A stretch of DNA of 54,603 nt from Rubidibacter lacunae KORDI 51-2 (GTDB lineage Bacteria; Cyanobacteriota; Cyanobacteriia; Cyanobacteriales; Rubidibacteraceae). Made by a program: the position numbers and the translations under genes. Below are positions 1 to 54,603 of this stretch, piece after piece (position 1 is the first letter of the stretch; every line of letters begins with the position of its first letter). The stretch spans positions 1-54,603 of the forward strand of contig NZ_ASSJ01000053.1 of assembly GCF_000473895.1 (NCBI RefSeq), given 5' to 3'. A model generated the notes under the pieces. The model had not been told where the DNA came from. It saw only the letters and a list, made by a program, of their open reading frames with translations, and ran no database searches.

Positions 1-2
1 CT

Positions 3-572
3 ATCGATGCAGTTCGCGATGTCATTTTGACGGGGGCTGGAGCAGATGACATCGACACCGCTCTGGCTTCTTCCACCGTTGCTGGGGGAAATATCATTCT
101 CTCCGGTAGCGGTGATGACGCCATTGCCATCGGTCGCCGCGACCGGGTCTTCGCCGGTCGCGGCGACGACATAATCACCGCCTTTGAGAGCCAAGGAGGT
201 AATCGCGCCTCAGGTGGTGCTGGACGTGACACCTTTTTTACGGGCGATACCAATGGCTTGGGCGACCGTTTCCTAGGCGGCACCGGCGAAGATACGTTCT
301 TCGTCGGTGCGGGCGGTGGTAATTTGTTTTCTGGCGGGGCTGATGCGGACACCTTCGTTGTCGTCACCGGTGACAACCCGGGGTCGGCCAACACTATCAG
401 CGACTTTACGAGTGGTGAAGACGTGCTCGAAATTGCGGCATCGGCGTTGGGTGCAGGCGACTTGGACCTTACTGATGGCAGCAACGTGATTTTGGGTGGA
501 GATACAATTGCCGTTCTGATCGGAGTATTGGCAGCCGATCTGACCGTCGGGAGTGATATTGTCTTCGTCTAA
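3..572 (+). CDS. RTX / haemolysin-type calcium-binding repeat protein, C-terminal part
   Basis: The frame is open to the left edge, so only the last 189 or so residues are present; the true start lies outside the window. It carries degenerate RTX nonapeptide-like segments rich in Gly and Asp (GAGADD, GSGDD, GRGDD, GGAGRD, GGTGEDTF, GGADADTF), then the DFTSGEDVLEI-type motif that usually closes RTX domains, and ends in a short hydrophobic tail. Such proteins are normally exported by type I secretion and bind Ca2+ in a beta-roll outside the cell. No catalytic domain is visible, so the substrate or role cannot be told. No type I transporter gene is seen here. Confidence 0.8.
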   Translation: MDAVRDVILTGAGADDIDTALASSTVAGGNIILSGSGDDAIAIGRRDRVFAGRGDDIITAFESQGGNRASGGAGRDTFFTGDTNGLGDRFLGGTGEDTFFVGAGGGNLFSGGADADTFVVVTGDNPGSANTISDFTSGEDVLEIAASALGAGDLDLTDGSNVILGGDTIAVLIGVLAADLTVGSDIVFV

Positions 573-606
573 GCCGCCATATTGACCCGATCCAATCCCT
601 GGAGCA

Positions 607-646
607 AGTGCTCGAGGCATGTATAATTCGAGATGCTTCGAGCACT
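607..646 (+). terminator. Long hairpin downstream of the RTX gene
   Basis: A 14-bp stem (left arm 607-620, right arm 633-646, one G-U pair) with a 12-nt loop lies 35 bp after the RTX stop codon. There is no U tract after it, so it is a terminator or mRNA-stabilising 3' hairpin by position only. Confidence 0.45.
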
Positions 647-683
647 GTCCCGGTTGATAGGTATAAGCAGAAAGCCTTTCAAT

Positions 684-1280
684 TTAAAGGTTTAAATGGT
701 TTAGATAAAGCGTTGCTGCCTCCACGTCCAGAGCAACCAGGGGGTTCATAAAGAATTCTCCCCCTGCCATGATGGCACCCTGCGACAACGCGCTCGCTGA
801 CGCATCTGAAATCGAAAGTTCGGCGAAGGGACGAATACGTTCATAGTCCTGTTGCGTAATTCTTTCATACATGAAGCAAAGGTTTTGCACCGCCGCATTG
901 AGGGCTCGGCGATCGCGCTACCGGTAGAGCGAACAGAAATTTTTCACAAACCCTATAGAAGAATTGAAGAAACATAGGTCAATTTCATACCCTGCCTGCT
1001 GTGGAGCCATTCTTTGATTCTCGCTGATGCCACCAGAGCAGTAGCGAGGAAGAGCAGGGAATCCCTTGACAAAGGGGCTTGGGAGCTTCTTAAGGTATAG
1101 CTGCTTTTGTCCTTCAGACCCATCCGAACTCAAGCTTATTGCAAAGTCACTGAAGCATGTGTGCCCTCGTAATGTTCGCTGCAGAATCATTGGGTAGCGC
1201 AACAATCGCCTCCGTGCATACCGAACTGCTGGCATGAATGCTGTTGGGATCGCTCGGTGACAGAAGTCGAGTGGTTTCAA
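684..1280 (-). pseudogene. Possible disrupted gene, unknown product
   Basis: On the minus strand one frame runs from 1280 to 684, interrupted only by a TAG at 920-918. The part after the stop (917-684, 77 residues) looks like genuine protein (NLCFMYERITQQDYERIRPF, then a Gly/Phe-rich stretch and VALDVEAATLYL) and has no convincing start of its own. A GTG at 890 could start a 68-residue protein, but without a clear ribosome binding site. The upstream 120 codons are less protein-like at their beginning. I do not recognise the family. It is either a C-terminal remnant with a nonsense codon or a short hypothetical gene (684..890). The spacer from 1281 to 1531 holds nothing I can identify. Confidence 0.35.
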
Positions 1281-1531
1281 AGGCTATGCCAACCGAAGGG
1301 AGCGTCCGAACAGTCTCCAGTCCGAAAGTCGAGTCTAAATACAACGTCCTTTAAGCATTGAAATGCTCGATGCAGTTCCGCAAAGGTTGAGTATTGTATC
1401 GGTTGTGGATTGCCGGGCGGGCAAGCAACCGCATTGAAACCATTCGGAAACAAATTGACGATATTGCTGAAGCTTTTGCAGGTGTGTTTCTTAAGGTCAA
1501 TTAATTAAGCTAATTAAGCGAGTAAATTGGG

Positions 1532-2209
1532 TCAGCTCGCGATTGTTCCAAGCAAACAAGCTCGTTCTAAATTAGCTCCATCGAGATCTGCCCCATCGAG
1601 ATCCGCACAAAGCAGATTGGCTCCCGCCATGTTCGCACCGGTCAGGTTTGCCCCCCGCAGGTCGGCTTCCTCGAAATTGGCCGCATCCAGACCTGCTCCT
1701 TGAAGGTTGGCTTGGTAAAGGTTTGCGCCCTTGAGGTTTGCTCCATTCAGATTGGCACCGCGCAAGTCCGCACCGCGCAAATCCACTCCCTGCAAGTTGA
1801 CGCTGTTGAGGTTGGCCCCATTCAAAAACGCTCCTGCCAGCGACACCTGAAACAAGCGCGCGCCCATCAAGCTCGCACCCCGTAGGTTGCTTCCGCGCAG
1901 GTCTGCACCCCTGAGATCTGCCTGCAGCAGGCTCGCCCCTAGCAAGCTCGCTCGCAAGTCAGCAGCCATGAGCTGTGCGCCCAGCAAATTGGCCCCGTCC
2001 AGCCGCGCGCCCTTGAGATTGGCGTTAGCGAGATTAACGCCGACCAGCGACGCACCGGCTAGATTGGCCCGCTCCAACTGCGCCCCCGTCAGATTTTCGT
2101 CCTCAAGATCGGCTCCTGGCAGCTGCTTGCACTGTCCGGCGCGCACTGCATCTATATCAATTCCCATCGCCGCGATCGCCGTCCTTTCCTGCAATTGTTC
2201 TCTTACCAT
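1532..2209 (-). CDS. Pentapeptide-repeat protein
   Basis: A 225-residue protein that is almost wholly built of A(D/N)LxG pentapeptide repeats from about residue 32 to 220, predicted to fold as a right-handed quadrilateral beta-helix. A short N-terminal stretch (about 30 residues, one Cys) precedes the repeats; there is no signal peptide or membrane segment, so it is probably cytosolic. Pentapeptide proteins are very common in cyanobacteria and most have no known function. The ATG at 2209 is only 20 bp after the stop of the DICT/HD-GYP-like gene, so it is probably the last gene of that transcript. Confidence 0.93.
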   Translation of the reverse strand: MVREQLQERTAIAAMGIDIDAVRAGQCKQLPGADLEDENLTGAQLERANLAGASLVGVNLANANLKGARLDGANLLGAQLMAADLRASLLGASLLQADLRGADLRGSNLRGASLMGARLFQVSLAGAFLNGANLNSVNLQGVDLRGADLRGANLNGANLKGANLYQANLQGAGLDAANFEEADLRGANLTGANMAGANLLCADLDGADLDGANLERACLLGTIAS

Positions 2210-2229
2210 CGCATTTCACCACCGCATCG

Positions 2230-3633
2230 CTAATGTACTGTGCTCTCAACTGCTGCAGCGGTCGTCCGCCCGTCAAGCAGCCACATGCCAGCCGCGATTT
2301 TCGGCTGCGGTGCGTGCAAACTCATCCCCTGCTGCATGCCGAGCACTAAAACTTCCAGTGCCTCGACCAGTTTTGGATCGAACTGCGTGTTGGCTTGCTC
2401 CTTGCACTCTGCCAACACGTGTGCCAATACTCGTTGGCGATCGGACGGGTCGCCATTCGCCTGCATCCGCAGTTCATTAACGCGGTGCTGGAAAAATGCA
2501 GCGACTTTCAACACCCGCGACTCCAGTGGAATTGCATCGTAGCCGAGTCCGCCGGGTCCGCCGCCGCCGTCCCAACACTCGGTTTGATGGGTAACGATGC
2601 GCGCGATCGCGCCCATAGGCGGCATCGCGCGCAGGGACTGCACGCTCGGGACCAAATCGCAGTGGGGTGCTGGTGTATGCTCGGGCACGGTCCGCTGCAC
2701 GGCGGCAATCCCCAACCCCGTCGGTGCGAGGCGGTGGAGTAAGCTTGCCAGTCGCAGGCGCGTCTGCTGCCATGCCGGCACATCCAGAAGTTGTGCCATG
2801 GCTTCAGCCAAGGTCGCAACCTCCGCCGCCGCATTTGGGTTGTTCGCGTCCGCCGCATCGATGAGCTGAGCCATCCGCAAGAATGCTTGCATCTCGTTGG
2901 AAACTAAGTTTTCGTCGAGCTTCTGCAGTTGCGGCAAATAGGAATCGCGCGCGTCCTCGCGGAGGCGGGTGCTGGTTGCGTCTTGGTTTTGGCGGAGATA
3001 TTCGACCACTTGCGACACCACCACGCCGGCGTCCTCGCGCTCTCGACCCAAATCCGTAGCGATCGCCGCCCGCTCGCGCTGCAGCAACGCGGATAAGTCG
3101 GTGTCGTATTGGGCAACGTGCGCGATCGCCAAATCTACGGTCTCCAATACCAAGTCAGGCTCGAACGTCCAGAACCCGTAAAACTTGCGCTCTAGATCGG
3201 CATCCGGTCGTCCGGTCTCTCCGTAGTCGGCATCGGACAGTTCCTGACACAGAACCATGGCCGTGTATGTCGGTGCGAGGATGACCAAGTGCCACTCCTG
3301 GGCAACGGGATCGCTCGGCTTGAGGTCGAGCAAGTGGACGTTATCCCGCTGTCCGGTTGGATGCTCGCGAAACCCTGCATTGGGTGCTGCCATGATTGCA
3401 ATCTGCCGCGATCGCTCGGCAATCTTGCCGTAGCGATCGGCTTCTTGTAGGTACCACTTCCCCTGCTGAAACGCCGAGATGACTAGCGGTTGGCTCCGTG
3501 CGTCCAGAATGAAATCCTCCAATGCATGGCAGAGCGACACCAGGGTGTTTTTGTAGTACACGCCAAGGTTGAGCGGGCGAGGGCCGCCGCGATGGGCGGA
3601 CTCGAGCTTTTGGAGGATAGAGCCTTCAATCAT
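2230..3633 (-). CDS. DICT sensory domain protein with degenerate HD-GYP-like domain
   Basis: About 467 residues from the ATG at 3633 (a TTG 12 bp upstream is the alternative). Residues about 1-185 match the DICT domain, a sensor module found with diguanylate cyclases and two-component proteins (RPLNLGVYYKNTLVSLCHAL, later FYGFWTFEPDLV). A helical linker follows. Residues about 285-440 resemble an HD-GYP output domain: LLHRLAP at 298-304 stands where LLHDIGK would be, and HQTECWDGGGGPGGL at 349-363 where HHERWDGSGYPxGL would be, followed by IPLESRVLKVAAFF. The HD pair and the Lys are gone, so c-di-GMP hydrolysis is unlikely and a binding or regulatory role is inferred. It sits 24 bp after the radical SAM gene and 20 bp before the pentapeptide gene. 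Confidence 0.85.
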   Translation of the reverse strand: MIEGSILQKLESAHRGGPRPLNLGVYYKNTLVSLCHALEDFILDARSQPLVISAFQQGKWYLQEADRYGKIAERSRQIAIMAAPNAGFREHPTGQRDNVHLLDLKPSDPVAQEWHLVILAPTYTAMVLCQELSDADYGETGRPDADLERKFYGFWTFEPDLVLETVDLAIAHVAQYDTDLSALLQRERAAIATDLGREREDAGVVVSQVVEYLRQNQDATSTRLREDARDSYLPQLQKLDENLVSNEMQAFLRMAQLIDAADANNPNAAAEVATLAEAMAQLLDVPAWQQTRLRLASLLHRLAPTGLGIAAVQRTVPEHTPAPHCDLVPSVQSLRAMPPMGAIARIVTHQTECWDGGGGPGGLGYDAIPLESRVLKVAAFFQHRVNELRMQANGDPSDRQRVLAHVLAECKEQANTQFDPKLVEALEVLVLGMQQGMSLHAPQPKIAAGMWLLDGRTTAAAVESTVH

Positions 3634-3657
3634 GGCAGGTGGCAACGAACGGAGTTG

Positions 3658-5226
3658 TTAAACAGCAGCAAGATTGTGAGAGGCAGACGCAATCGGGGCG
3701 GCTAACGCTTCTTCAAGGTCGGCACGGCCGAGATCGGCTTCAAGTAGCCGCAGCACCTCGCGCCCGAAGTCGTTGGGAGCGCGTTCCCACGCCCGCAAGC
3801 AAACCTCGCCGAAATACGAACCCAATGGTTCCGGATTCCACAGCAGCTTTTTAGCCGTCCAGGGCATCAAGCTCATAGGGTCGTAGCCGGACTTTAGGAT
3901 TCCGCGCTCCAGCGCGTAGTCCTCTAGGTGCGTGTGCGGTTGCAGTCCGATAAAGAAAATAGCGGGTTCCACCTTCTCCTCGCCAAAGATGGACTCCAGC
4001 GCGCGGTGATAGGCGATCGTTTGGCGGATTGTGTCCGGCCGTTCGTCGAGGACGTTAAAAGAGTAGTTTACCGACACGAGGTGCTTGTAGCCAGCGGCGC
4101 AGAGATCGCGGCAGTTTTGCAATACGTTGCGCAGATTGTAACCCATGCGCATTTTGCGAACGAGTTCCTGGGAACCGCTACTGATACCAATTTCGAAGTA
4201 GTCCATCCCGGTCGCAACCATCAACTCGCAAATCTTCGGGGTAAGGTTATCGGCACGGATGTAGGCTGCCCAGTGAATGTCGGTCATGCCGGAGTTTGCA
4301 ATCTTCTGGAGCAACTCCACGACATCGTCGGCAAACTTCTTGGCGGGAATGAACTGCGCATCCGTGAACCAGAACTTACGGATACCGCACTCGTAGAGCT
4401 GGCGCATCTCGGCAACCACCTCGTCGGCGGGATTGATGCGAACCTGCTTGCCCTCGATAACGGTATAGATGCAGTAGTAGCAGTTGTGCGGACAGCCACG
4501 CTTGGTCTGGACGCCAATGTAAAAGTCGTTCTCCTGCAGGTAATATCTGAACTCCGGCCACATAAGTGCGATGTAGCCGTAGTCGCAAGCCGTCTTCTCG
4601 ACGGGCGTTGGCGGCTCGTGGATCAGCCCATGGCGTGGATTTGTCTCGCCAACTACGTAGCAGCGCTGGTTGGAAAAGTCTTGTCCGCGCAACATCCGCT
4701 CCAAAAGAACTTCACCCTCGCCGACTGAGACAACGGTACCGTGCGGTAACTTGCCAGCCAGCTGTTCGTAAAACACGCTCACTGCCCCGCCACCGACAAC
4801 GATGCGCGCATCTGGTACGAAGCGTCTCGCCCGCTGCAAGCCGCGCTCGATCAACCCGAGGTTGCGCCACAGCTCGGCATAGTAAGCTACTGTCACGCGC
4901 AAGCCGCCGAGAGCCCCACGCAGGCGCCGAAACGGGTTCTTCGCATAATAAAACTCAAAGGCGTACTGCAACGGGTTACCACCGCGCCCACCAACCGGCG
5001 CATAAATTTGAATGTCGCGCCACGAAAAGACTAAGAGCGTGGGGCGGTATGCATCAATGCAGGCATCGAGCGAGCGCCCGAAGTCAAGTGGTGCAATAGT
5101 TCCCATATCAAAAATGCGCTGTTCGACTTGCGGCAACAATTTATGAACGCCGTCGGCCAAGTAGACGATTCCGATTGGAAATATCGGGTTGCACGGCAGG
5201 CGAACATACAAAACTCTTTGGGGCAT
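3658..5226 (-). CDS. B12-binding-type radical SAM protein (PSII high-light-acclimation family)
   Basis: A 522-residue protein. The N-terminal half resembles a B12-binding-like domain of the BchE/P-methylase type (RVLYVRLPCNPIFPIGIVYL, a conserved GGGAVSVFYEQL and VSVGEGE). The radical SAM core follows with the 4Fe-4S cysteine motif CPHNCYYC at residues 245-252 and a FWFTDAQF strand. From memory this is the cyanobacterial family named photosystem II high light acclimation radical SAM protein; the overall identity is strong but the reaction is unknown. I chose ATG 5226; GTG 5238 is possible. Cytosolic. It heads the rSAM-DICT-pentapeptide unit, with an AT-rich promoter region upstream. Confidence 0.8.
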   Translation of the reverse strand: MPQRVLYVRLPCNPIFPIGIVYLADGVHKLLPQVEQRIFDMGTIAPLDFGRSLDACIDAYRPTLLVFSWRDIQIYAPVGGRGGNPLQYAFEFYYAKNPFRRLRGALGGLRVTVAYYAELWRNLGLIERGLQRARRFVPDARIVVGGGAVSVFYEQLAGKLPHGTVVSVGEGEVLLERMLRGQDFSNQRCYVVGETNPRHGLIHEPPTPVEKTACDYGYIALMWPEFRYYLQENDFYIGVQTKRGCPHNCYYCIYTVIEGKQVRINPADEVVAEMRQLYECGIRKFWFTDAQFIPAKKFADDVVELLQKIANSGMTDIHWAAYIRADNLTPKICELMVATGMDYFEIGISSGSQELVRKMRMGYNLRNVLQNCRDLCAAGYKHLVSVNYSFNVLDERPDTIRQTIAYHRALESIFGEEKVEPAIFFIGLQPHTHLEDYALERGILKSGYDPMSLMPWTAKKLLWNPEPLGSYFGEVCLRAWERAPNDFGREVLRLLEADLGRADLEEALAAPIASASHNLAAV

Positions 5227-5753
5227 GGTCTCTGGCACTCACAGAAGAGGAATATATCTATTACGATCGGGGAATCCTTAAGAATTAATTAAGAATTTAA
5301 GTTTACTCATGGAGATTTTGATTGATAATTACACCGATTCAACCTAAGCAAGGATGCAGAGTCTGCACGACAGAAAACTGCGGATTGAATTGCAGTTTTC
5401 CATGAGTCGATCTTAAGACTATGAACTAAACTTCACATAACTTAACTTTAGCTGGATCCCTAGCATCTGACAATTTCCTGCAGCGGGTTTGGGGCAACGA
5501 TCGGGGTTGAGTGCGGCTGGCTAAATAAGCCCGAGCTCGAGCGAGTGCTCGCTATCCTCTGCTTAGGTGCTGGCAATCGCCGGGGGTGCCCAGTCTCCCC
5601 GCGGGGATCGCCGGGATCGCCTAAGGTGGCGGATCTGATGACAGGGTTGCCGGGGAGTAAAAGATTTGTAGTGGGATTGACAGCTACCCAGGATCGGGAA
5701 GTGTTAGCTTGGATAGCGTAACGATAAGTAAATCTTACTGGTGCCCAGTTGTC
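5227..5753. other. Divergent intergenic region with GC-rich structured segment
   Basis: Two parts are visible. From about 5240 to 5450 it is AT-rich, with repeated AAGAATT at 5280-5300, which suits promoters for the radical SAM gene. From about 5508 to 5660 it is GC-rich with several short complementary G- and C-runs, such as GGGGG near 5583 and CCCCGCGGGG near 5598, which could fold as an RNA leader or small RNA. I could not match it to a known RNA family. A short AGTAA-N3-TTACT inverted repeat lies just before the DUF1830 start. Confidence 0.35.
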
Positions 5754-6089
5754 ATGGCTCAGCTCTTAGACTCCGTTCCAAGCAACACCCCAGAGCCGAT
5801 TTTTTGCTGCTACGTTAATGCAACTAGCAGTATGCAGGTTGCTCGAGTTGCAAATGTCCCGAACTGGTACTTCGAGCGCGTTGTCTTTCCTGGACAACGT
5901 TTGGTCTTCGAGGCATTGCCGGACGCGCTGCTCGAGATTCATTCGAGCATGATGGCTAGTGCGATTCTCTCCGACACGATCCCTTGCAATCGCTTGCGAG
6001 TGGATGCCGACGGCGGTACCGTAACCCCAGCATATGACTCGGCGCCGGCAGAGTCCAAAATTCCAGCCGCTGCAGCTGTAGATGTCTAA
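5754..6089 (+). CDS. DUF1830 domain-containing protein
   Basis: A 111-residue protein from the ATG at 5754; an in-frame TTG 45 bp upstream gives a non-conserved extension. Residues about 15-80 match DUF1830: the ICCYVNATS-type segment (FCCYVNATSSMQVARV), then NVPNWYFERVVFPGQR, and MMASAILSDTIPCNRL. It is a small, probably cytosolic, cyanobacterial protein of unknown function. The last 30 residues are Ala/Pro-rich and not conserved in the family as I know it. It is monocistronic by position. Confidence 0.85.
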   Translation: MAQLLDSVPSNTPEPIFCCYVNATSSMQVARVANVPNWYFERVVFPGQRLVFEALPDALLEIHSSMMASAILSDTIPCNRLRVDADGGTVTPAYDSAPAESKIPAAAAVDV

Positions 6090-7314
6090 TGCATCCCATT
6101 CGATAAAAAAATATGATATTTAGCTGTCATTGCTGGGCGATGGCAGCTTTTTCAGCAACACCTGCGGGTTGCGGCCAGGCCGACTGATGGAGCAGCTGCA
6201 CGATGTGCGTTTTCGCAGTAGTGCACGATCGATGCGATCGCTACGTACATTTCCTGTTTCCGTCACAGCTAAGAAGCCGCGCAATTGATGGACTCTTTCC
6301 TTGCTCGGTAGCACCCATGTCGAAGGACCGGAAAGTAAGCGCGTTGCAGATCGCTTTGCCAAAGCTTTCCTCAATCGTCTGACGACGGAGATGTTTTTTG
6401 CGGTCGTGCGCCTTAAACTTCACGAAATCCAGCTAAAACCCGGCAGGCGATCGTTTTAATATCTATGGGCAAAGTAAAGCTCGTTGGTTGCGAAAGCAGG
6501 CTTGGTATCTCCAGCCACGAAAGGCTGTAAGGCAAGTGAGAGGCGGGTCGAACTCGTTCCTATCCGCAGATGCTGCGCCAGCTGGTGCCTTTCCATCTAA
6601 ACGATTAAATGTCGGCCTTGCTTTAAAACGCTCTCGAGATCGACGGTCTCGCCGATGATGACATCGCCCGGCACCCATTTCTAAAGCGTCTCGGACCTGG
6701 CGTACTCAACAACGCGATCGCACTGACAGATATGCGGGATCCTCTTGACGCTAAAACTTTCCGCCGTCATAGCTCGAGCGAATTGCTGCTCGCTCGGGGA
6801 TTTATTACTGTTTTGGCAATTACTTGCGCGGTGAGGTGCCGTTCGCTGCTGGTATTGACCCGCTGGGCGGTCGCTCGACTGTCCCCTGGACTAGTTACTG
6901 AGACTGTCAGCCCCCGCGAGCTAGCTTCGGCGGCATTCCTATCGCCACTGCGTCATCCCTATCGACCTCGAACGCACGGCGGGAATGCGCTCCAAAAGCT
7001 ATAGTTCCAAGGGATACAGAAAGTAGCATGAGCCTATAGACACCGCTGCGCGTGGGCTTGCTAATGCACAAGCCCGCCGTTCCATTGCGTCTATGCCTCA
7101 CTACTCGTTGCTATACAATCACCAGGAGTACCTCCTTAAGTTTTTCAGCGGTCGTACCTACCGTGCTTCCAGTGCGGCAGCAAATCGTTAAGCACTAGGG
7201 TGGTCGGCGTTATTAGTTTGTCCGACGTAACACCCCGCACCCTAGCGTTCGTTAATGGGGCAGATGGTGTTCGAGTGCCGTCGACCTTGCACAACCCAGC
7301 AACTTCATTGCTGG
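6090..7314. other. 1.2-kb gap without a confident gene
   Basis: No gene of normal length is convincing. The minus-strand frame 6423-6241 (GTG start, 60 residues, containing KFKAHDRKKHLRRQTIEESF) is more protein-like than its surroundings and may be a remnant. It overlaps another minus frame ending at 6120 that shares no recognisable motif. At 7111-7140 there is an AGGAG-TAC-CTCCT inverted repeat that looks like a strong Shine-Dalgarno on the minus strand, but only a four-codon frame follows it. Confidence 0.5.
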
Positions 7315-8364
7315 TTAATCGCTGGCGCGATCGCTTCCCCAAACGGCTTGCAACTTCCGGACGAACTGATAGATTTCGGGTAGCTTCTTGTGGATAGCAG
7401 CTGCCTGCAGGTGCAATTGGTGCGAAATTGCCGGATAGCCCGACACTGTTGCCCCCGCTACAACGGATTTTTGTACGCCCGACTTCGCCGTCACGATCGC
7501 GCCGTCGCCGACTTCAATCTGGTTACTGATCCCGACTTGCCCTGCCAGCAACACGCCGTTGCCAACGCGGACGCCACCTGCCAACCCAGTTTGCCCCGCG
7601 ATCGCGCAGTTGGCTCCGATGTGGCAGCCGTGACCGATTTGAACGAGGTTGTCGATTTTCGTGTTTTGGCCGATACGCGTCTCGCCGACTGCCGGGCGGT
7701 CGATCGCGCTGTTGCTGCCGACTTCCACGCCGGTCTCGAGGACAACGCGCCCGGATTGCTCCATCTTGATCCAACCCTTAGCGCTGGGCACGAATCCGAA
7801 CCCTTCCCCACCGATGGCAGCACCGCTGTGGATGATGCAGTCATCGCCAATCCACGTGCGTTCGTTGATGGTGCAGTTGGCGTGGAGGGTGACGCGATCG
7901 CCGATCGTGACGTCGGGATAGATCGTGACGTTGGGATGCACGCAGGTGCGATCGCCGAGCACCGTGCGAGCGCCGAGGACAGCATGGGCGCCGATCGAGA
8001 CGTCCGCTCCGAGCTTCACCGTTGGGTCGATAACGGCAGTCGGGTGTATGCCAGGAGCGGGTCGATAAGGTTGGTAAAACAGCGAGATCGCCTGTGCAAA
8101 GGTCAGGCGCGGATTGTGGCAAGCAACCCAGGCAATAGCGCGGGCCGAGGCGCGTGCTTGCATTCGCGCGTCGTCCGGCAAAATCAGCGCGCTTGCTGGG
8201 GTGCGCTCGATCCAGTCGGCATACTTACTACTTTCGACATAGCTGAGCGTGTCCGGTGCAGCAGTCCGAATGTCGGCAACGCCTGAAATCTCGGGGTTGC
8301 TGCTGAGATCGGTTGCGAGGCAGTTGTCGGCAGTGAATTGCGCGATCGCGTCACTAAACTTCAT
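7315..8364 (-). CDS. lpxD: UDP-3-O-acylglucosamine N-acyltransferase
   Basis: A 349-residue member of the hexapeptide-repeat acyltransferases. LpxD transfers a 3-hydroxyacyl chain from ACP to UDP-3-O-acylglucosamine in lipid A synthesis. An N-terminal uridine-binding domain (residues 1-105) ends in the FYQPYRPAPGIHPTA junction. A left-handed beta-helix of [IV]G-x4 repeats follows, containing IGGEGFGFVPSAKGW and the catalytic His245 in VQIGHGCHIG. The C-terminal helix LPEIYQFVRKLQ is present, as in full-length LpxD. No lpxA, lpxB or lpxC is in the window. The gene stands alone between two long gaps. Confidence 0.95.
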   Translation of the reverse strand: MKFSDAIAQFTADNCLATDLSSNPEISGVADIRTAAPDTLSYVESSKYADWIERTPASALILPDDARMQARASARAIAWVACHNPRLTFAQAISLFYQPYRPAPGIHPTAVIDPTVKLGADVSIGAHAVLGARTVLGDRTCVHPNVTIYPDVTIGDRVTLHANCTINERTWIGDDCIIHSGAAIGGEGFGFVPSAKGWIKMEQSGRVVLETGVEVGSNSAIDRPAVGETRIGQNTKIDNLVQIGHGCHIGANCAIAGQTGLAGGVRVGNGVLLAGQVGISNQIEVGDGAIVTAKSGVQKSVVAGATVSGYPAISHQLHLQAAAIHKKLPEIYQFVRKLQAVWGSDRASD

Positions 8365-9123
8365 AGCGGTTCGGAGGCAAATTGGGGGCGCGTGCCCGGT
8401 CCTTACCGGTTTCTCAGGGAAATGTCAGAGGTTCATCGTACTCCCTTCAACCAGTATGGCGACTCTAAAACCGATCCCTATCAAGATGTTGTTCCCTTAC
8501 GATTTGTTGAGAACTTTCAGAGGCTTAGCGAAAGAGCAGTTGCGTTGCCCTGTGGACCGCCCGCGGATCGTTGAATAAGGCCGCTTGCCTCGCGGATCGA
8601 CTCATATCAAATCCAGGTAATCAATCTCAATTATTAGTTCCTCAAAATAATTAAACTTCTCCCCGCCCGATTATGCAGAACTTGCAACACTCTGGTTGGG
8701 ATGATGTTCCTCAGAGTTTGGTATCATCCTGTTCCCCATAGCGCCCCATGCGAGACGACATCGTCCTTGTATGCGGGCGCTTTCTTTAATGTTGTTTCGC
8801 GGTGGATAGTTGGCTCTGCCTGGTGCACGGTTTCGGACGTTTTGCCCGGGTGATGTGCACATAAATGCTCGGCCAGCAACACTATTGGGTTCCAAAGCGT
8901 TGGGGACTGTATCGGACCAAGTCTGGGAGGCTGCTCTCCGGACCTCACTCCTCGTCGCGCAACACATCACAGTTTTGGCATATGGGTCGCGCGCTTGCTG
9001 GTGAGTATGACATCAAGCCGGGCTGCGCGCGCTGCTCTCGAGCTGCTTGGCACTGACCCGAATGATGTGCGCAGGTAACTTGGTTCTATCGATGCCAAAA
9101 GTTCCAATATTCCAGGGCTTGCC
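8365..9123. other. Gap between lpxD and tilS; possible 50-codon ORF
   Basis: The only frame that looks protein-like is plus 8422-8574 (50 residues, beginning MSEVHRTPFNQYGDSKTDPY), which has AGGGA immediately before its ATG but no homologue I recognise. The rest, 8575-9123, shows no convincing gene on either strand. The lpxD promoter should lie at its left end. Confidence 0.4.
8422..8574 (+). CDS. Possible small protein, 50 residues, unknown
   Basis: ATG at 8422 with CAGGGA just upstream (spacing is short). The translation is hydrophilic and not skewed to Arg/Ser as shadow frames in this GC-rich DNA are; it contains DVVPLRFVENFQRLSERAVA, which could form an amphipathic helix. It lies divergently to lpxD, 57 bp away. 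No family is recognised, and it could be a chance frame. Confidence 0.25.
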   Translation: MSEVHRTPFNQYGDSKTDPYQDVVPLRFVENFQRLSERAVALPCGPPADR

Positions 9124-10110
9124 CTATTCGGTGCGCCAACAAATCCAGTCTCCTGCCACTTCTGCCCAAGCGCGTCCGTAGTTGGTGGCCATCGTGGACG
9201 AGCGCGTGCGTTGGGGAGCATTAATGGCGCTGACGACGGCATCGATTTGTGCAAAGGTCGGGGCCCGAGCCAGTTCTGTCTGCAGCCACTGCCGCACGAC
9301 GCGTCGCTGCAATGCCAGCGGTTCTCCCCGCAGGCGCGATCGCCGCAACCCTTCTGGCGCGATCGCCGCGTTCGCGATGTCTGCAGCTTGTGCTTCGAGA
9401 TAATCCACATCCGCCCGCAGAACTTCCGCTGTCTGTGCCAAGACCGACTCCACTTGAGGGTTGAAGTGCTCGCTGAGATATGGCAGCAGTTCGTGTCGGA
9501 TACGGGCGCGCGCGAACCGTAACTCGCGATTGGTAGCATCTTCCCAGACGGGCAGTTGGAACTCCTGGCAAAAAGCTTTGATTTCCGTTCGCGTTGCGGT
9601 TAACAGCGGTCGCACTAATCGCACGTTCGGGACTAGCGGGCGCTGCCACACCAACGCCTGTAGCCCGTCTGCTCCTGCCCCGCGCATGAAGTTATACAGC
9701 AGCGTTTCAGCCCGATCGCTAGCCGTGTGCCCTGTTGCAAGCGCTGCGAAGCCGCGTTCTCGTGCGAGATCGCCCAAAACGCGGTAACGCCACGCTCGCG
9801 CTGCTGCCTCGGTTTCCTCAACGCGATCGGCAACTATTAGCCAAAAGGGCAGCCCGAATTCCCGCGCCACGCGCTCGACATGTGTGGCAATGCCGGGGTC
9901 GGTAGGCCAGCGGTGGTCGCAATGGGCGATTGCCAGCGTCCAGTTCCACTTGGGCTGCAAGTCCCGGCAGAGCTTCAGCAAGCAGATTGAATCTTGTCCG
10001 CCGGATACTGCCAGCAACACCCGAGCGCCGCGAACAAGCAACTGTCGTCGGCGTAATTCCTGATGCACGCGCGCGTGCAGCGGCGTCCAGTCCCGCGACT
10101 CATCCCTCAC
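9124..10110 (-). CDS. tilS: tRNA(Ile)-lysidine synthase
   Basis: TilS puts lysine on C34 of the tRNA-Ile CAU anticodon using ATP, which switches the tRNA from AUG to AUA decoding; it is normally essential. The PP-loop motif SGGQDS is at residues 36-41, followed by HCDHRWPTD and the ATGHTASDRAETLLYNFMRGAG segment characteristic of TilS. At about 328 residues it is the short form common in cyanobacteria. The start is taken as GTG 10110, because the frame extends upstream into the preceding gene; this places the start 10 bp after that gene's stop codon, so the two are probably co-transcribed. Confidence 0.93.
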   Translation of the reverse strand: MRDESRDWTPLHARVHQELRRRQLLVRGARVLLAVSGGQDSICLLKLCRDLQPKWNWTLAIAHCDHRWPTDPGIATHVERVAREFGLPFWLIVADRVEETEAAARAWRYRVLGDLARERGFAALATGHTASDRAETLLYNFMRGAGADGLQALVWQRPLVPNVRLVRPLLTATRTEIKAFCQEFQLPVWEDATNRELRFARARIRHELLPYLSEHFNPQVESVLAQTAEVLRADVDYLEAQAADIANAAIAPEGLRRSRLRGEPLALQRRVVRQWLQTELARAPTFAQIDAVVSAINAPQRTRSSTMATNYGRAWAEVAGDWICWRTE

Positions 10111-10120
10111 GACCGTCCGC

Positions 10121-11206
10121 TCAGGTGGTACCCAGATCCTTCCACGTGCCTTCCAGAGAATCCTCGTCGAGATCGACACCGACGGCTATGGTTGCAGGAT
10201 TATCAGAGGCTAACACGCGATCTAGATCGCCCGGGTCTTCGTTTGCAAAGTTAGTGGGGAATTCAGGAGTGGCAGCAGTTTCGACCGCAGATCCCGACTT
10301 ATCAGCTCGTTCGAAGCGGCTGAACACGTCGGCCAGACTCAGCTCGGTCTCGGTGTCACGATCGTCGCTTGCGTTGGAATCACTTGTGTTGATGTTGGAT
10401 GCGTTGGGGTCGGGTACTGGAGTTGCAGGCATCGGCCATCTGCCGAAGACTTCGCTCAGTTCGGTCGTTAAGGTCTGGGCCTCGCTTGCATCGCCACCTG
10501 CGAAAGCATCGGCCTCATAGCCGGCAAAACTGTTATCCAAGCCGGGGTTGCTGGAGTCCTCGCTGAAGGGAAATGGATCGACACTTGGCTCCACCTCGGT
10601 GTCCGCGTCATCCAATCCCGGAATGGTCTCGGGTAGCTGTCCCCAGGCCGGATAGGTGCTGGTTGCCATCCTTGATGCGGATAGGCCGTCGTCAAAGTCT
10701 CGAACTAACTCCAGGTTGAATCCCGTTTCGGACATCCCGGGTCCCTCTGCGTCGGTAACTAGATCCGGAATACCACCAAACGATTGTCCCCAAGCAACAT
10801 CGCTTGGCTGAGGCGAGATTAACGCTGCAGCCTCACCATCAACATCAAGCACGGCTTGCTCGTCGCAGGTCCGGGCAGCGATCGCGTCGAAGGTCTCACT
10901 GAAGGTCACACTAGCCGTCGCAACGCCAGCGCCGTAGCTCAGGTGCACGTGCAGCCGGCCGGATTCCCAAGCATCTGCCCCAACGCGCAGCACAGCCCCG
11001 TCAACGCCATCGGCATCGAACCACGCGGCAATCGCGCCCAGTCCGCCGTCGAGCAGGCGACGCTGCAGGATGCTTGCCAATTCGCCAACGCGGAAGGTCC
11101 GACAGTCGCCAATACCCGGCACGCTCCCAGCTAGTGAAAAGACATCCACAGCAGCGAGAACGTCATGGCTATCGGCCGGCGGGGTTGCGTTCCTAGCAGC
11201 ACTCAT
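10121..11206 (-). CDS. KGK-domain-like protein with acidic tail
   Basis: A 361-residue protein. Residues about 19-105 resemble the cyanobacterial KGK domain: VDVFSL near the start, then FRVGELASILQRRLLDGGLG and AWESGRLHVHLSYGAG, which matches the family's GWxKGkirl strand. From about residue 110 to the end the chain is acidic and Pro/Ser/Asp-rich with little predicted structure. No signal peptide or membrane segment. The function of KGK proteins is unknown. It starts at ATG 11206 and ends 10 bp before tilS. The KGK assignment is from pattern only. Confidence 0.55.
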   Translation of the reverse strand: MSAARNATPPADSHDVLAAVDVFSLAGSVPGIGDCRTFRVGELASILQRRLLDGGLGAIAAWFDADGVDGAVLRVGADAWESGRLHVHLSYGAGVATASVTFSETFDAIAARTCDEQAVLDVDGEAAALISPQPSDVAWGQSFGGIPDLVTDAEGPGMSETGFNLELVRDFDDGLSASRMATSTYPAWGQLPETIPGLDDADTEVEPSVDPFPFSEDSSNPGLDNSFAGYEADAFAGGDASEAQTLTTELSEVFGRWPMPATPVPDPNASNINTSDSNASDDRDTETELSLADVFSRFERADKSGSAVETAATPEFPTNFANEDPGDLDRVLASDNPATIAVGVDLDEDSLEGTWKDLGTT

Positions 11207-11379
11207 GACAGATAACTCCAGCGTTCGAGCGGACTCTAATCTAGTACTCGAATCGTGTGGCTGCGATCGCTGAGGATCGAATCCAAAATCGATCCGGTGT
11301 CTCGGAATCGGGAGCTGGCTATCGCGCGAAAGCCGAGAGACAGCTAGTGGTTGGAAGGGCGCGCCAGCAAGCGAAGACC

Positions 11380-12360
11380 TCAGAGAAACCAGCCGTATGA
11401 ATGCAGGCCACTTCCGAGAAGATTAACCCCAAGATAGCAAACCCAGACCACGACAAAACCCGCGCCGGCGAGAATTGCCGGGCGGCGCCCCTGCCAGCCG
11501 CGCGTGATGCGCGCGTGTAAATACGCCGCAAAAACCAGCCAGGTAATCAGCGCCCAGGTTTCTTTAGGATCCCAGCTCCAATAAGTCCCCCAAGCTTCAT
11601 TGGCCCACACCGCACCGGCAATAATACCGATGGTGAGCAGTGGAAATCCCAGACCAATGATGCGGTAGCTGATGTTATCCAGAGTATCAGCTAGGCTCAA
11701 GCGCTGCGGTGACAGGACCGGCTGTTCGGTTGCGACGGTCAGCACTGCCGTCCCGCCGCCCGACTCGATCGCCGGTTGAGCTGAGGTAACCGTCCCGATG
11801 CGTCGAAACGAGGCGCGCTCGCTCCCCGTACCGAAGGAACTGCCGCGCAGTTCTACTGCTTGACCGCGCGTCACGATCAAAAACGCGATCGCCAGCAACG
11901 AGCCAACGAGCAAGGTTGCATAGCTCAGCATCATGACGCTGACATGCATCATCAACCAATTGGATTTCAGGGCGGGGACCAGCGGGGCGGACGCGCGCAT
12001 TTCAGGTGGTAGCGTTAGCGCAGCGAACGCGGTGATGCCCATGGCTAGGGGTGTGGCAAACGCGCCGACCAAGCGACTGCGGCTCCACACCTCTACCAAT
12101 AAGTGAATGGCTGTGACACCCCATGCCAGGAAGAACAGCGATTCATACAGGTTGCTAATCGGGAAATATCCCGCCGACAACCAGCGAGCGGCAAGCAATG
12201 CGGCAATGGTTAGATTGGCGATCGCCGTTCCCGCCGTCCCGAGTCCCGGCAACAGCGAGCGTCCAGGAAATGCAACGCTCGACCAATAAACCAGCATAGT
12301 CGTGAAAAGTACGAGAAATGCGGCATTGTCCAGATTGCCTTGTAAAGTGACTAAGTCCAT
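11380..12360 (-). CDS. ccsA: Cytochrome c biogenesis protein CcsA
   Basis: A polytopic thylakoid/plasma membrane protein of 326 residues that, with Ccs1/CcsB, carries haem to the lumen side and attaches it to apocytochromes c (system II). The haem-handling WWD signature lies at about 257-274 ([18 protein letters not shown]). Conserved histidines are seen at H139 ([11 protein letters not shown]) and in the final loop ([10 protein letters not shown]). About eight hydrophobic helices are visible. The variable loop at about 165-220 is hydrophilic. Starts at ATG 12360. Confidence 0.95.
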
Positions 12361-12673
12361 GCTAATTAGGTTGAGTCCGTTCGCTTCGTTATTGAATGTG
12401 CCGAAATAAAGGGTGTGTTACCTGCCTAGTCGGCAGCAATTCGATCTCCGAAAGGTTGCTCAGCCGTGTAGATTTGGTTGATTAGATTGTATCCATGCCG
12501 TCAGCAACCTGTTTGCAAGGTCCTGAGAGGTGAGGGGTGCATGCGGTGACTTTGACTAATAATGGTGCAACCCAGTATTGGGGCTGACAGAACCTCCGGT
12601 GCGATCTCCTTAACTCCCAGTTGTTTCGCTCTTCCAGTTGAGGGCTGCGGGCAAAAGACTAGCGAGCTTGCCA
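12361..12673. other. Short gap, nothing recognised
   Basis: This 313-bp spacer separates ccsA from the small membrane protein gene on the same strand. It presumably holds the ccsA promoter. No RNA gene, repeat or terminator stood out. Confidence 0.5.
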
Positions 12674-12949
12674 TTAGATGCTGCGCTCGTTCGGCGCGAT
12701 CGGCGGGGGCTCGCGTCCTTCAGGTGGGTCGGTCAGTCCCAGGTAACCGAGCAATACAATCAGCCCCCACGCCAGCAAAATCCCTCCAACTATTCCGATG
12801 ACAGTTAGCCCGATTAAGAACCGCCGAATGGATATCAGGGTTTTGCGAGTCTGCGGACTGTAAGGCGCGGCCGGCACCTCGCGTTCTGCGCGGTCGCGGA
12901 CGGGCGAATGGGGAGTGTAGCCGTTCTGCCAGTCGTTGTTTTCGGACAT
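12674..12949 (-). CDS. Small membrane protein, conserved hypothetical
   Basis: A 91-residue protein from ATG 12949 (an ATG 15 bp upstream is also in frame). A charged N-terminal half is followed by one long hydrophobic helix at about 48-72 (LIGLTVIGIVGGILLAWGLI) and a Pro-rich tail beginning LTDPPEG. One transmembrane segment is predicted. It resembles short single-span proteins seen in other cyanobacteria, but I know no function. It lies 34 bp after cofH on the same strand, so it may be co-transcribed with it. Confidence 0.7.
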   Translation of the reverse strand: MSENNDWQNGYTPHSPVRDRAEREVPAAPYSPQTRKTLISIRRFLIGLTVIGIVGGILLAWGLIVLLGYLGLTDPPEGREPPPIAPNERSI

Positions 12950-12983
12950 CGCATCACAGACCAATTAGTGACCCGTTCCGCCC

Positions 12984-14174
12984 TTAGCTTACAGCACCAG
13001 CTGCGACCGAATGCTCGTCGCTCCTGTCGTTGTCCAGTAGCCTATACAGCGTGTCCCGCTGCCGGTATGGGCGCTGGGTTTGCGCGATCGCCTGCCGTAA
13101 AGCTTCTGCGGTCATGCAGGTGCCGCCGCGCGCGCCGGCCATCGACGTGATGTGCTCTTCCATCAGGGTGCCGCCGAGGTCATTGCACCCCCAGGTGAGC
13201 GCCTCGGCAGCACCGTCGAGTCCGAGCTTGACCCAGCTCGGCTGGTGGTTGGGAATCCAGTTGCCGAGGTAAATGCGGGCAACCGCGGTCAACAATAACG
13301 CATCGGCTAACACCGGCTGGTCTCGCCCGACGCGCTTGCGTAGAGGTGCCGGTGCCTGCTCGCCAACGTAGGGGAGTGCAATGAACTCCGAGATACGAGC
13401 GGGGAAGTTGCCGCGCACGGCTGCTTGCTGGAGCGATCGCAAGTGTTCTAGGTGCGAGATTTGCTGGGCGGCCGTTTCGATGTGGCCGCAGAGCATGGTG
13501 CTTGTCGTCGAGACGCCGGAGCGGTGAGCCGTGCCGACGATTTCGAGCCAAGTGGCAGTGTCGATCTTTTCCGGGCAAAGGATGCGGCGCACCGCATCGT
13601 CAAGGATTTCTGCTGCTGTACCGGGTAGCGACCCGACGCCGGCTGCTTTGAGAGCGGCGATCGTCGCTGCATAACTCAGACCGTCTTCGCGCGCGATAAA
13701 CTGCACTTCCTGGGGCGAGAAGGCGTGCAGGTGCAAGAACGGAAACTCTGACACGATCGCCTCGACCAATCCTACGTAGTATTGCAGCGAGGAGCTGCCG
13801 CGCTTGGCGTAAGGATTCAATCCGCCCTGCATGCAGATTTCCGTCGCGCCGCGGCGAACGGCATCGGTTACTTTTTCGAGGATTTGCGGTAGCTCCAGCC
13901 AGTAAGCATCCTCAGCGCCAGCATCGCGGCGGAAGGCGCAGAAACTACAGTGTTGCTCGCAAATATTGGTGAAGTTGACGTTGCGGTTGATGACGTAGGT
14001 GACGTTGTCGCCAACTTGCTGGTAGCGCAAGACATCGGCTGTCCTGCGGATTGCCGCGATCGCTTCGGGTTTCTGTTGCTGGAGGAGAACGATGCCATCT
14101 TCCGGCGTCAGGTCGTTACCTGCCAGGGCACGCTGCAAAATAGCCGCTAGCTTCCCAAGCAAATGCTCAGCCAC
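12984..14174 (-). CDS. cofH: FO synthase subunit CofH (radical SAM)
   Basis: With CofG, CofH makes 7,8-didemethyl-8-hydroxy-5-deazariboflavin (FO) from tyrosine and a ribityl-uracil; CofH performs the tyrosine-dependent step. In cyanobacteria FO usually serves as the antenna chromophore of DNA photolyase. The radical SAM cluster motif CEQHCSFC is at residues 72-79, within [19 protein letters not shown], and is followed by ICMQGGLNP and LHAFSPQE, which are typical of CofH. The length of 396 is normal. The start is GTG 14174. No cofG or photolyase gene is in the window. Confidence 0.92.
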
Positions 14175-14557
14175 GAATTACTCCACTTACCAGGGACCGC
14201 ACCGCATAACCTTACGTTGCTCTCATCATATCGAGCACGCCGAGCAGATTGCGTCAGGGATGACGAAGAATGGACTTGACAGGCAACTCGGATCCAAGGT
14301 GCTAAGAGCGATTGGACATACTTACTAGGTTTCAGCCGTACATGTACTGTCAGTGCCTTAGCAGTATCAAGGATGGGCAACTGGGATGCAGCGCAATGAT
14401 GTAGGCGCTAAGTATGTCAGCGCGGCAGTTGTGGTAACTGGTTACGGGTCTGGCTGCGCGATCGCCGCGGTTGGTTCTCGAGCAAGTATTACCAATTTTT
14501 GTAGATCCGTTCGATCCCAACCGTATTCTTGTCGGAGGTGCGACAGACTTGGGGATA
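14175..14557. other. Gap between cofH and PRC-barrel gene
   Basis: 383 bp with no gene I can support. It must contain the cofH promoter and the 3' end of the PRC-barrel transcript. Confidence 0.5.
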
Positions 14558-15505
14558 TTAATAGTTGGTTTCTTCTTCGTATTCGGGCGTCTTGGCTTTC
14601 TCCGGCAACTCGACGGGCTTGGGCTCGTAAGGACCGTCGTCCCACAAATCTGCCTCGACATCGTGATCTCGATAACCCGGTGCAGGCTCGGTCGCTTCGT
14701 AACTTGCTTCGGGTACGTCGCTCCAGTTGTCCTCTTCAAGGACGGCTCGCTGTTCGTAGCGTTGGGGTTCGCGGCGCTGGACTAGTGGCTCGGGTTCTGG
14801 TTCCCAACCGTCTTCTTCGGTCCAAGCCTCTTGGTATGCCGGTTCTTGCGTCTCAACCGGACGCGCGGTCACGCGCGGTCGGTCGGGAATGCCGGTTCCG
14901 AGTTGGTTTTCCGGACGTGCGGTTGGCGTTAAATAATAATCTTCTTCCTCGCGCTCCCAGGGTGGCTTACTAATACCGACGCGTTCCAATATGCCTACGG
15001 ACAGCTGACGCAAGTGCTCTTCAGCACCCTCAAACACGATGATGCGATCGGGGCTGCTGCTGACGATGTCTTCTACAGGCAGCTCGTAGGTGCTGAGGAT
15101 TTGATCGGGAATCTGCGGCAATCCGAGCGACGCGATCGTCAAAGACAGCACCTTGCCGTCTTCAAGGCTGAACTGGAAATCGCGGACGCGACCCAGGCGC
15201 TGTTCCGATTCGGTTACGACTTCGCAGTTGATCAGGCGGCTGAGAGTGCTGACGTTAACGTCCTCGATAACATCTTCGTTGGCGACGAGGATAACATCGC
15301 CGATTTTCTCGATCTCGCTGAGATACATGTAGCGAGGCATTCCGGCAACCGACAGGAGATTGTCTCGCAGCCCCAGTGCCACAACTTCCCGGCGATCGAT
15401 ATCAACTAGTAGTTCCTTGACGACTCCCAGGCGAAAGCCGCTGCTGCGGGCGATGACCTGAGTGTTGAGGAATTCGGAGCGAAGGCGAAGGGGTTCGGTT
15501 GTCAT
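14558..15505 (-). CDS. PRC-barrel domain protein with acidic tail
   Basis: A 315-residue protein from the ATG at 15505 (the frame continues upstream without conserved sequence). Two PRC-barrel-like repeats are visible: residues about 4-60 (LRLRSEFLNTQVIARSSGFR ... LLVDIDRREVVALGL) and about 85-145 (LINCEVVTESEQRLGRVRDF). PRC barrels are small beta-barrels found in the photosynthetic reaction centre H subunit, RimM and many regulatory proteins. The last 130 residues are Glu/Pro/Tyr-rich and probably disordered. In cyanobacteria such proteins are common, with no assigned reaction. Cytosolic or membrane-peripheral. Confidence 0.85.
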   Translation of the reverse strand: MTTEPLRLRSEFLNTQVIARSSGFRLGVVKELLVDIDRREVVALGLRDNLLSVAGMPRYMYLSEIEKIGDVILVANEDVIEDVNVSTLSRLINCEVVTESEQRLGRVRDFQFSLEDGKVLSLTIASLGLPQIPDQILSTYELPVEDIVSSSPDRIIVFEGAEEHLRQLSVGILERVGISKPPWEREEEDYYLTPTARPENQLGTGIPDRPRVTARPVETQEPAYQEAWTEEDGWEPEPEPLVQRREPQRYEQRAVLEEDNWSDVPEASYEATEPAPGYRDHDVEADLWDDGPYEPKPVELPEKAKTPEYEEETNY

Positions 15506-15703
15506 CGCAATGGTTCGTACTCGGCTCGCACTCGGCTGTAATAGCTCTCGAAAAGTTTTAGGCTTAACTCCGGTCTCGGGTGCGCAATAGAAGTTGGTTG
15601 CGAGCGGCACCGGCACCAACTCGAATGCGACAATCGCCGCACACCTCCATAAGTCACTTCGATAATAGCGTGGCGATAGGCGGGCAACGGCTAGAGGCAG
15701 CGG

Positions 15704-18700
15704 CTAGAGTTTGAGTCCCAGAACCTGGGTGTGTGCCCCACGAGCTTGCGTGACGCCGATGGTGCGGTTGGCAGACTCGATGGTCGGGCGGCGCAAGCTG
15801 ACGACAATGAACTGTGCCTGCTGCGCTTGATGTCTCATCATTTTAGCCAACCGCTCTACGTTTGCTCCGTCGAGGAACATGTCTACTTCATCGAAGGCGT
15901 AGAAGGGTGAAGGGCGATAGCGCTGGAGGGCAAAAATAAAGCTCAGCGCGGTGAGAGATTTCTCACCGCCGGACATGGAATGCAATCTGCGAACCGGTTT
16001 GCCTTTAGGGTGGGCCACGAGGGTGAGGCCGGCTCGGCTGCTATCTTCCGACTCTTCAATTTGTAAATAACCGTCGCCGTCTGAGAGGGCGGCAAATATC
16101 GTTTGGAAGTTAGCGTTAACGGCATCGAACGCTTCTTGAAAGGCGTGCTGCCGCCGGGTAGTAAATGTTTCGATCCGCAGCAATAACTCGGTGCGTTCGG
16201 CTTCAAGCGTGGCGAGTTTGCCGGACAGTTCGTCCAGGCGAGCTTGCGTCCGTTCGAAGTCCTCGATCGCCAGCATATTAACCGGCTCCATGGCCTGCAG
16301 GTGTTTTTGGTTGCTGCGGATTTGCTCTTGCAGGGCCGCGAGGCGAGCAGGCACATTCTCGGTCGCGATCGCGGTGCCGGCTGCGTCGGCGATCGGTGGA
16401 ACCTCCGGTAGCGGGTCGGGCAGTTCGGCAGCACGTGCCTGCAGTTGCTCGCCCAGTCCGACGCGGGCGGCACGATGGGCATCGAGGGTTTCGAGACACT
16501 TCTCGCGCTCCCAGGTAAGCTGACGTTCGCGTTGCTGCACGGTCGCGAGTGCAGCTTCAGCGCGATCGCGCTCTTGCTTTGCAGTCCAGAGTTCTTGCGA
16601 CAGCCGTTTGAGATCGGCTTGAGTTTGGGCGATCTGCTCCTGTAGCTCGCTTTGCTGATGTTGCAAAGTAACTTGTTGCTGCTGGAGGTGTTGTTGCTGC
16701 TGCTGCTGGTTGGTGAGGCGATCGCGGGCTTCCTGCAATTTCTCTTGCTGGTGTTCGGTGGCGGTGTGGCGGGCTTGAATTTGTTGGTCGGCAGAGTAAA
16801 GCGCCTGCTCGCGTTCCTGCAGCCGAGCTTCCCCGGCGCGAATTTGCCCCTGTAGGGTTTGCCATTCGGTATGGCTGTGAGCGCGTTCGAGAGCCGTCAG
16901 TTCGCGGTTGCGGCGCTCGAGGTCGGCTTCTTGAGGCGGGAGTGTTGCGGCAATTGCTTCCAAGCGTGCGGTAACGTCGGTTCGTTCGGCGCGACTGCGA
17001 TCGCGCTGGGGGACGAGCTGCTGTTGCTGGGCGTCGAGGCGATCGCAGTCCTGACGCAATTGCTGGAGCTGCCAGACTTGCTCTTGGCGGATTTGGCGGG
17101 CGCTCCCCAGGGCGTGGGCAAGTTGCTGGCAGAGGGCTTCGGCCTGCTGCAAGCGAACTACCGAGGCGGAGTAGACGCGATCGATTTCCTCCAGACGGCG
17201 CTTGAGATCGGCAATTTCGCGCGACTCCTGAGCCGAGGTTTTGCCAAAATGCAGTCCGGTCGAGCGCATTGAGCGACTGCCGCCGCTCATGGCACCACTC
17301 GCTTCAAGCAGTTCGCCGTCGAGGGTGACGATGCGCGTGCGTCCGAGGTGCGACCGGGCGGAGGTTAGGGTTTCGAACACCGCCGTGCTGCCGAAGACGT
17401 AGCTGAAGATCGCGTCGAAGCGCGAGTCGCAATCGACCAAATTGACGGCGTAATCAACGAAACCCGTTGCGGACTCGATCGCGCGGACGGCGGAAAACCG
17501 GGGTTGGTGGATCTTGTTGAGCGGCAAAAAGGTTGCGCGACCGGCACGCTCGCGTTTGAGAATCTCGATGCCGGCAGCGGCAACGCCGTCGTCTTCCACC
17601 ACAATGCAAGCCAAGCGGCCGCCAGCAGCAGTTTCTAAGGCCACCTGAAAGCGCGGCGCGACTTCCCCGAGTTGGGCGACCAGACCGCATACGCCGGGAA
17701 TGTCGGCTTGCAAAATTGCCTGGGTCGCATAGGTACCCTGCATCTCGCGCTGGGTTTGGAGGGCAGCTTCGAGTTTGTCGAGCTGGCGCTGCTTGTCGCG
17801 TTGCTCTCGCTGGAGGCGCGCTTGGGTGTCTTGCTGGAGGCGGCGCTCGCGTTCGGCAGCGGCGAGGCGTTCGGCGCAATCTCCGATCTCTTGCTCAGTA
17901 TCGGCAGCGGCAGCTTCCAGACGCGCGATCTCGGCTTGCTTATCGCCCAATTCTGGTACGAGGGTGGTTAGCTGTTCGTCTTGCTCGGTTAACTTGCCCT
18001 GCAACTGGGTGGCGCGTTCCTGCAAGCGGGCACGCTCGGCACGCAGAGGTTCTAGTTCTGCTTGCAATGCAGCCGCCTCGCGGCTGAGAGCGGCGTGCTG
18101 CTGCATCCAGGTCTCGGAAGCCGAGGCAAGCTCGTCGGCGCGGGCTTTGCTTTCGGCCAGTGCCGCTGCAGCGCGCTCGCGTTCGCCGCTCAAAGCAAGG
18201 CGCGTGCGCTCGAGTGCGGCACGCTCGTGACCGAGACGTTCAATTGCCTGTTCGTTCTGGGCAATCTCGGTGCGCGTGCGGTCGGCAGCAGCAGCATTTG
18301 CGTGCTTGGCGGCAACGAGTTCGGACGCGCGCGCCTGCAGCTGCTCCAAAGAGGCTTCACGCTTGGCGAGCTCGGAGGCAATCGCGAGTTGTTCGTCTTC
18401 GCCGAGGGCTTTGACGCGTGCGTTCAGACGCTCCAGTGTTTCAGTCGCGGCTTGAATTTCGCCAGTGGCATCTCGGATCTTTTCGGCAAGGCGCTCGGCT
18501 TGGGCTTCGCCGGCAGCAATTTTCTGGTGGAGCTGGGTTTCCTGCTGCTGCAGCGCTTGCCAGGCGAGCACGAGTTCCCACTGCTGCTGATGTTCGATCT
18601 GTTGCTTGAGCTGGCGATATTGTTCGGCTTTGCGACTTTCCGCCGCGGCGCGATCGCGCGCGCGCGCCAGCTCCTGCTCGATGATGTGACAGCGCTCTTC

Positions 18701-19549
18701 GCGATCGCGGACGGCTTCAAGTGTCTCCTTGGCACGCTCGATCTTGCGATCGTACTCGGCAACGCCGGCAAGCTCGTCGATGATCGTCCGGCGCTCGCGG
18801 GAGCTCATGGTAATGATGCGGGTTACGTCCCCCTGCAGCACGACGTTATATCCCTCGGGATAAATCCGCAGCCGCTGCATTTGTTCGTGCAGCTCAGCTT
18901 GAGTGCAGGTGCGACCGTTGATGGAGTAAGTCGAGGCGTAATTTCCTTCCTTGGTAACTCGCAAGCGCCGAGTCACACTCCATTCAATTTCGGGGCGATC
19001 GCCGTTCCCGCCGGCTAACCCGTGGGCGCGAGCGCCAGCATCCTCGTTGTTGGCATGTCCGTTGTTTGGGTGACTGTTGTTCGCAAGCGCCTCGCGATTG
19101 CTGCTGTGCCCGTTCTCATGGGTGTGCCCGTTGCTGTCAGAGCCTTCGTTGGTATGTCTGTGGTTGTTGCTATTGCCATTGCCATTGGCGTGCCCAGTAT
19201 TACTAGCAACGAGGTGCCCGTCATTCCTGTTGGGATCGGGATCGATTTCAACTACCTCCACACCCTCAAGATCCTCGGCATCCGAAAGATCGAACCACAC
19301 TGTCACGGTGGTTTCTTGGGTGCGGCGGCCTTTCCCACTGCGATCGTGATTGATCAAATCGGGCAGGCGTTCGGCTCTCATTCCCCGGGAACTCGCCAAT
19401 CCCAGGGCAAATAACAAGGCGTCGAGAATATTCGACTTTCCCGAACCATTCGGTCCCGAAACCACTGTAAATCCCGGCAAGAATGGAATCTGCGTCGTGC
19501 TGCCAAAGGATTTGAAGTGCGAAAGCTCCAGGCGCTTGATATGGACCAT
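15704..19549 (-). CDS. smc: Chromosome segregation protein SMC
   Basis: A 1281-residue SMC ATPase that, with ScpA/ScpB, organises and segregates the chromosome. N-terminal Walker A GPNGSGKS is at 32-39. A coiled coil then leads to the hinge at about 500-640 (GVCGLVAQLGEVAPRFQVAL ... GGRLACIVVEDD), and a second coiled coil with a Gln-rich run (QQQQQQHLQQQQ) follows. The C-terminal head has the signature MSGGEKS (from about 1192) and Walker B FYAFDEVD (about 1216-1223). The start is ATG 19549; a TTG 12 bp upstream is less likely. Residues about 103-185 form an Asn/His/Gly-rich low-complexity insert between strands of the N-terminal head, which is not part of the core fold. It is longer than the usual 1,200 residues partly because of this insert. 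Confidence 0.97.
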   Translation of the reverse strand: MVHIKRLELSHFKSFGSTTQIPFLPGFTVVSGPNGSGKSNILDALLFALGLASSRGMRAERLPDLINHDRSGKGRRTQETTVTVWFDLSDAEDLEGVEVVEIDPDPNRNDGHLVASNTGHANGNGNSNNHRHTNEGSDSNGHTHENGHSSNREALANNSHPNNGHANNEDAGARAHGLAGGNGDRPEIEWSVTRRLRVTKEGNYASTYSINGRTCTQAELHEQMQRLRIYPEGYNVVLQGDVTRIITMSSRERRTIIDELAGVAEYDRKIERAKETLEAVRDREERCHIIEQELARARDRAAAESRKAEQYRQLKQQIEHQQQWELVLAWQALQQQETQLHQKIAAGEAQAERLAEKIRDATGEIQAATETLERLNARVKALGEDEQLAIASELAKREASLEQLQARASELVAAKHANAAAADRTRTEIAQNEQAIERLGHERAALERTRLALSGERERAAAALAESKARADELASASETWMQQHAALSREAAALQAELEPLRAERARLQERATQLQGKLTEQDEQLTTLVPELGDKQAEIARLEAAAADTEQEIGDCAERLAAAERERRLQQDTQARLQREQRDKQRQLDKLEAALQTQREMQGTYATQAILQADIPGVCGLVAQLGEVAPRFQVALETAAGGRLACIVVEDDGVAAAGIEILKRERAGRATFLPLNKIHQPRFSAVRAIESATGFVDYAVNLVDCDSRFDAIFSYVFGSTAVFETLTSARSHLGRTRIVTLDGELLEASGAMSGGSRSMRSTGLHFGKTSAQESREIADLKRRLEEIDRVYSASVVRLQQAEALCQQLAHALGSARQIRQEQVWQLQQLRQDCDRLDAQQQQLVPQRDRSRAERTDVTARLEAIAATLPPQEADLERRNRELTALERAHSHTEWQTLQGQIRAGEARLQEREQALYSADQQIQARHTATEHQQEKLQEARDRLTNQQQQQQHLQQQQVTLQHQQSELQEQIAQTQADLKRLSQELWTAKQERDRAEAALATVQQRERQLTWEREKCLETLDAHRAARVGLGEQLQARAAELPDPLPEVPPIADAAGTAIATENVPARLAALQEQIRSNQKHLQAMEPVNMLAIEDFERTQARLDELSGKLATLEAERTELLLRIETFTTRRQHAFQEAFDAVNANFQTIFAALSDGDGYLQIEESEDSSRAGLTLVAHPKGKPVRRLHSMSGGEKSLTALSFIFALQRYRPSPFYAFDEVDMFLDGANVERLAKMMRHQAQQAQFIVVSLRRPTIESANRTIGVTQARGAHTQVLGLKL
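18995..19231 (-). repeat. Low-complexity Asn/His/Gly-coding insert in smc
   Basis: Within smc, about 79 codons encode short imperfect NGH/NNGHA/HTNE-type units. The DNA is a degenerate repeat of GG(T/C)CA(T/C)-AA(T/C)-rich words that keeps the reading frame. It sits between the conserved WFDLSDAED strand and EIEWSVTRRL of the head domain. Confidence 0.85.
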
Positions 19550-19561
19550 GGGCGCTGGCAA

Positions 19562-20198
19562 AAAGGTTTCTGGTTAGTATAGCTGTATCATGTCGGATGT
19601 GCATTCCCACCTGTCGTTCCCAAAGACGGCGATCGAGCGATTGCCCGGTCATTTATTGTTCCGCCACTCGTTATGTGAATTCGAGGTGGCTACTTCGGGC
19701 TATGGCAGCACTTCCTAAGTAAAGCTAGGGATCGGTGAAGACAGTTGCAGACACGCTAACAGATACAGACTGCCAGAAGGCAGAATAGTTGCGAAATGTG
19801 CACCCAAAATTTTGAAGATATTGAGGCGGGGTGTTTTGATTCATGCGATCGAGCTGATTGAAGCGACCGAGCGTCGGACGGACTGCTCCAGTTGTGCGCA
19901 ATCAATAAGTTAGGTCCTGCCTGTCTTGCATTAAGGGCTTGTTAGCTGGCTCTAGAAATGTCGGCGATTGGCATCTGCGCGATCGGAGCAGCTCGTCTGG
20001 TGTGGCGTAGGCAACAGGTCCAAAGGCAGAGCTTTGATAGCAATCGCGCGGCCGTTTTGCCGTTTCTTGTGAAAATGCTTTAAATCTTCTATGAAAACTC
20101 GTAAAGCTGGCTCGATCCCAACCGAGTGCTCTTAAAGTTCTACTATCGACTGAGAAAATGCAAGCATATACAGAAACTTCGCCCATCATGGAAACAGG
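19562..20198. other. Gap between smc and ykvA-like gene
   Basis: About 640 bp. A minus-strand frame (20207-19902) exists, but its composition is that of a chance frame and it overlaps the ykvA-like promoter. No RNA or repeat was recognised. Confidence 0.45.
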
Positions 20199-20219
20199 AT
20201 GGTGCAACTGGAGACGAGA

Positions 20220-20624
20220 ATGGATAGCGGCAAATCGGCGAAGCTCCTTGCATTGGAGGCAGCTACTTCGGAGCCGCAGGCTGCAGCTGAAGAGGGTTTC
20301 AAAGCCGCCAGCTTTCTTAAGAAAGTTCGGCGTGTTGCCGGTTATGTCCCCTTTACGCGCGACGCCATGGCAATGTACTACTGCGCGCTCGACGCGCGCA
20401 CCCCGGCTTATGCAAAGGGAGTGGCTGCGGCGGCGCTGGCGTATTTCGTGTTACCGACAGATGCTGTTCCCGACTTTATCGTTGGCATGGGTTTCACCGA
20501 TGATGCCAGCGCGATCGCGGCAGCCTTGGGGGCGATAGGCGCTCACATCAACGAAGATCACCACAATCGAGCCGAACGGTTCTTTGTTGAGGAGGCAACG
20601 ACACCTCTGGAACACCCCGACTGA
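20220..20624 (+). CDS. YkvA / DUF1232 family protein
   Basis: A 134-residue protein from ATG 20220, preceded by GAGACGAGA; an ATG 21 bp upstream is the alternative. The DUF1232 core is clear at about 75-110: LAYFVLPTDAVPDFIVGMGF followed by TDDASAIAAAL. The family is small and membrane-associated, with two short hydrophobic stretches, and is of unknown function; it is widespread in bacteria. It lies 229 bp before ald on the same strand. Confidence 0.85.
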   Translation: MDSGKSAKLLALEAATSEPQAAAEEGFKAASFLKKVRRVAGYVPFTRDAMAMYYCALDARTPAYAKGVAAAALAYFVLPTDAVPDFIVGMGFTDDASAIAAALGAIGAHINEDHHNRAERFFVEEATTPLEHPD

Positions 20625-20853
20625 GCGGATCCAATACGTCGGGGGAGCGCGCAATTTCTTGATTGCGGCTATTTGGGACTTATCCGGAGGAATCAAAAAT
20701 ATCTTGCAATTTGCCGTTCGGAACTCAATAGTGAGTCCTGGCGCTGCGCTTGCCGAAGGAGCACGATCTACCGAGGTGCATCTTGGCAGCAGGCATGTTT
20801 AATGTTTTGAATCTCCACTTTCGCGGGCGAGTGCGCTCCATCAAATAGCAATA

Positions 20854-21933
20854 ATGGACATTGGCGTACCTAAGGAAATAAAAGACCAAGAATATCGCGT
20901 CGGGCTGAGTCCCAGTAGCGTGCGAGCGCTTTGCGAGCGCGGCCACCGCGTATCTGTACAGACTAATGCCGGCGCCGGCGCGGGTTTTGAGGATGCGGAT
21001 TACGAGCGCGCTGGAGCGGCGATCGCTTCGGCGGCAGATGTTTGGGACCGCGAACTTGTAGTCAAAGTTAAGGAGCCGCTGCCGGAGGAGTACGACCGGC
21101 TGCAACCCCAGCAACTGTTGTTTACATTTCTGCACCTTGCTGCCGACCGCGGCTTGACGGCTGCGCTGATGGCGTCGGGTGTGACGGCAGTCGCCTACGA
21201 AACGGTGGAGCTGCCGAGTGGTAAGCTCCCCCTGCTAATGCCAATGAGCGTGATTGCCGGCCGATTGGCGGTACAGTTTGGCGCGCATTTCCTGGAGCGA
21301 GCGCAAGGGGGACGGGGCGTATTGCTTGGCGGTGTGCCGGGCGTTGCGCCAGGGCAAGTTGTGGTGCTCGGCGGTGGCACGGTCGGGACGGAAGCAGCAC
21401 GGATCGCGCTCGGGCTGGGCGCTCGAGTACAAATCCTCGACGTCAACATCGAGCGCTTATCTGAGTTGGAAACCCTGTTCGGGTCGCGAGCAGAGTTGCT
21501 GTATAGTACCTCGGCACAGCTCGAAGCCGTTCTTCCGGCAGCGGACTTGGTCGTCGGAGCCGTGCTTGCTCCTGGCAAGCGTCCGCCCACGCTTCTAACC
21601 CGCGATCGCGTTCGCCTGATGCCGCCAGGTACAGCAATCGTCGACGTGGCAGTCGATCAAGGTGGCTGCGTTGAGAACCTGCGTCTCACATCGCACTCGC
21701 ATCCCACCTACCGCGAAGACGACGTGTTGCATTGCGGCGTCCCCAATTTACCTGGAGCTGTTCCCCGCACGGCAACGCAGGCGCTCAATAACAGCACGCT
21801 GCCGTATGTGCTGAGGCTGGCGCAACATGGTTATGAAGCGCTGAAACTCGATCTAGCGCTTGGGAAAGGTCTCAACGTACGGGAAGGTCGCCTCGTGCAT
21901 CCCGCCGTAAAGGAAACGTTCCCAGACCTGTAA
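20854..21933 (+). CDS. ald: Alanine dehydrogenase
   Basis: NAD-dependent interconversion of L-alanine and pyruvate plus ammonium, used in cyanobacteria for alanine breakdown and nitrogen balance. The 359-residue length is typical. MDIGVPKEIKDQEYRVGLSP opens the catalytic domain. The substrate-binding Lys lies in VVKVKEPLPEEY and the catalytic His in TFLHLAADRGL. The NAD-binding Rossmann motif is VVVLGGGTVGTEAA at about 169-182. The GVPNLPGAVPRTAT segment near the C terminus is a family signature. No Shine-Dalgarno is obvious before ATG 20854. Confidence 0.96.
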   Translation: MDIGVPKEIKDQEYRVGLSPSSVRALCERGHRVSVQTNAGAGAGFEDADYERAGAAIASAADVWDRELVVKVKEPLPEEYDRLQPQQLLFTFLHLAADRGLTAALMASGVTAVAYETVELPSGKLPLLMPMSVIAGRLAVQFGAHFLERAQGGRGVLLGGVPGVAPGQVVVLGGGTVGTEAARIALGLGARVQILDVNIERLSELETLFGSRAELLYSTSAQLEAVLPAADLVVGAVLAPGKRPPTLLTRDRVRLMPPGTAIVDVAVDQGGCVENLRLTSHSHPTYREDDVLHCGVPNLPGAVPRTATQALNNSTLPYVLRLAQHGYEALKLDLALGKGLNVREGRLVHPAVKETFPDL

Positions 21934-22235
21934 TCCGGGCGTCGGGCACACTGCGCGCCACACCACTCAGTCAAGTACTCGGTCGATAGGCTGGGGTGTG
22001 CTTCCACGCTCTCGTGTACCCCAATCCGGGAGTCTTTACCATCACTAAACTCCTCCAAACCTATCCTGCGGGACTTTCAGCAGTTTGCTTAAAACGACCT
22101 TTCCTCAAATTTGTTTATGACGTTTTGTATCGCGACTGCACTATCGTCTCAAAACCGGCCGACAGCCGGCCGGTTCTAGATTTCCAAACCAATTGCCTAG
22201 CGATCGCGCGAGTCGGTCCGAACGCGCCCCAAACC
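21934..22235. other. Convergent spacer between ald and ybaB
   Basis: About 300 bp between two converging genes. Apart from the hairpin at 22153-22175 nothing is recognised. Confidence 0.5.
22153..22175. terminator. Hairpin in convergent spacer
   Basis: AACCGGCC (22153-22160) and GGCCGGTT (22168-22175) form an 8-bp perfect stem with a 7-nt loop, preceded by an A run and symmetric enough to serve both ald and ybaB transcripts. No long U tract follows in either direction. Confidence 0.45.
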
Positions 22236-22562
22236 CTAAAGTCCTGGCAATTGCAAGCCGCTGGTCAGTTCCTCCATGCGGCCTTTCATTGTCTCGGTGG
22301 ACTTAACGTAGGCGTCTTGCATCGCTGCCGTCACCATCTCTGAAAGGGCATCGGCACCGCGCTCGAGCGCTTCTGGAGAGATTTCCACGCGTCGGGGTTC
22401 TTGGTTGCCACTCAGCACGACTTTGACGGAACCGTCTTCGCTTTGGCCTTCGATCTCCATTTGCTCCAACTCTTCCTGGAGCTTCTGCGCGCCTTGCTGC
22501 ACTTGGCGAGCTTTGTTCAGAATGTTACCAAAGCCGCCAAAGCCAAATCCTCGTCCTGCCAT
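22236..22562 (-). CDS. YbaB/EbfC family nucleoid-associated protein
   Basis: A 108-residue small DNA-binding dimer. It begins [20 protein letters not shown], then the Gln/Glu-rich helix ([13 protein letters not shown]), the [19 protein letters not shown] strand pair and the C-terminal helix with MTAAMQDAY-type spacing, all typical of YbaB/EbfC. The family bridges or coats DNA; its exact role in cyanobacteria is not settled. Start at ATG 22562. It is 107 bp downstream of murB on the same strand and may be the last gene of a murC-murB-ybaB transcript. Confidence 0.93.
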
Positions 22563-22669
22563 TGACTGTCTCTCAACAAAGGGATGCAAATCTCCCCTAG
22601 TGTATCGACTCGGTGAATCGCCGCGCGCGCCGCGCCGGCCGATCCCGAGGCAATTTGGATCGCACGGAC

Positions 22670-23569
22670 CTAAAACTCGCCTATCAACTTAACTTCGGGA
22701 TGCAACATGACACTCCAGTGTCGCTCAACAGCATCCTGTACGTGTCGGATGAGGTGATAGATATCCCCAGCCGTTGCTCCACCGCAATTAACAATGAAAT
22801 TGGCGTGTCGGTGCGCCACTTCGGCGGCACCGATACGATGGCCTTTAAGCCCGAGCTGCTCGATCAGCCAGCCAGCCGAATTGAGCTCGGGGTTGCGAAA
22901 TACACTGCCGCAGCTCGGCAGGTGATAAGGCTGCGTTGCCCGGCGGTGGTTAAGATTTGCCCGACTCCCTGCAAGCACTACCTCGCGATCGCAATCGGGC
23001 TGCAATTGCAGCGTTGCTTGCAAGACCAAGCGCGAGTCGCTTTGCAACTTCGAGGTTCGGTAGCCGAATTCTAGATCTGCTGGCGTCACGCGTTCCACGC
23101 GCCCGTTTGGTGCCAGGACCAACGCTTCGGATAAAACTCCTGCCAGGCAAGCACGATGCGCGCCTGCATTCATGACCACTGCACCGCCCACCGTCCCGGG
23201 AATGCCAACTGCCCACTCCAACCCGCTCCAGCCGCGCTTGGCAGCTTTCCATGCAGCCGTCGCAAGCGGCATACCAGCCGCCGCTGTCAGCCGTCCCGGC
23301 TCCCTCTCAATCTCCAACGAGCGCAAATAACGCGTTGCCACAGTCAGTCCGTGTACGCCGCGATCGCTGACAAGTAAATTCGAGCCTGCTCCTAGAACGG
23401 TAAGCGGCTCGCCCCGTTGTCGAGCCCAATCAACGCTCGCTTGCAGCTCCAGTGAGGTTCGCGGCGCAACAAACCATGCTGCCGGACCGCCTACTCGGTA
23501 TGAGGTAAACTCGGCGAGGTCCACGCGCGATCGCAGCGGGCATTGGGTTCCGGGTAGGAAATCGGGCAT
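22670..23569 (-). CDS. murB: UDP-N-acetylenolpyruvoylglucosamine reductase
   Basis: MurB reduces UDP-GlcNAc-enolpyruvate to UDP-MurNAc with NADPH and FAD in peptidoglycan synthesis. FAD-binding motifs are seen as [11 protein letters not shown] (24-34), [12 protein letters not shown] (58-69) and [17 protein letters not shown] (122-138). The catalytic Ser222 lies in [11 protein letters not shown]. The HRHANFIVN and [10 protein letters not shown] elements complete the C-terminal domain. The 299-residue length and the missing Tyr loop match the short type II MurB. It lies 39 bp after murC, as in many cyanobacteria. Confidence 0.96.
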
Positions 23570-23608
23570 GAGCGATAGCTGAAGTCAGCAATCAATGGTG
23601 GTTGGAAC

Positions 23609-25129
23609 TCAGGCAGCTTCGCGATCCCCTCCGAGCAGGGCGATCGCCTTGGGGATAGTTTGGTTGAGATTACCGGCACCGAGATACAGGACCAGATCGC
23701 CCGGCTGCAGCAACTGCACTAAAAAGACACTCAGCGCCTCAAGGTCCGGCTGATAATGGACCTGAGGGTGGTGAGCGGCGATCGCGTCGGCCACTGTCTG
23801 CCCGCAGATAGCGCGAGCGGGTTCTCCAGCACTGTAAATATCAGTCGTGATGACAATATCGGCATCGGCGAATGACGTTGCAAACTCGTCGAGAAATGCT
23901 TCCGTACGGCTATAACGATGGGGTTGAAAAATGGCTAACACGCGCCGAGCGCGGTTGGTAGCTGTCAGAGCGGAAACTTGACACAATCGCGCCGCTGCCA
24001 GTGTTGCCCGCACTTCACTGGGATGGTGGGCGTAGTCATCCACGAGCGTCACGCCCGCGACTTCACCGCGGATTTCGAAGCGCCGCTTCGTGCCCGTGAA
24101 GCGTTCTAGCCCGCGCGCGATTGCCGCGAACTCTACATTCAGCGATCGTGCCGTCGCGACTACCGCCAGCGCATTGCTGAGATTGTGAGGACCGAGCAGC
24201 TGCAACCGGAGCGGACCCAAAGATTGCCCGTATTCCCAAACTACCGCTGTTGAGCCCCAGGAGTGATAGCTGGCTTCAGTAACGGTGTAGTCGGCATTGC
24301 GGTCGGGATCGAGGCTATAGGTGATATCGGGTTTCAGATCGACAACCGTTTGCCAGTCAATACAGCCGACCAGCGTCGGACACTGCCGAGCAAAGGTACG
24401 AAAAATATTCATCACCGCATCGAGCGATGTGAAGTAATCGGGGTGGTCGAGTTCGATGTTCGTCACGATGCCGATGTGAGGCACCATCTTAATCAGCGAG
24501 CCGTCGGATTCGTCGGCTTCGGCAACCAAGATTTCGCCGCCACCGAGGTGTGCGTTCCCGTCCCACGCATCTACCTCACCGCCAACAACAATGGTTGGAT
24601 CTAACCCTGCCTCTAACAACACATAGGCAAGCGCGCTGCTCGTAGTCGTTTTACCATGAGTACCGGCAACGGCAATGCCGCGAGGCGATTCACTCATTAG
24701 GGCCGCAAGTAAGTCAGAGCGATGGAAAATCTTGCAACCCTGCCGTACTGCAGCAGCGTACTCGCAGTTCTCCTTAGTAATAGCTGTCGAGCAAATCACC
24801 TGGGGTAAGCCCTTTGATGGCGGTGTCACCATTGCGATCGCCGGCGTCTGTTGGTGCTGGATAGAGTCGGTAGTTTGGTCATCGCTACTCTTTGACTCGA
24901 CCGCGCTCGGGGTAGAGAAATACTCGAGATTTTTTGCGGCTTGCTGGCTGAAAATATGAGCACCCGCGGCATGCAAGCGCTGAGTGATATGGGTCAGCCT
25001 CAAGTCTGAACCCGATACGGGCAATTGACGCTTAGCCAGTACATAGGCCAGCGCGGACATACCAATCCCGCCAACTCCAATGAAGTGAAACGGCTGGCCG
25101 CTCAGATCGACGGATTGTAAATTCGACAT
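23609..25129 (-). CDS. murC: UDP-N-acetylmuramate--L-alanine ligase
   Basis: MurC adds L-alanine to UDP-MurNAc with ATP. The N-terminal UDP-binding motif is FHFIGVGGIGMSALAYVLAK. The ATP-binding P-loop is AVAGTHGKTTTSSALA, then EADESDGS and NIELDHPDYF (Mur-ligase central domain), and DDYAHHPSEV in the C-terminal domain. At 506 residues it is longer than the E. coli enzyme; a Ser/Thr/Gln-rich insert at about 55-105 accounts for this and also occurs in other cyanobacterial MurC proteins as I remember them. Start ATG 25129. First gene of murC-murB-(ybaB). Confidence 0.97.
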   Translation of the reverse strand: MSNLQSVDLSGQPFHFIGVGGIGMSALAYVLAKRQLPVSGSDLRLTHITQRLHAAGAHIFSQQAAKNLEYFSTPSAVESKSSDDQTTDSIQHQQTPAIAMVTPPSKGLPQVICSTAITKENCEYAAAVRQGCKIFHRSDLLAALMSESPRGIAVAGTHGKTTTSSALAYVLLEAGLDPTIVVGGEVDAWDGNAHLGGGEILVAEADESDGSLIKMVPHIGIVTNIELDHPDYFTSLDAVMNIFRTFARQCPTLVGCIDWQTVVDLKPDITYSLDPDRNADYTVTEASYHSWGSTAVVWEYGQSLGPLRLQLLGPHNLSNALAVVATARSLNVEFAAIARGLERFTGTKRRFEIRGEVAGVTLVDDYAHHPSEVRATLAAARLCQVSALTATNRARRVLAIFQPHRYSRTEAFLDEFATSFADADIVITTDIYSAGEPARAICGQTVADAIAAHHPQVHYQPDLEALSVFLVQLLQPGDLVLYLGAGNLNQTIPKAIALLGGDREAA

Positions 25130-25768
25130 CAAACTTCCTCTCACACCACGCAGAACGCAAGTGGGTCGGCTCCGAACTCGCGCTTTATGATATCAGGGTT
25201 TGCTATTGCCCGCCGGTCCGATATTACCGGCTCCAGAAGGGTGAAGCCCGCTGCCGGGCTAAACAGCGATAGCATTAACCGTCTCACAACAGATGGGACA
25301 GAGCACTATAGATTTCTTGCTGCTGCTCGATCGAACGACGCCTCTGCGCTAGCGATGACGGCTATTGCTTCAACCGTTAAAGGGATAGTCGCGCGAGCCG
25401 GGCTGGAAGTTCCGCCGGGCAGGGAACGTGTCGCTTTTCGTTACCAGTCCATCTCTATATGGTCGGAACAATGGGGAACAATCAGGAGCCTCAATTCGAG
25501 TTCCTTCACCCGCGCCACCCGACCTGTCACCAGTCGTGTAAGTTGGACCGGCCATACCGGTTGGGAGGGGAATTCAACGTCCATGCGATATCGCTCCCGC
25601 GTCCGAAAGCGTTTCCTGCGGAAGTGAAGCGATCGCCACTAGCTCCGTCGCTACAATCGCGCGATCCCCTGGTAAGATTTTGAAGCTAGGAAGGGACCCA
25701 GCTTTAAGATATGTCGGGGTCACTAACAAAAATTTAAGGAACGAATCAAACGCAGGGAGCTTGGCACA
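25130..25768. other. Divergent spacer between murC and gap2
   Basis: About 640 bp containing the promoters of both genes. Near 25682-25705 an AAGCT...AGCTT inverted repeat lies upstream of gap2. No gene, RNA or element is recognised in the rest. Confidence 0.5.
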
Positions 25769-26785
25769 GTGGTAAGAGTGGCAATTAACGGTTTCGGACG
25801 CATCGGCCGCAACTTCTTGCGGTGTTGGCTGACTCGAGAGAACAGCCAGCTAGAACTTGTTGGGATCAACGATACCTCCGATCCCAAGACCAATGCTCAC
25901 CTGCTCAAGTACGACTCCATGTTGGGGACGTTGGATGCAGATATTGGAGCAGATGAGGATTCCTTGATCGTTAACGGCAAAACCGTCAAGTGTTACTCGG
26001 ATCGCAATCCACTCAATTTGCCTTGGGACTCCTGGGGTATCGACCTCGTGATCGAGTCCACGGGGGTGTTTAACTCCGAAGAAAAGGCTTCTCAGCATAT
26101 TGCTGCTGGTGCGAAGAAAGTCTTACTGACCGCACCTTCCAAAGGCGGAAATGTTGGGACGTTTGTGGTCGGCGTGAACGATGGCGACTACGCGCACGAT
26201 CGCTTCAACGTTGTGAGTAACGCCAGTTGCACGACCAACTGCCTTGCCCCGGTCGTGAAGGTGCTGAACGACAATTTCGGCATTGTCAAGGGCACCATGA
26301 CCACGACCCACAGCTACACGGGCGACCAGCGCATCCTCGATGCCAGTCACCGCGACCTGCGTCGAGCGCGGGCCGCTGCCATGAATATTGTGCCGACGAG
26401 TACGGGTGCAGCGAAAGCCGTAGCGTTGGTGATTCCCGAGCTGCGAGGCAAGCTCAATGGCATTGCCATGCGCGTCCCGACCCCAAACGTGTCAGTGGTG
26501 GACTTCGTGGCACAAGTTGAGAAGGGAACGATTGCCGAGCAAGTGAACGAGGCGATGAAGACTGCTGCTGAAGGTCCGCTTCAAGGCGTATTGGAGTATA
26601 GCGACCTGCCATTGGTTTCCAGCGACTACCGCGGTCGCGATGCGTCGTCAATTCTCGACGCCAGTCTAACGATGGTGATGGGCGGCGATCTAGTTAAGGT
26701 CGTTGCTTGGTATGACAACGAGTGGGGTTACTCGCAGCGTGTTGTCGATCTCGCCGAGGTCGTTGCCAAGCACTGGCCGCAGTAG
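25769..26785 (+). CDS. gap2: Glyceraldehyde-3-phosphate dehydrogenase, Gap2 type
   Basis: Tetrameric GAPDH of 338 residues. The NAD(P)-binding start [19 protein letters not shown] is complete. The catalytic Cys154 is in [12 protein letters not shown] and the active-site His in [14 protein letters not shown]. The sequence [12 protein letters not shown] closes the protein. The sequence type is that of Gap2, the Calvin-cycle and gluconeogenic enzyme that can use NADPH. Start is GTG 25769 with GGGAG 9 bp upstream. A strong terminator follows, so it is monocistronic. Confidence 0.96.
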
Positions 26786-26839
26786 CACTACTTAAGCTAG
26801 CGCCGCTGCTTGCCGCCGATACCTCCATCGGTTGCTACT

Positions 26840-26887
26840 CCCAAGAATTTGCTCCTACAGCGAGCAGCTTTCTTGGGGGAGTTTTTT
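26840..26887 (+). terminator. Rho-independent terminator of gap2
   Basis: CCCAAGAA (26840-26847) pairs with TTCTTGGG (26870-26877); a nested GCTC/GAGC stem lies in the loop; GGAG and six T (26882-26887) follow. It is 55 bp after the gap2 stop codon. Confidence 0.85.
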
Positions 26888-27533
26888 CGCGGCAACCTCG
26901 CCGAGCGGGCAGTTAGATGCCTCTCCCCTACCCGGCTTTCCCATCAAGCCCTCTGGTATTGCAGTGAGCGAGGACAGTTAATTTCCTGACTATGACACTC
27001 AGCGCGATCGTTGCCCGTTCCGCAATCAAACTACTCGACGCGATCGCAATAGGAGCAACGCGGAGCACATCGGGTGCGCTCCAGTCGTAATTTTCCGAAC
27101 ACACGTAAGCCTCATTAGAGAGGTAAATAGGATCGATCGAACAGAATCACTGTAGGAGGTTAGCTTTAAAGCGCATTTGTCGAACCATACAGAGTCGCCG
27201 ACCAGTAAGCGCCAAGCGAACATTTCGAGAACTCTGGGCTCGATGTCGCGCTCATTCCAACCTGTGCGCCAAACTACCACAACACCCAAATTTCCTACTG
27301 AAATAGTGCCGCCATTAACTCCGAACCAAGCCGCGTCCGCCGCAGAATCACAGCCCTTGCTGCCATAGCCGCGCGCCAGTCGTCTAGGCATCGGTAGTTT
27401 AGCGGTCGGGAGGCATGAGCAGTAGGCTCATTTCGCAGCGCTAACGGCCCATTACTATTTCGCTTATTTCACATCTAAATGCTTTTCAGTCGAAAAGTTA
27501 GCTGCAATAACTGCAATAACCCTTTGCCAGGAC
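26888..27533. other. Gap after gap2, no confident gene
   Basis: About 650 bp. A minus-strand frame (27391-27026) of 121 codons is present, but it has no ribosome binding site and its composition looks like chance. No RNA or repeats recognised. Confidence 0.45.
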
Positions 27534-28541
27534 CTAGGGTAAGGTTAGAGACCAGTCGGTCTGGGGTTGAGGCTGGCTGAGAAGGGCCATGCACTCCAGC
27601 GAGCGCAGTACGCGATCGCTGAGCAAAGCAAGGTTTACGGTCTCGCGCTCTAGCAGTTGGTCCATCTGGCGCAATTTGATCTCCATATCGCCTGAGAGGC
27701 TCGCAAATGTTGAATCGTCCTCGGGTTCGCCGGGACCTTGATGTCCGTCCCTACGTCCAGCGCTGGACCGGGTAAGTGAGTGAGGGGACAAGTCGGAAAC
27801 TTTAACGAAGTCAATCCAACCTAGCTCCCAATATCGGGCGATCGCGGAAGCAACTTGAGAAACTGGCCGACGATGGTGATATGCCAAGTCCCAAAAGGTA
27901 CGCCGACCGTCGAGCCAGGATTGCAGGTTGCGGAACGCTCGCTCCGAGAGGTTGCGATGCAGGTAATCAGGCCGAACGAGGACGAACGCGAGGCGCGGCG
28001 AATAGTTTTGAAGACCCAGTTCGCACCATTCTTGCCACGTAGCGGTCGATCGCCGCTTTAGGGATTTTAGGGAGATCGTCGGTAAGTTCTCAACGGGCAA
28101 ACCGGCAAGCGTTTCGCCAGGGAAGCTCCGAACCTGAATGCGGTCGGAAGCCAAACCCTTGCTAGTGGCATTCATCTCGCCAGCTTGCATGATGTCAAAA
28201 AGACATTCCTCTAGCGCCATGCGCACGAGGTATCGACTGCAGCGCGTCCGACCCGCATACTCGTCGAGGGCGGCGCGAGCCTTTTGCTCGTCTCCTGCCA
28301 CGCGCCGAGCGAGTTTAGTACGCTCTGCGGGATCGGCAACAGCCAGCTTGAGCTGACGCCGCCAGCGCTGCTGTGGATGGCTGCCGCCCATGGCCCACAC
28401 CAAGCGGCCGGTCGCAAAGTATAGGTGCCATGGGTGGCAGCTGCCGGCACAGAATTCGAGGCGGCCGCTAAAAGCGTCGCGGCTGCAGGCTAGCAGGCTG
28501 GCAAATGTGGCGCTCTTAAGATGACAGGGCTCCGAAATCAT
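27534..28541 (-). CDS. PATAN (DUF4388-type) domain protein without receiver
   Basis: A 335-residue protein. Residues about 1-60 match the N-terminal PATAN module of PatA/PixG-type cyanobacterial regulators (FSGRLEFCAGSCHPWHLYFA followed by TGRLVWAMGGSHPQQRWRR). A middle region with CLFDIMQAGEMN and a helical RNLQSWLDGRRTFWDLA stretch also fits that family. Known PatA-family proteins end in a phospho-acceptor receiver domain; here the chain instead ends in about 80 residues of Ser/Glu-rich sequence with no DD/D/K receiver motifs. It probably acts as a stand-alone protein-interaction module in phototaxis or differentiation-type signalling, which is inference. Start ATG 28541. Confidence 0.7.
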   Translation of the reverse strand: MISEPCHLKSATFASLLACSRDAFSGRLEFCAGSCHPWHLYFATGRLVWAMGGSHPQQRWRRQLKLAVADPAERTKLARRVAGDEQKARAALDEYAGRTRCSRYLVRMALEECLFDIMQAGEMNATSKGLASDRIQVRSFPGETLAGLPVENLPTISLKSLKRRSTATWQEWCELGLQNYSPRLAFVLVRPDYLHRNLSERAFRNLQSWLDGRRTFWDLAYHHRRPVSQVASAIARYWELGWIDFVKVSDLSPHSLTRSSAGRRDGHQGPGEPEDDSTFASLSGDMEIKLRQMDQLLERETVNLALLSDRVLRSLECMALLSQPQPQTDWSLTLP

Positions 28542-29065
28542 TACTGCCAGATCCGGGTGTAGACCACAATAAAATTTCTGAATAATACCATATCGAACTA
28601 CCTAAAACCGAGCATGGATAGCTGTCATTGAAGGTAACGCATAGGACTGCGTGGAGCAAATCCGACCGAGACAGACACTATTGCGGCAACCTTCAGAAGT
28701 TGTGGAGTTCGGACCAGTGTTGGGATTAGACGCGTACTTAAGTGTATCAAAAGTGCGCCGAAAATCCGTGATGGCGATCGTGTTCTAAATCAAAAAATAT
28801 CACATCATAAATATCCCATCATTATTGAGGGCGGTGGAAGCAATGCAGAGGAATGCGGGCAGATGTCCCGGTGGTGTTTTGAAGTGAAGTTCAGATGCTA
28901 GCGCGAGCTACAAGCGGTTAGGGCAGGCGATGGCTTTATGAAGGTGCCATACTTGTCGTCGTTGCAGTTCTCCTTAGGGAACGCCAGCAGTTGTTAAAGA
29001 CAGCGCAGCCAGAATTTCCGGGCAGTCGGCGTGTAAAGACGGATAGCGCAGTAGGACCGATCGCG
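28542..29065. other. Divergent spacer before radC
   Basis: About 520 bp, partly AT-rich (28780-28825), between two divergent genes. It should contain both promoters. No RNA gene or repeat is recognised. Confidence 0.5.
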
Positions 29066-29803
29066 ATGAGTTATAGTGTGCGGATTGCTGATTTGCCGAC
29101 TCACGAGCGCCCGCGCGAGCGCTTGCTGGACGTCGGTGCGGCAAATTTGGCAACGGCAGAGTTGCTGGCAATTTTGTTGGGAACGGGGCAGGGTCGGGGC
29201 AAGTTATCAGCCGTCGGGTTAGGGCAGTACGTCCTCAGCGAACTCAGCCGGCACCAGCGCGAACCATTAGACGTGCTTCGCGACGTAACGCCAGCGGAGC
29301 TGATGAGCATTCCGGGAATCGGACCGGCGAAGGCAACGACGATCCTGGCAGCAGTGGAATTGGGTAAGCGTTCGTTTCGCTCGCGCCTCGAGGTGCGAGC
29401 ACTTGTCGATAGCCCGCAAGCAGCGGCCTCGGCACTGAGTGCGGATTTGATGTGGCAGTCGCGCGAGCGTTTCGCCCTACTCCTGTTAGATGAAACCAAC
29501 CGGTTGCGGGGTACGCAGGTGCTGACCGTGGGCACGGATACGGCAACGCTTTCCAGCCCGCGCGATATTTTCCGCACGGCGATCGTGCAACGTGCCACGC
29601 GCACGATCGTGGCACACAACCACCCGACAGGCAATTTAGAGCCCAGCACCAATGACTTGTATTTAACCCGTCAGCTCTTGCAGGGCGCGCAATTACTCGA
29701 GTTGCCGTTGCTGGACCATCTCATTCTGGGCAACGGAGATTTCCGCAGCCTGCGCGAAACAACCGATCTCTGGCAGCAGTTTCCCCAAGGCGACATGGGA
29801 TAA
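29066..29803 (+). CDS. radC: RadC family JAB-domain protein
   Basis: A 245-residue protein from ATG 29066 (the frame is open upstream but not conserved). An N-terminal helix-hairpin-helix region ([20 protein letters not shown]) precedes a JAB/MPN domain with the metal-binding [14 protein letters not shown] motif. It was named for a supposed DNA-repair role that has since been doubted, and the true function is unknown. The length is typical. It has no operon partner. Confidence 0.94.
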
Positions 29804-29902
29804 AGCGATCGCGCTTCCGACCTCCAACGGAGTTGCCGGACGTTCGCGCTACGGTGGTCGTGTTAACCATGCAAGTGCATAGTATCCCTAGACCAGCCCC
29901 CG

Positions 29903-30763
29903 TTATCGACCTCGCCAAATGGCATCAGCAACACGCGCTACATCTGTCATTGCTGCGACGTCGTGAACGCGCAGGATATCAACACCGCCAGCGATCGCGG
30001 CCGTGCAAGCCGCTGCTGTGCCCCACGCGCGGTCTTTCGGGTTTGGGTGGTTCAGGATCTTGCCAATGAAGCTCTTGCGCGAAACGCCGACAAGTACCGG
30101 TGCGCCCAACCCGCGTAGCTTCGGTATGCACCGCAGCAGTTCCAGATTCTGTTCGGCGGTTTTTGCGAAGCCAATGCCCGGATCGAAGATCAGGTGCTCG
30201 GGGGGAATCCCCGCTGCTATTGCTGCTGCCCGGCGAGCGCGAAGAAACTCGAGAATATCGCCGATGAGGTCTTCGTAGTCTGTTTGCGACTGCATCGTTG
30301 CCGGCGTTCCGCGCAAATGCATCAGCGCGATCGGGACGTGGAGTCGCGCTGCTACGGCAAGCATCTCGGTGTCATACGTTGCGCCGGACACATCATTGAT
30401 CAGATCGGCGCCAGCGGCAACGGCTGCTTCGGCGACAGCCGCCCGCGTGGTATCTACGGAAATCGGCACAGACGACATTGCCCTTATGGCTGCGACAATC
30501 GGGACGACGCGACGCAACTCCTCTTGAAGAGCAACTACCTCGGCACCAGGCCGAGTCGATTGTCCGCCCACATCGACCATGTCAACGCCAGCGGCAATTG
30601 TCTGACTGGCTTGCGCGATCGCCGCGTCAGAATTGAAAAACTCTCCGCCATCGCTGAAGCTATCGGGGGTGACGTTAAGCACGCCCATAATGTAGGTGCG
30701 GCTACCCCACGCAAACGGGCGATCGCGCAACACGAGCGGCGGCAAAGAGGTCATCGCGGCCAT
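29903..30763 (-). CDS. folP: Dihydropteroate synthase
   Basis: FolP condenses p-aminobenzoate with hydroxymethyl-dihydropterin diphosphate in folate synthesis and is the sulfonamide target. The TIM-barrel motifs are all present: MGVLNVTPDSFSDGG, VDVGGQSTRPGAEVV, LINDVSGATYD, IALMHLRGTPATMQ, LIFDPGIGFAKT and VGVSRKSFIGKIL. The 286-residue length is normal. It follows tpiA by 43 bp on the same strand, so the two are probably an operon. Confidence 0.97.
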   Translation of the reverse strand: MAAMTSLPPLVLRDRPFAWGSRTYIMGVLNVTPDSFSDGGEFFNSDAAIAQASQTIAAGVDMVDVGGQSTRPGAEVVALQEELRRVVPIVAAIRAMSSVPISVDTTRAAVAEAAVAAGADLINDVSGATYDTEMLAVAARLHVPIALMHLRGTPATMQSQTDYEDLIGDILEFLRARRAAAIAAGIPPEHLIFDPGIGFAKTAEQNLELLRCIPKLRGLGAPVLVGVSRKSFIGKILNHPNPKDRAWGTAAACTAAIAGGVDILRVHDVAAMTDVARVADAIWRGR

Positions 30764-30806
30764 CGACTGCAGCTATGCCACTGAATCAACGGACGGGATG
30801 TAACGA

Positions 30807-31535
30807 TCACGATTCGTAGTTGGCGATGCGGGCGAAGGATTCGGGCTTGAGACTGGCACCGCCGACGAGTGCCCCGTCGATTTGGGGTTGAGCCATAATC
30901 TCGTCGATATTCCCCGGTTTCACCGAACCGCCGTACTGAATCGGGACCTCGGGGTTGTCGAGTTGCTTGCGGATGATACCGATAACGCGATCGGCTTCGA
31001 TGGCATCGCAGGTGTCGCCAGTTCCAATCGCCCAAATCGGCTCGTAAGCAATCACGAGCCGCGTTTGGTCTACGTCTACTAAGTCGCGCAGAAGCTGCTC
31101 GACGATCACCGCTTCAGTTTCGTCCGCGTCGCGCTGTTGCTTGGTTTCGCCAACACAAAGAATCGGCGTTAGCCCGTGGCGTTGGGCGGCAAGCGTGCGG
31201 AGGTTAACAGTCTCATCCGTCTCGCCGAAGTATTGGCGGCGTTCGCTGTGACCGGTGATGACGTAACGCGTTCCGATTTCGGTTAGCATCTCGCCGGAGA
31301 TCTCACCCGTGTATGCTCCCGAATCTTCCCAATGGAGGTTCTGAGCGCCGAGGTGGATGCGAGAGCCGTGAAGGGCTTTCGACATCGCGACGAGCGAGGT
31401 AAAGGGAGCGCACAGAACGATCCCGCGCGCTTCAGGTGTGTTTTCCAACTGTGGCAAAAACGCTTGCAGGTACTCGCGCGAGTCTGCCTGCGTCTGGTGC
31501 ATTTTCCAATTTCCGGCGATGACAATCTTCCGCAC
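30807..31535 (-). CDS. tpiA: Triosephosphate isomerase
   Basis: TIM interconverts dihydroxyacetone phosphate and glyceraldehyde 3-phosphate. Lys11 is in IAGNWKMHQ, the catalytic His in [15 protein letters not shown] and the catalytic Glu in [13 protein letters not shown]; the phosphate-gripping loop YGGSVKPGN and [14 protein letters not shown] follow. 242 residues. The start is GTG 31535. It heads tpiA-folP. Confidence 0.97.
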
Positions 31536-31778
31536 GTCCGACCCGTTTCACCTCATCAATCACGCTTGTGCCGGGTGCGTCGGTACCGGGTGCGCGACAC
31601 GAGCGCACTCAGCCAGTGCTTTCAGCTCCCGGCAAACAAAGTTTTAGTGTAAACGTCGATGTACCCCTTGGCAAGCGCTCCAAGAGGTGAAACCCCTGCA
31701 GCTGCGACACTCGCGCAATCGGGGATCTGCACTCGCAACCCCCTAGAAAAACAGCCCAGGCAAACATCACCGGTGATG

Positions 31779-32126
31779 CTATGTGGCGACGCGTTCGAGC
31801 AACTGCCAGCGTTCGTGGGCGGAGATCGCGTTTTGGACGCGATCGGATACCAATCGGCAATGGTTGTCTACCTGGAGCGGCAACTCTTCATTTTTGATTA
31901 CAAGATTCACTTGGACATTATCGGCAGTTGCCTTGGTGCGGTCGATCAGTGCTTCGACGGTGACCAACTTCGCAAACGAAACTTCGCCAGGCGTTTCGCG
32001 AGCCATCAAATAATCGCCGGTGTTGTAAATAACGTCAAAATGGCACCCCCGCAGCAACTCTCCCAGCGACGACTGCAGCTCCTCAAGAGAAATGGCGACG
32101 GCAAACGAGCAGGTATAGCGAGCCAT
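31779..32126 (-). CDS. Conserved cyanobacterial hypothetical protein
   Basis: A 115-residue soluble protein from the ATG at 32126 (the upstream part of the frame is not conserved). It begins MARYTCSFAVAISLEELQSS and contains CHFDVIYNTGDYLMARE and LIDRTKATADNVQVNLVIKN. I recall near-identical proteins in other cyanobacteria, but no function is known. An alternating alpha/beta pattern suggests a small ferredoxin-like or dodecin-like fold, which is only a guess. No operon partner within 200 bp on the same strand. Confidence 0.75.
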   Translation of the reverse strand: MARYTCSFAVAISLEELQSSLGELLRGCHFDVIYNTGDYLMARETPGEVSFAKLVTVEALIDRTKATADNVQVNLVIKNEELPLQVDNHCRLVSDRVQNAISAHERWQLLERVAT

Positions 32127-32431
32127 GGCAGCGGATGCGTGAAAGGTCAGCAAGGTATTCGATTCCATAATATCGAACCCGAACCCGCCTTGACTGCGTG
32201 GTAAAGGCTGTCAGACTGCAATAGCTCGGCTAGGCTGGTGAAGGTTGCAATGCGACAGCTGCGGGCGCTCATAGGAGCTTGACTGGGACCGGGCAGTTAG
32301 TGTTCCGCGCAGGAGCTATGGTATGAATCGACGCTGTCTTCCACACCAAGTAAAGCTCGCGCTGGCAGATTGCGATTTTGGCAACGCGAGGGGTTACAGG
32401 GTATTCTGGCGGCTCGGAGAGGGTAATTCGG

Positions 32432-33091
32432 ATGGAGACAGGCGATCGACGCGGCACGTTCATTGTCTTTGAGGGCACTGAAGGGGGCGGCAAGTCCACC
32501 CAGCTGCAGCTCGCTCGCGACTGGCTGGAGCGATCGCGCCTGCTGGATAATTCGGATATCGTCGTCACGCGCGAGCCAGGCGGAACGGCACTCGGACGGG
32601 CATTGCGCCAATTGATTTTGACCGATGGCGACACGGCACCACACGATCGCGCCGAGTTGCTATTGTACGCAGCCGATCGCGCCCAGCACGTTGCCACGGC
32701 GATCTTACCGGCACTCGAACGCGGGGCGACAGTACTCTGCGATCGTTTTACGGGGTCGACGATTGCCTACCAAGGCTACGGTCGCGGCCTCGACCTCGAT
32801 ACGATCGATACCCTCAATCGCATTGCAACCGTCGGGCTGAGAGCAGATCTGACGTTGTGGCTCGACGTAAGTTTAGAGGTGGGACGGGAACGCGCGCGTG
32901 CGCGGAGCAGCCCCGATCGAATGGAGCGCAACCAGCAAGATTTTTATGCGCGCGTACGTCAAGGTTACGCGCATTTTGCTGCGACCGATCCCGAGCGCGT
33001 GGTTCGCGTGGATGCAAACGGCGGGATTGATGACGTACACGCTAGAATCCGTGCCATCCTAAGCGATCGCCTGGCGCGCAGGCCGCTCTAA
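32432..33091 (+). CDS. tmk: dTMP kinase
   Basis: Phosphorylates dTMP to dTDP with ATP. The P-loop FEGTEGGGKST is close to the N terminus, then VVTREPGGTALG, the DRFTGSTIAYQGYGRGLD nucleotide-binding stretch and an Arg-rich lid (RARARSSPDRME). 219 residues from the ATG at 32432 (upstream in-frame extension not conserved). It stands between a minus-strand gene and glgC. Confidence 0.95.
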   Translation: METGDRRGTFIVFEGTEGGGKSTQLQLARDWLERSRLLDNSDIVVTREPGGTALGRALRQLILTDGDTAPHDRAELLLYAADRAQHVATAILPALERGATVLCDRFTGSTIAYQGYGRGLDLDTIDTLNRIATVGLRADLTLWLDVSLEVGRERARARSSPDRMERNQQDFYARVRQGYAHFAATDPERVVRVDANGGIDDVHARIRAILSDRLARRPL

Positions 33092-33277
33092 AGATCTATC
33101 GCAGAGGGAAACCGTGTGGCAAACGCGACCGAGTGGACGACCGCCAGGATCGCACGGCACTGGCGGCGGCGATCGCGACGGCACTCGAGCAGGATTTTAG
33201 GTGCTGGTCTCTTTCCACGACTACCACTCGGGCATACACTGGTCGTGATGAAGTCGAGGCAGTGAGAGGCACAGCCA

Positions 33278-34570
33278 GTGAAACGAGTACTGGGAATCAT
33301 ACTTGGAGGTGGAGCGGGCACGCGCCTGTATCCCCTGACGAAGTTGCGCGCCAAGCCTGCCGTCCCGCTCGCAGGTAAGTATCGCTTGATCGATATTCCG
33401 ATCAGTAACTGCATCAATTCTGACATCCACAAAATCTACGTTCTCACGCAATACAACTCGGCATCTCTCAATCGCCACATTAGCCGCGCTTACAACAACT
33501 TCTCGCCCTTTTCCGATAGCTTTGTCGAGGTTCTAGCCGCCCAGCAAACCCGCGAAAGCCCCAGTTGGTTTCAGGGAACAGCGGACGCCGTGCGCCAATA
33601 TCTCTGGCTGATCGAGGAATGGGATGTCGACGAATACATCATCCTCTCCGGCGATCACCTATACCGCATGGATTACGCGCACTTCATCCGCCATCACCGC
33701 CAGACAGGTGCAGACATTACCCTGTCGGTCGTTCCGGTAGATGAGCGCCGCGCGTCAAGCTTTGGATTGATGAAAATCGACAACTCCGGTAGCATCGTCG
33801 ATTTCAGCGAGAAGCCTAAAGGCGACGCCCTTCGGCAAATGCGCGTCGATACAGCATTGCTCGGACTCGATCCCGACGAAGCGCAGAAAAGCCCTTACAT
33901 TGCCTCAATGGGCATCTACGTTTTTAAGAAAGAAGTGCTGGCTTCGCTGCTGCGGGACAATTCGGAGCAAACGGACTTCGGGAAGGAAATCATTCCTCAG
34001 GCAGCAGCGAACTTCAACGTGCAAGCGTACCTTTTCAAGGGGTACTGGGAAGACATCGGTACGATCGAATCGTTCTACCGCGCCAACATCGGGTTGACCC
34101 AGCAACCGATGCCACCCTTCAGCTTCTACGACAAAGACGCGCCAATCTATACGCGATCGCGCTTCCTGCCGCCGACGAAGCTGCTTAACTGCCAGGTGAC
34201 GGAGTCCATCATTGGCGAGGGCTGCATTCTGAAGGACTGCCAGATCAGCCACTCGGTCTTGGGCGTGCGCTCGCGGGTTGAGTCGGGGTGCTCGATCGAA
34301 GATACTTTGCTCATGGGCAACGACTTCTACGAGACCTCTGGCGAGCGCGATTCGAGCGCGCAAGCTGGTACGATTCCGGTCGGGATCGGGCAGAACACCA
34401 CCATCCGCCGTGCAATCGTCGATAAGAACGCTCGCATCGGCCGCGATGTGCTGATCGTGAATAAGGATCGTATTGAAGAATCCGCTCGCGAGGATGAAGG
34501 ATTCTACATCCGTAGCGGTATCGTTACGATTCTGAAGAACGCTGTCATTGCCGACGGTACGACGATCTAG
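33278..34570 (+). CDS. glgC: Glucose-1-phosphate adenylyltransferase
   Basis: Makes ADP-glucose for glycogen; in cyanobacteria it is activated by 3-phosphoglycerate and inhibited by phosphate. The 430-residue protein starts at GTG 33278. Key stretches: [20 protein letters not shown] at the N terminus, [35 protein letters not shown] and [13 protein letters not shown] in the nucleotidyltransferase domain, then a C-terminal left-handed beta-helix ending in [16 protein letters not shown]. The allosteric lysine near the C terminus (NKDRIEES) is present. A strong terminator follows. Confidence 0.97.
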
Positions 34571-34665
34571 TCAATCTAAAGGCTAGGCATTCTAATGCCT
34601 CGCGCCCTTCTAGCGCGATTGCTATTGGCTAAAACATGATGGAGGCGAACACTTCCATCTCGATA

Positions 34666-34687
34666 GGGGCGATCGCGCCCCTTTTTT
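34666..34687 (+). terminator. Rho-independent terminator after glgC
   Basis: GGGGCG (34666-34671), loop ATCG, CGCCCC (34676-34681) and six T (34682-34687). The stem-loop contains the HIP1 octamer. It lies about 95 bp after the glgC stop codon. Confidence 0.85.
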
Positions 34688-34797
34688 GTTGCCTGGGACT
34701 TTGTTAGTCGTAACCGTCCGAGGATGGCTAATCGAGATTGCAATCGTGTCTGCAATCGATCGTGCCTACAATATGGTGCGACGCTCTGCCTGCCGCG

Positions 34798-35716
34798 ATG
34801 ACGCTCGCGATCGCCTACCATCCAGACTACGTGGCACCGCTGCCGGATGCCCACCGCTTCCCGATGCCGAAGTTCTCGCTGCCATGTGAGTTCCTGCTTG
34901 CTGAGGGTATCGCTCGCTTGCAAGATGTTCGCGCCCCGGAACCGCCCCCACGCGCGTGGCTGGAACTCGTGCATACACAGGCTTACATCGATGCTTACTG
35001 CGAAGGCACCCTCGACGCGCGATCGCTGCAGCGTATCGGCCTGCCCTGGAGCCCGAACTTGGTCAAGCGCACTTGCACGGCGATTGGCGGAACGATCTTA
35101 ACGGCGAAACTCGCACTCAGACAGGGCATTGCCTGTAACTCGGCTGGCGGCACGCATCATGCGTTTCCGAGTTACGGCTCGGGATTCTGCATCTTCAACG
35201 ACATTGCCGTGGCTGCGCGCGTCGTGCAGACGCTGGGACTGGCACGGCAGATCCTGATTGTCGACCTCGACGTGCATCAAGGCGACGGCTCTGCATACAT
35301 TTTTCGCGACGATCCCAGCGTGTTCGCGTTCTCGATGCATTGCGAGAACAACTTCCCGGCGCACAAGCAACCCGGCGACTTGGACGTGCCGCTTCCCCTG
35401 CGGTCTCAACGACGATGGCTATCTACAATTCTTGGCGCAGCATTTACCCGACCTGCTCGATCGCGTCCCTCCCGACCTAGTTTTTTACGATGCCGGCATC
35501 GATACGCATGTTGGCGATCGCCTGGGCAAACTAGCCTTAACAGATAGCGGACTCTACCGTCGCGAGCGGTTGGTTTTGAGTACCTGCGCGGCCGCAGGCT
35601 AACCGGTTGCCTGCGTCATTGGCGGTGGGTACGATCGCGATCTGAAGGCACTGGTAAGGCGTCACCCACAACTCCACCGTGATGCGTTCGATGTTATCCG
35701 CAAGTATCGACTTTAG
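34798..35716 (+). pseudogene. Histone-deacetylase-family gene, frameshifted and with in-frame stop
   Basis: From ATG 34798 the frame encodes a class-II-type deacetylase/acetoin utilisation (arginase-deacetylase fold) protein, with SAGGTHHAFPSYGSGFCIFN, then the metal-binding LIVDLDVHQGDGSAY. Near 35400 the homology leaves this frame: the text DVPLP is followed in the next frame by GLNDDGYLQFLAQHLPDLLD, DLVFYDAGIDTHVGDRLGKL. That frame hits TAA at 35600-35602, exactly where a Tyr is expected, and then continues in frame with PVACVIGGGYDRDLKALVRR to a TAG at 35714-35716. So one extra base (or two lost) plus one nonsense change separate it from a full-length gene of about 305 codons. The active-site pieces before the breaks are intact. 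Confidence 0.88.
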
Positions 35717-35886
35717 CGTTGTTTTTTAGCTTGAGGTCTTGCTTCATCAGTGCGCACTACTGGGCAGCAAAGCTAGTTGTTTTCGCGCAGCACGCTTGCC
35801 TCGAACTGCAGCCTAGCGATGCAGAAATACCTCTCCGAGGCTTGATAAGCTTGAGTTGCGCGCATTTGCCACGAGGAAGAACCGCC

Positions 35887-37029
35887 GTGCTGCTCTCCAA
35901 GGGCTTCGAAATCGAAATCTATACCGGTACGCCTGCTGGCGAGATCGTCGGGCTCTCCGATCGCATCGTCGCCGGCCTCCCGGGCTTTGTTCGCGAGCCG
36001 GATAGCCGCAATGTCGAATACACGACTGCCCCGCTTTACGACTACGATCGCCTGCTGTGTGCCTTAGTGCGCCCGCGCATGCATCTGCGCTCTTATTTGC
36101 AGCACCTCGGCAACTACACGCTGGTACCCGGCAGTACCTTGTCCCTCGGCAGCAGCGATCGCTTCTATCGCTCCGACCCCAGCAATCCTTACCACGAATA
36201 TATCGAACGCACGTACGGCACCCGCGTCGTGACCGCGAGCGTGCACATGAATATTGGCGTTGCCGATCCCGAGCAGTTGATGCGTGCCTACCGGCTCGCG
36301 CGCGTGGAAGCTCCCTTATACTTAGCACTGAGCGCGTCGTCGCCTTTCCTAGACGGTCGAGCTACCGGCTATCACTCCACTCGCTGGGGTCTGTTTCCCC
36401 AAACCCCCGCCCGCGTGCCGCTGTTTGTCAGCCACCAACATTACATCGACTGGACCGAGGAGCAACTGGTCCTCGGCACCATGCAAAACGTGCGCCATCT
36501 GTGGCTGTCGGCGCGCCCGAACGGCGACTGCCGTCCTTACAAACTCAACCGTTTGGAACTGCGCATTTGCGACTTAGTTGTCGATCCGATTGCGCTGCTG
36601 GCGATCGCGGCATTACTCGAAGCTCGCGTCGTTCAACTGCTCGGCGAGCCCGATTTAGATCCCCTGACGGCGAGCAAATTCGACGCCGATGCAATCCTCG
36701 ACCTTATTGCCGCGAACGAACAGGCAGTCGCCCGTGACAGCCTCGATGCCGATCTCCAGCACTGGCAGGACGGTCGCTACCTCAGCGCTCGCGACTGGAT
36801 TGCCGAGCTGTATCCGCAGGCCGCCGAAATCGCTCGCCAAGGCGGTTACCTGTGTTTTCTGTCTCCCCTGAAGAAACTTCTGCGCGAGGGGAACGCTGCC
36901 CAACGGTGGCTGCACCAATACGCCAGTGGTAGCGCGCCGCAAGCAATTGTCGCCGGCGCTATCCGCAATGCCGAGCAACACGAGCGGGAATTGGAAAGCA
37001 AGCTCTGTCCGCAGCTAATGGCTGCCTAG
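35887..37029 (+). CDS. gshA: Glutamate--cysteine ligase, cyanobacterial type
   Basis: First step of glutathione synthesis (Glu + Cys + ATP). The sequence matches the cyanobacterial gshA family throughout: LLSKGFEIEIYTGTPAGEIV, FVREPDSRNVEYTTAPL, YTLVPGSTLSLGSSDRFYRS, GTRVVTASVHMNIG, GYHSTRWGLFPQTPARVPLF and YKLNRLELRICDLV. The start is GTG 35887, decided by GAGGAAGAAC 5-14 bp upstream and by family alignment; the open frame to 35719 is not conserved. 380 residues, normal for the family. It lies 171 bp after the broken deacetylase gene. Confidence 0.95.
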   Translation: MLLSKGFEIEIYTGTPAGEIVGLSDRIVAGLPGFVREPDSRNVEYTTAPLYDYDRLLCALVRPRMHLRSYLQHLGNYTLVPGSTLSLGSSDRFYRSDPSNPYHEYIERTYGTRVVTASVHMNIGVADPEQLMRAYRLARVEAPLYLALSASSPFLDGRATGYHSTRWGLFPQTPARVPLFVSHQHYIDWTEEQLVLGTMQNVRHLWLSARPNGDCRPYKLNRLELRICDLVVDPIALLAIAALLEARVVQLLGEPDLDPLTASKFDADAILDLIAANEQAVARDSLDADLQHWQDGRYLSARDWIAELYPQAAEIARQGGYLCFLSPLKKLLREGNAAQRWLHQYASGSAPQAIVAGAIRNAEQHERELESKLCPQLMAA

Positions 37030-37216
37030 CGCAATCGCCTGAGTTAAATTCGGACAAATTTGGATCTGGTTTCCACAACCCGAAATCCAGTTGCGGAACC
37101 TCGGCGGCGGAATCTCGGTCCTCCAAAACGTGTGTGACAGTTAGGCGTGTGGCAACTGAGGTTGCCGCAAGACCAAATGGGTGGCGGTGATCGCTAGACT
37201 GGGGAACGTCCCGTCA

Positions 37217-37714
37217 ATGCGCGCTTTCGTGCCTAGAGTCGTCCTCGTTCATCCGCAGATTCCCCCCAATACGGGCAACGTCGCTCGCACCTGTGCGGCG
37301 ATGCGTACGGAACTGCACCTCGTCAGTCCGCTTGGCTTCGAACTCAGCGATCGGTATCTTAAACGTGCTGGGCTGGATTACTGGCCCTTCGTAGAACTGT
37401 ACTGTCACGACAACTGGGAAGCATTCCTGGCTGTCAGTCGAGTGCATGGCGGTCGGCTCATTGGCTTCAGCACCTCGGGTCGGCACTTATACACTCACAT
37501 CGCGTTTCGCGACGATGACTGGCTGCTCTTCGGGAGCGAAAGTTCGGGTTTGCCCGCCCGCACGCTTGCTATATGCGATGCCACTGCTTATATCGCCATG
37601 GCCGAGCCAGGCGTCCGCAGCCTCAATCTCTCGGTCAGCGCTGCTGTTGGCTTGCTAGAAGCACGGCGGCAGCTCGGGCATCTCGACGCGCGACCGCCAG
37701 CGGATAACGATTAA
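37217..37714 (+). CDS. trmL: tRNA (cytidine(34)-2'-O)-methyltransferase
   Basis: SPOUT-class methyltransferase that 2'-O-methylates the wobble base of certain leucine tRNAs. Motifs: VVLVHPQIPPNTGNVARTCA, LLFGSESSGLPA and MAEPGVRSLNLSVSAAVGL, which form the SAM-binding knot. 165 residues from ATG 37217; the upstream frame is not conserved. Expected to be a cytosolic dimer. Confidence 0.95.
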   Translation: MRAFVPRVVLVHPQIPPNTGNVARTCAAMRTELHLVSPLGFELSDRYLKRAGLDYWPFVELYCHDNWEAFLAVSRVHGGRLIGFSTSGRHLYTHIAFRDDDWLLFGSESSGLPARTLAICDATAYIAMAEPGVRSLNLSVSAAVGLLEARRQLGHLDARPPADND

Positions 37715-38093
37715 GGGTTCTACGCAGTCTTGGGATGCGTCCGCGATCCCTAGATGGCGCGACTCAGTGATTCCTACTGAAGATTTGTTACTTTCCCCTT
37801 GCGGCGGCGAATCAACTTGTCCTCAATTTTGAAGGCGGACTTGTCTAAACGGCGAAACCGGGTTAGTCTTGCAAGGAAATTTTTCGCTGGACCTACTAGG
37901 GGTTTGTGATTTGGGTCAGGATCCCTAGAAATTTCTTATATATGTCCTGCGCTTTATCTATCGAGTGAGTTCGCTTGCGGTCGCTCGGGGCCGCTGGTTG
38001 GGTAGTTGGATCGGTCAAAACGGGTTGCATCGGAATCGGACGGTATCGAACCGAAACCGGCAACGCCCTCGTCATTGAATCGGGAGGTTCCTG
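37715..38093. other. Leader region of the LysM/M23 gene
   Basis: 380 bp with no gene. An AT-rich stretch around 37930-37945 (TTCTTATATATG) could hold a -10 element. GGGAGG at 38082-38087 is the ribosome binding site for the TTG start at 38094. Confidence 0.45.
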
Positions 38094-39785
38094 TTGAAAC
38101 GCGCACCTGAAGCTCGAACTCGCGCTCTCCCCTCGGAGACTGCTTTTGCTGTCAGTACTCGTGCTGGTAATTCCTTAGCGGTATTAGGACTTGCGCTGTC
38201 TGCAGGCGCGATGGTTCCCCAGCCAGGGAGTGATGCCCTTGCAGTCGGGCGGCTGCCCGATCGCTCAGTACTGGGGGACGTGTCGTCTGAGTCAGATCGC
38301 GAAATCTACATCGAGCCGCTTCAGGCGATCGCGAGCCCCAACAATCCGGTTGACGCGCGCCGCTTTGCGTCCTACCGCGTGCGACCTGGCGATACGCTTT
38401 GGGGGCTTTCGCGGCGATACGAGATCGCCCCTGCCACCCTAGCAGCCGTTAACAATCTCGACGCTAATGCGCTACTGCGGATCGATCAGGTATTGCGCAT
38501 ACCTGTCTCCACCACAGCGTTAAAGGACTTTCCGACGGTTTCAGCAACGTCAGCGCTTTCGCCACAGGTGCTGCCCTCGCCGGAACGATCCCAGTCCGTT
38601 GAGGTTGCCTCGCAGTTGTTGAACGAGTCGCAAGTGTTGCCGCCGCTGGCAAACCAAGATGCCCTCGCATTGCTGCCGACACTACCGTTGTTTGCCGCTC
38701 CCGAAAATGCCTTTGGACCCACCGCACCTGGATTGCCTATTTCTGGAGCGAGCTTCACGGTTGCACCAACGCTACTGCCTGCCGAGTCGCCGCAATTGCT
38801 GGAACCCGAGGTTGCCGAATCAGTTGCACGTTCGATTGCTCCTGCACCCATCACAACGGCTGACGATACCCTTGCGGCACAGATAGTACATCGCGTTCGC
38901 CGCGGCGACACTCTTTATGGCATTGCCCGGCGTTATGGTGTTTTGCCCAACGAGATTCTTGCCCTCAATCGCCTGAGTAACCCCAACCAGCTAATCGTCG
39001 GTCGCGAGTTGCGAATTCCGTCGCGCGCAATCGCCCTCAATGCAGCGGTTGCCGGTGGCGATCGGACTTGGACTGCAATTCAGTCGCCGGCCGTCGATTC
39101 GGCACCCGAGCAGCAAACCTTTCATGTGAACCGCTTGCGCGCTGACATCACGCGTTTGCGCCAGGAATACCGCTTACATCAGGTCCGCATCCGCGAAAGT
39201 GCCTCGGCTGTCGAGCCAAAGGCTAGCGGTCTCTCCACCCCGACAAGCTTGGTGAACCTGCCCACGGGCCCGGTCGCCGTTGCTCCAGTAGAGATAAATG
39301 CGTACAATCGTACGTTGGATACTCCCGTCGGTCGGTCGGTATCGCCCGATTTGCCGCCACTGTCCTCCCCGGACGAGCACCTACCGGATGGAGCGGATGC
39401 TTTCGCAGGCTATATCTGGCCGGCCAGAGGCGTTCTTACCTCGGGCTATGGCATGCGCTGGGGTCGGATGCATCGCGGCATCGATATTGCCGCACCGGTC
39501 GGGACGCCAATTTTTGCTGCCAGCAGTGGTGAAGTGGTTGTAGCAGGCTGGAACGCCGGCGGTTATGGCAACATAGTGAAACTGCGCCACGGCGACGGCA
39601 GCGTAACGCTATACGCCCACAACAGCCGTATCGTGGTCCGACGCGGGCAGCGCGTGCGTCAAGGTCAGCAAATTGCAGAAATGGGGAGTACGGGACGCAG
39701 CTCGGGTCCACACCTCCACTTCGAGATTCACCCGGGCGGTCGGGGTGCAACCAACCCAATTACATTGCTGCCTCGCAATAAGTAG
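38094..39785 (+). CDS. LysM and M23 (LytM) domain peptidoglycan hydrolase
   Basis: A 563-residue secreted or envelope protein. The start is TTG 38094 with GGGAGG 6 bp upstream; a hydrophobic segment at about 25-40 could be a signal anchor. LysM 1 is at about 93-137 (YRVRPGDTLWGLSRRYEI), LysM 2 at about 262-305 (VRRGDTLYGIARRYG). A long Pro/Ser-rich linker leads to the M23 peptidase domain from 437, with the zinc ligands H460 and D464 (HRGIDIA) and H542 in HLHFEIH. Both zinc-binding motifs are intact, so it may be a true endopeptidase rather than only an amidase activator. Likely role: cell-wall remodelling or daughter-cell separation. Confidence 0.95.
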   Translation: MKRAPEARTRALPSETAFAVSTRAGNSLAVLGLALSAGAMVPQPGSDALAVGRLPDRSVLGDVSSESDREIYIEPLQAIASPNNPVDARRFASYRVRPGDTLWGLSRRYEIAPATLAAVNNLDANALLRIDQVLRIPVSTTALKDFPTVSATSALSPQVLPSPERSQSVEVASQLLNESQVLPPLANQDALALLPTLPLFAAPENAFGPTAPGLPISGASFTVAPTLLPAESPQLLEPEVAESVARSIAPAPITTADDTLAAQIVHRVRRGDTLYGIARRYGVLPNEILALNRLSNPNQLIVGRELRIPSRAIALNAAVAGGDRTWTAIQSPAVDSAPEQQTFHVNRLRADITRLRQEYRLHQVRIRESASAVEPKASGLSTPTSLVNLPTGPVAVAPVEINAYNRTLDTPVGRSVSPDLPPLSSPDEHLPDGADAFAGYIWPARGVLTSGYGMRWGRMHRGIDIAAPVGTPIFAASSGEVVVAGWNAGGYGNIVKLRHGDGSVTLYAHNSRIVVRRGQRVRQGQQIAEMGSTGRSSGPHLHFEIHPGGRGATNPITLLPRNK

Positions 39786-39854
39786 CTCTTTCGGTTGAAG
39801 GGGAGCCTTGCCCTGGGGATGTCTTGACCTCGTTGACTTGTCAAACAGTGTTCT

Positions 39855-40802
39855 TCACCACTCGCCCGTACTTGTTGCTGGTGGGTTTTGCATCTGACTA
39901 CCCCTGACTGCTAACCCGACTCCGAGCAACAGTACGATCGCACCGAAAAGCACGGCAGGGGCGGGTACTTCCCCGAAGACAACAAACCCGAGAAGGCTCG
40001 AGCCAACCGGCTCGAACAAAATTGCCAGAGCCACCAACGTCGGTGAAATCCAGCGTACGGCCCAGTTGAAACTGGTGTGACCGCCGATTTGAGAGACAAT
40101 TGCCATGGCCAGAATGTAGAAATACACTGAGCTGGGGTGCCCGGTATATCTGCCGCCAAACAGCCAGGGCAGCGGCAGCAGCAACAGAGCTGCTGTGGAG
40201 TAGGCAATCGCAACGTAGTTGCCAATGCCCAAGCCGCACCGCTGTGCCTCGCGCCCGAGCAGGAAATAGGCGCTAGCCGCCCACGCGCCGACCAGTGCCA
40301 ACAGGTCCCCAAGCAGCGGGTTGCTGCCAGCCAAACCGCTATCGGCGTCGCCATAGGCAATAAGAGCGCCGCCCGCGATCGCGATGGCGATGCCCAGACC
40401 GGACGCGCGCGTCGGTTTCTCGCCGAGAAACGCCCAGGCCAGCAGCGCAACCCAGATGGGATTGGTGGTTACGAGAGTCACCGAAGCAGCAATTGAAGTA
40501 AAGGCAAGCGAAGTAATCCAAGTTGCGAAGTGGACGCACAGACACGCGCCGGCCGCGATCGCGTACCTGGTGGCGCGGGACGTAACGGATGGTTGTCGGA
40601 TGCCGCTCCAGGTAGGGAGAACGAGCAGGGCGGCAAAGAGTAGGCGCGTGGCGGAGACGAACAGGCTGAAGCCGATGCTGGTGTTGGCAGCTGCCACCAT
40701 ACTGAGGCGGATGAAAATAGCGGCAGTTGAGACGGCGAAGACGCCGAGGGTCAAGATGGCAACGACGATTGAGGTAGCAGGTGGGGACGAGGGACGGTGC
40801 AT
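39855..40802 (-). CDS. EamA-family (DMT superfamily) transporter
   Basis: A 315-residue membrane protein with about ten hydrophobic helices in two EamA repeats: one from about 12 to 150 (containing LVTTNPIWVALLAWAFLGEK) and one from about 165 to 305 (ISPTLVALAILFEPVGSSLL with FGEVPAP). Probably a metabolite exporter in the plasma membrane; the substrate is not readable from sequence. It converges with the LysM/M23 gene, 69 bp away. Confidence 0.9.
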   Translation of the reverse strand: MHRPSSPPATSIVVAILTLGVFAVSTAAIFIRLSMVAAANTSIGFSLFVSATRLLFAALLVLPTWSGIRQPSVTSRATRYAIAAGACLCVHFATWITSLAFTSIAASVTLVTTNPIWVALLAWAFLGEKPTRASGLGIAIAIAGGALIAYGDADSGLAGSNPLLGDLLALVGAWAASAYFLLGREAQRCGLGIGNYVAIAYSTAALLLLPLPWLFGGRYTGHPSSVYFYILAMAIVSQIGGHTSFNWAVRWISPTLVALAILFEPVGSSLLGFVVFGEVPAPAVLFGAIVLLLGVGLAVRGSQMQNPPATSTGEW

Positions 40803-41033
40803 TCGGCGTCAAGTTTGCCTGAATGATGTCAGGTTTCGCCAGCACAAAACCTGGATATCGCCGCTCGGACACAACATCCACCAGACGGTTTCTTATACTA
40901 GCGGCAGTATTTGATTTAGTGTAGCGACTGGCGATCGCGCAGACCAATGAGTCGATCGACCGGTGGAATCTAGAGTCGAATGCCGTGACTGAAGGAGCGT
41001 CGAATCCGTAAGAACTAACTCAGGCAAGGTTTT
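40803..41033. other. Upstream region of the EamA gene
   Basis: About 230 bp, likely holding the EamA gene promoter, which joins the MITE-like element at 41034. No gene is seen. Confidence 0.4.
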
Positions 41034-41201
41034 TAGCCTGGATTATTCATGAACTCTTATGCGGAGACCCTTAACCTTTTGCCCTGCAATGCTTGCAGTC
41101 ATTTTCGCTCAATGACAGTACGTTTCTACACACGTAGATTTGAGCCTAGTCAGAGCAAGGGCTTAAGGCTTCGTCAAAATCTTCGTGAATAATCCAGGCT
41201 A
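41034..41201. mobile_element. MITE-like element with 20-bp inverted repeats
   Basis: The left end at 41034-41053 and right end at 41182-41201 are inverted repeats (core TAGCCTGGATTATTCA) with 19 of 20 positions matching. They enclose 128 bp that does not encode a transposase. This is the structure of a miniature inverted-repeat element or the collapsed remains of an insertion sequence. The ends recall IS1380-type termini, from memory only. No clear target-site duplication is visible. Length 168 bp. Confidence 0.7.
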
Positions 41202-41373
41202 GTCGTATTGGATAGTCTACGCGCAACCGCAGCAGTGACTTTGGGATTGACAACAAACCCAATTGCCTTGTGTCTCGGTTCGTGAGACCCTTGCCCGATG
41301 AGCTATATCTCCTAACAGCACTTCCGCTCCTGGCAGCAATCATCACCTACTGAGCTTGGACTGAGGTGGTGAC

Positions 41374-41733
41374 ATGACCGACTCAAATGTTTGCAGTTAT
41401 GGCTTCCGGCTGCCACCCTCGTTTGCCCTTTACCACGAGCTGCTGTCGATGCAGCTCCTGGCAGTTGGTGGCGGCTCCAGCAGCATTTGTGCCGCAAGTG
41501 CCATTGCTGCCTCAAAATGGTGGATTGGAGTAGCTGTGTCGACTCTGTTGCAAGAGCCCGAACGACTCTGGCGGTCATACACCTACTACAATCCCCTCTA
41601 CACTTGGATAGCCGCACTTCAGGGTTTCGTCTTCATAGAATGTCCGAGACGCTGCCCCACCAGCACCCCAGTCACTGCGGTACGGCTAGACTCGACGCGT
41701 CCCGAACATCAGCAAATTAGTCCGGCGATCTAG
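41374..41733 (+). CDS. Possible hypothetical protein, 119 residues
   Basis: ATG 41374 is preceded by GAGGTGGTGAC, a reasonable ribosome binding site. The translation has a Trp/Tyr-rich middle (SKWWIGVAVSTLLQEPERLW, then YTYYNPLYTWIAALQGFVF), which would be unusual for random GC-rich DNA, but no family is recognised. Its end overlaps the YHS gene's 3' end by 4 bp, convergently. It may be a real orphan or a chance frame. Confidence 0.3.
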   Translation: MTDSNVCSYGFRLPPSFALYHELLSMQLLAVGGGSSSICAASAIAASKWWIGVAVSTLLQEPERLWRSYTYYNPLYTWIAALQGFVFIECPRRCPTSTPVTAVRLDSTRPEHQQISPAI

Positions 41734-42482
41734 AGCTGAACGGCGCCAACAGTGTCGTAGTAGATAACACCTGCAGTCTCGAGGATCCCTGGCCAGAATT
41801 CATCGCCTTTGGCAATCTTGCCCGGCACGTCCTGCAACCATTCTTCTTGGGCTTCCATGCTGTAGTTGAGATACAGCTTGCCATCGACAATCTTCCACGC
41901 TTCGGGAATCGACGAGGCTAGGTTGTTATCGCTCAAAGCTTTGGCACAGTAGCCACCGTACTGCGGTGCAAAGGCTTCCGGGTTAGCCGTGAATTGCGCG
42001 AGATTTGCTTCGTTAGCAAATTGCCAGGTTGCACCATTCCACTGGTACTGCAGAGAGCTTTCGCCTTCTACCGGCTTGCCCTCGACGAAGTACGCCACGG
42101 GGTCGTAACCGCGAATCGCCAGGTTGTCCCCCGCTTCGGGGTCGGTATAAATGGCGGGGGCTGTTGCTGATGCTGCTGCACACGGATTGGATGCAGCACA
42201 GGGATTGCCCGCACAGGGATTGGCCGCGCACGGATTCGATGCACAAGGATTGGCTGCGCAAGGAGATGCACAAGGATTGGCTGCGCAAGGAGATGCACAT
42301 GGGTTCGCCGCGCAAGGCGACGCACAAGGATTGGCTGCGCAAGGCGACGCACAGGGATTGACCGACGCACAAGGATTTGCCGCACAAGGATTCGAGGTGT
42401 TTTGCGAATCGGCAAGGGAACAACCAGAGCCCAAGCTTAGCATTGAGGCTAGAGCCAAAGTTGTAAAAAACTTAATCTTCAT
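41730..42482 (-). CDS. YHS-domain protein with Cys-Pro (NPCA/SPCA) repeat tract
   Basis: A 250-residue exported protein. Residues 1-24 are a signal sequence ending GSGCSLA; Cys21 could be lipidated, but the residue at -3 is Gly, so a classical lipobox is doubtful. Residues 31-103 are almost entirely N/S-P-C-A units with 15 regularly spaced Cys. Residues about 115-190 form a YHS domain of the (seleno)protein-type family: AIRGYDPVAYFVEGKPVEG, YQWNGATWQFANEANLAQF and YGGYCAKAL. The C-terminal 55 residues include IVDGKLYLNYS, also usual in that family. YHS domains are linked to metal binding; the Cys tract suggests a periplasmic metal sink, which is inference. The GGAG of the ribosome binding site lies 12 bp before ATG 42482. 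Confidence 0.88.
   Translation of the reverse strand: MKIKFFTTLALASMLSLGSGCSLADSQNTSNPCAANPCASVNPCASPCAANPCASPCAANPCASPCAANPCASPCAANPCASNPCAANPCAGNPCAASNPCAAASATAPAIYTDPEAGDNLAIRGYDPVAYFVEGKPVEGESSLQYQWNGATWQFANEANLAQFTANPEAFAPQYGGYCAKALSDNNLASSIPEAWKIVDGKLYLNYSMEAQEEWLQDVPGKIAKGDEFWPGILETAGVIYYDTVGAVQL
42174..42392 (-). repeat. Tandem repeat encoding Cys-Pro tract
   Basis: The NPCA-tract codons include four tandem copies of a 27-bp unit (SPCAANPCA) at 42240-42347, flanked by more diverged NPCAA copies. The units keep the reading frame, so expansion or contraction by slippage would change tract length without breaking the protein. Confidence 0.85.
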
Positions 42483-42693
42483 GGCGCGATCGCTCCACAG
42501 GTTGAGTTACAGGTGATACGAAGATAATGAAAATCCAGCTACCTGAAATTTTCATTAACAGATGTGGCAACGAAACCAACCCAGACTGAGAGATTGCTGA
42601 AAAAATGCTGAGCATGGTCTGAGATGTCGTGGCTACAATCGCTCGAAAACCTTCGCAAAACAATCCATTGCATACGCGCTCGCGCACAGTGGG

Positions 42694-44061
42694 TTAGGTT
42701 AAAACTTCCAACTCTGCCTGCAGAAAGTCTACAAACTGTCGCGCACTGCGACCCGAACGCCCGTTGTGCCGTGTCGCCCATTGTTTGGCTCGCGCGTCGA
42801 GTTCTTCGGCCGGCAGCAAAATCCCACTCAGCTGTGCCAGATGGCGTACGATCGCTAAAAATGCGTCCTGGTCCGGCGGCTCGAAGGTCAGCGTCAGCCC
42901 GAAGCGATCGCCAAACGACAGCTTCTCCTGCATCGTGTCCCAAGCGTGGATCTCGTCACTATCGGCAGGACGCGGGCGATCGGCAAAGAATTCGCGGATC
43001 AGGTGACGGCGGTTTGACGTCGCGTACACGACGACGTTTTGAGCTATTGCCGTCGCGCTACCTTCCAGAGCAACTTTCAGTGATTTGAACGCATCGTCAT
43101 CTTCTTCGAACGATAAATCGTCTACGAAAACGACGAAAACCTGCGGTACCGACCGCAACTGCTCGATGACGAGCGGTAGGGCATTCAAGTCGGCTTTGGC
43201 GATTTCTACCAACCGTAAACCGCGATCGCCGAATTCTCTCGGTAACGACTTCACGAGTGATGACTTCCCCGTACCGCGGCTGCCGTAGAGTAAAACATTC
43301 AGCGCCCGATATCCCGACAGTAGCGCTTCTGTGTTTTGCCGAAGAGCCTGCTTCTGCCATTCGTAGCCGACAATCTCTTGCCAGCGTACCGGGTCGGGAT
43401 GGGCAATGCCAACCAACTGCCCGCCAAGGTCATGCGCCCCCAGCCGATCGCGTGACGGTGCTGACTGCCACCTCAGAACGCGGTAGCGCGCGAAAGCACC
43501 CGTGCCATGACAGCGGTAGTGCTCGGCTAACCTGACTAGCGCCCCCGACCAATCCTCACGCTCGCCCAAAACTTGGCTTGGGTCGGTGGTTACGGGAACC
43601 GTCCAGGCAGCTGGAGGACTTGGCAGCTCGCAAGCTTGCTGCACCCAATGCGAGATCGCCTCGGGCGGGCAGGACGCAACTCCCTTTAGGGTTTGCAAAT
43701 CGCTACGGGCAGCCCTGACGAGTGACGTCGGCAAGTCACTCAACGGTACGTGCTGGACGCGGCGAGAGAAAGGATTATCGTCGTGAAGTACGCAATCTCG
43801 CAGGTGGTCGAACCAGCTTTGCTCGGCATCGGCGAGGGCTGCAAACCACCGACCATACGCCCGGATGCAGTCCAGACGGTCGCCCGCTGCCTGCAGAATT
43901 TTCACTAACTCTTGGAAAGCCAGTCCAGGCTGGGTTTTAAAGGTGTCGCCGTAGAGCAAGAGCCCGGCAACAGCGCTCGCGATCGCCGCTAGTTCGGGTG
44001 CTTTGTCAGGAGTATGTCGGTCAGGGATGGCACTACCCGACGATGTGGTGGGGTCGGACAT
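42694..44061 (-). CDS. DUF815-family AAA-type ATP-binding protein
   Basis: A 455-residue cytosolic P-loop protein. The first 220 residues are helical and hold no recognised motif. The DUF815 core has Walker A YGSRGTGKSS at 259-268, Walker B VVFVDDLSFEED at about 310-321, and a sensor-like VVVYATSNRRHLI. DUF815 proteins resemble IstB/AAA ATPases; their role is unknown. It is not next to any transposase, so a transposition role is unlikely here. Confidence 0.88.
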   Translation of the reverse strand: MSDPTTSSGSAIPDRHTPDKAPELAAIASAVAGLLLYGDTFKTQPGLAFQELVKILQAAGDRLDCIRAYGRWFAALADAEQSWFDHLRDCVLHDDNPFSRRVQHVPLSDLPTSLVRAARSDLQTLKGVASCPPEAISHWVQQACELPSPPAAWTVPVTTDPSQVLGEREDWSGALVRLAEHYRCHGTGAFARYRVLRWQSAPSRDRLGAHDLGGQLVGIAHPDPVRWQEIVGYEWQKQALRQNTEALLSGYRALNVLLYGSRGTGKSSLVKSLPREFGDRGLRLVEIAKADLNALPLVIEQLRSVPQVFVVFVDDLSFEEDDDAFKSLKVALEGSATAIAQNVVVYATSNRRHLIREFFADRPRPADSDEIHAWDTMQEKLSFGDRFGLTLTFEPPDQDAFLAIVRHLAQLSGILLPAEELDARAKQWATRHNGRSGRSARQFVDFLQAELEVLT

Positions 44062-44580
44062 GAAAGACTATCGCGGGTGATTTTTTTGGATGGACGTATG
44101 TGCAGCAAGCTTAGGTTCGAACAGCGGTTGGCGCTGACACTCCGTCCGCTCGCTACAGGCACACTTTAACGGACGCCTGAACCAATTAGTGTCGCTCAGT
44201 CCACAACGAGAAAACCCTCTTCTGGCATTGGTTTCAACTATTGCGAATTCCATGTTGAGCTTCTGCTGTTAGCTTGATGCTTAACCAATTGCGTGTTGTT
44301 TTCAGATATCAGTCCGTATCAGTATTTGCCTTAAAGGAATCTTGAGGTGAGGGTAATGCTGGAATTGTTGCAATCTGACTCGGGAATTGCTCTAGCGGAT
44401 TTGGTAGTAATCGTGCGGAGAGTCTCCCTCAGCACTTGCTCGGATAAATTTTAAGCAAGGTGCACTTCCAATCGAAGCAAGAAAAGGCTCATGACACCGA
44501 GCCATTGGTCTAACCTTGCCATGTCCTTCACTGCCCCAGAACGAGATTATTTCTCAGGGCATCTTGATGAGGGCACCCGG
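44062..44580. other. Gap between DUF815 and phytochelatin-synthase-like genes
   Basis: About 520 bp. It holds a possible 32-residue frame (44356-44454) with a good ribosome binding site; nothing else is recognised. Confidence 0.4.
44356..44454 (+). CDS. Possible micropeptide, 32 residues
   Basis: ATG 44356 follows GAGGTGAGGG by 3 bp, one of the better ribosome binding sites in the spacer. The product starts MLELLQSDSGIALADLVVIV and has one Cys. It runs antisense to its neighbours. No homologue is recognised, and it could be chance. Confidence 0.2.
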   Translation: MLELLQSDSGIALADLVVIVRRVSLSTCSDKF

Positions 44581-45333
44581 TCAGCCCTCCTCCGCAGCTG
44601 AGACTGATGGTTTCGGCTCGACCACGACTTCGGCCCAGCCTCGGCTGCGATCGCTCTCCGAGTCTATGGTGTCCATCGCCTCAAACATCATAGAGACGGG
44701 AAGCCAGTGCGGAGGATATTTGTATCTTGCCGTATCTAGTAGCAACAGCTTGTCGTGCTCTTCCGAATAGGCGGCAACCGGCGAAATGTGACCGCCCCCC
44801 TCCTGTCCAACAACCTGTCGGTCGTAGTTGACGATAAGAAAATCCTCGGCGTTGCTGGCGTTTGCCCGAAGCACCGCGCGAAAGTCATCCACAGTTGCGG
44901 TGGAGGCGTGGCGGACAGTGACATCAGCCTGGTGAGCTACCAGCATCTCGCCTAAGTCTTCCAGTGGCATCCCTGCAAAAGTAGTGGCTACCCAAGGTCG
45001 GACCTCTCGCACCGCCTCCGTGAAGAAGCTATTTTGAGACAAGCTTCTACCTCCAGCGTTGAGGACAGTGACCGCGGAGGCAACTCCACACCAGCTCAGC
45101 TTCTCCTGCCATTGAAACGCCTCGGTCAGCGCAGAACGGTCCGCAGCAAGAGCCACCTCCAAGAGTTTTTCACCGCGATCGCTGTCGCCCTCAACTAGGT
45201 GCGCTGGCAAGGAGCGAGCCTCTACTTTCTCGGGACTCGAAATCGTCAAGTAAGCTGACCATGCCGACAGCCCGGCGAACGCAGCCGAGGTGACACCGAT
45301 GCCGATTCCAATTTGGGTCAGGACACGCCGCAT
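44581..45333 (-). CDS. Phytochelatin-synthase-like peptidase with N-terminal membrane segment
   Basis: A 250-residue half-length PCS of the cyanobacterial type. Residues about 5-30 are hydrophobic (signal peptide or anchor), so the enzyme is probably exported. The papain-like triad is intact: Cys82 in LSWCGVASAVTVLNA, His182 in GGGHISPVAAYS and Asp200 in LLLLDTARYKYPP, at nearly the same spacing as the characterised Nostoc enzyme (Cys70, His183, Asp201). Bacterial half-length forms mainly cleave the Gly from glutathione and make little or no phytochelatin. It lies 8.7 kb from gshA on the opposite strand. Confidence 0.9.
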   Translation of the reverse strand: MRRVLTQIGIGIGVTSAAFAGLSAWSAYLTISSPEKVEARSLPAHLVEGDSDRGEKLLEVALAADRSALTEAFQWQEKLSWCGVASAVTVLNAGGRSLSQNSFFTEAVREVRPWVATTFAGMPLEDLGEMLVAHQADVTVRHASTATVDDFRAVLRANASNAEDFLIVNYDRQVVGQEGGGHISPVAAYSEEHDKLLLLDTARYKYPPHWLPVSMMFEAMDTIDSESDRSRGWAEVVVEPKPSVSAAEEG

Positions 45334-45781
45334 AGGGATTGAAAATGATAGGTCATCATTAGTTTATTGGACACTTCGATTAATTTGCTCAAGACCGAAG
45401 GTCGGCACGGCAGTAGGCCATTTCAACCGCCGGTAACCCACAACCTAGCAATTTCTCGAGGTGGCCTTTAGGCGATCGTCAGGATCTTCTCATCTCGAAC
45501 TCATCTGCGGTCAGTCTAATAGCTCCAATGTTGGTAGGTATAAAACAACAATGATGATGGGAGCTGGGACTTTTAAATCGTGTGAAGTCGGCTCGTGTTG
45601 GCTTCATGTTAAATGCGAAGCTTGCAATTCGAAGCTCGCTTATCGAGCTGCAGCTAGCGTACAGTATCATCTCAAGCTGGATGACCTGGCGTAATTTTGG
45701 GGATCTGAGCCAGGTATCAGGTCTCATTTCAAACTTCAACGCGATCGCAACAGATCGCACGCACGAGGAGGCGCGATATCT
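45334..45781. other. Divergent spacer before the flavoprotein gene
   Basis: About 450 bp containing promoters for both neighbours. GAGGAGG at 45765-45771 is the ribosome binding site of the downstream gene. Nothing else is recognised. Confidence 0.45.
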
Positions 45782-47203
45782 GTGGAGTATGACGTAGTAG
45801 TGATTGGCGGTGGTTCTGGCGGACTGGTAGTTGCAAGCGCAGCAGCTCAGCTTCACGCCAAGGTTGCCCTCGTCGAAAAGGATCGCCTGGGCGGCGACTG
45901 TTTGTGGTTTGGCTGCGTTCCGAGCAAGTCCCTCCTCCACGCCGGCCGTGCCGCTTACGAGGTCCGTAACGGATCGCGATTCGGCATCTACACCGATCCA
46001 CCACGCATCGAATTCGCGGAAGCCACGCGTCACGTCCAGCAAGTCATTGCCAACATTCAACCCCACGACTCGCCGGAGCGCTTTCGCAGCTTGGGCGTCG
46101 AGGTGATTTTTGGCGAAGGGAAGTTCAGCGGTCGAGACACTTTCGCCGTCAACGGCCGGCAACTGACGGCGCGGACGTTTGTCGTTGCTACAGGCTCGCG
46201 TCCTGCCCTGCCGCCGATTCCCGGCTTGCAGGCAGCAGGCTTCCTAACCAACGAGCAGGTGTTCTCCTTGCAAGAGTGTCCGCAGTCGTTAGCTGTCATC
46301 GGAGCCGGACCGATCGGTTGCGAACTCGGACAGGCACTGCACCGATTGGGCTCGCAAGTCACCATCATCAGCAGCCGCGATCGCATCATGCCTAAGGAAG
46401 AGCCCGAGGCTGCGGATGTAGTCGAGCGTCAGTTCGTCGCTGAAGGCATTCGCATCATTCACAATGCTCGTGCCGAGAGCGTTGAGGTGGCGGGCAATAA
46501 AAAGATTGTGTGGGTGGGCGGGCAAAAAGTCGTTGTCGATGAAATTCTCATGTCATCGGGACGCGTTCCGAATGTACATTCGCTCAACCTAGAAGCAGCC
46601 GGTGTTGAGTTTTACAAGACCGGTATTAAAGTCAACCAAAAGCTGCAGACAACTAACAAGCAAATCTATGCCTGCGGCGACGTCATCGGCGGCTACCAAT
46701 TTACCCATGTTGCCGGCTACGAAGCCGCCGTTGTAGTTGCAAATGCACTATTCCTGCCTGTCAGCAAAGCCGACTATCGCGTAATTCCTTGGGCGACTTT
46801 TACTGAACCCGAGCTCGCCCGCGTCGGGTTGACCGAAGAGCAGGCCCGCGATCGCTACGGCGACAAGGTCTGTATTGTCAAGCAAGACTTTGCCAACGTA
46901 GACCGCGCTCAAGCAGAAGCAGCAACGGACGGCTTTGCGAAATACGTTCTCGATCCGAAAGGTCAAATTCTGGGGGCGCACCTCGTCGGTTCCTCTGCCG
47001 GCGAGTTGATCCACGAAGTTATCTTGGCAATGAAAAATAAGCTACCCATAACAGCGCTTTCTGGGTACGTTCACATCTACCCGACGCTTTCAGAGATCAA
47101 TGGCAAAGCCGCCCTCGCATTCAAGAAACAAGGATACGCGGCGAACAAGACGCTCCAAAACCTTTTGCGTGGATTCTTCAACTTCCGACGCGGTAAGTTC
47201 TAA
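45782..47203 (+). CDS. MerA-like pyridine nucleotide-disulfide oxidoreductase
   Basis: A 473-residue FAD/NAD(P)H enzyme starting at GTG 45782. FAD site: VVVIGGGSGGLVVA near the N terminus. The redox disulfide is C40 and C45 in GGDCLWFGCVPSKS. NAD(P) site: LAVIGAGPIGCELG. IYACGDVIGGYQFTH is the second FAD motif, and the dimerisation domain ends with VHIYPTLSE. It resembles cyanobacterial proteins annotated as mercuric reductase, but the N-terminal metal-binding domain and the C-terminal Cys-Cys pair of MerA are both absent, so mercury reduction is uncertain. A dihydrolipoamide- or other disulfide-reducing role is also possible. Confidence 0.92.
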   Translation: MEYDVVVIGGGSGGLVVASAAAQLHAKVALVEKDRLGGDCLWFGCVPSKSLLHAGRAAYEVRNGSRFGIYTDPPRIEFAEATRHVQQVIANIQPHDSPERFRSLGVEVIFGEGKFSGRDTFAVNGRQLTARTFVVATGSRPALPPIPGLQAAGFLTNEQVFSLQECPQSLAVIGAGPIGCELGQALHRLGSQVTIISSRDRIMPKEEPEAADVVERQFVAEGIRIIHNARAESVEVAGNKKIVWVGGQKVVVDEILMSSGRVPNVHSLNLEAAGVEFYKTGIKVNQKLQTTNKQIYACGDVIGGYQFTHVAGYEAAVVVANALFLPVSKADYRVIPWATFTEPELARVGLTEEQARDRYGDKVCIVKQDFANVDRAQAEAATDGFAKYVLDPKGQILGAHLVGSSAGELIHEVILAMKNKLPITALSGYVHIYPTLSEINGKAALAFKKQGYAANKTLQNLLRGFFNFRRGKF

Positions 47204-47392
47204 GTTTTGTGCCCATGCCGTCCTCACGCGAATTTAAATTACTCAGGTGGGTTTTGCAGTACTCGTGGGTGGCGCAATATTTGACTGAGTAGCTTTAACT
47301 TTTACGCCAGCTTGCGTGAAAAACATGCTTCGTGGTGAATGTGCGCCCTGCAACGAAACCTCGCAATCTCGAGCCAACAAAGAGCTGGCTTG

Positions 47393-47614
47393 CTAGCGGC
47401 GGCGGTGACCCAGGTACTCGGCATATTCGCCGATGATGCGATCTCGCATGAAGCGCCCTTTTGATTCGGACGCTAGAAGAGCATCGTATACTTCTTTGGG
47501 AACTTCCTCGTATGTATAGGTTTTACCGCTTGTAAATACAACTTTAAGTGTGGCAGTTTTTTGATTGTAGCCAACTGCCCTAATCATCCTCGATTCGACC
47601 GCGACCAGTTCCAT
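47393..47614 (-). CDS. KTSC domain protein
   Basis: A 73-residue protein from the ATG at 47614 with AAGAGGT upstream; the open frame continues to 47653 without conserved sequence. It is essentially one KTSC domain: MIRAVGYNQKTATLKVVFTS, then GKTYTYEEVPKEVYDALLAS. KTSC domains are small, often near lysyl-tRNA synthetase domains or alone, and of unknown function. It is monocistronic. Confidence 0.85.
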   Translation of the reverse strand: MELVAVESRMIRAVGYNQKTATLKVVFTSGKTYTYEEVPKEVYDALLASESKGRFMRDRIIGEYAEYLGHRRR

Positions 47615-48460
47615 GATAGAGACCTCTTGCAGGTAGGGAAGCGAATAAATCACAAACGAATTTTATGCTACCAGCTGGGCGCGCATCTGTCGTCGTTGCA
47701 GCCATTGTTGCCAAGGATCTTGCGAACGGGCAACAGCGGCATCCAAACGATCTCAGCCCCTTACCCGTTTGCGACATCGACTGCGGTCCGGAGCGCGATC
47801 GGTAAATCCTACTCCGTACTTGCGAACGAGCAGCACGGCCCCCTCAAAATTTATGCGCAAATTTCTTCCGGGACATTACACTTGCCCCCGGTTCTGGTGG
47901 AGTTCATCTAAGAGTATCCACGCAACCCAAAGTCTGACTAACGTCGAACGCCCGGAACGTGGATCTGCTGCAAGAAGACTTAGTTAACACGGTCCGGATT
48001 GCCGAACTACTTGGCAAAATGAGTTTAGAGGTCCCCCCACTTGCTCCAACACCCGGTTGTTTTGCAATGCCTTGACTTACTAACAAAGGCGCGGAACCAT
48101 CGCGTATCCTCAGAGCTCTGCCTGTATAGCTACCTGCACATCAAAAACCTGAAAACAGTAGGGATTTGTAACTTAGGCGGACCGGATGGAGAGCACGAGG
48201 ATAGAGTCTGAGGTATACTCTGTTCCAAAAATGCTGAAGTCTTAAAAAGTTGCTGAAGAGGGTGGATTGGGAATTAATGCTGCCTTCATTTGTTAGCGCT
48301 TAGGGCACTGCAACAAGGCCATCTACAAATCGCACTTCCCGAGACTTCGATCTGCACGATCTAATCACCCAACAGGCATCTTTCCGTCAAGATCCAAGTT
48401 TTTCGGGAATTCCTCCAGGAAGGGTTGCCTCAAGCATCACCGACAATGGAACTTGAAATA
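47615..48460. other. Gap with a probable gene remnant
   Basis: The plus frame 47959-48075 (38 residues, VDLLQEDLVNTVRIAELLGK and MSLEVPPLAP) is very protein-like but begins just after a stop and lacks a good start; it looks like the C-terminal end of a lost gene. The remaining sequence to 48460 shows nothing I can identify. Confidence 0.4.
47959..48075 (+). pseudogene. Probable C-terminal gene remnant, unknown family
   Basis: 38 codons from a GTG to TGA. The composition (Leu/Val/Glu heptads, then a Pro-rich end) is unlike the chance frames of the region. An in-frame stop lies a few codons upstream, so any longer gene is broken. Family not recognised. Confidence 0.35.
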
Positions 48461-48532
48461 AGCCCGTGACGAGACTTGAACTCGTGACCTCACCCTTACC
48501 AAGGGTGTGCTCTACCGCTGAGCTACACGGGC
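48461..48532 (-). tRNA. trnT: tRNA-Thr (anticodon GGT)
   Basis: A 72-nt cloverleaf on the minus strand: acceptor stem GCCCGTG/CACGGGC, D loop with AGCGGTAGAGC, anticodon stem around CTTGGTAAG with GGT, T arm with GTTCAAGTC, discriminator T. CCA is not encoded. Confidence 0.96.
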
Positions 48533-48591
48533 GGAAAAACCGGGCTTGGAGATCTTTTGCACCGGTTCGACATTACTAGAATGCCGCGTGG

Positions 48592-48673
48592 TGGGCCGGG
48601 CTGGATTCGAACCAGCGTAGGCGTAGCCAGCGGATTTACAGTCCGCCTCCATTAACCACTCGGACACCGACCC
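48592..48673 (-). tRNA. trnY: tRNA-Tyr (anticodon GTA)
   Basis: An 82-nt class II tRNA on the minus strand with acceptor stem GGGTCGG/CCGGCCC, anticodon GTA in ACTGTAAAT, a long variable arm (TGGCTACGCCTACG) and the T-arm GGTTCGAATCC. Discriminator A; CCA is not encoded. It is 59 bp upstream of tRNA-Thr, forming a Tyr-Thr pair. Confidence 0.97.
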
Positions 48674-48991
48674 TCGTTCCACGCAGTTACTAATCATAAC
48701 AGACAGTCATGGCTACCCGTCAACGAGATCGTCAAGACTCTCATCAGTGACAGTTGCGCGATCGCTGCACCACCGATCGCCGCAGCCGTGCTGCTGGCCC
48801 CCTTGCCTGCAATTGCTCGAATTGCAGCAGCATTTTGATGACAATACCGTCAATTGCCGAACGCGTCACCGAGCCAGTCGCCTAAAGCTTTCCACCATCG
48901 CAGCCAGGCAATCGTGACCTTCTTGGCGGCAGGCGGGAGCGGCACGGATAGAATCCTCACACCCGAGGGTGGGTTCAGACCGGCGAGCACG

Positions 48992-49200
48992 TCATACGTG
49001 GGGCTTTTTGCGGTCGTGGTAGGGAGCTAGCAGCTGGTGGTAGCCTATCACAGTTGCGTTTTGGCAGTAGAACGCACGAACGAACTTGCCGTAATGGAAA
49101 TCCTCGGAAGCAAGTAATTCGCAAAGCTGCCTTTTGGCAATGCGAGCGGGTTATGCATCGAACAGGCAACCTCTCTCTCGACCGCCCGATCGAATCGGTA
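48992..49200 (-). pseudogene. Frameshifted protein remnant, unknown family
   Basis: On the minus strand, one frame reads VACSMHNPLALPKGSFANYL to about 49105, and the adjacent frame continues smoothly from there with ASEDFHYGKFVRAFYCQNAT, then VIGYHQLLAPYHDRKKPHV and a stop at 48992. The two pieces read as one protein broken by a frameshift near 49100-49110. I do not recognise the family. An N-terminal part was not found. Confidence 0.5.
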
Positions 49201-49473
49201 GCCTCTGCGAGTGCGGTCGACTCTGAGAAATCGCGCCCTGCAACAACCTATACAAGGACTTTGCCCTATATCCTGGCGACTCGGGCGGTTAATGCTCGAC
49301 GGTCGCGGTCGGCCGAACACCGTCAACAAAGCCATTCTCGCGAATGAAGCTCTGGTATGCGCTCTGGAGAATGCGGCGGCCGAGCGTTCAGTTACCCTGG
49401 CGTTTGGCTACACAATTTGTTGACGTTCGGGACTCCCGCGACCGCGTCCGCGCCGGAAGAGTTACTCCGTTGA

Positions 49474-49713
49474 ACAGTCACTCCGTTTTTCGCTCCCACC
49501 CTTCGCGTCCTGGGAATTACGGTCGAACCGGGCAATCTGACGATCGCTTCTATCGTCCCCACTCTCTCGCAGCGGCTTGGGGGCTGCAGCCGGGCAGATC
49601 GCCTCCTGGGGCTCAATTGCGAGCAGTTGCAGTCTCTAGAGCACCTCGAAGCAGACATTCGCCAGCGGTCGTCCAAACTTCTGCCGACTGTTGCCCCCTA
49701 TGAGTACCGATAG
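49474..49713 (+). pseudogene. C-terminal protein remnant without start codon, unknown family
   Basis: 79 codons open between TGA 49471-49473 and TAG 49711-49713, with no ATG, and GTG/TTG only inside. The text is strongly protein-like: LGITVEPGNLTIASIVPTLS, then LLGLNCEQLQSLEHLEADIR and LLPTVAPYEYR. It looks like the C-terminal domain of a protein whose 5' part is scrambled; a preceding plus frame (about 49310-49423, NKAILANEALVCALENAAAE) may belong to the same gene. Family not recognised. Confidence 0.5.
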
Positions 49714-49860
49714 CACTTGCGCGTGCGGCTCCGAGCAGCAGGGTTTCGGACCGGCTGAGAATGGCCAGCTCGCATAAACCCCTCATACCCTGCAAACAAC
49801 ACCCCATTCGCCCGGCGCGAAAGGGATGTTATTGTGCTGGTTGGTGCAGGAAGTTCGATA

Positions 49861-50178
49861 CTAGGCTTCGACAGGTGCAGATTCCTTGGGACGAGGCGAG
49901 AGCAACGTCATAAAGCGCATTACCTCTTCGCTCAGGCGCATCGCCCGTTCCATAGGCGCGATCGCTTCGCCCGTGACATCAAAATTCATCTGAACGTAGA
50001 TGCCGTCCTGAAATTTTTGAATCGGATACGCAAGACGGCGTTTCCCGCGATTCTGGATCTCCATCGCCGTTGCTCCATAGGATTCGAGCAACTCGCGGTA
50101 TTTGAGAATCTGGTTGCCGACGCGCTCCTCAGCGAGATCGGGTCGCAGGATGTACATCGTTTCGTAACTCTGTATCAT
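49861..50178 (-). CDS. rpsF: 30S ribosomal protein S6
   Basis: Binds S18 and 16S rRNA in the platform of the small subunit. The 105-residue sequence is complete: YETMYILRPDLAEERVGNQI, IQNRGKRRLAYPIQKFQDGI, YVQMNFDVTG and MRLSEEVMRFMTLLSPRP. ATG 50178 with AAAGGAG 10 bp upstream. It is divergent from the fumarylacetoacetase-family gene. Confidence 0.97.
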   Translation of the reverse strand: MIQSYETMYILRPDLAEERVGNQILKYRELLESYGATAMEIQNRGKRRLAYPIQKFQDGIYVQMNFDVTGEAIAPMERAMRLSEEVMRFMTLLSPRPKESAPVEA

Positions 50179-50292
50179 GATGGCAATTCTCCTTTCGGAC
50201 TAAGCGGCTTTCCGTCGCGCGGAAAGCAAGGATTTACTATCCTACTACCTTTGTTGCGATCCGCACCCACGCGGTTGCCACTCCCCATCCCG

Positions 50293-51081
50293 ATGGTGCA
50301 ACGTTACGTCCGCGTCCGCACAATTCAAGGTCAAACCTGTTACGGCTTGCTAGAAGCTGACCGTAGCGTTCTGGTGCTAGATGCACCGCCATGGATTGGC
50401 GGACAACCGACCGATCTCAAACTCGATCCCGACAGCTATCAGTTGCTTGCCCCTTGCGCCCCGACAAAGATCGTTGCCGTTGGCAAAAACTATCGCGATC
50501 GCGCTGCCGAAATGGGCGCGGGCGTCCCAGAGCAACCGCACTTGTTTCTCAAGCCCCCGACAGCAGCTACTGCCGATGGAGAACCGATCTATTACCCGTC
50601 TCAGTCCGAGCAGATCGACTACGAAGGCTCACTTGCTCTCGTCGTCGGCGTGCGCGTCAGCCGTTGCTCGCTCGAGCAGGCGCGCAAGAGCGTGTGGGGT
50701 TACACCATCGCCAATGATGTCACCGCCCGCGACTTACTGGAACAGGACAAGCAGTGGACGCGCGCGAAAGGCTTTGATAGCTTCTGCCCTCTCGGTCCAT
50801 GGAGCGTACGCGACCTCAGCGCCAGTGCCAGAATCCAGACATTCGTGAACGACGAGGCAGAACCACGTCAGTCTGCATCGATCGGTCAGATGGTCTTCGG
50901 AATCGATACGTTAATTGCCTATATATCGGAGATCATGACGCTGCTGCCGGGCGATATCGTCTTAACCGGCACGCCACCGGGCGTGGGTCCGCTCGAGATC
51001 GGCGATCGCATACGAGTCGAAATCGAAGGGATCGGTCAGCTTACCAACCCTGTTGTTGCCCGCCCAGATTTGCCCGCATAA
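50293..51081 (+). CDS. Fumarylacetoacetate hydrolase family protein
   Basis: A 262-residue member of the FAH superfamily from ATG 50293 (the open frame upstream runs through rpsF and is ignored). The metal-dependent core is complete: IVAVGKNYRDRAAEMG, FLKPPTA, IDYEGSLALVVG, WGYTIANDVTARDLL, KGFDSFCPLGPW and VLTGTPPGVGPLEIGDRIRV. These enzymes are mostly acylpyruvase, oxaloacetate decarboxylase or 2-keto-diacid hydratase; the exact substrate cannot be told. Confidence 0.93.
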   Translation: MVQRYVRVRTIQGQTCYGLLEADRSVLVLDAPPWIGGQPTDLKLDPDSYQLLAPCAPTKIVAVGKNYRDRAAEMGAGVPEQPHLFLKPPTAATADGEPIYYPSQSEQIDYEGSLALVVGVRVSRCSLEQARKSVWGYTIANDVTARDLLEQDKQWTRAKGFDSFCPLGPWSVRDLSASARIQTFVNDEAEPRQSASIGQMVFGIDTLIAYISEIMTLLPGDIVLTGTPPGVGPLEIGDRIRVEIEGIGQLTNPVVARPDLPA

Positions 51082-51160
51082 AGACGCAATCTTCGACGGT
51101 TAACCCTTTGAATGTATTCCCGAGGGGCTGCTATCTAAGGGGGGAGTCTGAGACGGATCC

Positions 51161-51637
51161 CTAACGCACTTGCGCGTAAACAGCTTGGGAAATTCCAGGG
51201 ATCTCGGCGTAGAGACCGCGCGCACACTGCACGAAAGCGAAGATAACGGCAGCCAGCGCGCCGATAAAAATTACGTTGTAGAACGTCTCGATAATGAAAC
51301 TGCCCGGACCGAGCGTTCTCACGAACAAGCTTAAAACCAAATGCAGCAGGATCAAAAAGATATCTAGCAAAAGCGCCTGCATCGTATTGAAGCGAATGAA
51401 GTGGTTGATGCGCTCGTTGCGGACGACTAAGAAGAGCAAAGCAAAGAAGATAATCAGTCCAAAAGGAAACTGACCGTAAAGAATTGCAAACGGTATCAGC
51501 GGTAGGAAAAGGGGTCGCAAGAAGGGCAGCTGTTGGAAAACGAATACCCCAAAGGGTAAGGCTACAACAAGGGGCAACAAGTAAGCCAATGCCGAGAATG
51601 CTCGATCCTTATAGTCGGTTGAACCGCGCCAGGTCAT
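51161..51637 (-). CDS. Tic20-like integral membrane protein
   Basis: A 158-residue protein with four hydrophobic helices and the family-typical N terminus MTWRGSTDYKDRAFSALAYL, then INHFIRFNTMQALLLDIFLI. It is homologous to the chloroplast inner-envelope import component Tic20; in cyanobacteria its role is unknown. It lies in the plasma or thylakoid membrane. Converges with the FAH-family gene. Confidence 0.9.
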   Translation of the reverse strand: MTWRGSTDYKDRAFSALAYLLPLVVALPFGVFVFQQLPFLRPLFLPLIPFAILYGQFPFGLIIFFALLFLVVRNERINHFIRFNTMQALLLDIFLILLHLVLSLFVRTLGPGSFIIETFYNVIFIGALAAVIFAFVQCARGLYAEIPGISQAVYAQVR

Positions 51638-51827
51638 TTACGTATCCTCTCTCTGATGTCGGCACCGAGCCGGTCTCAAACCCCGGAAGGTGCGCGCTTG
51701 CATTGCCCGCACCAGTCCAGAATAACGCAGTCTTCAGATGGATCTCGCGTCTTGGTTGAAGGCCGCACGTGCTTTGTCTCTCGTGTAATAGTTGCCGCGC
51801 GCCCTAACCTCTCACGGTTGGCTGACT

Positions 51828-52040
51828 CTAGGCATCTCCATCGGAGTCGAGATGGGCAACGCGAAAGCCCATCTGACACTCGTATAGCTCGTACGAGTTG
51901 GGGTTGCCCTCGCGCAAACGCCGCCCACAGATCAATTGCCCGCCACGCCAACGGGGCTGTCCGGCGCGATCGGCAAACAGACAGCTTTGGCAAACACCTT
52001 GAGGTGCAAAGACGCGATTGTCGGTCAGCATCACCAGCAT
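51828..52040 (-). CDS. Small Cys-rich conserved protein
   Basis: 70 residues from ATG 52040 with GGAGAG 5 bp upstream. The pattern is CQSCLFAD ... LICGRR ... ELYECQMGFRVA, giving four conserved Cys that could bind Zn2+ or Fe-S. I recall close relatives in other cyanobacteria, but no function. Soluble. Confidence 0.75.
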   Translation of the reverse strand: MLVMLTDNRVFAPQGVCQSCLFADRAGQPRWRGGQLICGRRLREGNPNSYELYECQMGFRVAHLDSDGDA

Positions 52041-52204
52041 GGCGCTCTCCTCCCGCTAACGCGTTTGATTAGGCTTATTCTAAGCATAGATCGCTAGAAC
52101 GGCAGCATGGCTGAGATTGCAGCAGGCTGATGGCGATCGCAAGCGGCGTGCGGTTGCTCGCGTGCGGCTCGACAGCAGCGATTCCGAATGTAGGGGCAAA
52201 ACCG

Positions 52205-52789
52205 ATGCAAACCCTTGTAGTTGCGACTAGTAATCCCGGCAAAGTCGAAGAAATGCAAGCCTACCTTGACGGGTTGGCATGGCACTTGCAGCTCAAACCG
52301 CCGCAACTAGAGATCGAAGAGACTGGCAAAACCTTTGCCGAGAATGCTTGCTTGAAAGCAACGCAGGTAGCACGAGCCTTAGGAATGTGGGCAATTGCCG
52401 ACGACTCCGGACTGGAAGTCGCTGTATTGGGAGGGGCGCCCGGCCTGCATTCTGCACGTTACGGCAAGACGGACGCCGAGCGCATTGCCCGGTTGCTGAA
52501 GGCTCTCGGGGATCGTTCCGAGCGGGCCGCCCAGTTTGCGTGCGCGATCGCGTTGGCACGACCGGACGGCACGGTCGCGTTGCAGGCAATGGGCATCTGT
52601 CCCGGCACAATCCTGGACGCGCCACGCGGCACGGGTGGCTTTGGTTACGATCCGATTTTCTACGTTCCGGAAGCCGGACGAACGTTTGCCGAGATGTCGC
52701 CAGAGCAAAAACATTCGCTCAGCCACCGCGGGCGGGCGTTTGCCGAGTTGCTACCGCAACTTGCCGCGCTCTCGGCAGCACCCCTCTAG
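52205..52789 (+). CDS. rdgB: dITP/XTP pyrophosphatase (RdgB/HAM1)
   Basis: Hydrolyses non-canonical purine NTPs to keep them out of DNA and RNA. Motifs: VVATSNPGKVEEM, TFAENACLKA, ADDSGLEVAVLGGAPGLHSA, GFGYDPIFYVPEAGRTFAEM and KHSLSHRGRA. 194 residues from ATG 52205. The upstream in-frame extension to 52130 is not conserved. Confidence 0.96.
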   Translation: MQTLVVATSNPGKVEEMQAYLDGLAWHLQLKPPQLEIEETGKTFAENACLKATQVARALGMWAIADDSGLEVAVLGGAPGLHSARYGKTDAERIARLLKALGDRSERAAQFACAIALARPDGTVALQAMGICPGTILDAPRGTGGFGYDPIFYVPEAGRTFAEMSPEQKHSLSHRGRAFAELLPQLAALSAAPL

Positions 52790-52908
52790 ATACTGCTGGT
52801 CGGTCTCCGCGCGATCGCGAGAGCCCCCCTCATCCCGCACACCAACAGCGCTCCGCAGGAGCGGGACGAGTCGGCAAGTGTGTTAGTCGGCCTCGAGGTA
52901 TAAGTGTT

Positions 52909-53612
<704 letters not shown>

Positions 53613-53921
53613 ATGCCGATCGCGGTGGGCGTCATTCAGACGCTTGGGTTCCCGGCAGTTCTCGCATCTGCAGATGCAATGGTGAAGGCAGCGCGGGTGG
53701 CGCTGGTCACGTTCGATAAGGCCGAACGCGGTCAGTTCTTCGTGGCAATTCGCGGGAATGTTGCCGAGGTGAAAACGGCAATGGCGGCTGGTATTGAAGC
53801 AGCAGAAGCATCCTTCGGCGGCGAGGTTCTGACCCATTACATCATTCCCAATCCGCCCGAGAATCTCGAAGCAGTCATGCCCATCGACTACACCGAACAG
53901 TCGGAACCCTTCCGTCTTTAA
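53613..53921 (+). CDS. ccmK3: Carboxysome shell protein CcmK3
   Basis: A 102-residue single BMC-domain protein. It begins MPIAVGVIQTLGFPAVLASA and ends in YIIPNPPENLEAVMPIDYTE, which, with the unusual KAERGQF pore-loop sequence (the usual pore loop reads KIGSGR or RAGSAR), places it with CcmK3 rather than CcmK1/2. CcmK3 is thought to join CcmK4 in mixed hexamers and not to assemble alone. It is followed by ccmK4. Confidence 0.9.
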   Translation: MPIAVGVIQTLGFPAVLASADAMVKAARVALVTFDKAERGQFFVAIRGNVAEVKTAMAAGIEAAEASFGGEVLTHYIIPNPPENLEAVMPIDYTEQSEPFRL

Positions 53922-54156
53922 AAGAGAACGCGCTGGTATACCCATCCAGATTGGCGAACTCTCATCAGTAAAGGGTGCGGTCGCCCTCTCGGCCCCAATA
54001 GCCTTGTGGCATGGGAAAAAATCCAGCCATCCTGTACGCTGATTCGCAGCGTTCGGGCAATAATGAGCTGGAAGACGAACCAATTAACAGTTGAATCACC
54101 GCTCGACTGGATTGACCATTAACCATTGACTTAATTCGTAGGGAGAAGCAAGACTC
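53922..54156. other. Spacer between ccmK3 and ccmK4
   Basis: 235 bp without a gene. ATTGACCATTAACCATTGAC at 54110-54129 gives two possible -35-like TTGAC elements; no good -10 is obvious. Confidence 0.35.
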
Positions 54157-54513
54157 ATGTCACAGGTTGCGGTCGGAACGCTTGAAACGAAAGGATTTCC
54201 CGGCATTTTGGCAGCAGCCGATGCGATGGTGAAAGCAGGCAGAATCACCGTCGTCGGCTACATTCGTGCGGGCAGCGCGCGCTTCACAATTATCATTCGC
54301 GGCGATGTTTCTGAAGTCAAGCGCGCGATGGATGCCGGTATGGAAGCTGCCGAGCGCACGTTTGGGTCGACGTTGGAGACATGGGTGATCATCCCGCGCC
54401 CACACGAAAACGTGGAATGCGTGCTCCCGATTGCGTTTAACGAGAAAGTAGAGCGTTTTCGCGATTCCATCGAGCGCCCGCCGACGATCGCAGCTGCGCG
54501 ACCGGGCGCATAA
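54157..54513 (+). CDS. ccmK4: Carboxysome shell protein CcmK4
   Basis: A 118-residue BMC-domain hexamer subunit: VAVGTLETKGFPGILAAADA, then VGYIRAGSARFTIIIRGDVS and WVIIPRPHENVECVLPI. The YIRAGSARF pore loop and the extended C terminus match CcmK4. Start ATG 54157 with AGGGAGAAG upstream. It lies 235 bp from ccmK3, so it may have its own promoter. Confidence 0.92.
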   Translation: MSQVAVGTLETKGFPGILAAADAMVKAGRITVVGYIRAGSARFTIIIRGDVSEVKRAMDAGMEAAERTFGSTLETWVIIPRPHENVECVLPIAFNEKVERFRDSIERPPTIAAARPGA

Positions 54514-54579
54514 TCCCGGCTTGCCCCCCGCAATCGCGACAATCGTTTCTCCAACGCTCGACAACCTGGCGCGAGGGAG

Positions 54580-54603
54580 TGACATCCTCCCGACGCTGAT
54601 GCT
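54580..54603 (-). mobile_element. Possible end of an IS200/IS605-type element, cut by the window edge
   Basis: TGACATCCTCCCG at 54580-54592 is the reverse complement of the GGATGTCA-type terminus found at one end of many cyanobacterial IS200/IS605 (TnpB) elements, and the bases after it (CGACGCTGATGCT) look like the start of the subterminal hairpin. If so, the element extends to the right of the window. Only the outermost 24 bp are visible. Confidence 0.35.

Follow-up and report, generated by a model that had tools for sequence, protein, structure and literature searches.

A repeated proline-cysteine-alanine unit on a YHS_seleno protein of Rubidibacter lacunae, and its recurrence on exported-looking redox-type proteins

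What might a cyanobacterium do with an exported-looking protein that carries 15 cysteines in a run of near-identical units? Proteins sent to oxidising compartments as a rule do not carry large numbers of free cysteines. The question is posed by a gene of Rubidibacter lacunae KORDI 51-2 on a stretch of 54,603 nucleotides (NZ_ASSJ01000053.1, positions 1 to 54,603), called the window here. The gene and its parts are:

41730..42482, minus strand: tract-YHS gene with a product of 250 aa, comprising a signal-like start, an [NS]PCA tract and a YHS_seleno domain (ORF, Pfam, NCBIfam)
42420..42482, minus strand: N-terminal signal-like sequence, residues 1-21, ending LSLGSGC (by eye)
42177..42392, minus strand: Cys tract, 15 units of [N/S]PCA[A/S/G], residues about 31-102 (TRF, codon reading, AlphaFold)
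42252..42359, minus strand: four tandem 27-bp units coding NPCASPCAA, differing at third codon positions only
41790..42125, minus strand: YHS_seleno domain, residues 120-231, with the single Cys179 (NCBIfam, alignment)

The reading frame opens with ATG, and its product has Cys at position 21, 15 Cys between positions 33 and 101, and a last one at 179. The N-terminus, MKIKFFTTLALASMLSLGSGC, looks signal-like by eye. Bacterial lipoboxes follow patterns such as [LVI][ASTVI][GAS]C; L-G-S-G-C is a possible non-canonical version, and because Gly stands at -3 before the Cys, lipoprotein status is possible but unclear. We regard the protein as possibly a lipoprotein or Sec-secreted. A rough script rule applied to 86 tract proteins found a lipobox in 29, an AxA site in 41 and neither in 16. 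The first-pass annotation had described one exported protein: a single ORF does hold the signal-like start, the Cys tract and the YHS domain, with export as a prediction from that start. Both Pfam PF04945 (35.2 bits, cut-off 30.3) and NCBIfam NF041384, YHS_seleno_dom (154.5 bits, cut-off 70, model positions 1-112 of 113), confirm the YHS domain that it had named. Cys179, the sole Cys of the domain, is invariant in 22 aligned proteins. The selenocysteine form of the family was not found here, as the Cys179 codon is TGT and no UGA interrupts the frame ahead of its stop; the Cys form is nonetheless a member of NF041384. It is the only YHS_seleno gene in this 4.15-Mb, 99.6% complete genome. A sequence search of the PDB gave no match to the protein. 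Among plasmid records, 82 match it, all with query coverage below 80%; the alignments of the 15 listed are confined to residues 119-237.

Within the tract, successive Cys are 5, 6, 4, 5, 4, 5, 4, 5, 4, 5, 5, 5, 5 and 6 residues apart. The regular Cys-x3/4-Cys spacing described at first pass thus holds in slightly looser form, with C-x3 and C-x4 joined twice by C-x5. Tandem Repeats Finder (TRF) reported a 27-bp period over 42211-42360 (5.4 copies, 86% matches, score 189). The four exact-length, in-frame NPCASPCAA units bear out the in-frame expansion that had been proposed but not its description as recent, since any two units differ at 2-6 of 27 positions, all of them third codon positions; a very recent origin is therefore unsupported. 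A DNA pattern for PCAxxPCA matched eight times in the genome, always in this gene, and its reversed control matched once, which places the tract beyond chance. AlphaFold modelled residues 21-110 as disordered (pLDDT 37-42, without metal), YHS residues 121-170 at pLDDT 82-93 and the remaining domain mostly at 57-75 (whole-protein mean pLDDT 57.3, pTM 0.45). The earlier picture of the tract as a stalk lacks support because the tract is modelled without a fold. Foldseek with the whole model returned nothing at E <=0.001 (best 0.021). With VIA-align the model matched 9d2f_A at Z 7.7 (62 aligned, 3.4 A) and, over residues 124-173, the toluene/o-xylene monooxygenase hydroxylase 3rng_A at Z 4.4 (42 aligned, 2.1 A). 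These matches of the predicted model are weak and consistent with a YHS fold like that of the YHS segment in toluene monooxygenase hydroxylase.

We assembled YHS_seleno ORFs from the best 80 of 359 relatives in a contig scan and from a survey of 291 genomes of the class, 72 of which have NF041384. Counting PC[AGSTV] units ahead of the YHS domain, 48 of the 183 distinct ORFs (the window's included) have at least two units, 5 have one and 130 have none. The first-pass annotation had suggested that a YHS protein with such a tract would be a new type of envelope thiol protein; the tract is not peculiar to YHS proteins but forms a wider module, and 130 of 183 YHS_seleno ORFs are free of any unit. 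Neither is it absent or scrambled in all relatives with its Cys lost: those that carry it keep the Cys, with no broken unit in the 86 spans described below, and a comparison of repeat numbers gave 2 to 25 units among them. All 48 tract-bearing ORFs are cyanobacterial, coming from cyanobacterial records or the class survey; YHS proteins of Alphaproteobacteria, Nitrospinota, Halomonas and Kangiella have at most one PC each. On a tree of 115 YHS domains built with the tract excluded, the tract state is explained by 8 changes, where 500 shufflings required 34.4 on average and never fewer than 26. The window protein falls in a clade of 20 tips, every one with a tract, on what is a quick tree (support 77) whose exact topology is soft. 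One sampled genome, G150, belongs to the same family; it lacks both YHS and tract but carries a dioxygenase of the kind introduced below, and no other genome of that family was in the sample. Tract-only ORFs stand directly before tract-YHS ORFs at L009, L072, L107, L110 and L198, and close to tractless YHS ORFs at L131, L144 and L166.

How strictly is the unit kept? In a strict count of 86 distinct tract spans holding 739 units, Ala follows Cys in 738 and N or D precedes Pro in 715. Cys is coded by TGT 422 times and TGC 317 times, and all four Ala codons are used. Steps from Cys to Cys are of 6 (341), 5 (212), 7 (66), 8 (28) and 4 (6) residues. With looser joining, which also gives 86 spans and 779 PCA units, there were no replacements of Cys in [ND]PxA[AGS] or of Pro in [ND]xCA[AGS], and no Cys outside PCA, broken units being looked for with three patterns within spans whose definition already depends on PCA. 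Decayed edge units lie outside the spans in L008, L014 and L109, and cytochrome-type tracts of Nitrospinota hold 10 degenerate positions of the form [ND]P(not C)A. Judged from these sequences, purifying selection is acting on the PCA unit, because the units are unbroken while Cys and Ala codons and the spacing vary. Since the unit is kept while its spacing is free, each unit seems to act independently.

A genome counted as a tract genome if it matched at least one of two DNA patterns, each coding for paired [ND]PCA units. The patterns matched 57 and 38 of the 291 genomes (union 71), against control matches of at most one per genome and three in all; single matches in G152, G163, G170, G191 and G230, probably not real tracts, are kept in the main figures. 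The cyanobacterial tracts stand alone with signal-like starts or are fused to YHS, thioredoxin, DM13 or Rieske domains. One fusion of each kind was scanned with Pfam, giving 49.6 bits for thioredoxin (L204; L201, L203, L206, L218 and L232 resemble it by eye), 91.6 bits for the DM13 'electron transfer' domain (L225) and 42.5 bits for Rieske (L238). Nine cyanobacterial tract-only proteins had nothing above the Pfam cut-offs (one match reached 16.3 bits, cut-off 27), and seven had no NCBIfam match. Of five non-cyanobacterial genomes tried, a Nitrospinae genome and an alphaproteobacterial one (Kiloniellaceae) contained the pattern, and those of Kangiella, Halomonas and an acidobacterium did not; the class of the Nitrospinae genome then had it in 15 of 18 genomes. 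Nitrospinota tracts stand alone or are joined to a CxxCH cytochrome-like region (L302, L307-L311, L313, L317), which in L302 scored 16.9 bits with Pfam, below cut-off. Two Nitrospinota tract-only proteins gave defensin-like and cornifin matches in Pfam, again below cut-off. Two of the non-cyanobacterial fusions are:

L303 5145-6548, plus strand: tract-cytochrome P460 fusion with a CNPCNPCAAKNPC array, Kiloniellaceae (Pfam 27.4 bits, cut-off 27)
L302 5676-6767, plus strand: Nitrospinae protein with Cys arrays on either side of a CxxCH (cytochrome c-like) region

About 4 kb from the first of these is a second, stand-alone array (L303 10425-10814, plus strand), and beside the other is an ORF with two CxxCH motifs (6803-7678, plus strand). 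Three further proteins of the Nitrospinota class have Cys arrays flanking a small domain without a Pfam match, all on the minus strand (L305 1794-2489, L313 1975-2607, L317 2267-3025). From its distribution we conclude that the tract is a mobile module shared by exported-looking redox-type proteins. Its recurrence in many such proteins, with the Cys intact, suggests a thiol module of the cell envelope that has not been described before. The fusions to thioredoxin, DM13, Rieske, cytochrome P460 and the CxxCH region favour a redox or metal role.

We clustered the neighbours of 79 tract loci over 5 kb. A cupin recurred, with 22 distinct members. By phmmer, one member matched 3uss, a 3-mercaptopropionate dioxygenase, at E 5.5e-14, and its PDB matches are 3-mercaptopropionate/cysteine dioxygenases (3uss, 6xb9, 4tlf). 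Residues H111, H113, H165 and Y181, which we equate with the metal-binding His triad and the conserved Tyr found in the CDO/MDO cupin site, are invariant in 16 sequences; the cupin belongs to the thiol dioxygenases. At 24 distinct places a tract ORF is no more than 1.6 kb away from it, in loci mostly chosen for carrying tracts or YHS, with duplicates collapsed by eye and distances taken between stop-to-stop frames. The dioxygenase is present in 66 of the 71 tract genomes, compared with 69 of the remaining 220 (Fisher p 3e-21), a count that treats related genomes as independent and uses a model built from tract-linked genes, whose top scores favour tract genomes by construction; stratification by 13 of the families gave an odds ratio of 16 (p 1.5e-9). 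With the five doubtful genomes excluded the count is 63 of 66. YHS itself co-occurs with the dioxygenase (stratified odds ratio 8.5), yet only 11 of 25 YHS genomes lacking tracts have it. In loci L120-L198 of at least 5 kb, 6 of 22 tract-YHS genes have the dioxygenase no farther than 4.5 kb away, leaving 16 without it at that distance, compared with 0 of 55 tractless YHS genes that have it so close. Sixteen non-cyanobacterial loci, 14 of them short, were scanned and yielded no homologue.

A second linked gene encodes an FGE-fold protein, of which one member was scanned (L098; PF03781, FGE-sulfatase, 121.8 bits, cut-off 23.3). An alignment of 13 FGE-like proteins shows four invariant Cys, and the starts of these proteins are signal-like by eye. 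Relatives of the protein include EgtB, SenA, PvdO and GldK/PorK as well as FGE. At 11 of 12 distinct places, again in loci mostly chosen for tracts or YHS and with duplicates and distances handled as before, the FGE-like ORF is co-directional with the tract ORF and 51-229 nt before it. Of the 291 genomes, 40 carry it, and 37 of the 40 are tract genomes (odds ratio 79, p 1e-23), under the same reservations about relatedness and model construction; stratified by 7 of the families, the odds ratio is 21 (p 1e-10). The gene is missing from 34 of 71 tract genomes and is present in 37 of 66 once the doubtful five are excluded. In the window's genome, contig C79 carries a divergent, adjoining pair, the FGE-like gene (L299 4895-5857, minus strand) and the dioxygenase gene (5893-6501, plus strand), apart from the window gene. 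Other genomes in which the two adjoin include G046, G071, G103, G113, G189, G203 and G279. A protein of DsbD_TM type, identified from one member with Pfam, occurs in 7 tract loci, 5 of them of the tract-thioredoxin kind. The largest neighbour cluster, with 35 distinct members, consists of kinases and response regulators, a common kind of protein.

Three further genes of the window are:

44581-45333, minus strand: phytochelatin synthase with an apparent N-terminal signal or membrane stretch (PF05023, 174.7 bits)
45782-47203, plus strand: MerA/dihydrolipoamide-dehydrogenase-like FAD oxidoreductase
35719-37029, plus strand: cyanobacterial glutamate-cysteine ligase (TIGR02048, 658 bits)

The phytochelatin synthase gene is 2 kb from the tract gene. 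No homologue of it was found at the other tract loci examined, so its neighbourhood is probably a coincidence and we dropped it as a tract partner. MerA-like homologues are also near tracts in L260 and L295. Window positions 41034-41201 hold a MITE-like element of about 168 bp, its 20-nt inverted ends 95% complementary; elsewhere in the genome it has at least 39 matches at 86-93% identity and one weak match, from 40 of 61 candidates scored.

The explanation that we prefer, at somewhat less than even confidence, is an envelope polythiol array that buffers oxidants and/or soft metals for the fused redox domain. The window protein would cross the cytoplasmic membrane into the periplasm or thylakoid lumen, or become anchored in the envelope. 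Its disordered N-terminal tract would display 15 independent, presumably reduced thiols in [NS]PCA units, tethered to the redox-type YHS_seleno domain. The array might then act as a local polythiol reservoir that takes up oxidising equivalents and/or soft metal ions, and it could serve the fused domain by transfer to it. [NDS]-P is a helix N-cap motif; more speculatively, [NDS]-P-C-A-[AGS] may combine N-cap and Pro to place the Cys at a helix N-terminus, where its pKa would be lowered.

We favour such buffering because the fused domains share an electron or metal chemistry typical of the space outside the cytoplasmic membrane. The conservation of the unit rather than its spacing, the linkage to dioxygenase and FGE-like genes in other cyanobacteria, the recurrence of DsbD_TM and the fused or adjacent arrangement of tract and YHS support the array, as does the small number of tract changes in the YHS tree (8, where shuffling averages 34). 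Several observations count against it: the window gene is apart from its genome's dioxygenase and FGE-like gene, 16 of 22 tract-YHS genes have no dioxygenase nearby, and G150 has the dioxygenase with neither YHS nor tract. So do the low mean pLDDT, the decayed edge units, the degenerate units of Nitrospinota and the strictness of Pro and Ala around each Cys, as well as the failure to find the dioxygenase in the 16 non-cyanobacterial loci scanned.

Metal binding as the primary role ranks second, and we think it on balance unlikely: the tract, once exported, would trap Cu(I), Zn(II), Cd(II) or Hg(II) much as a metallothionein does, with the fused domain as a delivery or sensing module. The dense Cys spacing would suit it, as would the phytochelatin synthase, MerA-like reductase and glutamate-cysteine ligase in the window, the MerA-like genes at L260 and L295, and a copper response reported for another YHS domain (PMC4626032). 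The window's YHS domain, however, has one Cys, phytochelatin synthase is confined to this one of the tract loci examined, the fused domains are mainly redox, and no metal pump or regulator was recognised by eye in the neighbour clusters inspected, most of which have no annotation. In an alternative that we consider improbable, the tract Cys are post-translationally modified by the FGE-fold protein and/or the thiol dioxygenase, with [ND]PCA[AGS] as the recognition motif. The co-directional FGE-like ORF just ahead of the tract (11 of 12 places), the 37 of 40 FGE-like genomes with tracts, the near-invariant flanks of each Cys and the four invariant Cys of the FGE-like protein all fit. Against this, the substrate motif of FGE is CxPxR, and the tract has none; this and the 34 of 71 tract genomes lacking the gene make modification less likely. 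The kinship of the FGE-like protein to EgtB, SenA, PvdO and GldK/PorK also speaks against it, and CDO-type enzymes are known to act on small thiols. Even so, near-absolute Pro before and Ala after each Cys exceeds what a plain thiol or metal buffer needs, and recognition by an enzyme could account for it.

Linkage to a CDO/MDO-family dioxygenase might instead point to a sulfur or cysteine sink, in which the tract stores or exports surplus cysteine and the dioxygenase disposes of the remainder; this leaves the near-invariant P and A and the redox-domain fusions unexplained, and we hold it very improbable. Least credible, and already disfavoured, is a low-complexity linker grown by slippage whose Cys have no function. 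Tandem DNA repeats and a unit number of 2 to 25 are what slippage would give, but 0 of 779 units are broken despite free synonymous change, and the 27-bp units differ only at third positions.

A broader reading, which we propose tentatively and as rather unlikely, is a hitherto undescribed, trans-phylum envelope thiol system of exported [ND]PCA[AGS] arrays, either free or joined to redox domains. In cyanobacteria it would have three parts, with a dedicated dioxygenase and an exported FGE-fold protein perhaps chemically modifying or regenerating the Cys, so that a new cofactor array of redox or metal type would arise. One constant thiol unit that recurs as many as 25 times, with no break in the spans examined, and that is placed on varied redox-type domains suggests an unrecognised way of handling electrons, oxidants or soft metals in the envelope, one that would concern cyanobacteria and Nitrospinota. 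The linked dioxygenase and FGE-fold genes open the chemistry of the tract to direct testing and would provide a context for both enzyme groups.

No description of the tract was found in the titles or abstract openings of a partial literature collection, and papers matching its sequence strings were, by title, unrelated. Of the families already named, YHS_seleno_dom (NF041384) includes the C-terminal domain of the window protein, in the Cys rather than the Sec form; its 113-position model spans the domain only and not the tract, and none of its non-cyanobacterial members among the 183 ORFs exceeds a single PC unit. No family function emerged from the partial texts of the literature surveyed; a YHS selenoprotein is listed in the GOS survey (PMC2398784). 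For copper-responsive YHS/TRASH domains, one Asp (or Cys) and three Cys have been proposed as metal ligands (PMC4626032). The single Cys of the window's YHS domain differs from this Asp/3-Cys set, and the window protein is ruled out as a copper-sensor YHS because that copper site is missing.

Exported Cys-rich MNIO RiPPs, which work in a comparable location, comprise the bufferins and others, among them the CxxxxC family, whose published members are from Pseudomonadati and encoded beside MNIO genes (PMC12452194). They have a signal peptide, where the window protein has a signal-like start, and the tract resembles them in its repeated Cys, partly spaced as C-x4-C, and in metal buffering as a possible role. 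The tract differs in its [ND]PCA[AGS] motif and its fusion to redox domains. A search for MNIO (PF05114) gave no match in the window's 99.6% complete genome and was positive in 2 of 14 control genomes, so a bufferin is ruled out for this genome. The CefA 'Cys-every-fifth' RiPP (NF038108) has Cys every fifth residue, as some tracts do, and matched the Rieske fusion L238 (14.2 bits) and a tract of G060:C297 (22.8 bits) weakly, below the cut-off of 30; it is rejected for the window's genome, with 0 matches in a genome search that is noisy (many matches with internal stops). Pfam found no metallothionein among the nine tract-only proteins. Metallothioneins are dense in Cys and able to bind soft metals, as the tract may be, whereas the tract is exported-looking, disordered as modelled, and built by repetition of one fixed PCA unit.
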